NCBI GenBank assembly: GCA_947567625.1
Contig: CANONN010000021.1
Coordinates: 1-53,679, forward strand
Length of the DNA stretch: 53,679 nt
Direction of reading: 5' to 3'
Source of the DNA: an uncultured Roseburia sp.
GTDB lineage: Bacteria; Bacillota; Clostridia; Lachnospirales; Lachnospiraceae
Notes under the pieces: model-generated
Database searches by the model: none
What the model was told of the DNA's origin: nothing
The model's input: the letters and a program-made list of their open reading frames with translations, nothing else
Program-made: the position numbers and the translations under genes
Shown: piece after piece, positions 1-53,679 of the stretch
How positions within the stretch are numbered: position 1 is the first letter of the stretch
Layout: every line of letters starts with the position of its first letter

Positions 1-2
1 CG

Positions 3-227
3 ACGCCGGAGTACGCAAGGCCGACCAGGGTAGAAGAACCGGAATCTATGCCGGAATATGCAAGGCGTGCAAAAGCAGAAGAACCGGAGGCAACGCCGGA
101 GTACGCAAGGCGTGCAAAAGCAGAAGAACCGGAGGCGACGCCGGAGTACGCAAGGCCGACCAGGGTAGAAGAACCGGAATCTATGCCGGAGTACGCAAGG
201 CCGGCCAGGGCAGAGCAGCCGAGCCCT
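3..227 (+). repeat. Five tandem 45-bp (15-codon) coding repeats
   Basis: Five consecutive 15-residue units start with PEYAR and end with EEPEAT, EEPESM or EQPSP. Two variant types alternate (PTRVEEPES and RAKAEEPEA), so units have been exchanged as blocks, and the last unit has decayed. The array is in frame and may extend left of the window edge. Confidence 0.9.
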
Positions 228-1118
228 GCATATGCAAGGCAAAGGCAGCAGGCCAATCGCGTGGCAGGCGCGGCGGCAAGAGAGGAAAGGACAAGCACAG
301 CAGTGGATAAGGAAGCGGATTTTTTATTGAGCCAGATTGACGAGTTTCGGGAGCGGGCAAAAAAGCTGCAGGAGCTGATGGCCTCTAAGGAGAACAAAGC
401 GCAGGAGCTGGAGAGTATTGTCAGCGAGCGCGAGGTTCGGGCAAATGCCTTGGAACAGGAGTTGTCGGAGCGTCAGGAGGCGGCGGACGGGCTTTTATCT
501 GACTTCACGCGCAAGGTGGATATACTGGCGGAGAGCGTCACGGATAAAATGGCGGATATTGAGAACAATATCTCTAGGCAGGTGGAGGGCGCTAAGGCTG
601 CCAACGAGGCGCAGCTTGCGGAGAGCCGCCGCCTGAACGAAGAACAGATTGCCGCAAACAGGCGTTTTTTTGAGGAGCAGACACAGGAAAATAAAAAACT
701 GTTCGAGGAGCAGATTGCGGTCAACCGCAAGTTTTTGGAGGAGCAGACAGAAGAGAACAAGAAGCTGTTTGACAGTCAGCTCGCTACGATCAAGCAGTCG
801 CTTGAGGAGCAGGCGATTGCCAACAAGAAGCTTTCCGAAGGGCAGATCGCAGAGGTTAAGACGCTGCTGGAGACGAATATGCCGCAGTTTGAGTCGATCA
901 AGACGGAGCTGTCTGACAAAGTCCATTCGGAAAATGTAAAGTGTTACCGCAACATACAGGATTTGTTTACGGAGTTTGACTCCAAGATTGAGAAGATGGA
1001 CAATATGGAGCAGGATGTGGGCAGTGTGAAGAAATATGTCAAGCTGTTGTCATGGTTCTCCATCCTGGATTTTGTAGTGTTGATAGCGTTTGTATTGGTA
1101 GTGGTAGGGATATTCTAA
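3..1118 (+). CDS. Repeat-rich coiled-coil protein with C-terminal membrane anchor (5' partial)
   Basis: The reading frame is open to the left edge, so the true start lies upstream; the ATG at 48 is inside a repeat and is not a likely start. The visible protein begins with five tandem 15-residue units (PEYARRAKAEEPEAT type), followed by a long, highly charged alpha-helical region with heptad-like spacing and a second, looser repeat of the type EEQIAANRRFF/EEQTQENKKLF. It ends in one hydrophobic segment (about the last 25 residues, LLSWFSILDFVVLIAFVLVV), consistent with a C-terminal tail anchor. One base separates it from ppaC. I do not recognise a family; a membrane-tethered scaffold or spacer is an inference from the architecture only. 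Confidence 0.75.
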   Translation, partial: TPEYARPTRVEEPESMPEYARRAKAEEPEATPEYARRAKAEEPEATPEYARPTRVEEPESMPEYARPARAEQPSPAYARQRQQANRVAGAAAREERTSTAVDKEADFLLSQIDEFRERAKKLQELMASKENKAQELESIVSEREVRANALEQELSERQEAADGLLSDFTRKVDILAESVTDKMADIENNISRQVEGAKAANEAQLAESRRLNEEQIAANRRFFEEQTQENKKLFEEQIAVNRKFLEEQTEENKKLFDSQLATIKQSLEEQAIANKKLSEGQIAEVKTLLETNMPQFESIKTELSDKVHSENVKCYRNIQDLFTEFDSKIEKMDNMEQDVGSVKKYVKLLSWFSILDFVVLIAFVLVVVGIF

Positions 1119-1119
1119 T

Positions 1120-2775
1120 ATGGCGGCAGAGACGAAGAAGATATGGGTGGTGGGGCATAAGAATCCAGACACGGATTCTATATGTGCCGCCATTTCCTAT
1201 GCATATTTAAAAAATCAGGCGAAACAGCATGAGTATGTGGCGAAGCGGGCTGGCGCTGTCAACGAGGAAACCCGGTATGTGCTGGATTTTTTTGAGGTGG
1301 AGGAGCCCGAGCTTATCACATATGTCGGAGCGCAGATCAAGGATATCAGTATACGAAAAACCGAGGGCGTCAGCAGCCAGATCTCTCTAAAGCGGGCCTG
1401 GGAGCTGATGAAAAAGCTCGATGTCGTGACGCTTCCGGTCACCAATCGGTTTGGAAAGCTCGAGGGTGTGATCGTAACCAAGGATATTGCGACCTCCTAC
1501 ATGGATGTGTTTGATAACCGGGAGTTAGCCAATTCGCGCACGCAGTTTAAGACGATTGCGGAGACGCTCGAGGGTTCGGTGCTTGTCGGGAACGAGCATG
1601 CCTATTTTGTGAAGGGCAAGGTGGCGGTTGCCACATCAAATCCTGCCTATATGGCGGATTATATTGAGAGAGACGATCTCGTGATTCTGGGGGACCGAAA
1701 GGAGGCACAGCTGCAAGCGATTCATTCCAATGCCAGCTGCATCGTCATCGGCGGCGGACTGAAGGTCGAGGACGAGGTGAAGGCGGCGGCCGAGAAGAAA
1801 GACTGTGTGATTATCACGACGCCGTTTGACACTTTTTCAGTGGCGCGCCTCATCAATCAGAGTATGCCGATCAAACAGTTTATGACCAGACAGAACCTGA
1901 TCACATTTGATATCGACGATTATGTGGATGATGTGCGCGATACGATGTCAAAGATTCGCCACCGCGACTTTCCGGTACTTGGTGAAAACGGAAATTACGA
2001 GGGCATGATCTCCCGCCGCAATCTGATGAATATGCAGAAAAAGCAGGTGATATTGGTTGATCACAACGAAAAGTCACAGGCAGTCGACGGCATCGGGGAG
2101 GCCGATATCTTAGAGATTATCGACCATCACAGGCTGGGAAGTTTAGAGACGATCTCCCCGGTCTATTTCCGAAATCAGCCGTTGGGGTGCACCTCGACGA
2201 TCATTTATCAGATGTATCAGGAGAAAGGAGTCCAGATTCCGCAGAGGATTGCAGGGCTTATGCTCTCGGCCATTGTCTCGGATACGCTGATGTTTCGCTC
2301 TCCCACCTGCACGCCTTTGGATAAAGCGGTGGCGAAAAAGCTGGCCGTGATTGCCCATATTGATATTGAGGAGCACGCCAGAAATATGTTTCGGGCTGGC
2401 AGTGATTTCAAGGGGAAGACGGCGGAGGAGATTTTTTATCAGGATTTTAAAATCTTTCACACGGACGATTCCGATTTTGGCGTGGCGCAGGTCGGCGCTA
2501 TGAGCCGGGAGGAGCTCGACAATGTCGCGCAGCAGCTGCGGCCGTATTTGCGGCAGGTGCTCGGCGATAAGAAGCTGGATATGGTTTATGTGCTGCTGAC
2601 GGATATATTGGAGGAATCCTCTGTCGTGATCTGCGACGGAGCGGATGCGGGCAATACGGTTGCCGGGGCGTTTGGCGTCAGGGAAGACGCGACAGGGATG
2701 CTGCTCGAGGGCATAGTCTCGCGCAAAAAGCAGTTTATCCCGACGCTGATGAACTTTATGACAGAGCGGCAGTGA
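1120..2775 (+). CDS. ppaC: Manganese-dependent inorganic pyrophosphatase, CBS/DRTGG-containing (family II)
   Basis: Cytosolic hydrolysis of pyrophosphate to phosphate, which drives biosynthetic reactions forward. The DHH-family metal motifs are visible: GHKNPDTDS with H13, D17 and D19, and the IIDHHRLGS motif with D335-H336-H337. A DHHA2-type C-terminal domain follows. Between the DHH motifs lie a first CBS motif (about 70-125), a DRTGG-like region and a second CBS motif (about 255-310, MPIKQFMTRQNLITFDIDDY), the regulatory insert known to bind adenine nucleotides in clostridial CBS-PPases. At 551 residues it fits the long CBS form rather than the roughly 310-residue short form. It follows the upstream gene after one base, so the two are probably co-transcribed. 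Confidence 0.93.
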   Translation: MAAETKKIWVVGHKNPDTDSICAAISYAYLKNQAKQHEYVAKRAGAVNEETRYVLDFFEVEEPELITYVGAQIKDISIRKTEGVSSQISLKRAWELMKKLDVVTLPVTNRFGKLEGVIVTKDIATSYMDVFDNRELANSRTQFKTIAETLEGSVLVGNEHAYFVKGKVAVATSNPAYMADYIERDDLVILGDRKEAQLQAIHSNASCIVIGGGLKVEDEVKAAAEKKDCVIITTPFDTFSVARLINQSMPIKQFMTRQNLITFDIDDYVDDVRDTMSKIRHRDFPVLGENGNYEGMISRRNLMNMQKKQVILVDHNEKSQAVDGIGEADILEIIDHHRLGSLETISPVYFRNQPLGCTSTIIYQMYQEKGVQIPQRIAGLMLSAIVSDTLMFRSPTCTPLDKAVAKKLAVIAHIDIEEHARNMFRAGSDFKGKTAEEIFYQDFKIFHTDDSDFGVAQVGAMSREELDNVAQQLRPYLRQVLGDKKLDMVYVLLTDILEESSVVICDGADAGNTVAGAFGVREDATGMLLEGIVSRKKQFIPTLMNFMTERQ

Positions 2776-2794
2776 GCGCCGCTCTGTCATAAAG
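2754..2794. terminator. Perfect 17-bp inverted repeat across the ppaC stop codon
   Basis: The arms 2754-2770 and 2778-2794 are exact reverse complements with a 7-nt loop. The left arm encodes the last residues of ppaC and the stop codon lies in the loop. It separates the convergent ppaC and araC genes and may work as a bidirectional terminator or mRNA end stabiliser, although no clear T-run follows on either strand. Confidence 0.6.
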
Positions 2795-2843
2795 CGATTG
2801 GTTCTGGTGCTTGCATTTTGGCAAGAAGAAGCATCTTTTGCTT

Positions 2844-3737
2844 TTAGAGGATTGTTTCGCTGTGGCTTTTTAAATCTTCCCTGGGAGATACCCCGTACTT
2901 TTTTTTGTAGCTTCTGGAGAACGTCGAGTAGTTGGGAAAGCCGCTCTCCTCACATGCCTTGGCAACGGGTGTACCGGAGAAAATCATCTGTCTTGCCAGC
3001 TCTAAGCGCTTGAGCTCCACGTAGCCGTGGAGCGTGCAGCCGGTCTGTTGTTTGAACATGTGCATCAGATAATAGCGGTTCAAATAGAAGTGGCCGGCGA
3101 CATGGTCAACGGAAAACGGTTCTTTTAAGTGTGCGTTCAGATAGGACAAGATCGAAAAGATCTTATCATCGGACGGAGAATTGGGGATGAAGTCAAAATT
3201 CCGGTGTAGGGCGGCGCGGTTTAACTGAATCATAAACTGAACAAAAAGAGCCTCCTGTAAGAGCGCGCCCGCGAAGTCCGCGTCTTTGCGGGCGCCGTCC
3301 AGTGCAGAGAGGATATTTTTTAAAGCAGTCCCGTGCCCTGTGCGAAAGCGCAGGACATGGGACTTTTTCTGTTGTCCGACCGGAGCGCTTGGGCCGGAAG
3401 CGGTGTGTGCGGCGGGAGGAAAACATTGCAGCAGGTCAAAGTCCCTGGTGCGGAATGTTTCCAGATAGTCCGGGGAAATATAGAGTATGATGCGTTCATA
3501 CGGAGTCTTATCATGGATTTGCGGGCGGTGAATCTCTCCGGCGGGAATCAGCACGATATCGTCAGGCAGCAGGCGATAGGCGTTTCCCTCCACATAGTAG
3601 GTGACATTACCGCCGAGCATGACCAGGATTTTGTGAAAATTGTGATAGTGGTAGCGAAATTCCCGCTGCGTCTGATCTTTGATATGAAAAATTTTGAAAT
3701 TTTCTCTCAGATAACCGGTTTTTTGATATTCGGACAT
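2844..3737 (-). CDS. AraC family transcriptional regulator with cupin sensor domain
   Basis: The N-terminal half resembles an AraC-type cupin ligand-binding domain (FRYHYHNFHKILVMLGG, then LLPDDIVLIPAGEIHRPQ). The C-terminal 100 residues contain the two helix-turn-helix units of the family (FSVDHVAGHFYLNRYYLMHM and VAKACEESGFPNYSTFSRSY followed by KKYGVSPRED). I chose the ATG at 3737 because a good promoter (3772-3800, minus strand) lies inside the longer open frame that begins at 3827, so translation cannot start there, and AAAGG precedes 3737. The gene is divergent from dapF and convergent with ppaC. The ligand and targets cannot be read from the sequence; sugar-type or stress control are both possible. 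Confidence 0.88.
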   Translation of the reverse strand: MSEYQKTGYLRENFKIFHIKDQTQREFRYHYHNFHKILVMLGGNVTYYVEGNAYRLLPDDIVLIPAGEIHRPQIHDKTPYERIILYISPDYLETFRTRDFDLLQCFPPAAHTASGPSAPVGQQKKSHVLRFRTGHGTALKNILSALDGARKDADFAGALLQEALFVQFMIQLNRAALHRNFDFIPNSPSDDKIFSILSYLNAHLKEPFSVDHVAGHFYLNRYYLMHMFKQQTGCTLHGYVELKRLELARQMIFSGTPVAKACEESGFPNYSTFSRSYKKKYGVSPREDLKSHSETIL

Positions 3738-3771
3738 CGCGCCGCCTTTCGGATTGCTTGTAGTAGGAAGA

Positions 3772-3800
3772 ATCATAACACAGGAAAGCACTATTTGCAA
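3772..3800 (-). promoter_or_regulatory. Sigma-A promoter of the araC gene
   Basis: On the minus strand, -35 TTGCAA (3795-3800), a 17-bp spacer and -10 TATGAT (3772-3777) with an upstream TG (extended -10). Transcription would start near 3765, giving a leader of about 28 nt to the ATG at 3737. Confidence 0.65.
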
Positions 3801-3820
3801 TGTTTTTGACATAAAATTGC

Positions 3821-3849
3821 GATACATTTTGAAAAGTGTCTGCTATAAT
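3821..3849 (+). promoter_or_regulatory. Extended -10 promoter of the dapF-murE-dapA operon
   Basis: TGCTATAAT (3841-3849) is a perfect extended -10; the -35 position 17 bp upstream (GATACA, 3821-3826) is weak. The start point near 3856 leaves a leader of about 80 nt before dapF. The promoter lies back to back with that of araC, about 20 bp apart. Confidence 0.65.
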
Positions 3850-3934
3850 AGTAGTGTGAGGTGGAAAACGAAAATTACTTTCCGGGAAAGGGCTCGAAAG
3901 TGAGCGGCGGAACGGAAAAACAGGAGGAGCGTGT

Positions 3935-4771
3935 ATGAAGTTTACGAAAATGCAGGGGTGCGGTAACGATTATATTTATGTAAATCTGATGGAGGAGCAG
4001 ATCGATCAGCCGGGGGAGGTGGCCATCGCCGTCAGCGACCGCCATTTCGGAATCGGAGCGGACGGACTTGTGACGATCGGGAAGTCAGAGGAGGCGGATT
4101 TTCGGATGCGCATTTACAATGCGGACGGTTCCGAGGCGGAAATGTGCGGAAACGGTATCCGCTGTGTGGCCAAGTATGTCTATGAGCATGGCATGACCGA
4201 TCAAACCGATCTCACGATCGAGACCGGCGCAGGCATAAAGTCGCTGCACTTGCTTGTGGCAAACGGCCGGGTCGACCGTGTGCGGGTGGATATGGGGGAA
4301 CCGGTGCTCACCGCGGCGGATATACCGGTGCTCAGTGACAAGGAGCGCGTGGTGAACGAGCCGCTTCTCGTGCTCGGCAAGGTCTGGAAGGTGACCTGTG
4401 TCTCCATGGGCAATCCCCACGCCGTCGTGTTTGTGCCGAGCGTCAAAACGATCAATCTGGAACAGATCGGGCCTGCATTTGAACACAACAAACGTTTTCC
4501 GAAAAGAATCAATACAGAATTCGTGGAAATCCTAAACCGTAATGAAATGAATATGCGCGTGTGGGAGCGCGGTACCGGCGAGACCCTGGCCTGCGGCACG
4601 GGAACCTGCGCGAGCGTTGTGGCCGCGATCGTCAACGGGCTTACCGAGGCTTCCGTTCTGGTGCATCTGCTCGGCGGCGATCTTGAAATCGAGTATGACC
4701 GCAAATCCAACCATGTTTATATGACAGGGCCTGCGGTCACCGTATTTGAAGGAGAGTGGGAAAAACAGTGA
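3935..4771 (+). CDS. dapF: Diaminopimelate epimerase
   Basis: Interconverts LL- and meso-diaminopimelate in the cytosol, supplying meso-DAP for peptidoglycan and lysine. The 278-residue length is normal. The two catalytic cysteines of the family are visible: C71 in EMCGNGIRC and C220 in LACGTGTCAS. The N-terminal MQGCGNDYIYV block is typical. AGGAGG lies 8 nt before the ATG. Its stop overlaps the murE start (TGATG), indicating translational coupling, and dapA follows in the same operon, so this cluster connects DAP synthesis with its insertion into the wall precursor. Confidence 0.95.
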   Translation: MKFTKMQGCGNDYIYVNLMEEQIDQPGEVAIAVSDRHFGIGADGLVTIGKSEEADFRMRIYNADGSEAEMCGNGIRCVAKYVYEHGMTDQTDLTIETGAGIKSLHLLVANGRVDRVRVDMGEPVLTAADIPVLSDKERVVNEPLLVLGKVWKVTCVSMGNPHAVVFVPSVKTINLEQIGPAFEHNKRFPKRINTEFVEILNRNEMNMRVWERGTGETLACGTGTCASVVAAIVNGLTEASVLVHLLGGDLEIEYDRKSNHVYMTGPAVTVFEGEWEKQ

Positions 4772-6234
4772 TGAAATTAAAGCAATTGATGGATAAACTG
4801 GACTATACGTTGTTGGACGGTTCGCTTGACGAAGAGATATCAACCCTGGTCTATGATTCCAGAAAAGTAGAGCCGGGGAGTGTGTTTGTCTGTATTTCCG
4901 GCAGTGTGCGGGATGCCCACGCGTATATCCCCGACGTGGTGGCAAAAGGCGCGGCTGCGGTTATTGTGGAGAAGCCGATCGAGCTTCCGGGACAGGTGAC
5001 CGTGGTAAGGGTGGAGGACACCCGCTATGCCCTGGCCTGTATGTCGGCCGCATACTTTGGTTATCCGGCCGACAAACTAAAAACAGTCGGCGTCACCGGG
5101 ACAAAAGGCAAGACAACGACGACTTATATGATGAAAGCCATCCTGGAGGCGTCGGGCATCCGCACCGGTTTGATCGGCACGATTGAGACGATTATCGGCG
5201 ATGTCACAATTCCGGCGCAAAACACCACGCCGGAATCCTACATTGTGCAGGAGACGTTCGCCAAAATGGTGGAAGCCGGCATGGAGGCGGTGGTGATGGA
5301 GGTCTCCTCGCAGGGGCTGATGCTGCACCGCGTTTCCGGTTTTACCTTTGACTACGGCGTTTTTACCAACTTAGAGCCCGACCACATCGGGCCCAATGAA
5401 CACAAGGATTTTGACGATTACATGCATGCCAAAAGTCTGCTGTTTTGCCAGTGCCGCCAGGGCATCTTAAACGCCGACAGTGAACATCTGAATGGAATCT
5501 TAAAAGGGCACACCTGTAACGTGGAGACCTACGGCTATTGCGAAACGGCCGATCTGCGCGCTGACGGGGCGGTGCTGACGCACGAACCGGGTATTCTGGG
5601 CGTCCGCTATCATCTCAGCGGCCTGCTGGATATGGAGGTCACGGTCAATGCGCCGGGCAGTTTCAGCGTCTACAATTCACTGGCAGCGATCGCGCTGTGC
5701 CGCCATTTTGGGATAGCCGAAGAAAACATACGGCAGGCGCTTTTGCATGTTGCGGTCAAGGGAAGGATAGAATTGATTCCGGTGCCGGGAGAGTATACCC
5801 TGATGATCGACTATGCCCACAATGCCATGGCGCTCGAAAGCCTGCTTAAAACCCTGCGGGAATATCATCCGAAACGGCTGGTATGCCTTTTTGGCTGCGG
5901 CGGCAACAGAGCCAAGTCCAGGCGTTACGAGATGGGAGAGGTGTCCTCCAGGCTGGCGGATTTAACCGTCGTGACTTCCGACAATCCGCGCTATGAGGAG
6001 CCGATGGACATTATTCGCGATATCTTAGAGGGGGTCAGGCGGGCGGACGGCGCCTATGTCACCATTTCCGACCGAAAAGAGGCCATCGCCTACTGTATCG
6101 ACCATGCAAAGCCGGGCGACGTGATCGTGCTGGCAGGAAAAGGCCACGAGGATTACCAGGAAATCAGAGGGGAAAAACACCATATGGATGAGAGAGAGCT
6201 GATTGATGAGATATTAAAAGAACGCGGGAGGTAG
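4771..6234 (+). CDS. murE: UDP-N-acetylmuramoyl-tripeptide synthetase
   Basis: ATP-dependent ligase that adds the third amino acid to UDP-MurNAc-L-Ala-D-Glu. The Mur ligase ATP-binding motif GTKGKTT is at residues 110-116, and DNPR lies at 404-407; in this family DNPR marks enzymes that use meso-diaminopimelate, which fits the flanking dapF and dapA. I prefer the ATG at 4771, which overlaps the dapF stop, with GGAGAG upstream; a GTG at 4756 would add five residues. Length (487) is normal. Domains run in the usual order: N-terminal UDP-binding, central ATPase, C-terminal ligase domain. Confidence 0.94.
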   Translation: MKLKQLMDKLDYTLLDGSLDEEISTLVYDSRKVEPGSVFVCISGSVRDAHAYIPDVVAKGAAAVIVEKPIELPGQVTVVRVEDTRYALACMSAAYFGYPADKLKTVGVTGTKGKTTTTYMMKAILEASGIRTGLIGTIETIIGDVTIPAQNTTPESYIVQETFAKMVEAGMEAVVMEVSSQGLMLHRVSGFTFDYGVFTNLEPDHIGPNEHKDFDDYMHAKSLLFCQCRQGILNADSEHLNGILKGHTCNVETYGYCETADLRADGAVLTHEPGILGVRYHLSGLLDMEVTVNAPGSFSVYNSLAAIALCRHFGIAEENIRQALLHVAVKGRIELIPVPGEYTLMIDYAHNAMALESLLKTLREYHPKRLVCLFGCGGNRAKSRRYEMGEVSSRLADLTVVTSDNPRYEEPMDIIRDILEGVRRADGAYVTISDRKEAIAYCIDHAKPGDVIVLAGKGHEDYQEIRGEKHHMDERELIDEILKERGR

Positions 6235-6240
6235 TAGTTT

Positions 6241-7149
6241 ATGTCTTTGTTTCGCGGCTGTGGGACTGCGCTTATCACCCCGTTTCGGGCAGACGGAGAA
6301 GTCGATTTTTGCGCGTTCGAGCAGATGCTGTTACGCCAGATAAAGGAGGGAACCGATGCTCTGATCGTCTGTGGGACGACCGGCGAACCGGCGACGATGA
6401 CAGGAAGAGAGAGGGAAGCGTGTATTTCGCTTGCGGTGGAGACGGCAGATCATCGGATTCCCGTGATCGCGGGGACCGGAGGCAACTGCACCGCGACAGC
6501 GGCAGAGCAGTCGCGGGCGGCCGAGCGCCTTGGCGCGGACGGCCTGCTCGTGGTGACGCCCTACTATAACAAAGCGACACAGGAGGGATTGTATCAACAT
6601 TATCAGGCGATTGCCGGGGCTGTGAAGCTGCCGGTCATTATGTACAATGTGCCCTCCCGCACCGGCGTCAATCTTTTGCCGGAGACAGCGGTGCGCATCG
6701 CAAAAGACGCGAAGAATGTGATTGCAATCAAGGAGGCCGGCTCCTCGATCGCGCAGACGGCCAGGCTCGCGGCGCTGGGCGAGGGAGTGCTCGACCTCTA
6801 TTCGGGCAACGATGATCAGATTCTTCCGGTCTTATCGCTTGGCGGCATCGGTGTTATTTCGGTTCTCGCCAATGTCATGCCAAAAACGGTACACGAGATG
6901 GCGGCCGAATATCTGGAGGGGGACAGGGAGCGCGCGAGAACATTGCAGCTTATGTGCCTGCCGCTCATTGAACAGCTCTTTTCCGAGGTCAGCCCGATTC
7001 CGGTAAAGGCGGCGCTGCATCATCTGGGATTGTGCGAGAATGTACTGCGGCTGCCGCTTGTGCCTATGAGTGCGGAAAAAGAGCGCAAGTTAGTGAGCGA
7101 GCTGGAGAGGGTAAGACAACTGGGGCTGGTAGAGTATGGCGCAAGTTAG
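6241..7149 (+). CDS. dapA: 4-hydroxy-tetrahydrodipicolinate synthase
   Basis: Condenses pyruvate and aspartate semialdehyde, the first committed step of the DAP/lysine branch. The catalytic Schiff-base lysine is K164 (VIAIKEAGSS) and the active-site tyrosine is Y135 (VIMYNVPSRTG); the CGTTGEPATM block near 43-52 is also typical. The protein is 302 residues, slightly above the usual 290-295. The 3' end is odd: a 56-bp direct repeat (7083-7194) is out of frame and introduces the present TAG at 7147. Without one copy the frame would run on to about 7280. The catalytic barrel is complete, so I expect a functional enzyme. Confidence 0.95.
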   Translation: MSLFRGCGTALITPFRADGEVDFCAFEQMLLRQIKEGTDALIVCGTTGEPATMTGREREACISLAVETADHRIPVIAGTGGNCTATAAEQSRAAERLGADGLLVVTPYYNKATQEGLYQHYQAIAGAVKLPVIMYNVPSRTGVNLLPETAVRIAKDAKNVIAIKEAGSSIAQTARLAALGEGVLDLYSGNDDQILPVLSLGGIGVISVLANVMPKTVHEMAAEYLEGDRERARTLQLMCLPLIEQLFSEVSPIPVKAALHHLGLCENVLRLPLVPMSAEKERKLVSELERVRQLGLVEYGAS

Positions 7150-7194
7150 TGAGCGAGCTGGAGAGGGTAAGACAACTGAGGCTGGTAGAGTATG
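7083..7194 (+). repeat. 56-bp tandem duplication at the 3' end of dapA
   Basis: Copies 7083-7138 and 7139-7194 differ at one base (tggggctgg versus tgaggctgg), and the first bases of a third copy follow. As 56 is not a multiple of three, the duplication shifts the dapA frame and creates its present stop codon in the second copy. Confidence 0.95.
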
Positions 7195-7289
7195 GCGCAG
7201 ATATCAATGCAGCGATATGTTTGCCAGGGCATGGAGGAGGATTGCGGCGATGCGCGTCGTCGCCGTTGGATTGCTGACAGGAGGATGAG

Positions 7290-7763
7290 ATGAAAGAGAT
7301 ACGCATGGAAGATTTGAGCCAGGGCGACGGGATTATAACGGTCAATATGGCAGACCTGCACGAAAAAGAAGACACCTATTACAGCGCGTCGGCGGAGGGC
7401 AAAATCTACGTCGGCGACGAGGTGTTTTTTGCGCTCGAGACACATTCCGCGAAAATGGGTGAAGTGCTGGGCGCTGCGCAGGTGGCGGGCATTATGGCGG
7501 CCAAAAATACCGGTGGGTTGATTCCCATGTGTCATACGAGCGTACTGACGAACTGTAAACTGACATTTCGTATGTCGGAAAAAGATTATGCCATATGGGC
7601 AAATTGCAGCGTCTCCTGCGTCGGCAGGAAAAATGTGGAGATGGAGGCGCTGACGGGCGTCGGCGTGGCGCTTTTGACTATTTTTGATATGTGCAAATCC
7701 GCCGCGCACTTGATGCGCATCGGAGAAATTCGCTTAGTGGAGCCAAAAGGAGGACAAGCTTGA
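7290..7763 (+). CDS. moaC: Cyclic pyranopterin monophosphate synthase (MoaC)
   Basis: MoaC converts the MoaA product into cyclic pyranopterin monophosphate in molybdenum cofactor synthesis. Family signatures are clear: QVAGIMAAKNT, GLIPMCH and NVEMEALTGVGVALLTIFDMCKS, including the conserved histidine, the EME pair and the DMCK lysine region. The length of 157 residues is standard. AGGAGG-like GGAGGATGAG precedes the ATG. No other moa, moe or mob gene lies nearby, so it is an orphan here. Small departures from the usual text (CHTSVLTN in place of CHPL) leave some room for an altered role, but the assignment is firm at family level. Confidence 0.9.
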   Translation: MKEIRMEDLSQGDGIITVNMADLHEKEDTYYSASAEGKIYVGDEVFFALETHSAKMGEVLGAAQVAGIMAAKNTGGLIPMCHTSVLTNCKLTFRMSEKDYAIWANCSVSCVGRKNVEMEALTGVGVALLTIFDMCKSAAHLMRIGEIRLVEPKGGQA

Positions 7764-7856
7764 AACAGAAACGTTTTGTGCATACTGCTGACCGTGGTGG
7801 CGGTTTGCGGGCTATTCGCGGGCTTGCAGCCTCGCCGATACGCAGAATCGGGATGA
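7760..7856 (+). pseudogene. Remnant of an exported-protein gene, frameshifted and truncated
   Basis: AGGAGG sits 6 nt before a TTG at 7760 that overlaps the moaC stop. The TTG frame gives a basic start (KQKRF) and then unconvincing sequence to a stop at 7876. A one-base shift after the fifth codon opens a classic signal-peptide core, LCILLTVVAVCGLFAGLQP, ending at a TGA at 7854. The combination (good ribosome site, positively charged start, hydrophobic core in the adjacent frame, early stop) suggests a decayed secreted protein or lipoprotein gene. Confidence 0.55.
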
Positions 7857-7933
7857 ACATACTTTGGGCAGGATAGAGCAGTTGGTCAGCAATGGCCAGC
7901 TGTTTTCTTATTTTATAGATATGCCAGCGCGGT

Positions 7934-7983
7934 ATCTCTGACAGATTACAAATTTTATAAATTATTTTAATCATTTCAGAGAT
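7934..7983. promoter_or_regulatory. AT-rich interval with 8-bp inverted repeat upstream of the sigma-factor gene
   Basis: ATCTCTGA (7934-7941) and TCAGAGAT (7976-7983) flank 34 bp of almost pure A/T. It sits about 50 bp before the sigma-factor start and could be an operator or cruciform; no confident promoter could be picked. The rest of 7857-8031 shows nothing else recognisable. Confidence 0.3.
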
Positions 7984-8031
7984 TTGATTCGTTTTCATAT
8001 ATAGAGCTATGAGAGAGGAGGGTGCCGTCAG

Positions 8032-8544
8032 GTGAGTGATGATGAATTGATTGAGCAGATCAGAGACGGAGACGAAGGGGCCGCGGATGCATTGATTCGT
8101 CGCTATTATGGTTCCATTCTGCGCTATTGCAGGTGGCATTGCAGCAACGCAGAGAAAGCGGAAGACTTGACGCAGGAAACCTTTTTTAAGCTCTTTCGCA
8201 ATCTGTGGCAGTATGAGGGAAAGAAGAAATTTAAGGCTTATCTTTATTCGATTGCCAGCCACTTATGCATTGACGAGAGCAGAAAAATGTCGTTCCTTTC
8301 GTTGGAGGAGGAAGCAGATCTTGCCAATGGCCGTGATGAAATGCGGCAGGTGGAGGATAACGCGCTGATCGGGCATTTGCTGCAATTCTTATCTCCTGAG
8401 CAAAAAGAAGCGGTAATCCTTAGGTTTGGAGGGCAGTTAAGCTATGCGGAGATTGCAAAAGTGACGGGGGAAAATATGCGTACCGCACAGAGCAGGGTGA
8501 GAACGGCATTAAAGATCATGCGGGCGTCCTGTCACGGTCAATAG
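8032..8544 (+). CDS. RNA polymerase sigma factor, ECF family
   Basis: A 170-residue sigma factor with region 2 (about 20-85: RRYYGSILRYCRWH, then AEDLTQETFFKLFRNLW and ASHLCIDESRK) and region 4 (about 112-165: LSPEQKEAVILRFGGQLSYA, EIAKVTGENMRTAQSRVRTA); regions 1 and 3 are lacking, which defines the ECF type. The GTG start is preceded by GAGAGGAGGGTG. It heads a run with a membrane protein, an ABC ATPase and a permease, so it probably regulates that exporter. The second gene could serve as the membrane-bound anti-sigma factor, although it has no recognised zinc-finger anti-sigma motif. Confidence 0.9.
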   Translation: MSDDELIEQIRDGDEGAADALIRRYYGSILRYCRWHCSNAEKAEDLTQETFFKLFRNLWQYEGKKKFKAYLYSIASHLCIDESRKMSFLSLEEEADLANGRDEMRQVEDNALIGHLLQFLSPEQKEAVILRFGGQLSYAEIAKVTGENMRTAQSRVRTALKIMRASCHGQ

Positions 8545-8578
8545 CGCTGTTTTGGGCAGCGGAATCATGGAGGTTAGT

Positions 8579-9337
8579 ATGAGGAAACGAGATTTGGAAT
8601 ATGAGCTGAGGTTATCGCTCGGACAAGAGGTAGCGCCGCGGCGGTTGGAGGAGACGATACAGGCGTGCTGCGGGATAGTGCAAAGCCGGGCGAAGCCAGC
8701 CGAAGAGCGGACGGGTTTTTTTCAATATCTGGCGGACATTTTTCGTCTGGAAGGGCTGTCAATGGCTGGCGTACATGCGGCCGTGCTTTTATTCATCTGC
8801 CTGACCGTTTCAAAACTGTCAGATTGGCCGGGGATTCTGCCTGTGGTAATGCCGTTTTTGGTTCTTGCGGCGATGCCGGCTGTTTTTCGGGGGCGATACC
8901 ACAGAGTGAGCGAGATGGAGGCGGCGACGAGAGCCTCCGGCGCACAGATCATACTGGCAAAGTTAATTTTGGCGGGGGCCGCGGATTTAGTGTGCATTAC
9001 GGTTCTGCTATGTCTGGAAATTTACCTGCATAATTCCTGCCGGGAAATCAGTGGTATGATTTTATATTGCCTGGTTCCTTATCTGGCATGTATGGCGGCG
9101 ATGCTTGGCATCGTGAGGTCGTGCAAAAAAGACGCGATATCCATTTGCATTGCGGTGATGCTGGCCTTTAGCTCCTTCCTGGGGGCAGCCGTACAATTTT
9201 TGCCATGGCTTTACGAGACATCCGCGACTGGATTTTGGGTTGCCGCATTTTTATTATTTGCCGTGTTTTATGGAAAAGAAATCGGATACATCATAAAAAT
9301 GAGAAAGGAAGGTAAAATGTATGGAATTATCGCTTGA
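8579..9337 (+). CDS. Polytopic membrane protein linked to ECF sigma factor and ABC exporter
   Basis: The start at 8579 (MRKRDLEYELRLSLG) is chosen over upstream frames because GGAGG lies 6-7 nt before it. A soluble N-terminal stretch of roughly 65 residues contains CC at about residues 31-32, and is followed by six or so hydrophobic segments. The end overlaps the ABC ATPase gene by 17 bp. The position between sigma factor and exporter suggests either an anti-sigma/sensor protein or an accessory exporter subunit. I recognise no named family. Confidence 0.75.
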   Translation: MRKRDLEYELRLSLGQEVAPRRLEETIQACCGIVQSRAKPAEERTGFFQYLADIFRLEGLSMAGVHAAVLLFICLTVSKLSDWPGILPVVMPFLVLAAMPAVFRGRYHRVSEMEAATRASGAQIILAKLILAGAADLVCITVLLCLEIYLHNSCREISGMILYCLVPYLACMAAMLGIVRSCKKDAISICIAVMLAFSSFLGAAVQFLPWLYETSATGFWVAAFLLFAVFYGKEIGYIIKMRKEGKMYGIIA

Positions 9338-10196
9338 TCGTTTGACAAAGCATTATGGGCATAAAATTGCGGTGGACTGCGTCAACGCTTCTCTAAAGCC
9401 GGGCGTATATGGACTTTTGGGGGCCAACGGAGCGGGAAAGACGACGCTGATGCGCATGCTGTGCGCTATCTTGGAGCCGACCTCTGGGGAGGTACTTTTA
9501 GACGGGAAAGAGGTGACGGCGATGGGGGCGGAATACAGAAATCTCTTGGGGTACCTGCCGCAGGATTTCGGCTACTATCCCAATTACACCGCACAGGAGT
9601 TTTTGCTCTATTTTGCGGCGCTAAAGGGAATCCCCCATAAGAGCGCCCGCACGCGTGTGAGAGAATTACTCGGGCTAATCGGCCTTGGGGATGTGGCCGG
9701 CAAAAAAATAAAGACCTACTCCGGCGGTATGAAGCAGAGGGTCGGGATCGCACAGGCGCTGCTCAATCAGCCCAGAATATTGGTGCTTGATGAACCGACA
9801 GCCGGATTGGACCCCAAAGAGCGGATTCGTTTCCGCAATCTGATCGCCGATTATGCCGGGGATAGAATCGTAATTTTGTCTACGCATATTGTCTCGGATA
9901 TCGAAGCGATCGCGGATGAGGTGCTCCTCATGAAGAAAGGAAAGCTGCTCTCGAAGGGAACGGTGGAAGAGCTGACTCGGAAGGTGAAAGGAAAAGTGTG
10001 GGAGCTGGTCGTGTCACCCGAAGAGGCCAGAAGCTGGCAGGCCAAGATGGCGGTGGCAAACCTGCGCCATGAAGAAAATAAAATTGCACTTCGTATTTTA
10101 TCCGATGATAAGCCGGCGGAGGGGGCTGTGCCCTGCGAGGCTTCCTTGGAGGATTTATATCTCTATTATTTTGGAACGGAGGAGGGAGCGCGATAA
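9321..10196 (+). CDS. ABC transporter ATP-binding protein
   Basis: Nucleotide-binding subunit of an exporter-type ABC transporter. Walker A is GANGAGKTT (residues about 34-42), the signature is YSGGMKQR, and Walker B is ILVLDEPTAGLD followed by the H-loop STH. The C-terminal extension of about 80 residues is typical of the ABC-2 drug/antibiotic export group. It overlaps the upstream membrane protein and is followed, after an 83-bp repeated spacer, by its probable permease. The last codons and the spacer form a three-copy 40-bp array. Confidence 0.93.
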   Translation: MELSLDRLTKHYGHKIAVDCVNASLKPGVYGLLGANGAGKTTLMRMLCAILEPTSGEVLLDGKEVTAMGAEYRNLLGYLPQDFGYYPNYTAQEFLLYFAALKGIPHKSARTRVRELLGLIGLGDVAGKKIKTYSGGMKQRVGIAQALLNQPRILVLDEPTAGLDPKERIRFRNLIADYAGDRIVILSTHIVSDIEAIADEVLLMKKGKLLSKGTVEELTRKVKGKVWELVVSPEEARSWQAKMAVANLRHEENKIALRILSDDKPAEGAVPCEASLEDLYLYYFGTEEGAR

Positions 10197-10275
10197 ATAT
10201 AGACTGATATTTTGAAACGGAGAAGAACAACGATGAATAGGGACTGATACTTTGACATGGAAGGGAATTGCGGTG
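10165..10275 (+). repeat. Three diverged 40-41-bp tandem copies at the ABC gene 3' end
   Basis: TATTTTGGAACGGAGGAG (10167), TATTTTGAAACGGAGAAG (10208) and TACTTTGACATGGAAGGG (10248) begin successive copies spaced 41 and 40 bp. The first copy lies inside the end of the ABC gene and the last runs into the ribosome site of the permease gene. Confidence 0.75.
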
Positions 10276-10279
10276 AATT

Positions 10280-11482
10280 ATGAATTTATTTTTAGCAGAA
10301 CATAATAAATTATGGAAAAGAAACGGCGTGAAAATCTGCGTTTTGCTGTGCTTTTTTTATGTCGTGATAGTCGGGAATATACTGACATTTCAATGGTTTA
10401 GCTTTGGCAGCAACGACGATGCTACGAGCTCGTTTGGAAATCATTTTGACGGATATGACATGATAAAAGAGAGCCAGGCATATGCGCGCACTTTCGGCGA
10501 GCTGACCGATGAAACGATACAGAGGATGGTGCGAGACTACCAGAGACTAAAAGCTGAGGGAAAAGACAGAGAACGGGAGTGGATGGACCGGGGGATCATA
10601 GACAACTGGCTGGAAACCTTGTGGCCGGAGCTAAAAGACAGCGCGAGATATGAGACGATGATCACATATGTGGATGCGGATCAATTGACCGGGTTTTATG
10701 AGAGAAGGCAGCAGGCGGTCGAAGATTTCCTAAAAATCAGCGGACAGACGGGCGGAGAACAGGAATATTTGCTGAAAATGGAATCGAAAGTGCAAAAACC
10801 GTTTCGCTATCAATGGGTGGAGAGCTGGTCTCAGCTTCTTGGAAGTATACTAGCCGATTTGGGCATGGTGATGGCGCTGTTTCTCGCCATTGTTTTGTCG
10901 CCTCTGTTTGCCGGGGAATGGCACAGTAATACGGGCGGCATGATACTGGCGACGAGAAATGGCTGGCGGCAGGCCGCCCGGACAAAAATAATGGTCGGTT
11001 TTGCGTTTACGCTGGAATTTTTTACCCTGCTGGCGGGAGGAATGTTGACGGCACAACTATTTTTTCTCGGGTTTTCCGGTTGGGATATGCCGATACAGAC
11101 CATAAAGCTGATTGCGGTAGCGCCCATTAATATGCTTGGGGCGGAGCTCTATGAATATGGTTTTACCTTGCTTGGCGTGATCGGATACGCGGGGGTTGTC
11201 ATGTTGATCTCAGCGGCTGTTAGAAACCATATACTGGCGCTGCTGCTCTCACTGTTCGTGGTATACGGGCCGATGATGATCTCTTCGTATCTGCCGATGG
11301 GATTGCAAAAGGCGTTGGATTTGCTGCCGCTGGTCGGAAGCGGCACAGATATTTTCCGAACGAATACATTTCATCTGTTCGGTACCTATATCTGGTCCCC
11401 CTGGCTGCTCCTTATCGTGCCGGTGCTGCTTGGCTTACTGTGTGTCCCGTTTGCGGTCAAGTGCTGGGCGAGGAAGGGGTAG
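10280..11482 (+). CDS. ABC-2 type transporter permease
   Basis: A 400-residue membrane protein: one N-terminal transmembrane helix (about 18-40), a soluble extracytoplasmic stretch of about 140 residues rich in charged residues, then five hydrophobic segments in the C-terminal half (starting near LLGSILADLGMVMALFLAIV). This is the usual architecture of single-chain ABC-2 permeases paired with an upstream ATPase. The start ATG is preceded only by AAGGGAATTGCGG, a weak ribosome site that falls within the third repeat copy. The substrate is unknown; peptide or antimicrobial export is plausible for ECF-linked systems. Confidence 0.85.
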   Translation: MNLFLAEHNKLWKRNGVKICVLLCFFYVVIVGNILTFQWFSFGSNDDATSSFGNHFDGYDMIKESQAYARTFGELTDETIQRMVRDYQRLKAEGKDREREWMDRGIIDNWLETLWPELKDSARYETMITYVDADQLTGFYERRQQAVEDFLKISGQTGGEQEYLLKMESKVQKPFRYQWVESWSQLLGSILADLGMVMALFLAIVLSPLFAGEWHSNTGGMILATRNGWRQAARTKIMVGFAFTLEFFTLLAGGMLTAQLFFLGFSGWDMPIQTIKLIAVAPINMLGAELYEYGFTLLGVIGYAGVVMLISAAVRNHILALLLSLFVVYGPMMISSYLPMGLQKALDLLPLVGSGTDIFRTNTFHLFGTYIWSPWLLLIVPVLLGLLCVPFAVKCWARKG

Positions 11483-11516
11483 GCCGCGCGGGCATGGCCT
11501 TAAGAGGTATGTCTTA

Positions 11517-13013
11517 TCAGAACTGGAAATAGACAAACGCCTGCGCGTCGTACCCCACACCCCAGACGCCAAACACCAGGATAAACATCACCGCGGCAAT
11601 ATAAATCAGCCAGCGGCACCACAAATCCTGCCGAAAGATCACTTCCGTCACTTTGACCCCTCGATAGCGCAAAACGTCGCCCGCGATTAAGATGCCGATC
11701 GAAAACAACAGCAGCCCAAACTGCCTCTGGCTGAGGCCAAGCTCATACAGGGAGCCGTCAAAAAATATCCAGGGATTCGGTGCGGTAAACATACTGCGCA
11801 AAATATAGAGAGCGTCGTCTACGCTGTTGGCGCGGAAAAAAACCCAGGTAAGGTCCACCAAAATAAACGTACAGACCACCTTCAGGCATCTGTGCCCGAT
11901 ACTTTCCGTGTGCAGTCCGAGTCTGCCGGCTATCTTTTCGCGCGCGCCTTTGGTCGCGCTGCCAATCACCTGGAAGAGTCCGTTTAGCCCGCCCCAGATC
12001 ACGAAGGTCCACTGTGCCCCATGCCACAGCCCGCTTACCAAAAAGACGACCATGACGTTGAGATATTTGCGGAGTTTTCCCCTGCGGTTTCCGCCCAGCG
12101 GAATATAAAGATAGTCGCGGAACCAAGAAGTCAGAGAAATATGCCACCGCCTCCAGAATTCTTCCACGGTTTTTGCCAGGTAGGGGCAGTCAAAATTGTC
12201 CATCAGATGAAAGCCCATAATCTCCGCCGCCCCGATGGCAATCATCGAATACCCGGAAAAATCGCAATAGATCTGAATGGCGAACAGCGCGCTTGCCAGG
12301 ATAAAGTGGCAGCCCCGGTAATCCATGGGATGATTGTATACGGTATCGACGATGACCGCGATGCGGTCGGCCAGCACAAGCTTCTGGAAGTAGCCCCAGA
12401 CCATGATGAATAGGCCCGCGCGCATGCGCTCAAAATCAAAAGGATGCTCCTTTTGAATCTGGGTCAGCAGGTTTTTGGAGCGCTCAATCGGCCCTGCCAC
12501 CAATTGCGGAAAGAATGAGACAAACAGTGCATATTTGAGAAAATTCTTTTCCGCATGGATTTCCCCGCGGTAGACGTCCATCGTATAGCTTAAAGCCTGA
12601 AATATGTAAAAGGATATGCCGACCGGGAGTATCACGTCGAACGACGGGCTGAGCAGGGCAAGATTGCAGCGCGCCAGTATCCGGTTGATATTCTCGATTG
12701 CAAAGTCAAAATATTTAAACAAAAAGAGCAGCGACAGATTTAAAAAGAAGCTGCCGGCCACAAATATTTTTTTATAGGTTTGTATCTTTCGGCCGTCCCA
12801 GGGCCTGTTGCCGGCATACTCGATGGCCCACCCGCTCAGATAGGTAACGCCTGTCGAAAACAGCAGGAGCAGTACATAGGTCACGTTCCAGCACATATAA
12901 AAATAATAGCTGGCGGCCAACAGCCACAGATACCTCGCTTTGGAGGGGATGAGAAAGTACAAAAATACGACAATCGGGAAAAAGATGAGAAAATGGATGG
13001 AATTAAAAAGCAT
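11517..13013 (-). CDS. MBOAT family membrane-bound O-acyltransferase
   Basis: A 498-residue polytopic membrane protein of the AlgI/DltB group, which moves acyl groups across the membrane to acylate extracellular polymers. Characteristic blocks: PVGISFYIFQALSYTMDVYR, FWRRWHISLTSWFRDYLYIP followed by LGGNRRG, and SGLWHGAQWTFVIWGGLNG with the presumed catalytic histidine. The SGNH-like partner lies upstream on the same strand, the standard pair for polysaccharide O-acetylation. The acylated polymer is not identified by context. The gene is convergent with the ABC permease, with a 34-bp gap. Confidence 0.93.
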   Translation of the reverse strand: MLFNSIHFLIFFPIVVFLYFLIPSKARYLWLLAASYYFYMCWNVTYVLLLLFSTGVTYLSGWAIEYAGNRPWDGRKIQTYKKIFVAGSFFLNLSLLFLFKYFDFAIENINRILARCNLALLSPSFDVILPVGISFYIFQALSYTMDVYRGEIHAEKNFLKYALFVSFFPQLVAGPIERSKNLLTQIQKEHPFDFERMRAGLFIMVWGYFQKLVLADRIAVIVDTVYNHPMDYRGCHFILASALFAIQIYCDFSGYSMIAIGAAEIMGFHLMDNFDCPYLAKTVEEFWRRWHISLTSWFRDYLYIPLGGNRRGKLRKYLNVMVVFLVSGLWHGAQWTFVIWGGLNGLFQVIGSATKGAREKIAGRLGLHTESIGHRCLKVVCTFILVDLTWVFFRANSVDDALYILRSMFTAPNPWIFFDGSLYELGLSQRQFGLLLFSIGILIAGDVLRYRGVKVTEVIFRQDLWCRWLIYIAAVMFILVFGVWGVGYDAQAFVYFQF

Positions 13014-13121
13014 ATGTGTTATCCTCTTATGTTTTTTGTTAGAGCTGTTTGCGCTAGCGGAAGATTACCTATACGGAATGTGCATGTATGGCGCCTTGCT
13101 GATTCGCGGGCTGCGGTGTTT

Positions 13122-14396
13122 TTACTTGCGTTTCTCAAGTTCAAATATGGCCGTATCTACAAGCTCCCCGGTTGCGGCATGTCTGACAATAAACGCGTAA
13201 TCTCCGTCAAAATTCCCGCCGATTTGCGCGGCGGCTTCTTCTTTTCCGATGAACTGTTTTTCTGAAACGGCGTCCAATAATTTACTCACGGCAGGCGTGG
13301 GGGAGGTTCCTTCTTTTTGATAAATTTCGCATGTAAAGCCTTCATCTCCCAACCACATCAAATAGGCGCTAAGGCGCGTCTGTCCCCGCAGCCAGGCGGC
13401 TTTTTTCTCGGTATAGGCCAGATAATCGTTATCCCATTTTGCGATTTCGCGCTCGGGCAGGCTGTTTTTTGAAAATTGAAAGTGGTCGTTCAGATATTGG
13501 CCGATGTATTTTGACGTTTTCCGCTGACCGCTTAGATTTAGATGCCCGACATCCTTAAAATCGGTCTGATAATCAATCCGCAGTGTGTCGTCGTAGGACA
13601 TATTTAAAAACGGGACGCCGTATTCTGTGGAGAGACGCGCAACGCCGTTTAGCGCCCGCTGGATTTCTTTGCCCTTGCAGCAGGGGAGCGCTTCCAATAT
13701 CACCGCAATGTCGTTTGCCTGGCACAGCTCAATGATTTTTCGCATATAGAGATATCCGATTGTTTCCTCCGCTATCATATCTGATTCATCAATCAGCTTA
13801 TAACCGCTCAAATCCTTTACGACCGTAGAAATCTTGCAGCCTTTTTGCACGGTATAGTTCGGGGAAAAGTCGCCTCGTTCGATTTCTTCCCAGCGGTTGT
13901 GGTAGACGGAAAACGGGAACAGATATTCCAAGCGTTCTTCTGTCGTATCAAACAAATCCATGACGGCACGGATTTTGTTCGCGGAGAGCGGAATCGCATC
14001 GAAGCCGTTGTGCATCTGCTGTCTGCCGTCCCCTGCTTCCTGTATCTTGAGATCGTGCTGGATATGGTAGCAGTCGACCACCAGGACACTTGGTTTGGCA
14101 TAATCTAAGGCATTGACGAGCGTCCAGTACATCTGCGACGGACGGCAGCCGCTCGAAGCGAGGACGTAAGAGCGGATTTCATTTTCTTTCCACAGCTCCA
14201 TCGGCAAAACGCCGCGGTACATATGGCTGTTGCCCAAAAACCAAACGTCATAGCCGGCCGGGTCCGACCAAAATTCCGAGAATTGTTCCATGCTGTCTTT
14301 TCGCTCCATAAAATGAGCGACGCAGTGGAACACGAAGCAAAACAATAAAATAAAGCAGATTGTGCCGGTTATCCTTTTTAATCTGACGGACTTCAT
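13122..14396 (-). CDS. SGNH/AlgX-like extracytoplasmic acyltransferase partner of the MBOAT protein
   Basis: The ATG at 14396 is preceded by GAGAGG at a good distance; the longer frame to 14444 has none. The protein has an N-terminal membrane anchor (ITGTICFILLFCFVFHCVAH) and an external domain with a GNSH motif (WFLGNSHMYRG, nucleophile-type serine) and a late HLNLSGQRK block matching the Asp/His-containing end of SGNH hydrolases. The family partners MBOAT proteins in O-acetylation of surface polysaccharides. A gap of 108 bp separates it from the MBOAT gene downstream, so co-transcription is likely. Confidence 0.82.
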   Translation of the reverse strand: MKSVRLKRITGTICFILLFCFVFHCVAHFMERKDSMEQFSEFWSDPAGYDVWFLGNSHMYRGVLPMELWKENEIRSYVLASSGCRPSQMYWTLVNALDYAKPSVLVVDCYHIQHDLKIQEAGDGRQQMHNGFDAIPLSANKIRAVMDLFDTTEERLEYLFPFSVYHNRWEEIERGDFSPNYTVQKGCKISTVVKDLSGYKLIDESDMIAEETIGYLYMRKIIELCQANDIAVILEALPCCKGKEIQRALNGVARLSTEYGVPFLNMSYDDTLRIDYQTDFKDVGHLNLSGQRKTSKYIGQYLNDHFQFSKNSLPEREIAKWDNDYLAYTEKKAAWLRGQTRLSAYLMWLGDEGFTCEIYQKEGTSPTPAVSKLLDAVSEKQFIGKEEAAAQIGGNFDGDYAFIVRHAATGELVDTAIFELEKRK

Positions 14397-14524
14397 CCCA
14401 TATTTCCTCTCGTAAAAAATAATTGCAAAATATCCCGAGGACATTTTATCCCCTGAAAAGGTATGGAAACAACGTAAGTATTATATTTCACATTTTGGAT
14501 CGCCGGGAAAAAGTGAAAATGTCC

Positions 14525-14553
14525 TTTACTTTTTGCTTTTTTCGTGTTATATT
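14525..14553 (+). promoter_or_regulatory. Promoter of rplS
   Basis: -35 TTTACT (14525-14530), 17-bp spacer, -10 TATATT (14548-14553) with TG one base upstream (extended -10). It gives a transcript start near 14560. Confidence 0.7.
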
Positions 14554-14559
14554 AAAACA

Positions 14560-14632
14560 GTTGTGAGTGAATAGATGGTCCTCTGTTACGAAATGACGTA
14601 TTAAGAACATCCAGATTGCAGGAGGTTATCAA
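14560..14632 (+). promoter_or_regulatory. Possible L19 leader RNA upstream of rplS
   Basis: The 73-nt untranslated leader contains TCCTCTG (about 14579-14585), complementary with one bulge to the CAGGAGG ribosome site, and GATG/CATC arms in between. This could hide the ribosome site. A short autoregulatory leader before rplS is known in Firmicutes; whether this one belongs to that family needs a covariance-model test. Confidence 0.4.
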
Positions 14633-14986
14633 ATGAACGCAAATGAAATTATCAAAAACATTGAGACAGAGCAGTTAAAGGCTGAAGTGCCGCAGTTTCG
14701 CGTGGGTGATACCGTTAAGGTTTACGGTAAGATCAAAGAGGGAACCCATGAGAGAATCCAGGTCTTCGAGGGAACTGTGATTAAGAAACAGGGCGGCAGC
14801 AACCGCGCGACATTTACCGTCAGAAAGATTTCCAACGGTGTCGGCGTCGAGAAGACATGGCCGTTACATTCTCCGAATGTAGAGAAAGTGGAAGTGGTGC
14901 GCATGGGTAAAGTAAGACGTGCAAAATTGTACTATTTGAGAGATCGCGTAGGTAAGAGGGCGAAAGTAAAAGAATTGGTAAGATAA
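14633..14986 (+). CDS. rplS: 50S ribosomal protein L19
   Basis: Ribosomal protein at the interface of the two subunits. Length is 117 residues, standard for L19. Signature blocks: [51 protein letters not shown] and [20 protein letters not shown] lies before the ATG. The following gene order (lepB, rbgA, rnhB, ylqG/ylqH) matches the conserved Firmicutes neighbourhood. A hairpin terminator just downstream may reduce transcription into lepB. Confidence 0.98.
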
Positions 14987-15001
14987 GATATGCCGAAGTG
15001 T

Positions 15002-15037
15002 GGGGCTGCTGTACGGATTGTGCAGCAGCCTCTTTGT
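15002..15037 (+). terminator. Rho-independent terminator or attenuator after rplS
   Basis: GGCTGCTG (15004-15011) pairs with CAGCAGCC (15023-15030), extendable by a G-U pair and a G-C pair; a T-rich stretch (TCTTTGTC) follows. The structure lies between rplS and the lepB start, so it argues against a lepB start upstream of about 15040. Confidence 0.65.
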
Positions 15038-15056
15038 CAATGAGAGAGGATTTGTT

Positions 15057-15644
15057 TTGCGTAGAAATCGTGGAAGTGGGCTTAGTTTTGCCAGAAGAAA
15101 GAAAAAAGTAAATTTTGCTATTATCCGGGAAGTAATTGTCTGGACGGTCGAAATACTGATCACCATTATGGTGGCGTTTACCTGCGTCTATTTTTTGGGG
15201 CTGCGCACCAGCGTGGTGGGCCAGTCGATGGCGGCGACGTTAAACGGCGGCGATGAGATTTTGGTCAACCGTTTTTTGTACAAAGTGACAGACCCCAAAG
15301 CGGGAGACGTGATCGTGTTTTTGCCCAACGGCAATGAAAAATCCCATTTCTATGTCAAACGCGTGATCGCCACGCCCAGGGACGTGGTGCAGATCAAAAA
15401 CGGGCTCGTGTATGTAAACGGGGAAGTGTATGAGGACTCATTTGAGGCGGCGCCCGTGGAGGATGCAGGGCTCGCGGCGGAGGAGATCGTGCTGGGCGAA
15501 AATGAGTATTTTGTGCTGGGCGATAACCGCAATAACAGCGAGGACAGCCGTTATGCCAATATCGGCAATATCAAGAAAGAATATATTGTGGGAAAAGCAT
15601 GGTTTCGCTGCGCGCCATGGGGCCTGTGGGGATTTATCGAATGA
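15057..15644 (+). CDS. lepB: Signal peptidase I
   Basis: Membrane protease that removes signal peptides from exported proteins. A TTG at 15057 with GAGAGAGGA 6 nt upstream is the most likely start; the frame open from 15000 would begin inside the rplS terminator. A basic N-terminus (RRNRGSG, RRKKK) precedes one transmembrane helix (about 20-48). The catalytic serine is S57 (VGQSMAATL) and the catalytic lysine is K101 (YVKRVIATPRD); the VLGDNRNNSEDSR block (family box E) is intact. The length of 195 residues fits Gram-positive SipS-type enzymes. Confidence 0.93.
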   Translation: MRRNRGSGLSFARRKKKVNFAIIREVIVWTVEILITIMVAFTCVYFLGLRTSVVGQSMAATLNGGDEILVNRFLYKVTDPKAGDVIVFLPNGNEKSHFYVKRVIATPRDVVQIKNGLVYVNGEVYEDSFEAAPVEDAGLAAEEIVLGENEYFVLGDNRNNSEDSRYANIGNIKKEYIVGKAWFRCAPWGLWGFIE

Positions 15645-15659
15645 CGAAGGGAGACGACG

Positions 15660-16526
15660 ATGCAGTTTCAATGGTATCCGGGGCATATGACAAAGGCAAA
15701 GCGTCAGATGCAGGAGGACATAAAGTTAGTAGATCTGGTGATCGAGCTGGTGGACGCCAGGGCGCCGCTTAGCAGCAGAAACCCTGATATCGACGAGCTC
15801 GGGAAAAACAAATACCGCCTGATTTTGATGAATAAGGCAGATTTGGCGGACGACGCGGTAAGCGGCGGCTGGAAGGCTTATTTTGCGGACCGGGGCTCTG
15901 CCGTCGTGGAGCTGGACGCGAGAAACCGGGCCGGCATGAAGGCGGTTACCAATGTCATCATGGAAGTGTGCAAAGAAAAGATTGAGCGCGACAGGAAGCG
16001 GGGAATTAAAAACCGTCCGGTGCGCGCGATGGTTGTGGGGATTCCCAATGTCGGAAAGTCGACGTTTATCAACTCCTTTGCGGGGCGCGCCTGCGCAAAA
16101 ACAGGCAATAAGCCGGGCGTCACCAAGGGGAAGCAGTGGATTCGCCTCAATAAGAATGTAGAGCTTTTGGATACGCCGGGAATCTTGTGGCCTAAGTTTG
16201 AAGATCAGACGGTGGGGCTTCATCTCGCCTGGATTGGCGCGATGAATGATGAAATCATAAATATCGACGAGCTTGCCCTAGAATTGATTCAAAAGTTGAA
16301 ACAGGATTATCCGGGTACGATAGACGGTCGTTACGCCATAGAGGGCGGGCCTGTCGACGAGACAAAGACCGAGGCCGAAATATTGGGGGCGATCGCCGCA
16401 AACCGGGGCTGTATCGGGCGGGGCGGCGAACCGGATTACGGCAAGGCCGCCGCGCTGCTGATCGAGGAATTTCGCGGCGGGAAATTGGGCAGAATCACGC
16501 TCGAGCGGCCTGTGAAGCATGATTAA
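15660..16526 (+). CDS. rbgA: Ribosome biogenesis GTPase A
   Basis: Circularly permuted GTPase needed for late 50S assembly. The order of motifs is the permuted one: G4 NKAD first (about 58-61), then G1 GIPNVGKST starting at residue 127 and G3 DTPG near 178-181. The C-terminal domain with the GPVDETKTEAEILGAIA region fits YlqF/RbgA. The length of 288 residues is normal. GAAGGGAGA precedes the ATG. Placement next to rplS agrees with its role in large-subunit assembly. Confidence 0.95.
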   Translation: MQFQWYPGHMTKAKRQMQEDIKLVDLVIELVDARAPLSSRNPDIDELGKNKYRLILMNKADLADDAVSGGWKAYFADRGSAVVELDARNRAGMKAVTNVIMEVCKEKIERDRKRGIKNRPVRAMVVGIPNVGKSTFINSFAGRACAKTGNKPGVTKGKQWIRLNKNVELLDTPGILWPKFEDQTVGLHLAWIGAMNDEIINIDELALELIQKLKQDYPGTIDGRYAIEGGPVDETKTEAEILGAIAANRGCIGRGGEPDYGKAAALLIEEFRGGKLGRITLERPVKHD

Positions 16527-16530
16527 AAGA

Positions 16531-16680
16531 CGAACGTTACGGTGCAGGAGAAAATAATTGGAAAAAGGACAAGTGTAAAATGCAGGAGAAAACAATCGGT
16601 CGGAAAAAGTCGAACGTAAAATGCAGGAGAAAACAATCGGAAAAAGGGCGAATGTAAAATGCAGGAGAAAACAATCGGAG
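16531..16680 (+). repeat. Four tandem copies of the rnhB start region (38-41 bp)
   Basis: The motif GTGCAGGAGAAA or ATGCAGGAGAAA occurs at 16542, 16580, 16621 and 16659, the last being the rnhB start. Copies 2 to 4 also share AACAATCGG. Each copy carries a possible start codon and an AGGAG within its second and third codons, so decoy starts precede the true one. Confidence 0.9.
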
Positions 16681-17426
16681 AGATCAGGGAAGAGTGGAAG
16701 GCGGCGGATGAGTGGATGCTGCCTTCTTTTATCGCAAAATACGAAAATGACGCCCGAAGCGGCGTTATAAAGCTCGTGGAGCAGGCGGGAAAGAAAATCA
16801 AGGCGCTGGAATTGGAGAGAGCGCGTATTGACCGGCTGAGGGAGTATGAGAAAATGTATGCCGACTGCGGTTTGATCTGCGGTATTGACGAAGTGGGCAG
16901 GGGGCCTTTGGCCGGCCCGGTGGTGGCGGGGGCCGTGATCCTGCCAAAGGACTGCGAAATCTTATATATCAATGATTCCAAAAAGCTTAGCGCCAAAAAG
17001 AGGGAAGAACTCTACGACGTGATTATGGAGCAGGCGGTGGCAACAGGTATTGGCATGGCCGGCCCGGGGCGGATTGACGAGATCAATATCCTGCAGGCGA
17101 CCTACGAAGCCATGCGGGAAGCTATAAGCAAATTGGCGGTGAAGCCCGATATATTATTAAACGATGCGGTGACGATACCGGACGTAGGCATACGCCAGGT
17201 GCCGATCATAGGAGGCGACGGCAAGAGCATTTCGATTGGCACCGCAAGCATCGTGGCGAAAGTGACAAGGGATCGGATGATGATGGAGTACGATAAATCC
17301 ATGCCGGAATACGGGTTTGCATCCAATAAGGGTTATGGGTCGGCAGAACATATTGCCGCGATTAAACAGTACGGTCCGTCCCCGATTCACCGCAGGAGTT
17401 TTATAAAAAATTTTATCTCGGCATAA
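16659..17426 (+). CDS. rnhB: Ribonuclease HII
   Basis: Cleaves RNA in RNA-DNA hybrids and removes misincorporated ribonucleotides. The acidic motif GIDEVGRGPLAGPVVAGAVI begins at residue 75 (D77, E78 catalytic); KKREELYDVI and DGKSISIGTASIVAKVTRD follow as expected. The N-terminal extension of about 70 residues is typical of Firmicutes RNase HII. The start is the last of four tandem copies of the start region. The ribosome site is not obvious: AAAAAGGG lies 12 nt upstream, and a better AGGAG lies about 30 nt upstream in the previous copy. Confidence 0.94.
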   Translation: MQEKTIGEIREEWKAADEWMLPSFIAKYENDARSGVIKLVEQAGKKIKALELERARIDRLREYEKMYADCGLICGIDEVGRGPLAGPVVAGAVILPKDCEILYINDSKKLSAKKREELYDVIMEQAVATGIGMAGPGRIDEINILQATYEAMREAISKLAVKPDILLNDAVTIPDVGIRQVPIIGGDGKSISIGTASIVAKVTRDRMMMEYDKSMPEYGFASNKGYGSAEHIAAIKQYGPSPIHRRSFIKNFISA

Positions 17427-17485
17427 AGTAATACGGTGACGGTTCCGATCACTTATCGTTTGCTGACGATGGAAAGGCAGGGGGT

Positions 17486-19399
17486 ATGATGCAGATTTCG
17501 GATTTATTGGGGCAGTACAGCAGGAATGTTGCCAACGGTACGGAAGAATTAAAGGGCGCGCAGAGTGTGCAAAAGTTAGTTTCCACGTTAAAGGAGCTGT
17601 CGGCCGGCAGTATTTTCGAGGGAACCGTGGCCAGCATCCGAAACGGAAAAGCGGTGCTCTCACTCGGTAACGGGCAGACCATCCTTGCGCGTCTGGACGG
17701 AAAGGCACAGGTGCAGCAGGGAGTTTCCATGTTTTTCCAGGTAAAGTCCAACGACGGCAGTACGCTGGCAATCCGGCCCTATACCGGGATGGGCAACGTC
17801 AAGAACCCAATCCTTTTAAACGCCCTGACGACGGCGGGGATTCCGGTCAACGATAAGACAATGGAGCTGGTAGAGTCGATGATGAAGGAGCAGATGCCGG
17901 TCGGTAAGAACAGTCTGCTCGATATGGCAAGACTGCTCTCGGCTCATCCTGGCGTGGAGCCCTCTACGATCGTGAAAATGGTCAAATACGGGATTCCGGT
18001 CAACCGCGAGATGGCGGCGCAGTTTGAAAATTATGCCATGGACAGACACGCGATTTTGAAGGAGATGGACAGTGCTATCGGCCAGATCGCCTCGTCGCTC
18101 GGCGGCAGTGAGCTCTCGGCGGAGGAATCGTTCTCTCTCTATGGAAAGATCGTCGATATTTTACAGGGCAACGGAGAACGCTATGCTGCGTCCGGGTATG
18201 GACCCAATGGAAACGGGGAGCTTTTGGGAAACGCCGAAAACGGCTTGCAGGGAAATGCCGCCGTTAGGAATCAGGAGTCCATGCTGCTTCGGGAGACGGC
18301 GGCTTCGGATGTGGTGAAGTTTACATTCGGGCAGATTGGCGAGGAGGAGCCTTTAGCCCAGGCTCCCCGGCAGACGGAGAACGGCGTAACACAGCAGGAT
18401 GCGAGGGCGCAGGAGCTGCCGGCGCAGACAAACGGGGCAGCGGAGGGAAGCGATCAGGCTGTGACGTTGGGGCAGGTGCTTGGCGAGGCACAGCTCGCCC
18501 GCCTGGCACGGCTGTTAGAGGGCGTTCCCGTACTGGCGGGAAACGATAAGCTGTTCCCTGCGGCCAGGGAGGAGTTCTTTATCAATACGCTCGAGGAGGA
18601 GCTGCCGGCCGAGACGAATCCGAACGAGGGGGAGGCCGCCGAGGCGGCGGAGGCCAGGACGCAGGACAATGCGCTCGACCGGGAGATGCCGGTACAGAAA
18701 TTTTTGAGCACGGTCAAACAGATTTTTGAGGAGAACAGCCAGTACGGCTTCAGCGGTATCAAAAAGCTCTTTTCATCGAAAGAGTTTGGGGCTGCGCTGC
18801 GAAGCGCTTTTGAGGAGCAGTGGACGATAAAGCCCCAGGAGCTCAAACAGGAAAATAAAATCAGCCAGCTCTACGAAAAGCTGACCAGGCAGATGGCGCA
18901 GGCAGAGAATGTCATGAAAGCTGCCGGTTTGCTGTCGGAGTCCTTTACGCAGACGGCGAACGATATCCGCAGCAATATTGATTTTATGAACCAGATTAAT
19001 CAGGTGTATGCCTATATGCAGCTGCCGCTGAAGATGGCGGGACAAAACGCCAACGGCGAGCTCTATGTCTATACCAACAAAAAGCTGCTGCGCGATAAAA
19101 ACGCGGAGGTGTCGGCGTTTTTGCATTTAGATCTGGAACATCTCGGGAGTACGGACGTTTCCGTGAAAATGCTGCACAAAAATGTGCAGACGAAATTTTA
19201 TCTGGCGGACGACGCGGCATTTCATCTGGTGGAAAAACACATACCGGTTTTGGAGCGTCGCCTCAAGAATAAGGGCTACCATTGTACCATCACACTGTCG
19301 AACGAGGAGAAAAAAGTGAATCTTGTGGAAGACTTTCTCACGCAGGAGAAGCCCTCCGCCGGGGCGGTGCACCGGTATTCCTTTGATGTGAAAGCGTAA
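17486..19399 (+). CDS. FliK-like hook-length-control family protein (YlqG type)
   Basis: A 637-residue hydrophilic protein whose C-terminal third (about residues 500-620) resembles the flagellar hook-length control C domain: LPLKMAGQNANGELYVYTNK, then VSAFLHLDLEHLGSTDVSVK and a helical end. The N-terminal 100 residues are well ordered and the central region is low-complexity and rich in E, A and Q, as in FliK rulers. Like ylqG of Bacillus it stands between rnhB and a FlhB-like small gene, outside a flagellar cluster. Starts at 17486 or 17489 (ATGATG) are equivalent; GGCAGGGGG precedes them. Confidence 0.72.
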   Translation: MMQISDLLGQYSRNVANGTEELKGAQSVQKLVSTLKELSAGSIFEGTVASIRNGKAVLSLGNGQTILARLDGKAQVQQGVSMFFQVKSNDGSTLAIRPYTGMGNVKNPILLNALTTAGIPVNDKTMELVESMMKEQMPVGKNSLLDMARLLSAHPGVEPSTIVKMVKYGIPVNREMAAQFENYAMDRHAILKEMDSAIGQIASSLGGSELSAEESFSLYGKIVDILQGNGERYAASGYGPNGNGELLGNAENGLQGNAAVRNQESMLLRETAASDVVKFTFGQIGEEEPLAQAPRQTENGVTQQDARAQELPAQTNGAAEGSDQAVTLGQVLGEAQLARLARLLEGVPVLAGNDKLFPAAREEFFINTLEEELPAETNPNEGEAAEAAEARTQDNALDREMPVQKFLSTVKQIFEENSQYGFSGIKKLFSSKEFGAALRSAFEEQWTIKPQELKQENKISQLYEKLTRQMAQAENVMKAAGLLSESFTQTANDIRSNIDFMNQINQVYAYMQLPLKMAGQNANGELYVYTNKKLLRDKNAEVSAFLHLDLEHLGSTDVSVKMLHKNVQTKFYLADDAAFHLVEKHIPVLERRLKNKGYHCTITLSNEEKKVNLVEDFLTQEKPSAGAVHRYSFDVKA

Positions 19400-19424
19400 G
19401 TGTCAGCAGAAATGGGGATTATTT

Positions 19425-19739
19425 ATGGAACAGCGAAACGGAAAGGATAAGGAAATCCATAAAGAGCGGACGGCAGTGGCCATCGCCTACGAGCCGGGAG
19501 ACCGGGCGCCCAAAATTCTCGCCTCCGGCAAGGGCGCCGTCGCGGACAGAATCATAGAGAAAGCGAAAGAAAATGACGTTCCGTTCTACAAGGACAACAA
19601 ACTGGCGGAAACGCTCTCGAAGCTTGAGATCGGCGATTCGATTCCGCCGGAGCTCTATGAGGTTGTGGCGGAAATACTGGTGTTCGTGGATGATATGAAC
19701 CGCATGAAAGGCAAGCTGGAGCAGTCGGGCCTGCTGTGA
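19425..19739 (+). CDS. FlhB C-terminal-domain homologue (YlqH type)
   Basis: A 104-residue soluble protein matching the cytoplasmic domain of FlhB/EscU export-switch proteins: TAVAIAYEPGDRAPKILASG, then an AVADRIIEKAKENDVPFYKD block and LSKLEIGDSIPPELYEVVAE. It lacks both the membrane part and the self-cleaving NPTH motif. In Bacillus the equivalent gene follows ylqG. The linked FliK-like protein and FlhB-like fragment suggest a retained interaction of substrate switch and ruler domains, but no role has been shown here. Confidence 0.82.
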   Translation: MEQRNGKDKEIHKERTAVAIAYEPGDRAPKILASGKGAVADRIIEKAKENDVPFYKDNKLAETLSKLEIGDSIPPELYEVVAEILVFVDDMNRMKGKLEQSGLL

Positions 19740-19769
19740 TCTAAACGGGTCAGTACACTAGGCATCGTG

Positions 19770-19900
19770 TGAACAGGCAGAGAAGAAACGGATGCCGGGA
19801 AAATAGGCAGGAAGTCATGGGGATATGCCAGGGAGAAACAGAAGTTGAGAAATATACAGGAAGTCATGGAAACATGCAGGAAAGAGACGGATGGAAGCGC
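19770..19900 (+). repeat. Imperfect ~49-bp tandem repeat before the YraN-family gene
   Basis: CAGGAAGTCATGG occurs at 19808 and 19857 with matching downstream text (GATATGCCAGGGAGAAAC versus AACATGCAGGAAAGAGAC). A further decayed copy (GAACAGGCAGAGAAGAAACG) begins near 19771. The last copy runs up to the gene start. Confidence 0.7.
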
Positions 19901-20254
19901 ATGAATAAGCGTCAGGTGGGCGCACAATACGAGCAGGCAGCGGCGCGGTATTTGGAACAGCGCGGGTATCGTATCATAGAGTCCAATTTCCGCTGCCGCT
20001 GCGGAGAGATTGATCTGGTAGCGCGGGAGGGCGCGTATCTGGTGTTTGTGGAAGTAAAATACAGGAAAGACACCGGCGCCGGAGAGCCGCTTGAGGCTGT
20101 AGATTACCGCAAGCAGCGCCAGATTTCAAGGACGGCGGCTTTTTATCTGCTGCGCCGCGGATACGGGGAAAACACGCCCTGCCGCTTTGATGTTGTGGCG
20201 ATACTGGGGGAGGAGGTGCGGGTCATTCAAAATGCGTTTGAATATGTCCCGTAA
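19901..20254 (+). CDS. YraN/UPF0102 family nuclease-like protein
   Basis: The 117-residue length and the motifs GAQYEQAAARYLEQRGYRII, CRCGEIDLVAREGAYLVFVE and VKYR match the YraN family, which has a PD-(D/E)XK nuclease-like fold with catalytic-looking E, D and E-x-K residues (GEIDLV, FVEVKYR). The start at 19901 is chosen because family members begin at MNKRQVG; the upstream open frame consists of the 49-bp repeats. GGAAG precedes it. Biological substrate is not established for the family. Confidence 0.85.
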   Translation: MNKRQVGAQYEQAAARYLEQRGYRIIESNFRCRCGEIDLVAREGAYLVFVEVKYRKDTGAGEPLEAVDYRKQRQISRTAAFYLLRRGYGENTPCRFDVVAILGEEVRVIQNAFEYVP

Positions 20255-20306
20255 ACATATATTGGCGGAAATGTACCTGGCATAGTCGGTTGGAACAGGA
20301 GGCTTC

Positions 20307-21179
20307 ATGCAGTATTTTCAGGAAAAAGGAAACGAAGTATTAAAGCAGACCGTTTACCCGCAGGCGGACGGCAGCGGTCTAACACTGTTATCCTATCCGC
20401 TGCTTGACGAAACGAACATCGTCAAACACTGTTTTACCACGCGATTTGGCGGCGTCAGTACGGGGGAGTTTGCCTCCATGAATCTCAGTTTTACGAGGGG
20501 AGACAGGGAAGAGGCGGTGCGGGAGAATTTTATGCGTGTCGCGCGGGCGTTGGAGGTGGAGACAGAGAATTTCGTATTTTCCGACCAGACGCACACGACC
20601 AATGTGCGCCGGGTGACAAGGGAGGACGCGGGAAAGGGATTTGTGCGGCCAAGAGATTATGCGGATGTGGACGGACTGATCACCGATGAGCCGGGACTTA
20701 CGCTTGTCACATTTTATGCGGACTGTGTGCCGCTTTATTTTGTCGACCCGGTGCACCGCGCGATCGGGCTTGCCCACTCCGGTTGGCGCGGCACGGCGGC
20801 GCGCATGGGAGCGGTGGCCGTGGCGGCTATGGGCAGGGAGTTTGGCACGAGGCCGGAGGATTTGATCTGTGCGGTCGGGCCGTCCATCTGCCGGGACTGT
20901 TACGAGGTCGGAGAGGATGTGGCACAAAAGTTTCGGGCGGCTTTTGCCGGATGTGAGCGCGAAGTGCTGACAGAAAAGCCGCATCATAAATATCTGCTCG
21001 ATTTGTGGCGGGCCAACGAGCGCGTCTTATTGGAGGCCGGGGTACGGCGCGAGCATCTTGCGGTGGGGCGTCTTTGCACCTGCTGCAATTCAAATATACT
21101 GTTTTCGCACCGGGCAACCGGCGGAAAACGCGGAAACCTTGGGGCTTTTTTGTGCCTCAGGCAGTGTGAACAAAAATAG
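20307..21179 (+). CDS. pgeF: Purine nucleoside phosphorylase / multicopper-oxidase-like YfiH family protein
   Basis: The YfiH/PgeF family: zinc enzymes that process purine nucleosides and, in Escherichia coli, also affect peptidoglycan precursor fidelity. Signatures: HCFTTRFGGVSTGEFASMNL, FSDQTHTTNV, PLYFVDPVHRAIGLAHSGWR and CTCCNSNILFSHRATGGKRG. Histidine and cysteine zinc ligands are in place. The length is 290 residues. GGAGG lies before the ATG. It is the last gene of the rplS-side block. Confidence 0.9.
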   Translation: MQYFQEKGNEVLKQTVYPQADGSGLTLLSYPLLDETNIVKHCFTTRFGGVSTGEFASMNLSFTRGDREEAVRENFMRVARALEVETENFVFSDQTHTTNVRRVTREDAGKGFVRPRDYADVDGLITDEPGLTLVTFYADCVPLYFVDPVHRAIGLAHSGWRGTAARMGAVAVAAMGREFGTRPEDLICAVGPSICRDCYEVGEDVAQKFRAAFAGCEREVLTEKPHHKYLLDLWRANERVLLEAGVRREHLAVGRLCTCCNSNILFSHRATGGKRGNLGAFLCLRQCEQK

Positions 21180-21264
21180 CAGACGAAAAGGGCATCATTG
21201 GAGAGACCGGAAGCGTAAACGCATATCTTAATAAATTCTTTCATTTTTCCTAAAGATATCTGTC

Positions 21265-21293
21265 TTGTTTCTATCCCACAGGAGTGCTATACT
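21265..21293 (+). promoter_or_regulatory. Promoter of the GntR-ABC operon
   Basis: -35 TTGTTT (21265-21270), exactly 17 bp, -10 TATACT (21288-21293) with extended TG at 21285-21286. The start point would be near 21300, directly at the operator-like palindrome. Confidence 0.75.
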
Positions 21294-21297
21294 GACC

Positions 21298-21325
21298 GTA
21301 CTAAGACAGTTAGTACAGTTAGTAC
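21298..21325 (+). promoter_or_regulatory. Operator-like palindrome for the GntR regulator
   Basis: GTACTAA (21298-21304) and TTAGTAC (21310-21316) form a perfect 7-bp inverted repeat with a 5-bp spacer; a second TTAGTAC half-site follows at 21319-21325. The sites cover the predicted transcription start, a position suited to repression of the operon by its own GntR product. Confidence 0.65.
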
Positions 21326-21356
21326 AGTACATGATTAAGATGGGAGGTTTTCCGAT

Positions 21357-21758
21357 TTGATTCAGTTAAATTACCGGGATGCAAAGCCTATTTATGAACA
21401 AATCCAGGATGGGCTGCGAAAACTGATCGTGACGGATTCGCTGGCGGCCAATGATAAGCTGCCCTCGGTGCGGGAAATGGCCGCGAGCCTGGCGATCAAT
21501 CCGAACACGATTCAACGGGCATACCGCGATCTGGAGAGTGAGGGTTATATTTACACCATTGCGGGTAAGGGCTCTTTTGTGGCGGGCCAGAAGGAAGTGG
21601 ACAATGCCAGGGAACATAGCCTGTTTTCCACATTTGATGCCACGGTGGCGGAACTACTGTATCTTTCCGTACCGAAAGGAGATCTGGTTGAGCGGATAGA
21701 TAAAATAGAAAGGGGCGAAGACATTGATACAGGTAAAGCAGGTAAAAAAGAGTTTTAG
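21357..21758 (+). CDS. GntR family regulator, YtrA subfamily
   Basis: A short GntR protein (133 residues) with a winged helix at residues 10-75 (YEQIQDGLRKLIVTDSL, SVREMAASLAINPNTIQRAY, RDLESEGYIYTIAGKGSFVA) and a small C-terminal dimerisation tail. That architecture defines the YtrA subfamily, which usually represses an adjacent ABC transporter operon and responds to cell-wall antibiotics. Translation starts at a TTG, with GGGAGG 9 nt upstream. The frame overlaps the ABC gene by 35 bp. Confidence 0.9.
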   Translation: MIQLNYRDAKPIYEQIQDGLRKLIVTDSLAANDKLPSVREMAASLAINPNTIQRAYRDLESEGYIYTIAGKGSFVAGQKEVDNAREHSLFSTFDATVAELLYLSVPKGDLVERIDKIERGEDIDTGKAGKKEF

Positions 21759-22623
21759 TGGATTTTTGGCGTTGGACGGCGTGGATATGCACGTCAAGAA
21801 AGGGGCTATCTATGGTTTGGTGGGACCAAACGGCGCGGGAAAGTCCACCATCATCCGCCATATCACCGGAGTTTACCGCCCGGATGAGGGGGAGATTCTT
21901 GTCGATGGGGAGCCGGTTTATGAAAATAAGGGCGCGAAAGCCAAGTTTGCTTATATCCCCGATGATCTGTTCTATTTCTTGCAGGCGGATACGATGGAAA
22001 TGAAGCGGTTTTATCAGGGAATTTACGCCAAATTTGACGAAAAGCTGTTTTATCGCATGCAGGAATTCTTTCCGACCATCAATGTAAAGAGAAATATCAG
22101 ACGGTTGTCGAAGGGGATGCAAAAACAGGTCGCGTTCTGGCTCGCCATCTGCTGTAAGCCGGAGCTTTTGATTCTCGATGAGCCGGTCGACGGTTTGGAC
22201 CCTGTGATGCGCCGCCAGATCTGGAGCATTTTAATGTCTGAGGTGGCGGAACATCAGATGACCGTGCTCGTTTCCTCCCACAACCTCAGAGAATTGGAGG
22301 ATGTCTGCGACCATGTGGGGATTATGCATGGCGGTAAGGTGATGATTGAACGTTCGCTCAGCGATCTGCAGGGCAGTGTCTCAAAGATTCAGATCGCCTG
22401 TCCAAGCGGGGCGCCGAAGCTGCCGGATCATCTGGAAGTGCTTCATATTTCAAACACCGGGCGTGTGTATACGCTGATTGTCAGAGGAGATGCGAAAATG
22501 GCACAGGAAGCCTTTCTGGAGGAGAAGCCGTTGATCGTGGATATCTTACCTCTGACTTTGGAAGAAATATTTATTTACGAAATGGGAGGTGTGAACTATG
22601 AAGTCAAAGACATCCTTATTTAA
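21724..22623 (+). CDS. ABC transporter ATP-binding protein (YtrB-like)
   Basis: Walker A GPNGAGKSTIIRHI (about 34-47), signature RLSKGMQKQ (a degenerate LSGGQ) and Walker B LLILDEPVDGLDP are all present, with a following SSHNL H-loop. The length of 299 residues includes a C-terminal extension typical of YtrB/BcrA-like exporters. The TTG start overlaps the regulator gene, and the end overlaps the permease gene by 26 bp, so all three proteins are translationally coupled. Likely role: antibiotic or peptide response. Confidence 0.92.
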   Translation: MIQVKQVKKSFSGFLALDGVDMHVKKGAIYGLVGPNGAGKSTIIRHITGVYRPDEGEILVDGEPVYENKGAKAKFAYIPDDLFYFLQADTMEMKRFYQGIYAKFDEKLFYRMQEFFPTINVKRNIRRLSKGMQKQVAFWLAICCKPELLILDEPVDGLDPVMRRQIWSILMSEVAEHQMTVLVSSHNLRELEDVCDHVGIMHGGKVMIERSLSDLQGSVSKIQIACPSGAPKLPDHLEVLHISNTGRVYTLIVRGDAKMAQEAFLEEKPLIVDILPLTLEEIFIYEMGGVNYEVKDILI

Positions 22624-24469
22624 CCGCACCATATTCAAAAAGAATATTACGCATTATTGGCCGGCGTGGGCGCTGTATCTTGTTTATCTGTTTTTGGCAA
22701 TGCCGTATTTCATGTGGATTATGCTGCAGGATTATGACTATTACAATGAACTGGAGGCGGTGGAGCGGGGCTTGTACGCGATCAACGGTGTGGTGAGAGC
22801 CGGGATGATGGTGCCTGTGATCTTTGTCGTGTCCACCATTATGGCGATGCTTGTTTTCTCTTATCTCTACACAGCGAGAAATGCCAACATGATTCATGCG
22901 CTGCCGGTGACGAGAACGGAGCTTTTTATCACGAATTATCTGTCGGGGCTCGCATTTTTGCTGATTCCGCAGATTCTGACATTTATTGTCACTGCGCTGG
23001 TGGCGCTGGTCAATAATGTGACCTGTATTCAGTACGCGTTTTATGGGATGCTCTGTGCAGCGGGCATGACGATCTTTTTTTACTCTATGGCGGTTTTTGT
23101 GGCGATGTTTACCGGCCAGGTGCTGGCGGTCGGAGCGTATTCGCTGATCATAAACCTGCTTTATGTGGGCTGTGTCGGACTTGTGGGGATGTTTCAGTCG
23201 ATGGTCAGCTATGGGGCAAGCGGAGAAATCACAATCGGCCAATCAGCGATGCTTTCCCCGCTGTATTATCTGTGGACCAACACGGGTGTTGACACCGTTT
23301 TCGGAACGACGGGAAAACTTGAGAGTATTCAGATCAATGGATATACAACGATTTTGGGTTATACGGTCGTAGGCATTGTCCTGATTGCGGCGGCCTATGT
23401 ACTTTACCAGAGACGTCACGTCGAGACGGCGGGCGATTTGGTCAGCATTGGTATCATCAAGCCGATTTTCCGCTGGGGCGTGGCAGTCTGCGGCGGGTTT
23501 ACGATGGCGATGCTGTTTGCCAGCTCTACCAACCAATATAAAATCAATAAAATTTATTTGCTGATTATCATCGGTGTGCTGGTATTTGGTATCCTTTGTT
23601 TCTTTTTGGCGGAGATGCTTTTGGAGAAAAATTTCCGCGTATTCAAAAAAAATCGTCTGATCGAATGTGGCGTGCTGAGCGTGCTGTCCGTTCTGGTAGT
23701 CTTACTGTTTCGGTTTGACGCGTTCGGCATCGAGCGGTATCAGCCGAAAGCGGAGGAGATTGAGAAAGCTTTTGTGTATATGGATTTTGTGATCGACGTA
23801 GACGATGAGGATGTGGATGCGGTGCTTGAGCTGCAAAAAGAGATCATCAAGAATAAAAATGAATACCTCGATCTGGCGGCAAGCACCAATACCGGTTATT
23901 ATTATACGACATTCCGCTATTATCTGAAGGACGGTACGTGTTATACCAGGCGTTATCCGGTGCCCACGACCGAGGAATATCTTGGCAGAGAAGATTCCGC
24001 GGCGGTATGGCTGCTTGCATATGAGAAGGAGCCCAAGCGCATGGCGCGCAATATCCTGGGCACAAATTATGAGGAAAATATTTATTTTTCCGCCAATATC
24101 AGCGTTCATGACGAGGGGGACACTTATCACACCGAAACATTTGGCACGGATGGCGCGGAGGAGATTGCGAAAGCGCTGCTTTTGGATATTGAAGAAGGAA
24201 ATATGTCAGATGTATACCTTTATGCGCTGCAACGCGATACTTTCGAGGAATACAGCGGCATTGAGCTCAACTATGTCAACCCCAACGGAAATCCGAGCGT
24301 ATGGTCTTATTACTATGATTATTTTGCACTAGTGGGCGACCAGGCTGCGGGGAAGAGAGACCGTGAGAAGACCGAAAATACCAGTGTCTATGTCCGCCTG
24401 ACACCGCAGTGCCGCAATCTTTTAAAGGTATTGAACGATTTAGGTATCACCGAGGATATGCTGAAGTAA
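22598..24469 (+). CDS. ABC transporter permease with large C-terminal domain
   Basis: A 623-residue protein with an N-terminal helix (WALYLVYLFLAMPYFMWIML), about nine further hydrophobic segments to residue 375, and a soluble C-terminal region of about 235 residues after a last helix (CGVLSVLSVLVVLLFRFDAF). The C-terminal part is acidic and carries no family motif I know. The paired ATPase and GntR regulator make it the membrane subunit of a YtrA-type transporter. The usual role of such operons is resistance to wall-active compounds. Confidence 0.85.
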   Translation: MKSKTSLFNRTIFKKNITHYWPAWALYLVYLFLAMPYFMWIMLQDYDYYNELEAVERGLYAINGVVRAGMMVPVIFVVSTIMAMLVFSYLYTARNANMIHALPVTRTELFITNYLSGLAFLLIPQILTFIVTALVALVNNVTCIQYAFYGMLCAAGMTIFFYSMAVFVAMFTGQVLAVGAYSLIINLLYVGCVGLVGMFQSMVSYGASGEITIGQSAMLSPLYYLWTNTGVDTVFGTTGKLESIQINGYTTILGYTVVGIVLIAAAYVLYQRRHVETAGDLVSIGIIKPIFRWGVAVCGGFTMAMLFASSTNQYKINKIYLLIIIGVLVFGILCFFLAEMLLEKNFRVFKKNRLIECGVLSVLSVLVVLLFRFDAFGIERYQPKAEEIEKAFVYMDFVIDVDDEDVDAVLELQKEIIKNKNEYLDLAASTNTGYYYTTFRYYLKDGTCYTRRYPVPTTEEYLGREDSAAVWLLAYEKEPKRMARNILGTNYEENIYFSANISVHDEGDTYHTETFGTDGAEEIAKALLLDIEEGNMSDVYLYALQRDTFEEYSGIELNYVNPNGNPSVWSYYYDYFALVGDQAAGKRDREKTENTSVYVRLTPQCRNLLKVLNDLGITEDMLK

Positions 24470-24516
24470 ACGTACAAGGAAGTAAAATAGAAATTTGCAG
24501 ACGGATGCTTATGAGG

Positions 24517-24552
24517 AAAAAAGCAGGAATTGGTTGTGATTCCTGCTTTTTT
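24517..24552 (+). terminator. Rho-independent terminator of the GntR-ABC operon
   Basis: AAAAAAGCAGGAAT (24517-24530) pairs with ATTCCTGCTTTTTT (24539-24552) with an 8-nt loop; the T-run makes it a textbook intrinsic terminator, and the matching A-run lets it work in both directions. Confidence 0.92.
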
Positions 24553-24614
24553 AGTGTAAACTGATACTATCAAGAAACGGACAGCGGATGACCGCGCGAA
24601 AAGGGGCAGTGACT

Positions 24615-26012
24615 GTGGAATACAAAAAACATGTGATAGATCGTATCTTGCCGGGGAGCATTGCAGAGGAATTGGGAATCTTACCGGGGGACCGTCTGGT
24701 TGCCGTGGGGGAGAGCCCGATTGAGGATGTGCTCGACTACCATTATCTGATTCACGATGAATATCTGACGTTGCTGATTGAAAAGCAGGACGGCGAGGAG
24801 TGGGAGTTTGAGATCGAGAAGGATTATGACGAGGATATCGGCATTGTGTTTGAGAACGGGCTGATGGATGATTATAAATCCTGCACCAACCGCTGTATCT
24901 TTTGTTTTATTGATCAGATGCCCAAAGGGATGCGCGAAACCCTCTATTTTAAGGATGACGATTCCCGGCTCTCTTTTTTGCAGGGCAATTATGTGACGCT
25001 GACCAACATGAAAGAAAAAGACATAGAGCGCATTATCGCATACCGCCTGGGACCGATCAATATATCCGTGCAGACGACAAACCCTACCCTGCGCTGTCAG
25101 ATGCTTAACAATCGTTTTGCCGGCGAAGCGCTCAAAAAAATCGACCGGCTCTATGAGGCGGGGATTGAGATGAACGGGCAGATTGTGCTCTGTAAGGGCG
25201 TCAATGACGGCCAAGAGCTGGAGCGCTCGATTCGCGATCTGACGAAATATCTGCCTTATATGGAAAGCGTCTCGGTCGTGCCGGTCGGGTTGTCAAAGTT
25301 TCGGGAGGGATTGTATCCGCTGTCGCCTTTTACTGCGGAGGATGCAAAGCAGGTCTTAAGTCTGGTGCACAGATGGCAGGATACCTGTATGGAGCGCCAC
25401 GGCACACATTTTGTCCACGCCAGCGACGAGTGGTATCTGATGGCGGGACGCAGTCTGCCGGAGGAAGATAACTATGACGGTTATATCCAGCTGGAAAACG
25501 GCGTGGGTATGATGCGTCTGCTGCTCGACGAATTCCATGAGGCATTGGCAAAAGTTACGCAGGAGCGTGAGCGCGTGAGCGCGCGGCCGATGGAGAATGG
25601 AAAGTCGGACAAGCCGGCGGGGGACGGTGCGCCGCCATATGAAAAAACGCATCTGGTGTCTGTCGCGACCGGGCGTCTGGCCGCTCCCTTTATCCGCCGG
25701 CTGGCGGCGGAATGTATGGAACAATTTCCGACCTATGAGATACAGGTATTTGAGATACGCAATGATTTTTTCGGGGAGAGCATCACAGTGTCCGGTCTGT
25801 TGACCGGGCAGGATATCGTCGCGCAGCTGAAAGGCGAGAGGCTTGGCGAGCGCCTTTTGCTTCCCTGCAATTTACTGCGCAGCGGGGAGGAGGTATTTTT
25901 GGACGATATGACGCTTGGCGAGTTGAAAATGGCTTTACAAGTGGAGGTAGATATTGTAAAATCAAGCGGGCAGGATTTGCTTGCCTGTATGTTAGGGTTA
26001 GAAACGAGGTAG
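24615..26012 (+). CDS. DUF512 protein: PDZ plus radical SAM-like domain
   Basis: The conserved clostridial DUF512 family, of unknown function. Order of domains: an N-terminal PDZ-like region (about 5-70, ILPGSIAEELGILPGDRLVA), a radical SAM-type cysteine motif CX3CX2C at C90, C94 and C97 (SCTNRCIFCFIDQ), and a DUF512 C-terminal half. The GTG at 24615 is preceded by AAGGGG; an ATG at 24588 adds nine residues and has no ribosome site. A lower-complexity insert lies at about residues 320-350. The gene is 3 bp upstream of der; a link with ribosome or RNA maturation is speculative. Confidence 0.87.
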   Translation: MEYKKHVIDRILPGSIAEELGILPGDRLVAVGESPIEDVLDYHYLIHDEYLTLLIEKQDGEEWEFEIEKDYDEDIGIVFENGLMDDYKSCTNRCIFCFIDQMPKGMRETLYFKDDDSRLSFLQGNYVTLTNMKEKDIERIIAYRLGPINISVQTTNPTLRCQMLNNRFAGEALKKIDRLYEAGIEMNGQIVLCKGVNDGQELERSIRDLTKYLPYMESVSVVPVGLSKFREGLYPLSPFTAEDAKQVLSLVHRWQDTCMERHGTHFVHASDEWYLMAGRSLPEEDNYDGYIQLENGVGMMRLLLDEFHEALAKVTQERERVSARPMENGKSDKPAGDGAPPYEKTHLVSVATGRLAAPFIRRLAAECMEQFPTYEIQVFEIRNDFFGESITVSGLLTGQDIVAQLKGERLGERLLLPCNLLRSGEEVFLDDMTLGELKMALQVEVDIVKSSGQDLLACMLGLETR

Positions 26013-26015
26013 TTT

Positions 26016-27341
26016 ATGAGTAAACCAGTAGTAGCCGTCGTAGGCCGTCCCAATGTGGGCAAATCCACGCTGTTTAACGCGCTTGCGGGCGAGAGAATCT
26101 CTATTGTAAAAGATACGCCGGGGGTGACAAGAGACCGCATTTATGCGGATGTGACGTGGCTCAATCGTGCGTTTACCATGATTGATACGGGCGGAATCGA
26201 GCCGGACAGCAAGGACGTGATCTTGTCGCAGATGCGCGAGCAGGCCCAGATTGCTATTGATACGGCGGATGTGATTCTGTTTCTCACGGATGTAAGGCAG
26301 GGACTTTTGGATGCGGATTCTAAGGTGGCGGATTTGCTGCGGCGTTCGGGCAAGCCGGTGGTCTTAGTCGTCAATAAGGTGGACAGCTTTGAGAAGTTTA
26401 TGCCGGACGTCTATGAGTTTTACAATCTCGGCATCGGCGAGCCATATCCGATTTCGGCGTCCTCGCGCCTTGGGCTGGGTGATATGCTCGACGAGGTGAT
26501 AAAGTATTTTCCCGACGATAACGGGGCCAATATAGAGGACGAGCGGCCGAAAGTGGCGATCATCGGCAAGCCGAATGTCGGCAAGTCATCGTTGATCAAT
26601 AAGCTGGCGCAGGAGGAGCGCGTGATCGTATCGGATATTGCGGGCACGACGCGGGACGCGATCGACACAGACATACGCTATAACGGAAAAGAATATATTT
26701 TTATTGACACGGCGGGGCTTCGGCGCAAGAACAAGATCAAGGAGGAGATCGAGCGCTACAGCATTATCCGCGCGGTGACCGCGGTGGAGCGGGCGGACGT
26801 CTGTATCATTGTCATCGATGCGAACGAGGGCGTCACCGAGCAGGACGCCAAGATCGCGGGAATTGCCCATGAGCGCGGAAAAGGTATCATAATTGCGGTG
26901 AATAAGTGGGATGCTATAGAAAAGGATGACAAAACAATTTATCGTCATACCGAGAGAATCCGCCAGATTTTAAGCTTTATGCCCTACGCGGAGATCGTGT
27001 TTATCTCTGCAAAGTCGGGGCAGCGTCTCCATAAGCTCTTTGAGCTCATCGACGTCGTCATCGAGAACAACTGTATGCGCGTGGCGACGGGTGTGTTAAA
27101 CGAGATTGTCGCCGAGGCAGTCGCGATGCAGCAGCCGCCGTCCGACAAAGGAAAGCGGCTGAAGATCTATTATATCACGCAGGTGGCAGTGCAGCCGCCG
27201 ACATTCGTCATATTCGTCAACGACAAAGAGCTGATGCATTTTTCATACACAAGGTATCTGGAAAACAGAATTCGTGAGACTTTTGGTTTCCGGGGAACGG
27301 CGCTTAAGTTTATTACCAGAGAGAGAAAAGAGGATAAATAG
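26016..27341 (+). CDS. der: Ribosome biogenesis GTPase Der (EngA)
   Basis: A 441-residue GTPase with two consecutive G domains, unique to Der: G1 motifs [12 protein letters not shown] (about 10-20) and [12 protein letters not shown] (about 186-197), with DTGG/DTAG and NKVD/NKWD motifs in each half, and a KH-like C-terminal domain. It acts in 50S subunit assembly. GAGG precedes the ATG. It lies 3 bp after the DUF512 gene and is followed by plsY. Confidence 0.97.
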
Positions 27342-27398
27342 CGGACGGGGCAGCCTGTCTTTGCTATTCCGAATAATTAAGAAGACGAGGGATTTGGC

Positions 27399-28049
27399 AT
27401 GGAGATAGCAGTGAGACTTATCGCATTGGCGATCGGATATGTGCTGGGATTGTTTCAGACCGGTTATATTTATGGAAAGGCGCACGGAATTGATATCCGC
27501 ACACAGGGCAGCGGAAATTCGGGAACCACAAATTCTCTGCGGGTGCTGGGATGGAAAGCGGGACTTATCACATTTGCCGGCGATCTGGGCAAGGCGATCC
27601 TGGCCGTGGTGATCGCATATTTTTTATTCCGGGGCAGCTACGCGGATTCTATTTTAGTGATCGATCTGTATGCTGGTTTCGGCGCCGTGCTGGGACACAA
27701 CTTTCCCTTTTATATGGGGTTTAAGGGCGGAAAGGGCATTGCCTGCACGTCCGGTGTGATACTGGCAGTCTGCCCGCTGGCGGCGCCCCTGTGTCTGCTT
27801 GTGTTTGGCGTTGTGATTGGAGTTACGCGCTATGTGTCGCTGGGGTCGATTCTCGTGCTGATTTTATATCTGCTGCAATCTGTGATTTTCGGGCAGATGG
27901 GTCTGTTAGCGATCACACCGGAATATCTGCCGGAGTTTTATATTGTCGGCGCCTGCTTTGCCGCCATGGGGTTGTGGCGCCATCGGGCCAATATTGTGCG
28001 CCTGGCAAAGGGGACGGAGAACAAATTTGGCGGTAAAAAGAATGAATAG
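27399..28049 (+). CDS. plsY: Acyl-phosphate:glycerol-3-phosphate acyltransferase
   Basis: Membrane enzyme that makes lysophosphatidic acid from acyl phosphate and glycerol-3-phosphate. The three cytoplasmic motifs of PlsY are seen: GSGNSGTTNSLRVLGWKAGL, GHNFPFYMGFKGGKGIA and the later short AITPEYLP region. Multiple transmembrane helices are present; the length of 216 residues is normal. GpsA, which makes its substrate, follows 10 bp downstream, a common pairing. Confidence 0.95.
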   Translation: MEIAVRLIALAIGYVLGLFQTGYIYGKAHGIDIRTQGSGNSGTTNSLRVLGWKAGLITFAGDLGKAILAVVIAYFLFRGSYADSILVIDLYAGFGAVLGHNFPFYMGFKGGKGIACTSGVILAVCPLAAPLCLLVFGVVIGVTRYVSLGSILVLILYLLQSVIFGQMGLLAITPEYLPEFYIVGACFAAMGLWRHRANIVRLAKGTENKFGGKKNE

Positions 28050-28058
28050 GGGGTATCT

Positions 28059-29081
28059 ATGATGGCAAAAGCAGCTGTGATTGGAGCGGGAAGCTGGGGC
28101 ACAGCTTTGGCGCTCGTGTTGCATAAGAACGGAAACGAAGTCACGATTTGGTCTATTATGGACGAAGAGATTGCTATGCTTAAGGAAAAGGGAGAGCATG
28201 TTGACAAGCTCCCGGGGATTAAGCTCTCAAAGGAGATCGCGCTCACCACGGATTTGCGGGAGGCGGTGGAGGGAAAAGACTATTTGATTCTCGCCGTCCC
28301 GTCGGTATTTACCAGGAGCACGGCAAAGAGTATGGCGCCCTTTGTGACCAAGGGGCAGGTGATTGTCTGTGTCGCCAAAGGAATTGAGGAGCATACCCTG
28401 ATGACGCTTTCCGATATTGTCAAGCAGGAGATTACGCTCGCCGAGGTTGCCGTGATGTGCGGACCGAGCCACGCGGAGGAGGTTGGAATCGGTCTCCCGA
28501 CGACGGTGGTGGCGGGTTCTTATAAGAAGAGTATCGCGGAGGGCGTGCAGGATATCTTTATGAATCAGGTATTTCGCGTCTACACAAGTCCCGATGTGCT
28601 GGGCATGGAGCTCGGCGGGGCGTTAAAGAATGTCATCGCCTTGGCGGCCGGCATGGCGGACGGCCTGGGGTACGGGGACAACACCAAGGCGGCGCTGATT
28701 ACCAGGGGTATTTTGGAGATCGGGCGGCTTGCCCTAAAGATGGGGGCCAGCTATGAGACGCTCAGCGGCCTTACCGGCATCGGCGATCTGATTGTCACCT
28801 GTGAGAGCAAGCACAGCCGCAACCGCAAGGCAGGTATGCTGATTGGCCAGGGCTATACGATGCAGCAGGCCATGGACGAGGTCAAGATGGTCGTGGAGGG
28901 CGTGTATTCGGCCAAGGCGGCGATGGGGCTCGCGCAAAAATATGATGTGGATATGCCGATTATCGAGGAGATTAATCAGGTATTGTTTGAGGGAAAGCCC
29001 GCGAAGGAGGCGGTGACGGAGCTGATGCTGCGCGATAAGCGGGCCGAGCACAGTAATCTGACCTGGCCTGCCGAATCATAG
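28059..29081 (+). CDS. gpsA: Glycerol-3-phosphate dehydrogenase [NAD(P)+]
   Basis: Reduces dihydroxyacetone phosphate to sn-glycerol-3-phosphate for membrane lipid synthesis. The nucleotide-binding GAGSWGT motif is at 8-14; GVALKNVIALAAG-type text (GGALKNVIALAAGMADGLGY) and a LSGLTGIGDLIVTC block confirm the family. The length is 340 residues. GGGGG precedes the ATG pair at 28059/28062. It is the last gene before the 91-94-bp hairpin repeats. Confidence 0.96.
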   Translation: MMAKAAVIGAGSWGTALALVLHKNGNEVTIWSIMDEEIAMLKEKGEHVDKLPGIKLSKEIALTTDLREAVEGKDYLILAVPSVFTRSTAKSMAPFVTKGQVIVCVAKGIEEHTLMTLSDIVKQEITLAEVAVMCGPSHAEEVGIGLPTTVVAGSYKKSIAEGVQDIFMNQVFRVYTSPDVLGMELGGALKNVIALAAGMADGLGYGDNTKAALITRGILEIGRLALKMGASYETLSGLTGIGDLIVTCESKHSRNRKAGMLIGQGYTMQQAMDEVKMVVEGVYSAKAAMGLAQKYDVDMPIIEEINQVLFEGKPAKEAVTELMLRDKRAEHSNLTWPAES

Positions 29082-29096
29082 GAAAAGCTTACAAGA

Positions 29097-29374
29097 GGCT
29101 TGCCATGAAAGGCGTTATGCCATAAGCAGACCCATTGGGGCCGGAGGGAGGCCAACGGAGTGGACGCCGCATCGCCATGTGGCAAAAGGCTTGTTATGGA
29201 ATGTGTTAAGTTGTAAGCAAATCAATTTGGGAACCGGAGGAGAAGTCAACGGAGTGAACGCCGCATCGCCATGCGGCAAAAGGCTTGTTATGGAATGTGT
29301 TAAGCTGTAAGCAAATCAATTTGGGAACCGGAGGAGAAGTCAACTGAGTGGATGCCGCATCGCCATGCGGCTAA
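29097..29374 (+). repeat. Three tandem 91-94-bp hairpin-bearing repeats between gpsA and dut
   Basis: Copies begin with GGCTTG at 29097, 29188 and 29282. Copies 2 and 3 are nearly identical; copy 1 is diverged. Each ends with a compact hairpin, GCCGCAT-CGCC-ATGCGGC (GTGGC in copy 1), and a potential ribosome-site-like GGAGG. It occupies almost all of the 354-bp gap between gpsA and dut; a run of nine G residues (29375-29383) follows. Confidence 0.92.
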
Positions 29375-29435
29375 GGGGGGGGGCTGACATGGAAGATTTG
29401 TGCAGGGTACAAAAAGGGAAAGAACAGGATAAAAG

Positions 29436-29870
29436 ATGCGTGTACGGATAAAAAAATTGAGTGAGACCGCAGTCATACCGACAAGAGGCAGCCGGCAGGC
29501 GGCAGGGTATGATCTGTGTGCAGACATTAGAGAGCCGTTGGTGATGAGGCCGGGGGAATCCGTGAAGGTCGATACCGGGCTGGCGATCGCCGTGCCGGAC
29601 GGATATTTTGGCGGCGTGTTTGCCAGGAGCGGGCTTTCCACGAAAAAGGGGATACGCCCGGCCAATTGTGTGGGTGTGATCGATGCCGACTACAGAGGGC
29701 CCGTGATGGTGCCTCTGTTTAATGACGCGTCGGTCGAGCGGGTGATCGAACCAGGAGAGCGCATTGCGCAGTTAATTGTACTGCCCTGTGCTGCCGTGGA
29801 GTTTGAGGAGACCACCGAGCTTGATGATACAGAGCGGGGCGAAAACGGTTTTGGCTCTACCGGCGTGTGA
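29436..29870 (+). CDS. dut: dUTP diphosphatase
   Basis: Hydrolyses dUTP to dUMP, keeping uracil out of DNA and supplying thymidylate synthesis. All five trimeric dUTPase motifs are readable: AAGYDLCADI, ARSGLSTKKGI, NCVGVIDADYRGPVMVPLFN, ERIAQLIVLP and the C-terminal GENGFGSTGV. The length of 144 residues is typical. AGGATAAAAG precedes the ATG. It sits just after the hairpin array. Confidence 0.95.
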   Translation: MRVRIKKLSETAVIPTRGSRQAAGYDLCADIREPLVMRPGESVKVDTGLAIAVPDGYFGGVFARSGLSTKKGIRPANCVGVIDADYRGPVMVPLFNDASVERVIEPGERIAQLIVLPCAAVEFEETTELDDTERGENGFGSTGV

Positions 29871-29901
29871 ATCGGGTCAATTGTGATAAATAATATTTTG
29901 G

Positions 29902-29930
29902 TTGAAAATTGGGATGATTTACGGTAGGAT
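29902..29930 (+). promoter_or_regulatory. Promoter of the HD-GYP response regulator gene
   Basis: -35 TTGAAA (29902-29907), 17-bp spacer, -10 TAGGAT (29925-29930). It leaves an untranslated leader of about 150 nt before the ATG at 30088. Confidence 0.55.
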
Positions 29931-29936
29931 AGTATT

Positions 29937-30087
29937 ACACAGGCGGTAAAGTAGCCATGCTTTGCATGTATAGGGGAAAAGCCGGCTATGTCGAATAGCA
30001 GGCTTTAAAAAGTTAGCTTGCCGATTTGAAAAATGATGCTGACCGGGCTGCTTTGTTACGAATGGAAAGGATAGGAAAAAGATAGGG
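29937..30087 (+). promoter_or_regulatory. Structured 5' leader of the HD-GYP gene
   Basis: A strong hairpin occupies 29978-30006: AAAGCC and GCTAT pair with ATAGC and GGCTTT around a 5-nt loop. A second possible stem joins GTTAGC (30012-30017) to GCTGAC (about 30038-30043). ATGC/GCAT arms occur near 29956-29966. This is much more structure than a plain leader needs, and may be a riboswitch or attenuator; I could not match it to the c-di-GMP-I consensus. Confidence 0.4.
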
Positions 30088-31185
30088 ATGTTAGAAAAGA
30101 CAAAGATTCTCATTGCGGATGATGCCGAAATTAACCGTGAAATATTAAAAGACATATTTGAGGAGCAGTTTACCGTGCTGGAAGCTGCAAACGGAGAAGA
30201 AGCGGTTCAATTGATCGAGGATAACAAAGAGGAGCTTGCCGTTGTATTTCTTGATTTGATTATGCCGATTCAAACGGGACTTGATGTGTTGGAGTATATG
30301 ACCAAGATGCACTATATGGATTTTCTGCCGGTCATTATGATAACCGGTGAGTCTACGCCCGAGAGTGATGAGAAGGCTTATGAGTACGGTGTTTCTGATA
30401 TTATTTACAAGCCGTTTTCGCCGCGCGTGGTTATGCGCAGGACGATGAATATCATAGAGCTGTATCTCAATCGTCTGGATATTGAGGAGAAGCTTGAGAT
30501 TCGTACCAGGCAGCTGCGCGAGAGCCGCGAGAAATTGAGCAGAAATAATGAATTCCTCATCAATGCGTTAAGTTCTGTCGTGGAGTTCCGCAGTCTGGAA
30601 ACCGGCGACCATGTAAAGCGCGTCGGCTATTTTACAAGGATTATGCTGAACTATTTGAGACAGAATTACCCGGAATATGATCTGGACGATGAGGCAGTGG
30701 AGACAATTGTGCGTGCCTCGGCGCTCCACGATATTGGCAAGATCGCCATACCCGACAATATCTTAATGAAACCGGGCAAGCTGCTGCCGCAGGAGTTTGA
30801 CGAGATGAAAAAGCATACGGTTTATGGCTGTGAGATCTTGGAGAAGTTTAAACAGGAAGAGGATGATTTCTACCGCTATTGTTATGATATTTGCCGCTAT
30901 CATCACGAAAAATGGGACGGCTCCGGCTATCCCGATAAGCTTGTGGGTGATGCAATCCCGATCTGGGCCCAGGTAGTTGCCGTGGCCGACTGCTATGACG
31001 CCTTGGTCAGCAAACGTGTCTACAAGGATGCGTTTGCCTCCGATACCGCTATGGCTATGATTGAGAACGGTGAGTGCGGGGAGTTTTCCGCCAAGATATT
31101 AGACTGTCTGGCGATGGCAAAACAGGAGTTTTTTGATGCGACAGAGCTTTCCGAACAGTTTAATTTTTCGGAGGGTGAAGTGTAA
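30088..31185 (+). CDS. Response regulator with HD-GYP phosphodiesterase domain
   Basis: Receiver domain (about 5-125) with acidic pocket DD11-12 and phosphoacceptor D56 (VFLDLIMP), joined by a coiled helix (about 128-155) to an HD-GYP domain. Catalytic residues: H214-D215 in LHDIGKIAIP, and H272-H273 with EKWDGSGYPDKL, the GYP variant GSGYP. Such proteins usually degrade cyclic di-GMP when phosphorylated. No histidine kinase gene is near, so its partner lies elsewhere. The length of 365 residues is normal. Confidence 0.93.
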   Translation: MLEKTKILIADDAEINREILKDIFEEQFTVLEAANGEEAVQLIEDNKEELAVVFLDLIMPIQTGLDVLEYMTKMHYMDFLPVIMITGESTPESDEKAYEYGVSDIIYKPFSPRVVMRRTMNIIELYLNRLDIEEKLEIRTRQLRESREKLSRNNEFLINALSSVVEFRSLETGDHVKRVGYFTRIMLNYLRQNYPEYDLDDEAVETIVRASALHDIGKIAIPDNILMKPGKLLPQEFDEMKKHTVYGCEILEKFKQEEDDFYRYCYDICRYHHEKWDGSGYPDKLVGDAIPIWAQVVAVADCYDALVSKRVYKDAFASDTAMAMIENGECGEFSAKILDCLAMAKQEFFDATELSEQFNFSEGEV

Positions 31186-31197
31186 GAGTTGCATTCA

Positions 31198-31228
31198 ATG
31201 CGACGGCGGCAATCGCGTGCCGTCGCAT
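31198..31228. terminator. Perfect 10-bp inverted repeat after the HD-GYP gene
   Basis: ATGCGACGGC (31198-31207) and GCCGTCGCAT (31219-31228) with an 11-nt loop. AT-rich sequence (AATAATTTTTAAAA) follows some 10 nt later rather than directly, so termination is likely but not typical. Confidence 0.5.
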
Positions 31229-31257
31229 GTTGGTCATAATAATTTTTAAAATGTTTG

Positions 31258-31286
31258 TTGACAAAAAGAGATTTGTGTAGTATTAT
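31258..31286 (+). promoter_or_regulatory. Promoter of tRNA-Thr
   Basis: -35 TTGACA (31258-31263) perfect consensus, 17 bp, -10 TATTAT (31281-31286). It starts transcription about 25 bp before the tRNA. Confidence 0.85.
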
Positions 31287-31317
31287 AGTTGAGGTGCTGA
31301 AATAACACACAGTACAA

Positions 31318-31390
31318 GCTGCTATGGCTCAGTCGGTAGAGCGTCGCCTTGGTAAGGCGGAGGTCACGGGTCCGATTCCCGTTAGCAGCT
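31318..31390 (+). tRNA. tRNA-Thr (anticodon GGT)
   Basis: Complete cloverleaf: acceptor stem GCTGCTA/TAGCAGC, D-arm GGCTCAGTCGGTAGAGC, anticodon stem TCGCC/GGCGG with loop TTGGTAA (anticodon GGT), variable AGGTC, T-arm ACGGG-TCCGATT-CCCGT. The CCA is not encoded. The prophage integrase lies directly downstream and convergent, so this tRNA is the probable integration target. Confidence 0.96.
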
Positions 31391-31399
31391 TTACAGGTG

Positions 31400-31456
31400 A
31401 ACAGCCGCGAATCCAATGATTTTACAGTGAAATCAAGGGTTTGCGGCTGTTTTTTT
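31400..31456 (+). terminator. Terminator after tRNA-Thr
   Basis: AACAGCCGC (31400-31408) pairs with GCGGCTGTT (31443-31451), followed by a T-run to 31456. An inner hairpin TGATTT...AAATCA sits between the arms, giving a branched structure. The prophage boundary is likely within or close to this block. Confidence 0.8.
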
Positions 31457-31497
31457 CCTTAAAAATATAAGATTAATTAATGTATTATTAAGTGTAT

Positions 31498-31528
31498 TTT
31501 TGTCATTTTTAGTCATGAATTTTGTCAT
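31498..31528. other. Direct repeats near the integrase end, possible arm-type sites
   Basis: TTTTGTCAT occurs at 31498-31506 and 31520-31528 with a related TTTTAGTCAT in between, in the short interval between tRNA and integrase stop. Repeats of this kind near an integrase often are recombinase arm-binding sites; no core sequence can be proved with only one junction visible. Confidence 0.3.
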
Positions 31529-32529
31529 ACGGTGTCAGGCAAAATGGAATTTCGTAATTTGTCGGCTGCGTCCCTCTTGGCCTGTTCCTCTTTTTCCATC
31601 ATAGAGTGGCGGTAAACCGATTTCATAACATGATCGCTTTCCCAGCCGCCCATTTTCAATATATCGGCCTCTGGCACCCCAAGTGCTGACATCTGGCTCG
31701 CAAAGTAATGCCGTAGCTTATGTATGGAAAAATGAGGGATAGAAAGAGATTTCTGCACTCTGGACAGATAACATGTAATATTGTTCGGATGCCCTTTATA
31801 TACATATCCCTGCTCATGTATCTTATCGGCAATCGTTGCAGGTATGATAATTTCCCTTGTGCTGCCTGTTGTTTTGGTCGTTTTGATTATCCAGTTCTTG
31901 TTTTCATCCTGAACCATGGCTTTGTTGATTCTAACAATATCTCCGTCAATATCTTCGGGAGTAAGTGCGCATATCTCTGATCGGCGCATACCGTAGCAGG
32001 CAAGCACGATTGGGATTTCAAATCTTGTCCCTTTGGCACATTCCAGTATGCGCTTTATATCGTCAGAAGAGGGTATATATGGTTCGTCTTTGGACTTTTG
32101 TGGAAGTGTGGTATTAATTTTAAGGTTTGGGCAATACATGCCTAAAACGGCCGATATGAAACCATGGTAATTGCGTATGGTCTTTGGGCTGTGCCCTTTT
32201 GCCATCCGATTTATCTCTGCCTGAATGTCAAGCGCTGTGATGTCGTGAATATTCTCGGCTAGAAATTTTTCTGGCATCTGACGCATAATCCCGGCGTATC
32301 CTCTGATAGTGGACGGGGAGAGGACATTTCTTTTTAATTCAATATACTCTTCTGCTGCATCCTGGAATGTCAGGGTTGTGCGCTTACATTTTACTTTATC
32401 CAGCTCTGCCGCCATGGCCTGCATAGCTTCTTTCTGTGTTGGTTTCTCATCAAATATCACGGTGTATGTTTTTCCTTTGTACATCTTCCTTATCCGGTAG
32501 GAGCCGGACGGTAACTTTTCAATCTTCAT
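31525..32529 (-). CDS. int: Tyrosine recombinase / phage integrase
   Basis: A 334-residue site-specific recombinase. N-terminal AP2-like arm-binding part (SYRIRKMYKGKTYTVIFDEK), SAM-like core-binding domain (about 60-150), then the catalytic domain with conserved R in YGMRRSEICALTPEDID, H-x-x-R in HKLRHYFASQM, W in MGGWESDHV and the nucleophile in VYRHSMM. The ATG at 32529 is chosen because AAGGAGG lies 9 nt upstream; the frame open to 32697 covers the promoter area. Reads toward tRNA-Thr. Confidence 0.95.
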   Translation of the reverse strand: MKIEKLPSGSYRIRKMYKGKTYTVIFDEKPTQKEAMQAMAAELDKVKCKRTTLTFQDAAEEYIELKRNVLSPSTIRGYAGIMRQMPEKFLAENIHDITALDIQAEINRMAKGHSPKTIRNYHGFISAVLGMYCPNLKINTTLPQKSKDEPYIPSSDDIKRILECAKGTRFEIPIVLACYGMRRSEICALTPEDIDGDIVRINKAMVQDENKNWIIKTTKTTGSTREIIIPATIADKIHEQGYVYKGHPNNITCYLSRVQKSLSIPHFSIHKLRHYFASQMSALGVPEADILKMGGWESDHVMKSVYRHSMMEKEEQAKRDAADKLRNSILPDTV

Positions 32530-32704
32530 GGATTTATCCTCCTTAAAAATGGTATAAAAATAACAGCCAGACAGAACGGTTGTTCCGCTTGCAAAGCTGT
32601 TTCCGAAAATGGTACAATATGCATGTCTGAAAAAATATATAGTATGCATCTTCGGATGTATGAAAGCCGTTCCTGTTGGCGCAGGGGCGGTTATCATTTT
32701 GGGG

Positions 32705-32733
32705 TTGAAAAAACTAAGTGTCTGGGTTATAAT
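32705..32733 (+). promoter_or_regulatory. Promoter of a small RNA next to the toxin gene
   Basis: -35 TTGAAA (32705-32710), 17-bp spacer, -10 TATAAT (32728-32733). Near-consensus, yet no convincing protein gene follows before the terminator at 32845. Confidence 0.75.
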
Positions 32734-32739
32734 ATGCTT

Positions 32740-32846
32740 AACAGGACAGCCGGAAGATAGATTGATCCTATCCGTTCCGGCGAATTATAACGCTAAGTAA
32801 GCCGCCTTTTCTTTACCAGAGAGCAGGGCGGCTTACTTATTTTTTA
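32740..32846 (+). ncRNA. Candidate antisense RNA (antitoxin) of a type I toxin system
   Basis: From the near-consensus promoter to a strong intrinsic terminator there are about 105 nt. They contain a stem (CCGGAAGATAG...CTATC-CG-TTCCGG, about 32750-32780) and then the terminator. The 3' end runs antisense into the last codons of the 26-residue toxin gene on the opposite strand. The layout (convergent, 3' overlap) resembles TxpA/RatA and BsrG/SR4 pairs of Bacillus prophages. Confidence 0.55.
32794..32845 (+). terminator. Terminator of the candidate antisense RNA
   Basis: TAAGTAAGCCGCC (32794-32806) pairs over 13 bp with GGCGGCTTACTTA (32827-32839), 20-nt loop, then six T residues (32840-32845). 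The stop codon of the minus-strand toxin gene lies in the right arm. Confidence 0.85.
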
Positions 32847-32913
32847 GATTCAGAATCGTGACAATCAAAAGTCCGATTGTCAGTATAACCATTAATTCTT
32901 CATATGTAGTCAT
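32833..32913 (-). CDS. Putative holin-like toxin, type I (26 residues)
   Basis: A 26-residue peptide: a short polar start MTTYEELM, one hydrophobic helix (VILTIGLLIVTIL) and the basic tail NLKNK. That composition is the pattern of the small Hol-Tox/TxpA-like membrane toxins common in Firmicutes prophages. AAAGGGG lies about 8 nt before the ATG. On the minus strand a TATAAT (32984-32989) provides a -10, with a leader of about 64 nt; the -35 is poor. A convergent small RNA overlaps its 3' end, as expected for type I antitoxins. Confidence 0.65.
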   Translation of the reverse strand: MTTYEELMVILTIGLLIVTILNLKNK

Positions 32914-33004
32914 AAGCACCACCCCTTTCCGCAGAACTCGGAACAGAATGGCCGCCCTCCCTCCGGGCTACCCGATTAAGCATATTATATTTTCATGGCG
33001 CAGG

Positions 33005-33187
33005 TTAGTTTTTTGTGCTATTCTTAGATAGATTTTCTGCTATATGCTGGAATCTCTGCAAATAGGCTTGCATCCGATTTTCATAACTTGATTTGGCATC
33101 CCCGACTATGTTATATGGGGTCTCCGCGGTTATTGCCGTATCTTCTTTGGCATCAGCAGGCATTTTGAAGATCCATGTGTCTATCAT
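33005..33187 (-). CDS. Small hypothetical prophage protein
   Basis: A 60-residue polar protein (MIDTWIFKMPADAKEDTAIT at its start). GGAGAAG lies 7 nt before the ATG, which supports real translation. The second half is predicted helical (NRMQAYLQRFQHIAENLSKN). No family recognised. It lies upstream of the toxin gene in the lysogeny arm. Confidence 0.55.
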   Translation of the reverse strand: MIDTWIFKMPADAKEDTAITAETPYNIVGDAKSSYENRMQAYLQRFQHIAENLSKNSTKN

Positions 33188-33266
33188 CCTTTTTCTTCTC
33201 CGTATTGGCTAGTGTAGTTGCCTACTAACTGTGCAAGTGGCTTAAGTGGTAATTTTCTAGCAATTG

Positions 33267-33653
33267 TTATAGTTCTATATGAGTTTGTGAAGTATTAAAA
33301 TTATATTGAAGGTCTCTGAATCTTCCATACTCTTTGGCAGTTCCCCAAAAGGCAAGCATACCTTTGTCGTATTCCACAACCAGATAATATTTATTAATGC
33401 TTTTCGATTTAGATGTAGTGATTGCCTGCCCGTGATATTTTAACATAAAATTTTTTTCTTCCATTGCACTGAAAGATTTGATTCTGTTTAGTGGAAGTGT
33501 AACGGTTGTTTCAGGTTGTATTCTTTTAAGTGTTAGTACACCATCCTTAACTTCCAATGTGCAAGGGCAATCGCTGGCAAAGCCATCAATTCCCTCATAA
33601 TGTAGTACTCTAACGATTTTGTTTTGCTCTTTCTTTTTTGAGAAAAGTCCCAT
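33267..33653 (-). CDS. Hypothetical protein, PH-like fold possible
   Basis: 128 residues, starting MGLFSKKKEQNKI, then alternating beta-type segments: VRVLHYEGIDGFASDCPCTL, GVLTLKRIQPETTVTLPLNR and KYYLVVEYDKGMLAFWGT. The spacing of strands suggests a PH-like or short-chain lipid/peptide-binding fold seen in other small bacterial proteins, but this is a guess from the pattern. AGAGGA precedes the ATG. It lies between ImmA and the toxin locus on the minus strand and is probably expressed in the lysogen. Confidence 0.75.
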   Translation of the reverse strand: MGLFSKKKEQNKIVRVLHYEGIDGFASDCPCTLEVKDGVLTLKRIQPETTVTLPLNRIKSFSAMEEKNFMLKYHGQAITTSKSKSINKYYLVVEYDKGMLAFWGTAKEYGRFRDLQYNFNTSQTHIEL

Positions 33654-33716
33654 ACGATTATTCCTCTTTTCTTTTAGTTTTTTATCAAAACGCCGAAGCG
33701 GTTTAATCTGATAAAT

Positions 33717-34145
33717 TTAGTATATTTTATTGCAGATGTAGTTTTTTAGTGCCGTTGGAGATAATTCCATGTAATTCTTGGTGTGAGGTTGTGTCTGTGG
33801 CATGAATTCCATTAAGAAAATATTCGCTTCATACTCTGTTTCGGAAGAGACACCATCATCCTCGAACATATTTAATGTGTCAGAATTATGTAGTACAATA
33901 TGTCCTAATTCATGAGCAGCTATTATTTTCATAGAGTAATAATCATACTTTTTGTTGATATATACCCATGGCTCTCCTTTTTCATTTATATGAGTGAATC
34001 CTTTTAAATCTCCTTCAATATTTATAAGTGAATATGGTATATATAATTTTTGAAAGACCTCTAAAGGGTTTCTTGTGTTGAAAAACTTAAAACAATTTTT
34101 AGCAAGATTTTTAATCTGTTGGTATCTTTCATGACTTATTATCAA
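33717..34145 (-). CDS. ImmA/IrrE family metallopeptidase
   Basis: The zinc-metalloprotease motif HELGH is at residues 78-82 (IIAAHELGHIVLH), with the third ligand region ETEYEANIFLMEFM downstream. In phages and ICEBs1 such proteases cleave the adjacent repressor and trigger induction; the CI-like gene lies 26 bp upstream on the same strand, which fits. The start is a TTG, with GGGGGG about 10 nt upstream. The length of 142 residues is normal. Confidence 0.9.
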   Translation of the reverse strand: MIISHERYQQIKNLAKNCFKFFNTRNPLEVFQKLYIPYSLINIEGDLKGFTHINEKGEPWVYINKKYDYYSMKIIAAHELGHIVLHNSDTLNMFEDDGVSSETEYEANIFLMEFMPQTQPHTKNYMELSPTALKNYICNKIY

Positions 34146-34171
34146 GCAAATCGCTCCCCCCTTTTAGTAAC

Positions 34172-34708
34172 TTACTCTTTGTTACTATTCTTCTTTATTT
34201 CGTTTGCAATTTTTATTACATCAGAATTTGATAAATCACTCGCTTTCCCATCAAAAGCCACTAGATAGTTTTGAGAATGCAAATATTCTCGCGCTTTTTT
34301 TGCATCCGTAAAATATGGATTAAACTCATTTGAAAATTCTACATCTGTTTGCTTCAAATTTATGTTGGCTCCCGTAGCATACTTTGGAACTAGCGTCAGT
34401 TCTTCAACTCTTTTTTCGGCTTCAAACTTCCCTATGTCATTGAGCTTGTCATAATACTGCATGATTTTGGGAACTTTTTGTGTTGGTAGCTCCATATCGT
34501 CAGATTTTCCGACAACCCACGCTGGGTTTGTGTTTAAAGCTATCGCTATTGCTTCGACAACAGGGAGCTTTATATTAGTAATCTTTCCAGCTTCATAACG
34601 CTGTATAGTAGATTTTGCAACTCCTATTTTTTTTGCAATATCATCCAGAGTGGCACCCCTTAGATTGCGAGCATATTTGATTCTGTTCCCTATTTCTGCA
34701 TTTGTCAT
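34172..34708 (-). CDS. CI-like phage repressor, XRE family
   Basis: 178 residues with an N-terminal helix-turn-helix (about 5-60: IGNRIKYARNLRGATLDDIA, KKIGVAKSTIQRYEAGKI) and a C-terminal region of unknown fold that may be the ImmA cleavage target. GAGGTG precedes the ATG. It is transcribed from a promoter overlapping operator 1, opposite to cro. It has no S24 peptidase motif, so regulation by ImmA rather than self-cleavage is likely. Confidence 0.9.
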   Translation of the reverse strand: MTNAEIGNRIKYARNLRGATLDDIAKKIGVAKSTIQRYEAGKITNIKLPVVEAIAIALNTNPAWVVGKSDDMELPTQKVPKIMQYYDKLNDIGKFEAEKRVEELTLVPKYATGANINLKQTDVEFSNEFNPYFTDAKKAREYLHSQNYLVAFDGKASDLSNSDVIKIANEIKKNSNKE

Positions 34709-34733
34709 ATTGAATCACCTCTCTATGACAGGC

Positions 34734-34832
34734 ATTATATTACATATAATTGCGCAATGCAATAGCAAAATTAAAAATTATAAAAAAAAGTTGCACAGAG
34801 CTATTGACATAGAAGTTGCATAGTGCTACCAT
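34734..34832. promoter_or_regulatory. Lysogeny switch: divergent promoters and three operators
   Basis: Minus-strand repressor promoter: -35 TTGCAT (34757-34762), 17 bp, -10 TATAAT (34734-34739). Plus-strand early promoter: -35 TTGACA (34804-34809), 17 bp, -10 TACCAT (34827-34832). Operators of one 13-bp pattern: TTGCGCAATGCAA (34750-34762), TTGCACAGAGCTA (34791-34803), TTGCATAGTGCTA (34816-34828). The first covers the repressor -35; the second abuts and the third separates the early promoter elements. Confidence 0.85.
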
Positions 34833-34859
34833 GTGATTTATAAGAAAGGGGGAACAAAA

Positions 34860-35087
34860 TTGATTAACACAAATAAAATCAAGGGCAGAATGGCAGAATT
34901 GCAAATAACCCAGAAAGATGTTGCTAATTCATTAGGACTTGCACAACCTACTGTTAATCAGAAAATAAACAATATTCGTCCTATGGATTTGAACGAAGCT
35001 GAAAAACTTTCAGATTTGTTGCATATAAAACCAGAGGATTTTGCGGTTTATTTTTTTTACAGAGGAAGTTGCACAGCGCAAATTTGA
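34860..35087 (+). CDS. Cro-like XRE family regulator
   Basis: A 75-residue protein with a helix-turn-helix (ITQKDVANSLGLAQPTVNQK) divergently transcribed from the repressor, as Cro is. A TTG at 34860 with AAAGGGGG 7 nt upstream is the most credible start; the frame open from 34833 begins at the promoter. A fourth copy of the operator sequence overlaps the last codons. Confidence 0.88.
   Translation: MINTNKIKGRMAELQITQKDVANSLGLAQPTVNQKINNIRPMDLNEAEKLSDLLHIKPEDFAVYFFYRGSCTAQI
35069..35081. promoter_or_regulatory. Fourth operator copy at the end of cro
   Basis: TTGCACAGCGCAA matches the switch operators (TTGCNNANNGCAA) and is the most symmetric with 34750-34762. It lies in the 3' codons of cro, 27 bp before the next gene, and may act as a downstream roadblock or looping site. 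Confidence 0.6.
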
Positions 35088-35107
35088 AAGGAGAGAGGTG
35101 AGGGAAG

Positions 35108-35287
35108 ATGGCAGAGGAAAAAATCAGATTGATTCTCGAAGCCATGCAGGGGATTACATATTTGGAGTGGAGAAGGCTAAGACATTGCATAGACACTCGG
35201 TTTAATGCAGACACCAACATAGCGGCAAACCGTGTGCCGCTGGCTGGTGTTGAAAAAATTGTAGAAGATTATAAACGCAAATTTTAA
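35108..35287 (+). CDS. Small hypothetical early protein
   Basis: 59 residues: MAEEKIRLILEAMQGITYLE, then a basic stretch (WRRLRHCIDTRF) and a charged end. GAAAGGAGAGAGGTGAGGG precedes the ATG. It directly follows cro, and is convergent with the 79-residue gene on the minus strand, with four bases between them. It may be a DNA-associated early protein; no family is recognised. Confidence 0.7.
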   Translation: MAEEKIRLILEAMQGITYLEWRRLRHCIDTRFNADTNIAANRVPLAGVEKIVEDYKRKF

Positions 35288-35291
35288 CAAA

Positions 35292-35531
35292 CTATTCTTC
35301 TACAATTTGAATGAATATGGGGTTGATTCTGTAATCTTTGCTGTGGTAGAAGATTTGCACATAATCCAGCTGATAATAAGTATCTTTTTCTTTCCGTTGG
35401 ATTGGCGACCATATTACGGCATTTTCTTCATACCAAATGCTTGGCTTTACACGATTTATTCCCATAACACATTCTGGGTCGTCATTTAAACAAACCCAAT
35501 TTCCTGTAAGGCAGGCATAAACTTTTTTCAT
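35292..35531 (-). CDS. Hypothetical protein typical of clostridial mobile elements
   Basis: 79 residues beginning MKKVYACLTGNWVCLNDDPE, with AAGGAGAAACACC before the ATG at 35531; the frame continues to 35690 but without a ribosome site. Cysteines at positions about 7, 14 and 20, aromatic-rich C-terminus (YYQLDYVQIFYHSKDY). It is the only minus-strand gene among the early genes, so it may be expressed in the lysogen and be a lysogenic-conversion or superinfection gene. Function unknown. Confidence 0.7.
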   Translation of the reverse strand: MKKVYACLTGNWVCLNDDPECVMGINRVKPSIWYEENAVIWSPIQRKEKDTYYQLDYVQIFYHSKDYRINPIFIQIVEE

Positions 35532-35640
35532 GGTGTTTCTCCTTCCTATAGTACTCGGCTTGGCAGAGCCTGTAAGTACAGTATAAGAAATATGGGAGAA
35601 AAAGGCAATATACGCAAAAAAAGAAGGGACGGTGATAATC

Positions 35641-35844
35641 ATGGCTGCATACGAGACAGAGTATGGAAATTTTGCCGCCCCGGAAGACATACTCCGCTAT
35701 ATGCAGACGGAGGGGGTGGACAAGGTTCATATCACGCTGCGGTTTTGCGGCGGGGCACTGGGGAAGAAAAATTTTGAGATGGATGTAGCAGATGTAAAGA
35801 AGTGGATTGACATGGGGAACTTAGAGGAGGTGACAAAAATTTGA
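35641..35844 (+). CDS. Small hypothetical early protein
   Basis: 67 residues, MAAYETEYGNFAAPEDILRY at the start; ATG at 35641 (a GTG at 35632 is closer to the ribosome site AAGAAGGGA and would add three residues). The predicted short alpha-beta fold shows no known motif. Its end overlaps the next gene by 4 bp. Confidence 0.7.
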   Translation: MAAYETEYGNFAAPEDILRYMQTEGVDKVHITLRFCGGALGKKNFEMDVADVKKWIDMGNLEEVTKI

Positions 35845-36035
35845 ACGAACCAAGATTTTCAGGACCGGAAGAACGCAGAGGCTATAGCAGAGGGTTCAAA
35901 GCCGGATATGCGGAGGGATTGAAGAAAGCATCATTACTGATCCGGCTGCTGGCATCCAGCAGTGAAGATTTTGAGGAAAGTGTTCTTCAAAGTAGTAAAG
36001 AGGCGGTTGAGCTTAGAAAACTAATGACAAAATAG
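35841..36035 (+). CDS. Small hypothetical early protein
   Basis: 64 residues with TTG start, GAGGAGG upstream and a 4-bp overlap with the preceding gene. It is largely helical (GYSRGFKAGYAEGLKKASLL) and basic in its first half. No family is recognised. Confidence 0.65.
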   Translation: MNEPRFSGPEERRGYSRGFKAGYAEGLKKASLLIRLLASSSEDFEESVLQSSKEAVELRKLMTK

Positions 36036-36050
36036 GAGGAAGGTGACAGG

Positions 36051-36326
36051 ATGTCAAGAAATTATCTTGATAGGAAAAGATATAAGCTTAAGGATTTTCA
36101 AAAATGGGTAAAAATGCAGATGGCAGCAACCGGAAAGACACAGGCAGAAGTCGGAAAGGTCCTTGGAATTTCACAGGGCATGGTGTCTCAGATGCTTAAG
36201 GACCCAGACAAGAGAAAGAAAGGCGAGAAAGTGAATCCGGATCCATTTAGTTATGGACAGGTCCTCACCTTATGCGAGTATTTTGGAGTGGATGGGGAAG
36301 AGAAAGCGCGATTGCTGACTATGTAA
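36051..36326 (+). CDS. Helix-turn-helix early regulator
   Basis: 91 residues with an XRE-like HTH, TGKTQAEVGKVLGISQGMVS, followed by QMLKDPDKRKKGEKV, a basic linker, and a helix ending LLTM. AGGAGGAAGGTGA precedes the ATG. Position after cro and in the same direction suggests an early-gene regulator or antirepressor-type DNA-binding protein. Confidence 0.75.
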   Translation: MSRNYLDRKRYKLKDFQKWVKMQMAATGKTQAEVGKVLGISQGMVSQMLKDPDKRKKGEKVNPDPFSYGQVLTLCEYFGVDGEEKARLLTM

Positions 36327-36347
36327 GAAAGGGGTGATTGAAAACAC

Positions 36348-36599
36348 ATGAAACGGTTATCTGAACTTATAACCGCTGCGGGGCTTGGCATAGCAATCCT
36401 TGGCGCGTGCTGTATGGACTCCCCCGGGCTCTACGGGTACGCGGCCGGGACCGTGGGAATCCTTGGCGGCTTCGTTGCCGGGATGGGGTACGCCATGATG
36501 GTACTGGCGGAGTGCCGGAAGAGCAGCATTTTATATTTTCCCCAGCCAAAAGAGCCGGTGGAAGATGTAGGGTGGATCGAACTGGAAACAGAAAAATAG
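36348..36599 (+). CDS. Small membrane protein
   Basis: 83 residues with two hydrophobic stretches (LITAAGLGIAILGACCMDS and YAAGTVGILGGFVAGMGYAM) and an acidic C-terminal tail. AAAGGGGTGATTG precedes the ATG. Its role is unknown; small membrane proteins in this region may act in superinfection exclusion. Confidence 0.65.
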   Translation: MKRLSELITAAGLGIAILGACCMDSPGLYGYAAGTVGILGGFVAGMGYAMMVLAECRKSSILYFPQPKEPVEDVGWIELETEK

Positions 36600-36635
36600 C
36601 GCCCTCGTTTTCTCTGGAAGGGAACGGGCGCTATT
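36595..36635. terminator. Perfect 10-bp inverted repeat at the end of the small membrane protein gene
   Basis: AATAGCGCCC (36595-36604) pairs with GGGCGCTATT (36626-36635); the stop codon of the upstream gene is in the left arm. Only a weak T-run follows, so it may be a partial terminator or RNA-processing site. Confidence 0.5.
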
Positions 36636-36707
36636 AAAACCAGGAATACATAAGTATTTCTGGCTCCAATTTTAGCACAAAAAATACAAAATAGAAAGAG
36701 GGTTTTT

Positions 36708-36881
36708 ATGTTTTTCGTGGAATGCAGGAAGTGTCATGGGAACTGTGACAGAGGAGAGCTAAAAGACGGGATATGCCCGGAATGCGCCGAGAAGAGCGAA
36801 CGGCAGAAGAAAATTGTTCTAAAACGAATGGGAATGGAGAGATATGGAAGAAAGAACATCAATAACAGTGTCCCGTTATGA
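36708..36881 (+). CDS. 57-residue zinc-ribbon protein
   Basis: The small open frame MFFVECRKCHGNCDRGELKD then GICPECAEK contains CxxC at 6-9 and CPEC further on, a zinc ribbon. A basic C-terminus follows (ERQKKIVLKRMG). Its end overlaps the next gene by 38 bp. AGAAAGAGGG precedes the ATG. Confidence 0.6.
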   Translation: MFFVECRKCHGNCDRGELKDGICPECAEKSERQKKIVLKRMGMERYGRKNINNSVPL

Positions 36882-37191
36882 TGAGCTTATTGGGATTGCT
36901 GCAAAATATAACACGCTTATGCAGTTGAGGAAAGAAAGGCGGAGGAATGGGACAGTGATCGAAAATCGGATGCTGGTGGATTCAGAGTGGCCGGAGCATT
37001 GGGGAGTATCAGAGCCAGAAGAGACAGAAGAAAAATCACGCGGTTCCGGCTGGGAAGAAATCGGGGCCGGAACTTTTGTCCCAGAGGAAGAAGCGTATGA
37101 TTATGCTCTGAAAAGCATTTCTCTGGACGAAGGTCTGAAACAGGAATTTATTAATTGGTTTTATTCAGGGAATTGGATTAAGGAGGATTAG
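36844..37191 (+). CDS. Hypothetical early protein
   Basis: 115 residues, acidic, with a helical start (ITVSRYDELIGIAAKYNTLM), a low-complexity EEPEE-like middle (SEPEETEEKSRGSGWEE) and a C-terminal helix containing aromatic residues (INWFYSGNWIKED). The preceding frame overlaps it. It is just upstream of the recombination cluster. No family is recognised. Confidence 0.7.
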   Translation: MEERTSITVSRYDELIGIAAKYNTLMQLRKERRRNGTVIENRMLVDSEWPEHWGVSEPEETEEKSRGSGWEEIGAGTFVPEEEAYDYALKSISLDEGLKQEFINWFYSGNWIKED

Positions 37192-37194
37192 GGG

Positions 37195-38058
37195 ATGGAA
37201 GGTTTTGAAATGACAACAGGGAGAAGCGTAACCGCAGAGATGGTTACCAGCAGACAGGCACAGGAAGTACAGGGGCAGATTATCATGGCGAAGAAGTTTC
37301 CGCGTGATGAAATCGCGGCGCGCAACCGTATTTTGACAGCCTGCCGGCGTAAGAGGCTGGCAGAACAGGCGGAGTATGAGTATAAACGTGGCACGTCCAA
37401 GGTTACCGGCACATCCATACGGCTTGCAGAGGCTATGGCGCAGAACTGGGGGAACATGGATTTTGGATTTGTTGAGTTGGAGCAAAGAAACGGGGAATCA
37501 CAAGTTATGGCTTATGCGTGGGATTTGGAAACAAATACGAGACAGACTAAAATCTTTACCGTTCCGCATATCCGGGAAACTAAGAGCGGAAATTACCCGC
37601 TGACGAGTTCAAGGGACATTTATGAGATGGTTGCAAATCAGGCTGCAAGGCGAGTGAGGGCGTGTATCTTAGGCATTATTCCAGGCGATATTCAGGAAGA
37701 AGCAGTTGAACAGTGCAGGAAGACGTTGGCTGACGGGGAAAAATTACCATTAGAAGACCTTATCGCAGGTGTTGTAAGGACGGCAAAGGAAGAATATGCA
37801 GTTCCGCAGGAAAGCCTTGAGAAGTACATAGGCTGCAAGGCGGATTCATTTTCCATGAATGACCTTATCCGCCTGAAAAGAGTATTCAATTCCATTAAGG
37901 ACGGAATGGCAAAGCGCGAGGAAATCTTTGAACTGCCGGGCGTGGAGAAGAAAGAAGCGGAGGATGCTTTTGCCGGCAAGGGGAAAAAGGAAGAAAAGAC
38001 GGCTGATGGACAGCAGGAGTTGAATTTTGAGGGTGGTGTTGATGCAGAAGCTAAATGA
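37195..38058 (+). CDS. Phage recombination-associated protein, candidate single-strand annealing protein
   Basis: 287 residues. Text such as AYEY/EYKRGTSKVTGTSIRL, AEAMAQNWGNMDFGFVELEQ and SSRDIYEMVANQAARRVRA recurs in phage proteins that are coded next to a DUF3799-type exonuclease, as here (17-bp overlap with the next gene). Such pairs act in RecE/RecT-like recombination. The annealing function is inferred from the genomic pairing; the fold was not tested. AAGGAGG precedes the ATG. Low-complexity basic/acidic tail (EKKEAEDAFAGKGKKEEK). Confidence 0.6.
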   Translation: MEGFEMTTGRSVTAEMVTSRQAQEVQGQIIMAKKFPRDEIAARNRILTACRRKRLAEQAEYEYKRGTSKVTGTSIRLAEAMAQNWGNMDFGFVELEQRNGESQVMAYAWDLETNTRQTKIFTVPHIRETKSGNYPLTSSRDIYEMVANQAARRVRACILGIIPGDIQEEAVEQCRKTLADGEKLPLEDLIAGVVRTAKEEYAVPQESLEKYIGCKADSFSMNDLIRLKRVFNSIKDGMAKREEIFELPGVEKKEAEDAFAGKGKKEEKTADGQQELNFEGGVDAEAK

Positions 38059-38785
38059 TGACAACTATTATTCACAAGCGGCAAATGAAGCCTTTTTCAG
38101 TGTGAGCCAGTACAAGGATTTCTGCAAATGCGAGGCTATGGCGCTTGCCAAAATACGTGGTGAGTTTGAGCAGAAGCAGACAAAGGCCATGCTGATCGGG
38201 ACACTTGTTGACCGATGGTTTGAGGGCACGCTGGACAAGCTGCGTGAAGAATCCCCGAACATATTCTATTGCCGCAACGGGGCATTGCGGGCAGATTTCC
38301 GAAAGGCTGATGAAATTATCAAGCGTGTGCAGAAAGATGATAGGTTCATGTTGTATATGTCTGGCGAGAAACAGAAAATCCTAACCTTTGAGATGTTTGG
38401 GGCACCGTGGAAAATGAAAATGGATTCTTTTGTACAAGACATCTGCATCACAGATTTAAAGGTTGTGCAGAACTTCAAGAGCCTTGCATTTTGGCGGTAT
38501 GACCTGCAAGGGGCTGTTTATCAGGCAGGCGTTGAGACTTGCGGGTATGGGCGGTTGCCATTTTACTTGGCGGCCACCACAAAAGAAGCTGTCACGGACT
38601 TTGATATCTTCCAGATAGACCAGCCAACGCTTGATATGGCGCTCCGGGAGATTGAGGGGAAGCTGCCACGGTTTATCGCTGTTAAGGCAGGTCTGGAAAA
38701 GCCGCATTACTGCGGTGTGTGCGACTACTGCAAGAGTGTGAAAAAGGCAAGGATAAGGAATTATAGCGAATTGTTGGAGGGATAG
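38042..38785 (+). CDS. PD-(D/E)XK exonuclease, DUF3799/RecE-like
   Basis: 247 residues. MKMDSFVQDICITDLKVVQN shows the PD-(D/E)XK core (D in MDSF, D-L-K), and the cysteines of CGVCDYCK near the C-terminus resemble an iron-sulfur or zinc site of the Cas4/RecE group. The ATG at 38042 follows GAGGGTGGTG. It likely resects double-stranded ends for the upstream protein. The GHKL gene starts 4 bp later. Confidence 0.8.
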   Translation: MQKLNDDNYYSQAANEAFFSVSQYKDFCKCEAMALAKIRGEFEQKQTKAMLIGTLVDRWFEGTLDKLREESPNIFYCRNGALRADFRKADEIIKRVQKDDRFMLYMSGEKQKILTFEMFGAPWKMKMDSFVQDICITDLKVVQNFKSLAFWRYDLQGAVYQAGVETCGYGRLPFYLAATTKEAVTDFDIFQIDQPTLDMALREIEGKLPRFIAVKAGLEKPHYCGVCDYCKSVKKARIRNYSELLEG

Positions 38786-38789
38786 GAAA

Positions 38790-39923
38790 GTGGAAAATGC
38801 AAAATGTTATGAACTGACATTGACCCCTAATTATGTGTCGGACTGGACTTTTAACGATGCAATAAGGGAGTTGATTCAGAATGGTACAGACCAAGAGGTA
38901 TTGGATAAAGAGAACCATTTCAGCATTGAGTATGACGAAGAAAGACAGGTATTGCAGTTAAAAAACAGCAAGTCAGCTCTTAAAATTAATACTCTTTTGC
39001 TTGGCAGGAGCAGTAAGGCAGGAAATGATGATACTGTCGGACAGTTCGGCGAAGGTTATAAGATAGCCGCCCTTGTGCTGAATCGCATTGGAAAGACCTT
39101 TACAGTACTGAACAACGAGAAAAACGAGGTATGGGAATCAAGGTTCAAAAACTCTGAAAAGTGGCTCGAAAAAATTCTTGCTTTTTATATAAGCAAGAGA
39201 GAAACAGAAGATACAGGGCTTTGCATTGAGATAGGAAATGTATCTTGGAGAGAATACAATAACTTATCAGATGTTTGGATAGGAATGTGCGGTTTTGACT
39301 ATGAAAAAGTTGAAACACAGTACGGAGAAATTCTTACAGATAAAGAATTTGCAGGGCAAGTATTTGTGAACGGATTGTATGTTGATTGCAACAGCGATTT
39401 GCAGTATGGGTACAATTGCAAGCCAAGATACATAAATTTGGAACGTGACCGCAAAACTTGTGATACGTGGAATGTTGAGGATATTACTTCAAAAATGATT
39501 GCGGAGGGCATGGTAAACGGTGGTATTCCGATTGAGATTGTAAGGCAGATGGTGGAATCAAATAAAGATGATGTGTACCATTTGGAATTTAATACCTATC
39601 TTGGAGATGTGAAAAAGGTGCAGGAGATGCTTGTAGAATCCTTTGATGAGCAGAATCCACAGCCTTATTCAATCCCTGTTAGTTCGCAGGATGAAATAAA
39701 GAAAGTCAAGGCTTATGGCGGCAATCCGGTTGTTGTTCCTACAAAGGTGGCAACCCTTTTAAAAGCCGAAACAGCAAAGCGATTTGAGGAATTGGTAAAA
39801 ATTCCATGCGGCACAGGAATGACATTAAAGGATAGGTTTTTGCGATGGTATGACGCTTATTCTGAAAAGCTGTTTGATGTGGGAAAGAAAGAACTAAAAA
39901 GCCTTATTGATGAAATGGAGTAA
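38790..39923 (+). CDS. GHKL-fold ATPase in phage recombination cluster
   Basis: 377 residues. The Bergerat-fold N-box is RELIQNGTDQ (E27, N31, D34) and the glycine lid is VGQFGEGYKIA (84-92). The family covers HSP90, MutL, histidine kinases and gyrase B; there is no phosphoacceptor histidine and no membrane helix. The C-terminal half (about 200-377) has no motif I know. GGAGGGATAGG precedes the GTG start. It lies after the exonuclease and before a zinc-ribbon protein and a HerA-like gene. A DNA clamp or repair ATPase, or a defence component, are both possible. Confidence 0.75.
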   Translation: MENAKCYELTLTPNYVSDWTFNDAIRELIQNGTDQEVLDKENHFSIEYDEERQVLQLKNSKSALKINTLLLGRSSKAGNDDTVGQFGEGYKIAALVLNRIGKTFTVLNNEKNEVWESRFKNSEKWLEKILAFYISKRETEDTGLCIEIGNVSWREYNNLSDVWIGMCGFDYEKVETQYGEILTDKEFAGQVFVNGLYVDCNSDLQYGYNCKPRYINLERDRKTCDTWNVEDITSKMIAEGMVNGGIPIEIVRQMVESNKDDVYHLEFNTYLGDVKKVQEMLVESFDEQNPQPYSIPVSSQDEIKKVKAYGGNPVVVPTKVATLLKAETAKRFEELVKIPCGTGMTLKDRFLRWYDAYSEKLFDVGKKELKSLIDEME

Positions 39924-39925
39924 CT

Positions 39926-40141
39926 ATGAATGAAATGAGACGAATTGTAATCTGCAAGCATTGCGGAAAGCCTGAGTATTACAGAGATATGCGTTGGCTG
40001 AACGGTAGATGCAGTTGTAGAAACTGTTATAAAAGCCAATGGCAGGACGAAAACCGCAAGCTTTATATATGGAACGATTTAGATGGTAAAAGACCGACTA
40101 TGGAAGAGTATCAAAAACAAGAAAGCGAGGTGTTGGCTTGA
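39926..40141 (+). CDS. Small zinc-ribbon protein
   Basis: 71 residues with ICKHCGKPEYY at the start and GRCSCRNCYKS later, that is, CxxC and CxC/CxxC pairs able to bind zinc. It lies 2 bp after the GHKL ATPase and overlaps the HerA-like gene by 4 bp, so the three are translationally coupled. It may be an adaptor or single-strand-binding accessory. Confidence 0.7.
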   Translation: MNEMRRIVICKHCGKPEYYRDMRWLNGRCSCRNCYKSQWQDENRKLYIWNDLDGKRPTMEEYQKQESEVLA

Positions 40142-41429
40142 AATTAGTAAAAATATTACCCGACAAAATACAAATCAGGACGGACGATGCGGAGTTTAAA
40201 AACGCCCGCCTGAATGACCTCATATCCGTATCGGACGGAGGAGTGGAGCTTGTTACTATGATAACCGCCATAACGGATAATGACGTGGAAACGCAGATGG
40301 ATGAGAATATCATCATGGAAGAATTGCAGCATCCGTCTTTGAAATTGATTGAGTGCTCTATTCTTGGGAGTGTGATTGGCGGTGAGTTTAAGCAGCAGAT
40401 TGATCGGTATCCGAGTACAGATGTTGTGATAGAGCAAATCAATTATAAGAAATTTGTCAAAATGCTTTACCATGACAAGAAAATTAAGCCGTACTTTCAT
40501 CTTGGCAGGTATTTTAATACATGTGATGCATGGATTGACGGAAACAAATTCTACCAGCGGCATTCCTGCATTGTTGGCAATACAGGCTGCGGTAAGTCCG
40601 AAACAGTCACAAAGATTATCGAAGAAACCGCAAACAATACAAACTGTAATATTGTCATATTTGATATACACGGCGAGTACAGCAAACTTTCCTATGTGGA
40701 CAGTTTCAAGATGGGTGAAGTTCCGTTCCCTATCTGGATGCTTGGGTTTGCGGATATGGCAGCGAATGTGCTGAAAGTGAAAGAGGATAGTACGGTGGTT
40801 ATGTCGGCTCTTAGGAAAGCGTACTATGCGCAGTGTGCAAATGGCAATGAAGGAAAGCCCGTACGATTTGATTTTATTGAAATGCGGGATATTCTGCAAT
40901 CTTTGAATGAGCAGATTGTGATAACCGGATTTACAATATTCAAATCATGCAGAAAGATGCAAGGCCTATCACATTGGTGTGTGATGAAGCACATGTTTAC
41001 ATTCCGGTGGATTTCCAGCTATCCGCGGCACAGCGGCGCATGGTAGAAATATTTGAGAATATCGCGAAAGAGGGCAGGAAGTTTGGGATCACATTGTTTG
41101 TGGCATCTCAAAGACCATCAGAATTGAATAAGACCATTATGGCGCAATGCGCGAACTACATTGTAATGAAACTCAATAACGAGAATGACAAGACCATGAT
41201 TAAGGGCATAATGCCGGCTGGCAGTGCAGATGTAATTGAGACAACTACCATGTTTTCTCCCGGTGATTGCCTTGTGGTCGGGGATGCCTGCCCGATACCG
41301 CTTAAAATTCATGTAGAGCTTGCAAAAGAGCGTCCGCAGAGTAAGACTATAAGTTTCTGGACGGAGTGGCAAAAAGAGCATGAGAGCGTGGATTATGGGG
41401 CTTGTTTGGAGGAATATTTGGAGAATTAG
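40138..41429 (+). pseudogene. HerA-like hexameric ATPase, broken by internal deletion and frameshift
   Basis: N-terminal part, frame of TTG 40138: HAS-like barrel, Walker A GNTGCGKSETV (147-157) and DIHGEYSK (176-183). C-terminal part, another frame: NRIYNIQIMQKDARPITLVC, DEAHVYIP (Walker B), FGITLFVASQRPSELNKT and later GDCLVVGDACPIPLKIHVEL with DFWTEW-like FWTEWQKE. The frames cross at about 40911-40925, and the segment between FDFIEMRDILQSLNEQ and RIYNIQ is much shorter than in intact HerA-like proteins, so a deletion and frameshift are likely. HerA proteins act in DNA end resection or defence. Confidence 0.75.
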
Positions 41430-41518
41430 AGGGGAGGAGGATGAAATTGAAAAGGGATTAAGGGCAGCAATAAAAAAAACATATTTTAAGCTAAATTTTG
41501 AAAGAAAGGGATGAGGAA

Positions 41519-41929
41519 ATGGATTTACTTAGTTTACAGGATTTCACGGGCGGCGCGCTGCAGGAAAAGGTAAATGCGGCAATGCAAAAAGTCCTTGATA
41601 ATATACAGGACCAGAACACGCCTTGGAAGAATAAGCGTTATATCAACATCAAGATTGCATTTCAGTCGAACGAAAACCGGGATGATGTTGCAGTAGAAGT
41701 ATCAGCTAACGAAAAACTTGCCCCTGTTTCCCCTATCGTGACAAGGATGTTAATCGGCAAGGACCTGAGAACAGGAGAAAACTATGCACAGGAGTACGGG
41801 AAGCAGGTAAGAGGCCAAATGACGCTGGATGATTACCAGACAGAGCAGATCATAGGACCAGACGTGGTAAACACGGATACAGGGGAAATTGTTGGAAACA
41901 TAAAAAATTTTAAGGTAGCGGAGGGATAA
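41519..41929 (+). CDS. Phage replication-terminator-like protein
   Basis: 136 residues, MDLLSLQDFTGGALQEKVNA at the start and INIKIAFQSNENRDDVAVEV in the middle; this pattern occurs in phage proteins annotated as replication terminator protein. AAAGGGATGAGGAA lies before the ATG at 41519; the frame extends to 41498 without support. Position before another conserved phage gene fits the DNA-metabolism block. The annotation is by recalled similarity and not independently proved. Confidence 0.55.
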   Translation: MDLLSLQDFTGGALQEKVNAAMQKVLDNIQDQNTPWKNKRYINIKIAFQSNENRDDVAVEVSANEKLAPVSPIVTRMLIGKDLRTGENYAQEYGKQVRGQMTLDDYQTEQIIGPDVVNTDTGEIVGNIKNFKVAEG

Positions 41930-41932
41930 ATT

Positions 41933-42649
41933 ATGATAAAGGAAGCATTACAGTACATTGTTGGTTTGTCAGAAGCAAATATCAAGGAAGTCTGCGGGCA
42001 GAAATATTCGGACAAGGAGTTAAAGCGTATTTCTTACAATCCTAAGGCAGAGACTATCAGGATGTGTACACTCACAAGCCTTGTGGAATACCTGCAATCG
42101 GGCGCGGATTCCATGCAGGCTAAAATGTTCGTGCATGTTGTAAGCCCGGTAAAAGTGAGGCTTATTTCACAGCTGGACAAAGAGCGCGTGCGGGAAACGC
42201 TTGTAGAAGCAGTATGTGATGTGCCTGAATTTAATTACGGCCATTATATTGGGCACGAGGAATTCCTCATTGCGCTCCAGGCAAAGTTTCTGCCAAACAA
42301 TGACCGGGAACTTCTTTTCAAATTTGCCGGGACCGTAGAGAACGGAACGATCGCGCAGTATGGGGATGATGGCGTTACGCAGAAAGCGACGGTAAAAACC
42401 GGGATTGTGTCTAAAGGGGATGCCATTGTGCCGAACCCTGTTAAGCTGCGTCCGTACAGGACATTCATAGAAGTGAAGCAGCCGGAGAGTGAGTTTATCT
42501 TCCGTATGAAAGAAAATGAGCGCGGCGGCGTGCAGTGTGCGGTCTTTGAAGCGGATGGCGGCGCTTGGAGGAATGAAGCGATGGAGAATATCAAAGAGTA
42601 TTTACAGCATGAGCTTGAAAAATATAAGCAGTATATCGTGATTTCATAA
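41933..42649 (+). CDS. Conserved phage hypothetical protein
   Basis: 238 residues, 3 bp after the preceding gene. N-terminal half resembles the beta-rich family that accompanies the terminator-like protein in Firmicutes phages (VSPVKVRLISQLDKERVRET, AKFLPNNDRELLFKFAGTVE). No catalytic motif. Perhaps a DNA-metabolism accessory. Confidence 0.6.
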   Translation: MIKEALQYIVGLSEANIKEVCGQKYSDKELKRISYNPKAETIRMCTLTSLVEYLQSGADSMQAKMFVHVVSPVKVRLISQLDKERVRETLVEAVCDVPEFNYGHYIGHEEFLIALQAKFLPNNDRELLFKFAGTVENGTIAQYGDDGVTQKATVKTGIVSKGDAIVPNPVKLRPYRTFIEVKQPESEFIFRMKENERGGVQCAVFEADGGAWRNEAMENIKEYLQHELEKYKQYIVIS

Positions 42650-42750
42650 CCTGTTAAAAGTAATTGGTAACTATTAACCGTAGTATTTTTTCATGCAATA
42701 TATCACAAAAAAACTGGCGGTAGTTGGCCTGCCGCCGGAAAGGAGGGCTT

Positions 42751-42861
42751 ATGGACTGCGTTTACAATACTAGCGGCTTATGTTATCTGGATAACGAGGA
42801 TATAAAAGAATGCCCGTATATCGGATGTGAGGCGGAATGTGATGATATGGAGGAATTTTAA
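42751..42861 (+). CDS. 36-residue cysteine-rich microprotein
   Basis: An open frame with an ideal ribosome site (AAAGGAGGGCTT before the ATG) codes for a 36-residue acidic peptide, with cysteines in MDCVYN, GLCYLDNED, KECPYIGCEAECDD. Five cysteines in 36 residues suggest a small zinc-bound or disulfide knuckle. The rusA gene starts 1 bp after its stop. Confidence 0.5.
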   Translation: MDCVYNTSGLCYLDNEDIKECPYIGCEAECDDMEEF

Positions 42862-42862
42862 A

Positions 42863-43234
42863 TTGGAATATTTACTGACGATTCCTGGAACGCTCAATAA
42901 TCTCAATGATTACATAGCCGCAGAGCGCACGAACCGCTACAACGGGGCGAAGATGAAAGCAGACAACGGGGAAATTGTTGCAGTAGCGATCAGGCAGTGC
43001 ATGAGGGGCGTGAGGATTGGGAATCCGGTATTCATGAAGTATTTATGGGTGGAACCGAATAGACGGCGCGATAAAGATAATATTTCGTCGTTTGGCCGGA
43101 AGGTGATACAGGATGCCCTTGTAGATACCGGGGTATTAAAGGATGATGGATGGAAGTATGTTGTCGGGTTTTCCGACAGTTTTGAAGTGGATAAGGAAAA
43201 TCCGCGGATTGAAGTAAGGATCATAGAGCGATAA
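42863..43234 (+). CDS. RusA-family Holliday junction resolvase
   Basis: 123 residues from a TTG with GGAGG nine bases upstream. The conserved acidic surface RRRDKDNISSFGRKVIQDAL and VLKDDGWK has the family aspartates. Resolves four-way junctions in phage replication and recombination. It follows the recombination cluster. Confidence 0.85.
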   Translation: MEYLLTIPGTLNNLNDYIAAERTNRYNGAKMKADNGEIVAVAIRQCMRGVRIGNPVFMKYLWVEPNRRRDKDNISSFGRKVIQDALVDTGVLKDDGWKYVVGFSDSFEVDKENPRIEVRIIER

Positions 43235-43300
43235 GGGAAAAAGCTATTCTGCTGTTGTTGGTGATACGATGGCAGCAGCGTGGCGAATTTAGGAGTTATT

Positions 43301-44167
43301 ATGGCAAAGATAGGGATGGATAGTTTCCTTTTGGACTGCCACACTAACGACAATATCTCTGAAATCGAAGCAGCATATGGAGTAAAAGGGTTTGCGGTAG
43401 TAGTCCGGCTCTGGCAGAAGATATACAGCGAGAAGGGTTACTACTGTGAATGGGTCGAAAGAAGCCCGCTTCTGTTTCTGGCGAACTGGTTCGGTGGAAA
43501 CAGCGGCGTGACTGTCAACTTAATAATGGATATTGTAAACAGGTGCTTAAATAATGGCATATTTGATGCCGGGATGTATGGGAACTACTCCATTCTCACA
43601 TCAGAAAGGATACAGTCACAATACTTTGATGTAGTAAAAAGACGCGAAAGTATCCCGGTAAAAAAAGAGTACCTTTTGATTAGTGTTGGCAAAATTAAGG
43701 GTATTGCATACGAAAATGAAGTTTCTGTATGCAGAAATCAAAAAAATGTATGCAGAAGTGGCACAAGTAAAGAAAAGGAAAGTAAAGGAAATAAAAACAG
43801 AGAGTGCATGCGCCGGATCGAAGATTTTATCTCTGCTTATCCGAAAAACTGCAACCGCCATCTGACGGAGGCAGCATATATTAATCTGATTGCCGATGGA
43901 GTGGAAACAGAGGACAACCTTGTTACATGTGCTAAAAATTATGCAGAGGCTTGCAGGATTGAGGGACTGATTAACGAAACAAAGAAGCGCTATATCAAAA
44001 ACGCAGAGAATTTCCTTAAAGATTTTGTGTTTGAACAATATCTTCCAGGGAAATACAAGAAACCCGCAGCGCAGAAACCAAAGAACAATTTCACTAATTT
44101 CTCGCAGCGGGAATATGATTTTGACGAGTTGGAAAAGAGGCTGTTAAATTCGACGCCGGGTGGATGA
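43301..44167 (+). CDS. Phage replisome organizer (DUF4373/Lin1244-type N-terminus)
   Basis: 288 residues. The N-terminal 110 residues (FLLDCHTNDNISEIEAAYGV, GFAVVVRLWQKIYSEKGYYC) match the Lin1244/Lin1753-type winged-helix domain of phage replication initiators; the C-terminal half has basic and helical segments. TTAGGAG precedes the ATG at 43301; a GTG at 43280 is in a poorer context. Likely binds the phage origin or loads the host helicase. No DnaC-like loader is seen in this window. Confidence 0.75.
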   Translation: MAKIGMDSFLLDCHTNDNISEIEAAYGVKGFAVVVRLWQKIYSEKGYYCEWVERSPLLFLANWFGGNSGVTVNLIMDIVNRCLNNGIFDAGMYGNYSILTSERIQSQYFDVVKRRESIPVKKEYLLISVGKIKGIAYENEVSVCRNQKNVCRSGTSKEKESKGNKNRECMRRIEDFISAYPKNCNRHLTEAAYINLIADGVETEDNLVTCAKNYAEACRIEGLINETKKRYIKNAENFLKDFVFEQYLPGKYKKPAAQKPKNNFTNFSQREYDFDELEKRLLNSTPGG

Positions 44168-44286
44168 AAGAGGTTATTTGGCAGGGTTAGATATACATAC
44201 CAGCTGCCAGGAGTTCAACAGGAAAAATAACAGAAAGGAGCCAAGCCTCCGGCCGGGGTGACGTGTACACGGGCTTCTTGAAAAAA

Positions 44287-45000
44287 ATGATACAAAACAA
44301 AAAAATGCGTATTTTGGTAGCCTGCGAAGAAAGCCAGCGCGTCTGCATAGAATTTCGGCGCTTAGGACATGAAGCCTATTCCTGCGACATTGAAGAATGT
44401 TCCGGTGGACGCCCGGAATGGCACATACAGGCTGATGTTCTTCCTCTGCTGAACGGAGATTGCAGTTTTCGGACAGTGGACGGAGCGGAACATAGTATTT
44501 ACGGAAAATGGGATATGATTATAGCTTTCCCTCCATGCACCTATCTATCCAATGCAGGGGCAAGGCATTTATGGAAAGGGCATAAATTGAATCGGGATAG
44601 ATACGAAAAAGGCCTTAAAGCAAAAGGATTTTTCATGCAGTTTTATAACGCTGACTGCGAAAAGATAGCAATCGAGAACCCGACACCAAGTAAAATCTAT
44701 GAGCTGCCAGAAAAGCAACAAGTGATACAGCCTTATCAATTTGGACACCCATACACAAAGAGGACGCAGCTTTGGCTGAAAGGTTTGCCGCTGCTAGAAC
44801 CGACGGAAATCGTTAAACCTGTTGCCACATGGTGTCCGAGTGGTTCATACTCTCACAAGCACGGAGAACAGCACAAAGGAATGTTTACAACAGACAGGGC
44901 GAAGAATAGGGCAAAAACATTTGAGGGGATTGCAAAAGCTATGGCAGAGCAGTGGGGGATAATCAGGAATGAAATATATAGCAAGTTGGAGCGGTGGTAA
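44287..45000 (+). CDS. C5-methyltransferase-like protein without obvious recognition domain
   Basis: About 237 residues. A Rossmann-type start (MRILVACEESQRVC), PPC motif in IIAFPPCTYLSNAG (motif IV of C5-cytosine methyltransferases), then IAIENPTPSKIY (ENP, motif VI-like) and YTKRTQLWLKGLP (motif VIII-like). It lacks a target-recognition domain, so it is a compact variant. The start is uncertain: GTG 44263 or ATG 44305 are alternatives. It overlaps the PP-loop gene by 32 bp. Confidence 0.65.
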   Translation: MIQNKKMRILVACEESQRVCIEFRRLGHEAYSCDIEECSGGRPEWHIQADVLPLLNGDCSFRTVDGAEHSIYGKWDMIIAFPPCTYLSNAGARHLWKGHKLNRDRYEKGLKAKGFFMQFYNADCEKIAIENPTPSKIYELPEKQQVIQPYQFGHPYTKRTQLWLKGLPLLEPTEIVKPVATWCPSGSYSHKHGEQHKGMFTTDRAKNRAKTFEGIAKAMAEQWGIIRNEIYSKLERW

Positions 45001-45745
45001 AGACAGTACCGCAAGTATAATCTTGGCGCACGAACACAACGAGCCGCTTGACCTTATCATATTTTCCGAGGTTATGTTTGATAAAAATATCAGCGGAGAA
45101 TTGCCAGAGCATATAGATTTTATCAAAAACAAATGTATTCCACTGTTTGAAAGTTGGGGGTATGAAACAAAGATACTCCATGCGGACTTGACCTATATGG
45201 ATATATTTTTAAGGCAACCAACAAGGGGCAAACGATTCGGCACTGGAATGATAACAGGTTTTCCGATGTCGGGCAGATGCCAGATTAACCGAAGCGTAAA
45301 AGTTCTTCCAATAAAGCGATTTTTAAAGAGTTTTGAAGAAGAGTTTACCCAATACATAGGGATTGCGGTTGATGAACCAGTCAGACTTGACAGAGTTGTG
45401 AAAAGCACAAACCAAATATCATTACTGCAAAAGTACGAATATACAGAGCATATGGCATTTGACCTATGCAAGAAATATGACTTGCTATCCCCCAATTATA
45501 ATTTTGCTCCCAGGGGTGGTTGTTGGTTCTGTCCTAATGCGAGAGATTGTGAATTGCGACATTTAAGAAATAATCATAGAGATTTGTGGGATAAGCTGTT
45601 GAAGCTGGAAGAAATGCCAGACCTTATAGGGAATATATGGAACACGCTCACACAGACAAGCATACACGACAAAGAAGAACAATTTTACTGGGAAGATAAT
45701 CAGATAACTATATTTGACTATATAGAAAGGAAAGCATATGAGTAA
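44969..45745 (+). CDS. PP-loop ATPase, PAPS reductase/DndC-like family
   Basis: 258 residues with SGGKDST at 8-14, the PP-loop that activates a substrate by adenylation. Cysteines CWFCPNARDC in the C-terminal half suggest an iron-sulfur or zinc site. No sulfurtransferase or other dnd gene adjoins. Overlap with the upstream methyltransferase-like gene suggests joint action on a nucleic acid, such as phage DNA or tRNA modification. Confidence 0.75.
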   Translation: MKYIASWSGGKDSTASIILAHEHNEPLDLIIFSEVMFDKNISGELPEHIDFIKNKCIPLFESWGYETKILHADLTYMDIFLRQPTRGKRFGTGMITGFPMSGRCQINRSVKVLPIKRFLKSFEEEFTQYIGIAVDEPVRLDRVVKSTNQISLLQKYEYTEHMAFDLCKKYDLLSPNYNFAPRGGCWFCPNARDCELRHLRNNHRDLWDKLLKLEEMPDLIGNIWNTLTQTSIHDKEEQFYWEDNQITIFDYIERKAYE

Positions 45746-45959
45746 AAATAATCCAGTGGGAAATATACCAACACAAAGACCGATATTAAATCGCATGAAA
45801 GATACCTTAATGCAAATTTATCTTAATTTGTCAAAGGAAGAAATGAAATCCCTGCAAGCTGAAATACAGTCCGTAACGGAAACAAACTGTGATTACAAGA
45901 TATATGACATTGCGTATATGCTAAAAGGATGTGTCGATACAGCGGTTGATGGGATTTAG
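45738..45959 (+). CDS. Small hypothetical protein
   Basis: 73 residues, overlapping the preceding gene by 8 bp; MSKNNPVGNIPTQRPILNRM, then a helix (YLNLSKEEMKSLQAEIQSV). AGAAAGGAAAG precedes the ATG. Not recognised. Confidence 0.6.
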   Translation: MSKNNPVGNIPTQRPILNRMKDTLMQIYLNLSKEEMKSLQAEIQSVTETNCDYKIYDIAYMLKGCVDTAVDGI

Positions 45960-45980
45960 GGAGAGGAGGGGAAAGGAAAT

Positions 45981-46052
45981 ATGAAGAGATTAACAGAACG
46001 TGATAAATATTGTAAAAGATATCTGCCCACTGATTGTGGATTTAGGGGATAA
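45981..46052 (+). CDS. Micro-ORF, 23 residues
   Basis: An ATG at 45981 after GGGAGAGGAGGGGAAAGG opens a 23-residue frame (MKRLTERDKYC at its start) resembling the first residues of phage MERLT-type proteins such as the gene at 47222. It may be a remnant truncated by an early stop. Confidence 0.3.
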   Translation: MKRLTERDKYCKRYLPTDCGFRG

Positions 46053-46068
46053 AGAAAGGTAGGAATTT

Positions 46069-46410
46069 ATGAATAAAACAAAATTAAATTGTTCTTTGAA
46101 CGATACAACAGAATTAAGAAATCTTATCATAGAAAACCCTGGTTTGCCATTACTGATTTTCTGCGGAGAAGATTCTTGGCATGACGAATATCCGTATGAG
46201 CAGGCAGATGTAAGAAGAGTAGGAATTGAAGAATTAACTCTCTACAATGACTATTGGTTAGATAAGGATGATTATGAAGAAAAACTTGCAGATAATTTAT
46301 CTGATGAAGAGGAATATAAAAATTTGTCTGATAAAAAGTATAACCGGATGATTAAAGAAAAGGTTGCGGGAACAGAATTTGTAAAAGCTATTGTTATCTA
46401 TGTCGGATAA
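46069..46410 (+). CDS. Hypothetical acidic protein
   Basis: 113 residues, pI acidic, with LPLLIFCGEDSWHDEYPYEQ near 28-47 and a helical C-terminus. AAAGAAAGGTAGGAA precedes the ATG. It overlaps the frame of the next gene slightly before its chosen start. No family recognised; possibly an anti-defence or auxiliary protein of the phage. Confidence 0.6.
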   Translation: MNKTKLNCSLNDTTELRNLIIENPGLPLLIFCGEDSWHDEYPYEQADVRRVGIEELTLYNDYWLDKDDYEEKLADNLSDEEEYKNLSDKKYNRMIKEKVAGTEFVKAIVIYVG

Positions 46411-46435
46411 GTTTCAGGGAATTGTGGAGGGAAAG

Positions 46436-47197
46436 ATGGATAAAACAAAAATAGATTGGTGCGATTCAACATGGAATCCAGTCACAGGTTGTTGGCATGG
46501 GTGCGAATACTGCTATGCGAGAGGAATTGCAAAAAGATTTGGGAGAAATTTACCTGATTTGTCAGACTTTGCAAGCAAAAACAAGGGATTGCATTTATTG
46601 GATAACAAGATTGATTCTACTCCGTATCCATTTGGATTTGAGCCAACATTTCATGCGTACCGCTTGAATGAATACATAGGCAAACAAGGCAGAAATATAT
46701 TTGTCTGCTCTATGGCTGATTTGTTTGGGAAGTGGGTGCCAGATAGATGGATTGAAGAAGTGTTTAAGGCTTGTGAGAAAGCACCACAACACAATTATCT
46801 GTTTCTGACAAAGAACCCGCAGAGATACGAACAGTATGGTGTTCCTTCTTGGCAAAATAATATGTGGTATGGTTGCACGATTTCAAGAAAAGCAGATATA
46901 AGAAATTCCGCTTTTTTACCTTTGGAATGCAAGAGATTTGTTAGCATAGAACCTTTATTAGAAGATATTCAGCCTAAAGATGATGCTTTATATAATTATG
47001 TTTATTGGGCAATCATTGGGGCAGAAACTGGACGGAGAAAAGACAAGGTTGTTCCGAAAAGAAAGTGGATTGAGGATATTGTAAATGAATGCAGAAAATC
47101 AAATGTTCCGGTCTTTATGAAATCAAGCCTTGCGGAGATTTGGGGAGAACCGTTGATACAGGAATTTCCAGTTGGATTAAGGGATAGATTGAAATAG
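46436..47197 (+). CDS. DUF5131 phage Gp37/Gp68-family protein
   Basis: 253 residues with CWHGCEYCYARG: C19, C23, C26 form a CX3CX2C cluster like radical SAM enzymes, preceded by DWCDSTWNPVTG. GGAGGGAAAG precedes the ATG at 46436. Widespread in phages with unproved function. An iron-sulfur cluster seems likely. It may modify nucleic acid or protein. Confidence 0.85.
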   Translation: MDKTKIDWCDSTWNPVTGCWHGCEYCYARGIAKRFGRNLPDLSDFASKNKGLHLLDNKIDSTPYPFGFEPTFHAYRLNEYIGKQGRNIFVCSMADLFGKWVPDRWIEEVFKACEKAPQHNYLFLTKNPQRYEQYGVPSWQNNMWYGCTISRKADIRNSAFLPLECKRFVSIEPLLEDIQPKDDALYNYVYWAIIGAETGRRKDKVVPKRKWIEDIVNECRKSNVPVFMKSSLAEIWGEPLIQEFPVGLRDRLK

Positions 47198-47221
47198 CCA
47201 TGAGATTGTAGGAGGGAAGGC

Positions 47222-47659
47222 ATGGAGAGATTGACAATAGAATACTGTGGAGAATATGTTCCAAAAGAATTGTGCAGCATAGATAGATTTGGTGGAGCAG
47301 ACGATTGTGATCTGTGCTGTGAATACTGTAAAGCAACAGAAGAAGGAAACGAGGATTGTAGAGAATGCGCAATTAGCAAGTGTTTTAATAAATTAGGAAC
47401 ATATGAGGACTTGGATGAACAGGGAAGACTTATACAGACTCCTTGTGAGGTGGGGGACACGGTGTATGTTAAAATGCAGTTCGGAGGATATGCAGAGGCA
47501 GAGGTTAGGGATTATTCATACTTCCTTTCATGCGGGTTCTGTGTTGTGGTGACATCAGATAAATTTAACAAGCAGCATATTCCGTTTACGGAATTTGGAA
47601 AAACCGTTTTCCTCACACGCGAATCAGCCGAAGCCGTATTGGAAGAAATGAGCGAATGA
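47222..47659 (+). CDS. MERLT-type phage hypothetical protein
   Basis: 145 residues. Cysteine-rich N-terminal half (CDLCCEYCKATEEGNEDCRE, CAISKC) suggests zinc binding; the C-terminal half (VGDTVYVKMQFGGYAEAEVR) is the small beta domain common in phage MERLT-type proteins. GGAGGGAAGGC precedes the ATG. Function unknown. Confidence 0.7.
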   Translation: MERLTIEYCGEYVPKELCSIDRFGGADDCDLCCEYCKATEEGNEDCRECAISKCFNKLGTYEDLDEQGRLIQTPCEVGDTVYVKMQFGGYAEAEVRDYSYFLSCGFCVVVTSDKFNKQHIPFTEFGKTVFLTRESAEAVLEEMSE

Positions 47660-47679
47660 TGGGGAAAGGATAGGGAAAT

Positions 47680-47748
47680 ATGATTGGTAAATGTGAATTT
47701 TGCGGAAAAGAAAAAGACAAGGCATTAAAATCGCTTATGGGAGGATAG
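47680..47748 (+). CDS. Micro-ORF with CxxC, 22 residues
   Basis: ATG 47680 opens MIGKCEFCGKEKDK and a short rest, stopping at 47748. The CxxC knuckle is typical of zinc-ribbon starts; AAAGGATAGGGA precedes it. It may be a remnant of a larger zinc-ribbon gene. Confidence 0.3.
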   Translation: MIGKCEFCGKEKDKALKSLMGG

Positions 47749-47752
47749 GGAA

Positions 47753-47875
47753 ATGAGGGAGAGTTTATTTAGAGGAAAACGAGTTGATGATGGCGAGTAG
47801 ATAGAAGGAATTACGTTACAATGGGGCAGAGAAATGGAGGAACATAAATGTATATCCAAGAATATGCAAAATTAA
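47753..47875 (+). pseudogene. YopX-like gene remnant with in-frame TAG
   Basis: MRESLFRGKRVDDGE is the typical start of YopX-family phage proteins, where the next residue is W (GEW). Here the codon is TAG (47798-47800), one base from TGG, followed by IEGITLQWGRE before another stop at 47873. So the gene is both nonsense-mutated and truncated by the start of the next gene. GAGGATAGGGAA lies before the ATG. Confidence 0.65.
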
Positions 47876-48246
47876 TCAATGGAAAAGAATATGGTTATCC
47901 GCAGTTTACCAAAGAAGAAAATGCGACAGCGAGAGAAAACGGTTTTGTTATTGTTTATGGTTGTTCCGATGACCTTATGGAGTTTCGAGGGGCAATAGAT
48001 GATGAGGGCGGCTGTTTTGACGGAGGAAAGGTTTATTTTAATCATGACGAAGTATATCAGGGTTACAACAAAGAGAAATATCCATATTGGATAAATGCGG
48101 TATGGTGTGGCGGCGAAAAAGACGCTAACGGGCAGGAAATTACATGGACTTATCAAACCGAGATACCGCATGAAACCTTTATGATTTATGAAGACGGAGA
48201 GCCTTATTGCAGAGGAATTGTATTTAAGATTGATGATGTTAGGTGA
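47848..48246 (+). CDS. Hypothetical protein
   Basis: 132 residues, acidic, aromatic-rich (YNKEKYPYWINAVWCGG, ITWTYQTEIPHETFMIYEDG). AATGGAGGAAC precedes the ATG. The compact alpha-beta pattern is seen in other prophage accessory proteins, but no family is recognised. It overlaps the end of the YopX remnant. Confidence 0.65.
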   Translation: MYIQEYAKLINGKEYGYPQFTKEENATARENGFVIVYGCSDDLMEFRGAIDDEGGCFDGGKVYFNHDEVYQGYNKEKYPYWINAVWCGGEKDANGQEITWTYQTEIPHETFMIYEDGEPYCRGIVFKIDDVR

Positions 48247-48266
48247 AGAGGAGGGGGATGCGCAGT

Positions 48267-48683
48267 ATGAAAACAATAACCGTTTTACAGCCGTGGGCAT
48301 GGCTTCTGGCATCAGGAAAGAAACGTTGCGAAACGCGGTCATGGAAAACAAACTACAGGGGAGAGCTCCTGATCCATGCAGGGAAAAAGAACATGGCGGA
48401 TACTATGCGGCAGACCATTTTTGAATCAAGGCATATGGAGCAGGCAGGGGTTTTTGATACAGTGCTGGCAACGGGAGCTGTCATCGGAAAAGCAAGGCTT
48501 GTAAACTGTGTCCTGATTGATGCGCTGACCGCGGAACTTATCAAAGCCCAGCATCCTGATGAATATGCTTTTGGGGATTTCACGCCGAGCCGGTATGCGT
48601 GGGTGATGGAGGGCGCCGAACTTTTCGATAAGCCTGTTCCAGCGAGAGGAAAACAGGGCTTGTGGAGTTTTATGGGCTATTAG
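48267..48683 (+). CDS. ASCH-domain protein
   Basis: 138 residues. MKTITVLQPWAWLLASGKKR and CETRSWKTNYRGELLIHAGK are the RNA-binding-like ASCH signature (family of YqfB and activating-signal-cointegrator homologues). GGAGGGGGATGC lies before the ATG at 48267. May bind modified nucleosides or RNA; role in phage unproved. Confidence 0.85.
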   Translation: MKTITVLQPWAWLLASGKKRCETRSWKTNYRGELLIHAGKKNMADTMRQTIFESRHMEQAGVFDTVLATGAVIGKARLVNCVLIDALTAELIKAQHPDEYAFGDFTPSRYAWVMEGAELFDKPVPARGKQGLWSFMGY

Positions 48684-48719
48684 TGGCGGGAAGAAGCCGG
48701 AAACATTCTTTTCTGTGAT

Positions 48720-49175
48720 ATGGATTATAAAAACATTGATAGTATGGATGAAAAACAGAAAGCGAGGACAGATTTATTGACATTAGAACAACTTTTTAGC
48801 TTGCAGACGGACAGCAACAAATTGAAATCTCTATACATAGAGCTTGCCAATCATGAGAACTTCAATCCATACAAAAACAATGTTATCTCTGATATGCCAA
48901 AAGGCAGCGGAGGGGGGAGAGATTTCTGTGAATGGTATGCAGCGGAAAAAGAGAGGATTGAAGGGGAAATCGAATATTATAAAGCAAAAATCCAACATGA
49001 CAGAAAGATGGTGAATGACTACATAGAAAGCGCGCCATACCCGGAGTGCGATATTATCCGCTATCGGGTGATAAATGGGTTGGGATGGTATGATATAGGG
49101 GAATTGGTTGGCTATAGCAGAACCCAAGTGATGAGAAAATTTTATAAGTATATAAAATGCACGCAATGCACATAG
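48720..49175 (+). CDS. ArpU/sigma-like phage late transcription regulator
   Basis: 151 residues. Helical N-terminal part and a C-terminal helix-turn-helix like sigma region 4: RYRVINGLGWYDIGELVGYS, RTQVMRKFYKYIK. It occupies the usual place just before the terminase genes where ArpU or RinA regulators of late transcription lie. A clear ribosome site is missing; start ATG 48720 is by position. Confidence in the functional class is moderate. Confidence 0.65.
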   Translation: MDYKNIDSMDEKQKARTDLLTLEQLFSLQTDSNKLKSLYIELANHENFNPYKNNVISDMPKGSGGGRDFCEWYAAEKERIEGEIEYYKAKIQHDRKMVNDYIESAPYPECDIIRYRVINGLGWYDIGELVGYSRTQVMRKFYKYIKCTQCT

Positions 49176-49200
49176 CAAAGTGGTATGATGGTATTGTCGA

Positions 49201-49231
49201 AAGCATCGGAGAAAACCTCTGGTGCTTTTTC
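49201..49231 (+). terminator. Terminator before terminase small subunit
   Basis: AAGCATCGGAG (49201-49211) pairs over 11 positions, with two G-U pairs, with CTCTGGTGCTT (49217-49227); loop AAAAC; T-run to 49230. It would isolate early from late transcription. Confidence 0.75.
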
Positions 49232-49246
49232 CATATTCATTTGTTT

Positions 49247-49274
49247 GCTGCCGGGTGAAACCCAGAGCGGCAGC
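49247..49274. other. Hairpin before terminase small subunit
   Basis: GCTGCC (49247-49252) and GGCAGC (49269-49274) enclose GGG-TGAAA-CCC, a compact two-part stem 38 bp before terminase small subunit. A packaging recognition site (pac or cos-linked) is a location-based idea. Confidence 0.3.
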
Positions 49275-49311
49275 GACCTCCTTATGAAGCGGAAAGAGGG
49301 GTGATGCTCTG

Positions 49312-49809
49312 ATGGCGAAGCTAACAGAGAAACAGCAGCGTTTTGTTGATGAATATTTGATTGACCTTAACGCAACACAAGCGGCTATCAGGGCAGGGTA
49401 TTCAGCAAAAACAGCGGATGTTCAAGGGTCACGGATGTTAGGAAATGTTAAGGTTCAACAGGCAATCAGTGAAGCGATGGCAGAACGGTCAAAAAGGACA
49501 GGGGTGAATCAGGACAGGGTTGTTTTAGAACTTGCCAAGATTGCCTTTGTGAAGATGACTGATATTGTTGACAATCAGGGAAGAATCAAAAGCAGTGCAA
49601 CGGAAGATGACCTTGCCTGTATCGAATCCATGAAATACAAGGAATCTGAAAGTGATACCGGGTCAAGCGTTGAAAGGGAAGTGAAGATTTCCCCCAAGCT
49701 GAAAGCACTGGAATTATTGGGCAAACACTTAGGTATGTGGAATGACAAGCTGGATGTGAATGTGAATATCCCGGTTGTCATTTCCGGGGAAGATGATCTT
49801 GAAGATTAG
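49312..49809 (+). CDS. Terminase small subunit
   Basis: 165 residues, PBSX/SPP1 G1P-like: LTEKQQRFVDEYLIDLNATQ, AAIRAGYSAKTADVQGSRML form the DNA-binding helix-turn-helix. It recognises the packaging start and loads the large subunit. AAAGAGGGGTGAT precedes the ATG. It overlaps the large-subunit gene by 17 bp. Confidence 0.93.
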   Translation: MAKLTEKQQRFVDEYLIDLNATQAAIRAGYSAKTADVQGSRMLGNVKVQQAISEAMAERSKRTGVNQDRVVLELAKIAFVKMTDIVDNQGRIKSSATEDDLACIESMKYKESESDTGSSVEREVKISPKLKALELLGKHLGMWNDKLDVNVNIPVVISGEDDLED

Positions 49810-51127
49810 TAGTCAATACGTTTTTGATTATCAGAAGCGTTTATACTTGCCTGAACAGTACAAGACCACTTCTTCCGGCAAGCGTATGATCTCCCTTCCT
49901 GAATACGTTGGCAAGGGGTATGGCACTTACTGGAAGTGGAAAGGCAGATACAGAGTCTGCAAGGGAAGTCGTGCAAGTAAGAAGTCAAAGACAACTGCCC
50001 TATGGTATATCGTGAACCTGATGAAATACCCTGACGCTAATCTGCTGGTTGTCAGGAAGGTGTTCAGGACACTAAAGGACAGTTGCTTCACGGAATTAAA
50101 ATGGGCTATCAATCGGCTGGGGGTTCAAAACCACTGGGAGATAAAAGAAAGCCCCCTTGAAATGACCTACAAGCCCACGGGACAGAAGATATATTTCAGG
50201 GGGCTTGATGATCCGCTGAAAGTCACTTCAATAACCGTTGAACATGGGTATTTGTGCTGGATGTGGATTGAAGAAGCGTATGAGATCGGCAATGAGGATG
50301 ATTTCAATATGCTGGATGAATCCATCCGTGGAGCAATACCGCCTGAAACGGGGCTGTTCAAACAGATTACCTTGACCTTCAACCCGTGGAATGAACACCA
50401 CTGGATCAAGAAACGGTTCTTTGACAACCCGGATGATGAAACCCTTGCCATGACTACAAATTACCTCTGTAATGAATGGTTGGATGAAGCAGACCGCAAA
50501 GTATTTGAAACCATGCGCCTGAACAATCCCCGCCGTTACCGTGTGGCTGGTTTGGGTGATTGGGGTATTGTTGAAGGGCTTATCTTTGAGAACTGGGAAG
50601 AAAAGGCTTTCGACATTGAGGAAATCCGCAGGCTGCCAAGCGTCAAGTCTGCCTTTGGCCTGGATTTTGGTTATACAAACGATCCTTCCGCTTTGTTTTG
50701 CGGTCTGGTGGATGAAGCAGCGAAAACCTTATGGGTTTTTGATGAAATGTATAAGAACGGCATGAGCAACGAAAGGATCGCTTCGGAAGTCACCACAATG
50801 GGGTATCGGAAGGAGCGGATCAGGGCAGAGGCAGCAGAACCGAAAAGCATTGACCGCTTGTATGAATTGGGGCTTTCCCATATCCAGCAGGCGAGGAAGG
50901 GGAAGGACAGTGTAAACAATGGTATTGATTATTTGCAGGATTACCATATTATTGTTCATCCCAGGTGCGTGAATTTCATCACTGAAATATCTAACTACAC
51001 ATGGGGCACAGACACAAAGACCGGAAAGCGGCTGAATAAACCTATTGATGATTTTAACCACCTGATGGATGCTATGCGTTATGCTATGGAAGATTTCAGC
51101 AAGGGGGACGCTTTTAGTTTTGAATAA
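49793..51127 (+). CDS. Terminase large subunit, PBSX family
   Basis: 444 residues. ATPase: variant Walker A in CKGSRASKKSKTT (about 60-70), Walker B WMWIEEA; then nuclease domain with FGLDFGYTNDPSA (acidic D) and DDFNHLMDAMRYAM (late acidic residues). It drives DNA into the head and cuts it. Start chosen at ATG 49793, inside the end of the small-subunit gene, with GGGGAAG upstream. Downstream 51149-51187 has a hairpin with T-run that may be a terminator. Confidence 0.92.
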   Translation: MILKISSQYVFDYQKRLYLPEQYKTTSSGKRMISLPEYVGKGYGTYWKWKGRYRVCKGSRASKKSKTTALWYIVNLMKYPDANLLVVRKVFRTLKDSCFTELKWAINRLGVQNHWEIKESPLEMTYKPTGQKIYFRGLDDPLKVTSITVEHGYLCWMWIEEAYEIGNEDDFNMLDESIRGAIPPETGLFKQITLTFNPWNEHHWIKKRFFDNPDDETLAMTTNYLCNEWLDEADRKVFETMRLNNPRRYRVAGLGDWGIVEGLIFENWEEKAFDIEEIRRLPSVKSAFGLDFGYTNDPSALFCGLVDEAAKTLWVFDEMYKNGMSNERIASEVTTMGYRKERIRAEAAEPKSIDRLYELGLSHIQQARKGKDSVNNGIDYLQDYHIIVHPRCVNFITEISNYTWGTDTKTGKRLNKPIDDFNHLMDAMRYAMEDFSKGDAFSFE

Positions 51128-51148
51128 AACATCACATTAGTAACAATC

Positions 51149-51187
51149 AGCCTTGAAACCTATCTGTTTTCGGGCTTTTGCTTTTTA
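51149..51187 (+). terminator. Possible terminator between terminase and portal genes
   Basis: AGCC (51149-51152) pairs with GGCT (51173-51176), extended by a bulged GAAA/TTTC stem; T-rich tail CTTTTTAT follows. Since the portal gene is downstream, it is more likely partial. Confidence 0.4.
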
Positions 51188-51214
51188 TACAATAATGAAT
51201 GGGGCGAAAATGAA

Positions 51215-52744
51215 ATGTTAAACTTTGTTGGCTTTTTTACACGAAAAATTAGCAATATGATCTTTCAAGGCGCAAAAGACCGCATGACAGACAAGGAGTT
51301 TCTGGAGAAAGAAATTGCAAGGTGGAAGGGCAGCCCGCAACGGATCATGCAGATAAAGGGTTTTTTATATTATGATAATGAGCATGACATTTTGAGGCGA
51401 AAAAGGACCATGATAGGAACGGACGGCAAGCTGGAGACAGTTGAAAATCTTCCGAATAACCGTCTGATCGATAACCAGTATGCAAAGATGGTGAACCAAA
51501 AAGCAAATTATTTGTTGGGACAGCCATTTGTTGTGGATGGGAAGAATACTGAGTACTTAGAGCTTTTGAAAAAAGTGTTCGACAAAAAATTCATGAAAAA
51601 CCTGAAAAACGGGGGAAAGGCTTCCATAAATGGAGGCATAGCATGGTTGTATCCTCACTATGACGACACTGGGGAACTTCGCTTCCGGCTGTTTCCGGCT
51701 TATGAAGTGCTCCCATTTTGGAAAGACAGCGAGCATACGGTACTTGATTTTGCAGTGCGCCTTTATCTGGTTATGGGGTATGAGGGTACAACACCGAAAA
51801 TCATTGAGAAAGTAGAGATATACGACCTGCATGGCATTCACAGGTTCATTCTGGATGGTGGAAATTTAGTTCCTGACATCAGCACGGAAGACGAAATCTT
51901 TGAGAACCCATATGTTACTGTGGCGGGTGATGACGGGGCGGTTATCAGTCTGAATTGGGAGAAGATACCGTTAATACCGTTGAAATATAATGAGCAGGAA
52001 ACACCATTGATAAAAAAAGTTAAGTCGCTACAGGACGGTATCAACATTATGCTGTCCGACTTTGAAAATAACATGCAGGAAGACGCAAGAAATACAATCC
52101 TTGTTTTGAAAAATTATGACGGGACAAATCTAGGTGAGTTCAGAAAAAACCTTGCGACTTACGGGGCTGTCAAAGTCCGGTATGACGGTGACACAAAAGG
52201 CGGCGTGGAAACGCTGGAAATCACGGTCAATGCGGAGAATTACAAGACGATTGTGGAAATTTTCAAAAAGGCGCTGATCGAAAACGCCATGGGGTATGAT
52301 GCAAAGGATGACAGGCTTTCTGGTAATCCAAACCAGATGAACATTCAATCCATGTATTCTGACATTAATTTGGATGCAAATGATATGGAGACAGAGCTTC
52401 AGGCGGCATTTGAAGAAATACTCTGGTTTGTTAATACACATCTTGCCAATACAGGGCAGGGTGATTTTTACGGGGAAGAAGTCAGCATTATATTTAACCG
52501 TGATATGTTGATGGACGAGGGGCAGATCATTGAAAATATCAGGAATTCTGTCGGCATACTGTCAAATAAGACGCTAGTTGCCCAGCATCCATGGATTAAG
52601 GATGTGGAGGACGAGCTAGAGAGGATAGAAGAAGAAAAGCAAAACGAACAGGAAGAACTTGAAAATCAGTATGATCCTTTTCAAAAGCAGAATGTAAAGG
52701 ATAAGGGCGAGAGCAGTCAGGACGGTGCGGCGGATGAAGAATAG
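51215..52744 (+). CDS. Phage portal protein, SPP1 gp6-like
   Basis: 509 residues. N-terminal YYDNEHDILRRKRTMIG, then NNRLIDNQYAKMVNQKANYL and LGQPFVV, the SPP1-type portal signature; the C-terminal 60 residues are charged and low-complexity. It forms the head-vertex channel. Poor ribosome site before ATG 51215 (GGGGCGAAAATGAA). Overlaps the next gene by 11 bp. Confidence 0.93.
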   Translation: MLNFVGFFTRKISNMIFQGAKDRMTDKEFLEKEIARWKGSPQRIMQIKGFLYYDNEHDILRRKRTMIGTDGKLETVENLPNNRLIDNQYAKMVNQKANYLLGQPFVVDGKNTEYLELLKKVFDKKFMKNLKNGGKASINGGIAWLYPHYDDTGELRFRLFPAYEVLPFWKDSEHTVLDFAVRLYLVMGYEGTTPKIIEKVEIYDLHGIHRFILDGGNLVPDISTEDEIFENPYVTVAGDDGAVISLNWEKIPLIPLKYNEQETPLIKKVKSLQDGINIMLSDFENNMQEDARNTILVLKNYDGTNLGEFRKNLATYGAVKVRYDGDTKGGVETLEITVNAENYKTIVEIFKKALIENAMGYDAKDDRLSGNPNQMNIQSMYSDINLDANDMETELQAAFEEILWFVNTHLANTGQGDFYGEEVSIIFNRDMLMDEGQIIENIRNSVGILSNKTLVAQHPWIKDVEDELERIEEEKQNEQEELENQYDPFQKQNVKDKGESSQDGAADEE

Positions 52745-53679
52745 TGCATACTGGAAAAATCGGTTTTCATTACTGGAACAATCACAGAACCAGTTAGGGG
52801 TGCAGTGCTATGCTGATATTGAACAGCAGTATCGGAGAGCACAGAAAGAGATTGAAGGCCAGATCGCGGCATGGTATCAGCGTTTTGCGGAAAATAATAA
52901 AGTGACACTGGCAGATGCGAGACGGATGTTGAGCAAAAAAGAGCTGGAAGAACTGAAATGGGATGTTGAGCAGTATATTAAGTATGGACAAGAAAACGCC
53001 ATAAACGGTGCATGGACAAGGCAGCTTGAAAATGCTTCCGCGCGCTTCCACATCAGCAGATTGGAAGCATTAAAACTACATACCCAGCAGAGCCTTGAAG
53101 TGATGTTTGAAAATCAGCTTGATACGGTTGATTCGGCTATGCGGGAGATTTACAAGTCAGGATTCTACCACACCGCTTTTGAAATTCAAAAAGGCGTTGG
53201 TGTCGGCTGGGATTTTGCCACACTGGATGAAAAAACCATTTCCAAAGTAATCACTAAACCTTGGGCGGCGGACGGAAAAAATTTTTCGGAAAGAGTGTGG
53301 GGCAACCGGCAAAAGCTGGTAAATGAACTGAATACCGAGCTGACCCGGAACATGATACTGGGACAGGACCCGCAGAAAGCTATTGATGCCATTGCGAAGA
53401 AAATGAATACTTCAAAGAATGTTGCCGGGCGTTTGGTTATGACAGAAGAAGCGTTTTTTAGTTCGGCGGCGCAGCGGGATTGTTTCCGTGAGCTGGATGT
53501 GGAACAGTTTGAAATTGTGGCAACCTTGGATTCCAATACTTCCGATATTTGTCAGGAAATGGATGGCAAGGTTTTCCCAATGTCACAGTGGGAAGTGGGC
53601 GTTACGGCGCCGCCTTTTCATGTGAATTGCAGAAGTACGACAGTGCCGGCATTTGGGGATGAATTTGACCGCATTGGGG
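52734..53679 (+). CDS. Minor head/head-morphogenesis protein, SPP1 gp7-like (3' partial)
   Basis: An open frame of 315 codons runs off the right edge. The stretch ICQEMDGKVFPMSQWE and PPFHVNCRSTTVP is the C-terminal signature of the SPP1 gp7/Mu gpF family, which joins portal and procapsid during assembly. The start ATG at 52734 overlaps the portal gene by 11 bp. N-terminal helices are rich in Q and E, as usual. Only a few residues may be missing beyond the family core. Confidence 0.9.
   Translation, partial: MKNSAYWKNRFSLLEQSQNQLGVQCYADIEQQYRRAQKEIEGQIAAWYQRFAENNKVTLADARRMLSKKELEELKWDVEQYIKYGQENAINGAWTRQLENASARFHISRLEALKLHTQQSLEVMFENQLDTVDSAMREIYKSGFYHTAFEIQKGVGVGWDFATLDEKTISKVITKPWAADGKNFSERVWGNRQKLVNELNTELTRNMILGQDPQKAIDAIAKKMNTSKNVAGRLVMTEEAFFSSAAQRDCFRELDVEQFEIVATLDSNTSDICQEMDGKVFPMSQWEVGVTAPPFHVNCRSTTVPAFGDEFDRIG

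Follow-up and report, generated by a model that had tools for sequence, protein, structure and literature searches.

A candidate mosaic phage recombination cassette with a GHKL ATPase and a broken HerA-like gene in a Roseburia prophage

A run of early prophage genes in an uncultured Roseburia sp. is read here, with about even confidence, as a mosaic phage recombination cassette in which a GHKL ATPase would serve as an accessory clamp and of which the HerA-assisted form is incomplete in this genome. The firm core of the cassette is a RAD52-like annealing-protein candidate together with a DUF3799 exonuclease, to which HerA was added in a sub-lineage, and the GHKL protein most probably assists phage recombination as a clamp ATPase in an accessory role. 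The combination varies known phage recombination cassettes and the point of interest is the GHKL family, in which the base pocket is altered and which recurs next to annealing-protein genes; the set of four genes is not to be catalogued as a new system, and no publication describing it was found in the open-access library searched.

The window analysed (the whole stretch of 53,679 nucleotides) is a single contig from a genome of 3.42 Mb, and the early region of the prophage runs from an integrase ORF at 31525-32697 towards the contig end, so that structural genes cannot be judged. This ORF, on the minus strand, was labelled as a phage-type integrase by eye. The genes concerned are as follows.

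37195-38058, plus strand: phrog_3657 protein, a candidate single-strand annealing protein (RAD52/Red-beta-like fold)
38042-38785, plus strand: DUF3799 PD-(D/E)XK exonuclease (RecE/ExoVIII-like), DLK at residue 138 (Pfam, PHROG)
38790-39923, plus strand: GHKL ATPase of phrog_6077, 377 amino acids, GTG start
39926-40141, plus strand: zinc-ribbon protein, 71 amino acids, CxxC-x17-CxxC
40138-41046, plus strand: HerA-like gene, first piece, with Walker A GNTGCGKS (Pfam DUF87, E 3e-19; phrog_7035, E 1e-42)
40928-40936, plus strand: internal deletion junction of the HerA-like gene (blastn against relatives)
40947-41429, plus strand: HerA-like gene, second piece, out of frame with the first, with Walker B CDEAH (phrog_7035, E 1e-54; PADLOC HerA, E 1e-55)
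41498-41929, plus strand: phrog_997 ("replication terminator") protein, the next gene of the cluster (PHROG match)
42827-43234, plus strand: RusA-like Holliday junction resolvase (Pfam, PHROG)
43280-44167, plus strand: replication initiation protein (Pfam, PHROG)

The run thus reads phrog_3657, DUF3799 exonuclease, GHKL, zinc ribbon, HerA-like gene, phrog_997, phrog_1029, RusA resolvase and replication initiator. The phrog_3657 and exonuclease genes overlap by 17 bp, the exonuclease and GHKL genes are 4 bp apart, GHKL and zinc ribbon 2 bp apart, and the zinc ribbon and HerA-like genes overlap by 4 bp, so the order, coordinates and close spacing (4 bp or less) that the initial annotation gave for the four adjoining genes from exonuclease to HerA were all borne out. 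Its label of a phage recombination cluster is also fair, with phrog_3657 upstream and because a RusA-like resolvase and a replication initiation protein lie downstream. The nearest relatives of the window's phage genes, among the matches listed in the genome scan, are from Lachnospiraceae. HerA is likewise followed by a phrog_997 gene in L100, L212, L213 and Blautia phage Montmirail.

The PD-(D/E)XK exonuclease was confirmed by its sole Pfam match, to DUF3799 (PF12684; E 5e-55, 187 bits against a cut-off of 26), and it also matched a PHROG exonuclease (E 2e-60); no NurA assignment was obtained for it. The match of phrog_3657 to the RAD52/Red-beta fold was weak and a comparison with PDB sequences gave no match. 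In the RecE/RecT and Red systems a PD-(D/E)XK exonuclease and an annealing protein bring about resection and annealing, and from their family and fold the exonuclease and the annealing-protein candidate of the window would resect and anneal DNA ends in a RecE/RecT- or Red-like manner. As in RecE/RecT, Red and ERF modules, the gene of the annealing-protein candidate overlaps that of the exonuclease, but here phrog_3657 replaces RecT, Beta or ERF and both HerA and GHKL genes are added. The small zinc-ribbon protein was as annotated (71 amino acids, CxxC at residues 10 and 31), with all four cysteines invariant in the 4 aligned members. Its gene adjoins GHKL in 5 of 14 loci and HerA in only one, the window itself, leaving out of the count L226 (a weak match in a 288-amino acid frame) and a further weak match that L029 has upstream of its GHKL gene (E 3e-6), and no copy was found in L002, L095 or L097. 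A partnership of the zinc ribbon with HerA was considered and rejected on this single adjacency.

The HerA-like ATPase had been taken as intact, which was not borne out: the gene lies in two pieces in different frames and lacks approximately 250 bp compared to L002. In intact relatives the first piece corresponds to residues 1 to about 266, with homology stopping near 40936, and homology to the second piece starts near 40928, this piece being 92.5-95% identical to residues 354-513 of the L002 and L095 HerA proteins. Alignment of the DNA to L002 likewise stops at about 40936 and restarts at about 40928, and the lost stretch lies between the half that carries Walker A and the half that carries Walker B; its length is no multiple of three, and the reading frame is lost. 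By blastn against six relatives the break was seen in five intact ones, with the first match ending at 40827-40936 depending on the relative and the second starting from 40928, and L100 aligned in part only. A whole HerA, with both Walker motifs in one frame, is present in L002, L095, L097, L127 and L129. In L002 the sequences on either side of the stretch that the window lacks are alike over a few bases and the break fits a deletion between short repeats, although it may instead be an assembly error. From the assembly, the HerA-assisted form of the cassette is incomplete in the window prophage, because of this broken gene.

HerA-type translocases power resection by a nuclease in the HerA-NurA system (PMC9960219). 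In the sub-lineage that carries a HerA-like translocase behind the exonuclease, this translocase probably feeds DNA to the exonuclease, as HerA feeds NurA. The likeness is that a HerA-like translocase gene adjoins a nuclease gene in the intact relatives; the differences are that the nuclease is of the DUF3799 family, that HerA is broken in the window and that an annealing protein and GHKL are extra.

The description of the GHKL, zinc-ribbon and HerA genes as a coupled set proved too strong. Around phrog_3657 (best 80 of 145 loci) the exonuclease is found downstream in 61 loci, HerA in 8 and GHKL in 1. Directly upstream of HerA, in 7 viral loci of close relatives, there is the exonuclease in 5, an exonuclease-GHKL pair in 1 and neither found in 1; these neighbour counts do not include three weak HerA matches from phage genomes, two of Streptococcus phages and one other. 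Blautia phage Montmirail has the annealing protein, exonuclease and HerA with no GHKL. For the view from GHKL, the best 80 of 221 loci in viral contigs were combined with at least 34 from the genome scan and with named phage records, and 118 loci including the window gave 67 clusters at 60% identity (L006, L072, L079, L109 and L112, for which the simple gene caller gave no GHKL position, are not counted; L002, L094, L130 and L209 are the same contig, as are L129 and L210). Within 6 kb of GHKL there was HerA in 2 of these clusters, the exonuclease in 4 and an annealing protein in 8, the neighbour models having been seeded from the same loci so that the counts describe those loci and are no independent survey; three seeds (L104, L110 and L207) had no Pfam match and carry labels that we assigned. 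In 48 hand-chosen virus records, which cover 46 of the 67 clusters (two of them twice), DUF3799 was present in 3 and HerA over its cut-off in 2, one of these 35 kb from GHKL. The GHKL gene is therefore mostly found without HerA and exonuclease neighbours, an outcome that the initial annotation had named as counting against its coupled set. The order exonuclease-GHKL-HerA with HerA whole is present in L002, L095 and L097 (the last with an extra small gene before HerA) and in the window with HerA broken, and the same parts are found in other orders in L100 and in the Burkholderiales contig L108, which has a GHKL protein 30% identical to that of the window along with DUF3799, phrog_3657 and a HerA-like gene. 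Of the suggested resection and annealing machine, what stands is the function, as the best reading for the annealing protein, exonuclease and HerA; a fixed four-gene machine was rejected, as its parts occur separately.

An anti-phage module had been offered as the other possible function, with exonuclease, GHKL, zinc ribbon and HerA acting together as an anti-phage unit that the prophage carries. The HerA pieces do score well in the PADLOC HerA models (E 1e-55), and a GHKL domain and a PD-(D/E)XK nuclease are paired for defence in one protein, VcSduA (PMC12137116). The pieces are, however, far under the cut-off of the NCBIfam HerA_antiphage model (66 and 139 bits compared to 850, with only the pieces scanned), neither the GHKL protein nor the zinc ribbon had a PADLOC match at E<=0.1, and the exonuclease is of the phage recombination type. 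Because the genes sit within an early recombination and replication run, the anti-phage scores are low and the set is not kept as a unit, we regard a defence module as very improbable. VcSduA and paraMORC resemble the locus in that a GHKL ATPase is linked to a nuclease (PMC12137116, PMC2292703), but there the link is a fused protein or a restriction-modification operon, and here the genes are separate and lie in a phage recombination run.

The GHKL protein of the window is a full-length match to phrog_6077 (E 8e-62), a phage family without name or recorded function that nine other members scanned also match; no difference from the family was seen, and among 299 genomes of the host family it gave 2 matches, one being the window itself. 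Its N-box (E27, N31, D34) and lid (G84xxG87EG89xK91) are intact, as previously annotated, and do not vary across the 61 aligned members. Absent from the earlier description is that the G1 box (DxGxG) is missing in the window protein and in all 61 aligned members, where the Asp position, assigned by eye from the alignment and predicted strands, is taken by S in 32, N in 28 and T in 1. The G1-box Asp of GHKL ATPases binds adenine, and with this residue lost the use of ATP by the GHKL protein is not assured; its loss across the aligned family makes the choice of nucleotide a direct biochemical question.

Structure prediction, which had been proposed for the C-terminal half, gave a confident model of the protein with a GHKL domain, a transducer-like middle domain and a helical C-terminus, and matches of this model, among the fold families listed, to Hsp90, topoisomerase II and MORC support a Bergerat fold with a glycine lid. 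An ordinary MutL, kinase or gyrase fragment is ruled out by this full GHKL-plus-transducer fold and by the phrog_6077 match. With Hsp90/TRAP1, the topoisomerase II ATPase and MORC the protein shares an N-terminal GHKL domain followed by a middle or transducer domain, but it is less than 20% identical to them, has no G1 Asp and carries no nuclease, Toprim or CW domain. Comparison of the family profile with PDB sequences gave marginal matches only, mainly to Hsp90. A weak match to an NCBIfam sacsin domain, below the cut-off, was also seen. By its fold, the GHKL protein would be a clamp of the Hsp90/MutL type, with a nucleotide cycle that might drive a dimer to open and close, whether on phage DNA or on the complex of the annealing protein.

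The main rival to this clamp is a counter-defence factor, in which the GHKL protein would do the work of T4 RIIA in a shorter form and would lie in early regions incidentally; RIIA-type counter-defence is described in PMC7824862 and PMC8594841, and the first of these counts rIIA orthologues, which combine GHKL with a variable C-terminus, as counter-defence systems that are poorly understood. RIIA names appear in 14 of the 50 rows listed for a Foldseek search of the GHKL model against viral structures (BFVD), the first at rank 10 (E 4e-9), but a Sulfolobales filamentous virus protein at rank 7 outranks them. One phrog_6077 protein is annotated as RIIA and GHKL relatives occur in 113 phage records, many of them of large phages. 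T4 RIIA (phrog_612 and relatives) is similar in having GHKL and middle domains by fold, with a similar N-box and lid. On the other hand, the GHKL protein has 377 amino acids compared to 725, lacking the long C-terminal part of RIIA as well as the DFGPG box of T4 rIIA, and the 10 phrog_6077 proteins scanned gave no match to a RIIA PHROG at E<=0.1, while T4 rIIA as a control matched seven lysis PHROGs (six named RIIA and one RIIB). Comparison of the GHKL family with T4 rIIA by HMM and hhalign was weak (hhalign probability 47.8%), and the T4 rIIA relatives in viral contigs were only four copies, 98-99% identical, too few for a family profile. As the GHKL gene also recurs next to annealing-protein genes, we consider counter-defence possible yet distinctly the less probable of the two.

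The gene-neighbourhood search that had been suggested for GHKL found HerA and the exonuclease to be rare neighbours, as above, and did find an annealing-protein gene within 1.5 kb of GHKL in 7 of 67 clusters, of five types: phrog_3657, RecT, ERF, Rad52-like and Sak4-like (AAA_24). In the other direction, 59 of 67 clusters had no annealing protein within 6 kb, some flanks being short and the local models narrow. GHKL is accompanied by phrog_3657 in the window, L002, L097, L098 and L108, by RecT in L048, L077, L095, L096 and L100, by ERF with a YqaJ exonuclease and SSB in L105, by a Rad52-like gene with Gp157 in Pseudomonas prophages, L058 and L110 among them (in L058 the match to Pfam Rad52 falls below the cut-off), and by an AAA_24/Sak4-like gene in L093 (with Gp157) and L099; we assigned the Sak4 and PD-(D/E)XK labels of some neighbours by eye. 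Of the 48 virus records, 7 had a DUF3799, RecT or Rad52-like gene, and in every one of them it was no more than 5 kb from GHKL (one of the DUF3799 matches being weak), compared to 1 of 11 for a dUTPase control (expected 1.5). YqaJ alone (2 of 7, expected 1.7) and AAA_24 (3 of 13, expected 3.3) showed no enrichment, so a general linkage of either to GHKL was not borne out. With YqaJ included, the per-record closeness test gave 7 of 12 (P = 0.016), and as its families were picked after some neighbourhoods were known, the test was not blind and is taken as suggestive.

Sister copies of GHKL are found in different contexts: the window protein pairs with that of L093 (Gp157-GHKL-AAA_24), 95% identical, with support of 85/81, and L097 (exonuclease/HerA) pairs with L099 (AAA_24) with support of 100/99. 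In this closest clade GHKL thus keeps to recombination cassettes even as the type of partner varies. Recombination loci are sites of gene exchange between phages, and such differences in context between close relatives, together with adjacency to annealing genes in just 7 of the clusters, could also mean that GHKL is a passenger in a gene-exchange hot spot, its nearness to recombination genes having no functional meaning. We hold this to be unlikely, as adjacency recurs in distant lineages and with five annealing-protein types, the dUTPase control shows no such closeness and the catalytic motifs of GHKL are invariant, meaning that selection acts on the gene. The GHKL-annealing linkage looks real in some lineages and not general, and nearness of the genes does not by itself establish that their proteins touch.

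A bolder form of the accessory clamp, to which we give only a small probability, is that phrog_6077 is a partner-independent clamp with a Ser/Asn base pocket that would load on or remodel annealing complexes of at least five types. Were this so, kinship of fold would hint at a similar role for T4 RIIA, which the literature still treats as poorly understood, at DNA ends or on intermediates of recombination. Should GHKL clamps prove to be regular companions of annealing cassettes, they would add an ATP-driven, MutL-like layer of control beyond the standard picture of an exonuclease plus an annealing protein, and the phrog_6077 proteins would be small, tractable fold relatives with which to probe the function of the RIIA class. 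In L079, outside the cluster count, a RecT gene also adjoins GHKL.

The second piece of the broken HerA-like gene in the window is also matched by phrog_2666, a family named "terminase large subunit" (E 4e-13), and this label is probably a wrong name that is being propagated. The same annotation is given to the HerA-like protein of Blautia phage Montmirail (L008:6552-8099). The protein at comparison locus L058:7065-7784 matches phrog_7838 and phrog_2489, both named "exonuclease", but because of a weak Pfam match to Rad52_Rad22 (E 0.0075, below the cut-off) this "exonuclease" by PHROG name may be an annealing protein.

A protein of phrog_6077, the family of the GHKL ATPase in the window, is annotated as "RIIA lysis inhibitor" in Pseudomonas phage PAKlein3 (L006:5965-7056); it matched none of the RIIA PHROGs. 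Two Pseudomonas phages carry a ligase gene on the 5' side of GHKL, at a distance of approximately 0.3-0.8 kb:

L003:4307-5191, ATP-dependent DNA ligase gene, by PHROG match
L006:4737-5642, ATP-dependent DNA ligase gene, by record annotation

At three further loci (L208, L223 and L225) a divergent GHKL gene is overlapped by a zinc-ribbon gene directly 5' of it, the inverse of the order in the window, and the two genes are possibly a pair there.

Window positions 44263-45745 and 46391-47197 hold more early genes, which by the wording of their sequences appear to encode phage DNA-modification-type, PAPS-reductase-like and DUF5131-like proteins. Just behind the RusA resolvase gene of the close relative L095 are two minus-strand ORFs (L095:9600-11014), which resemble an IS3-type transposase.
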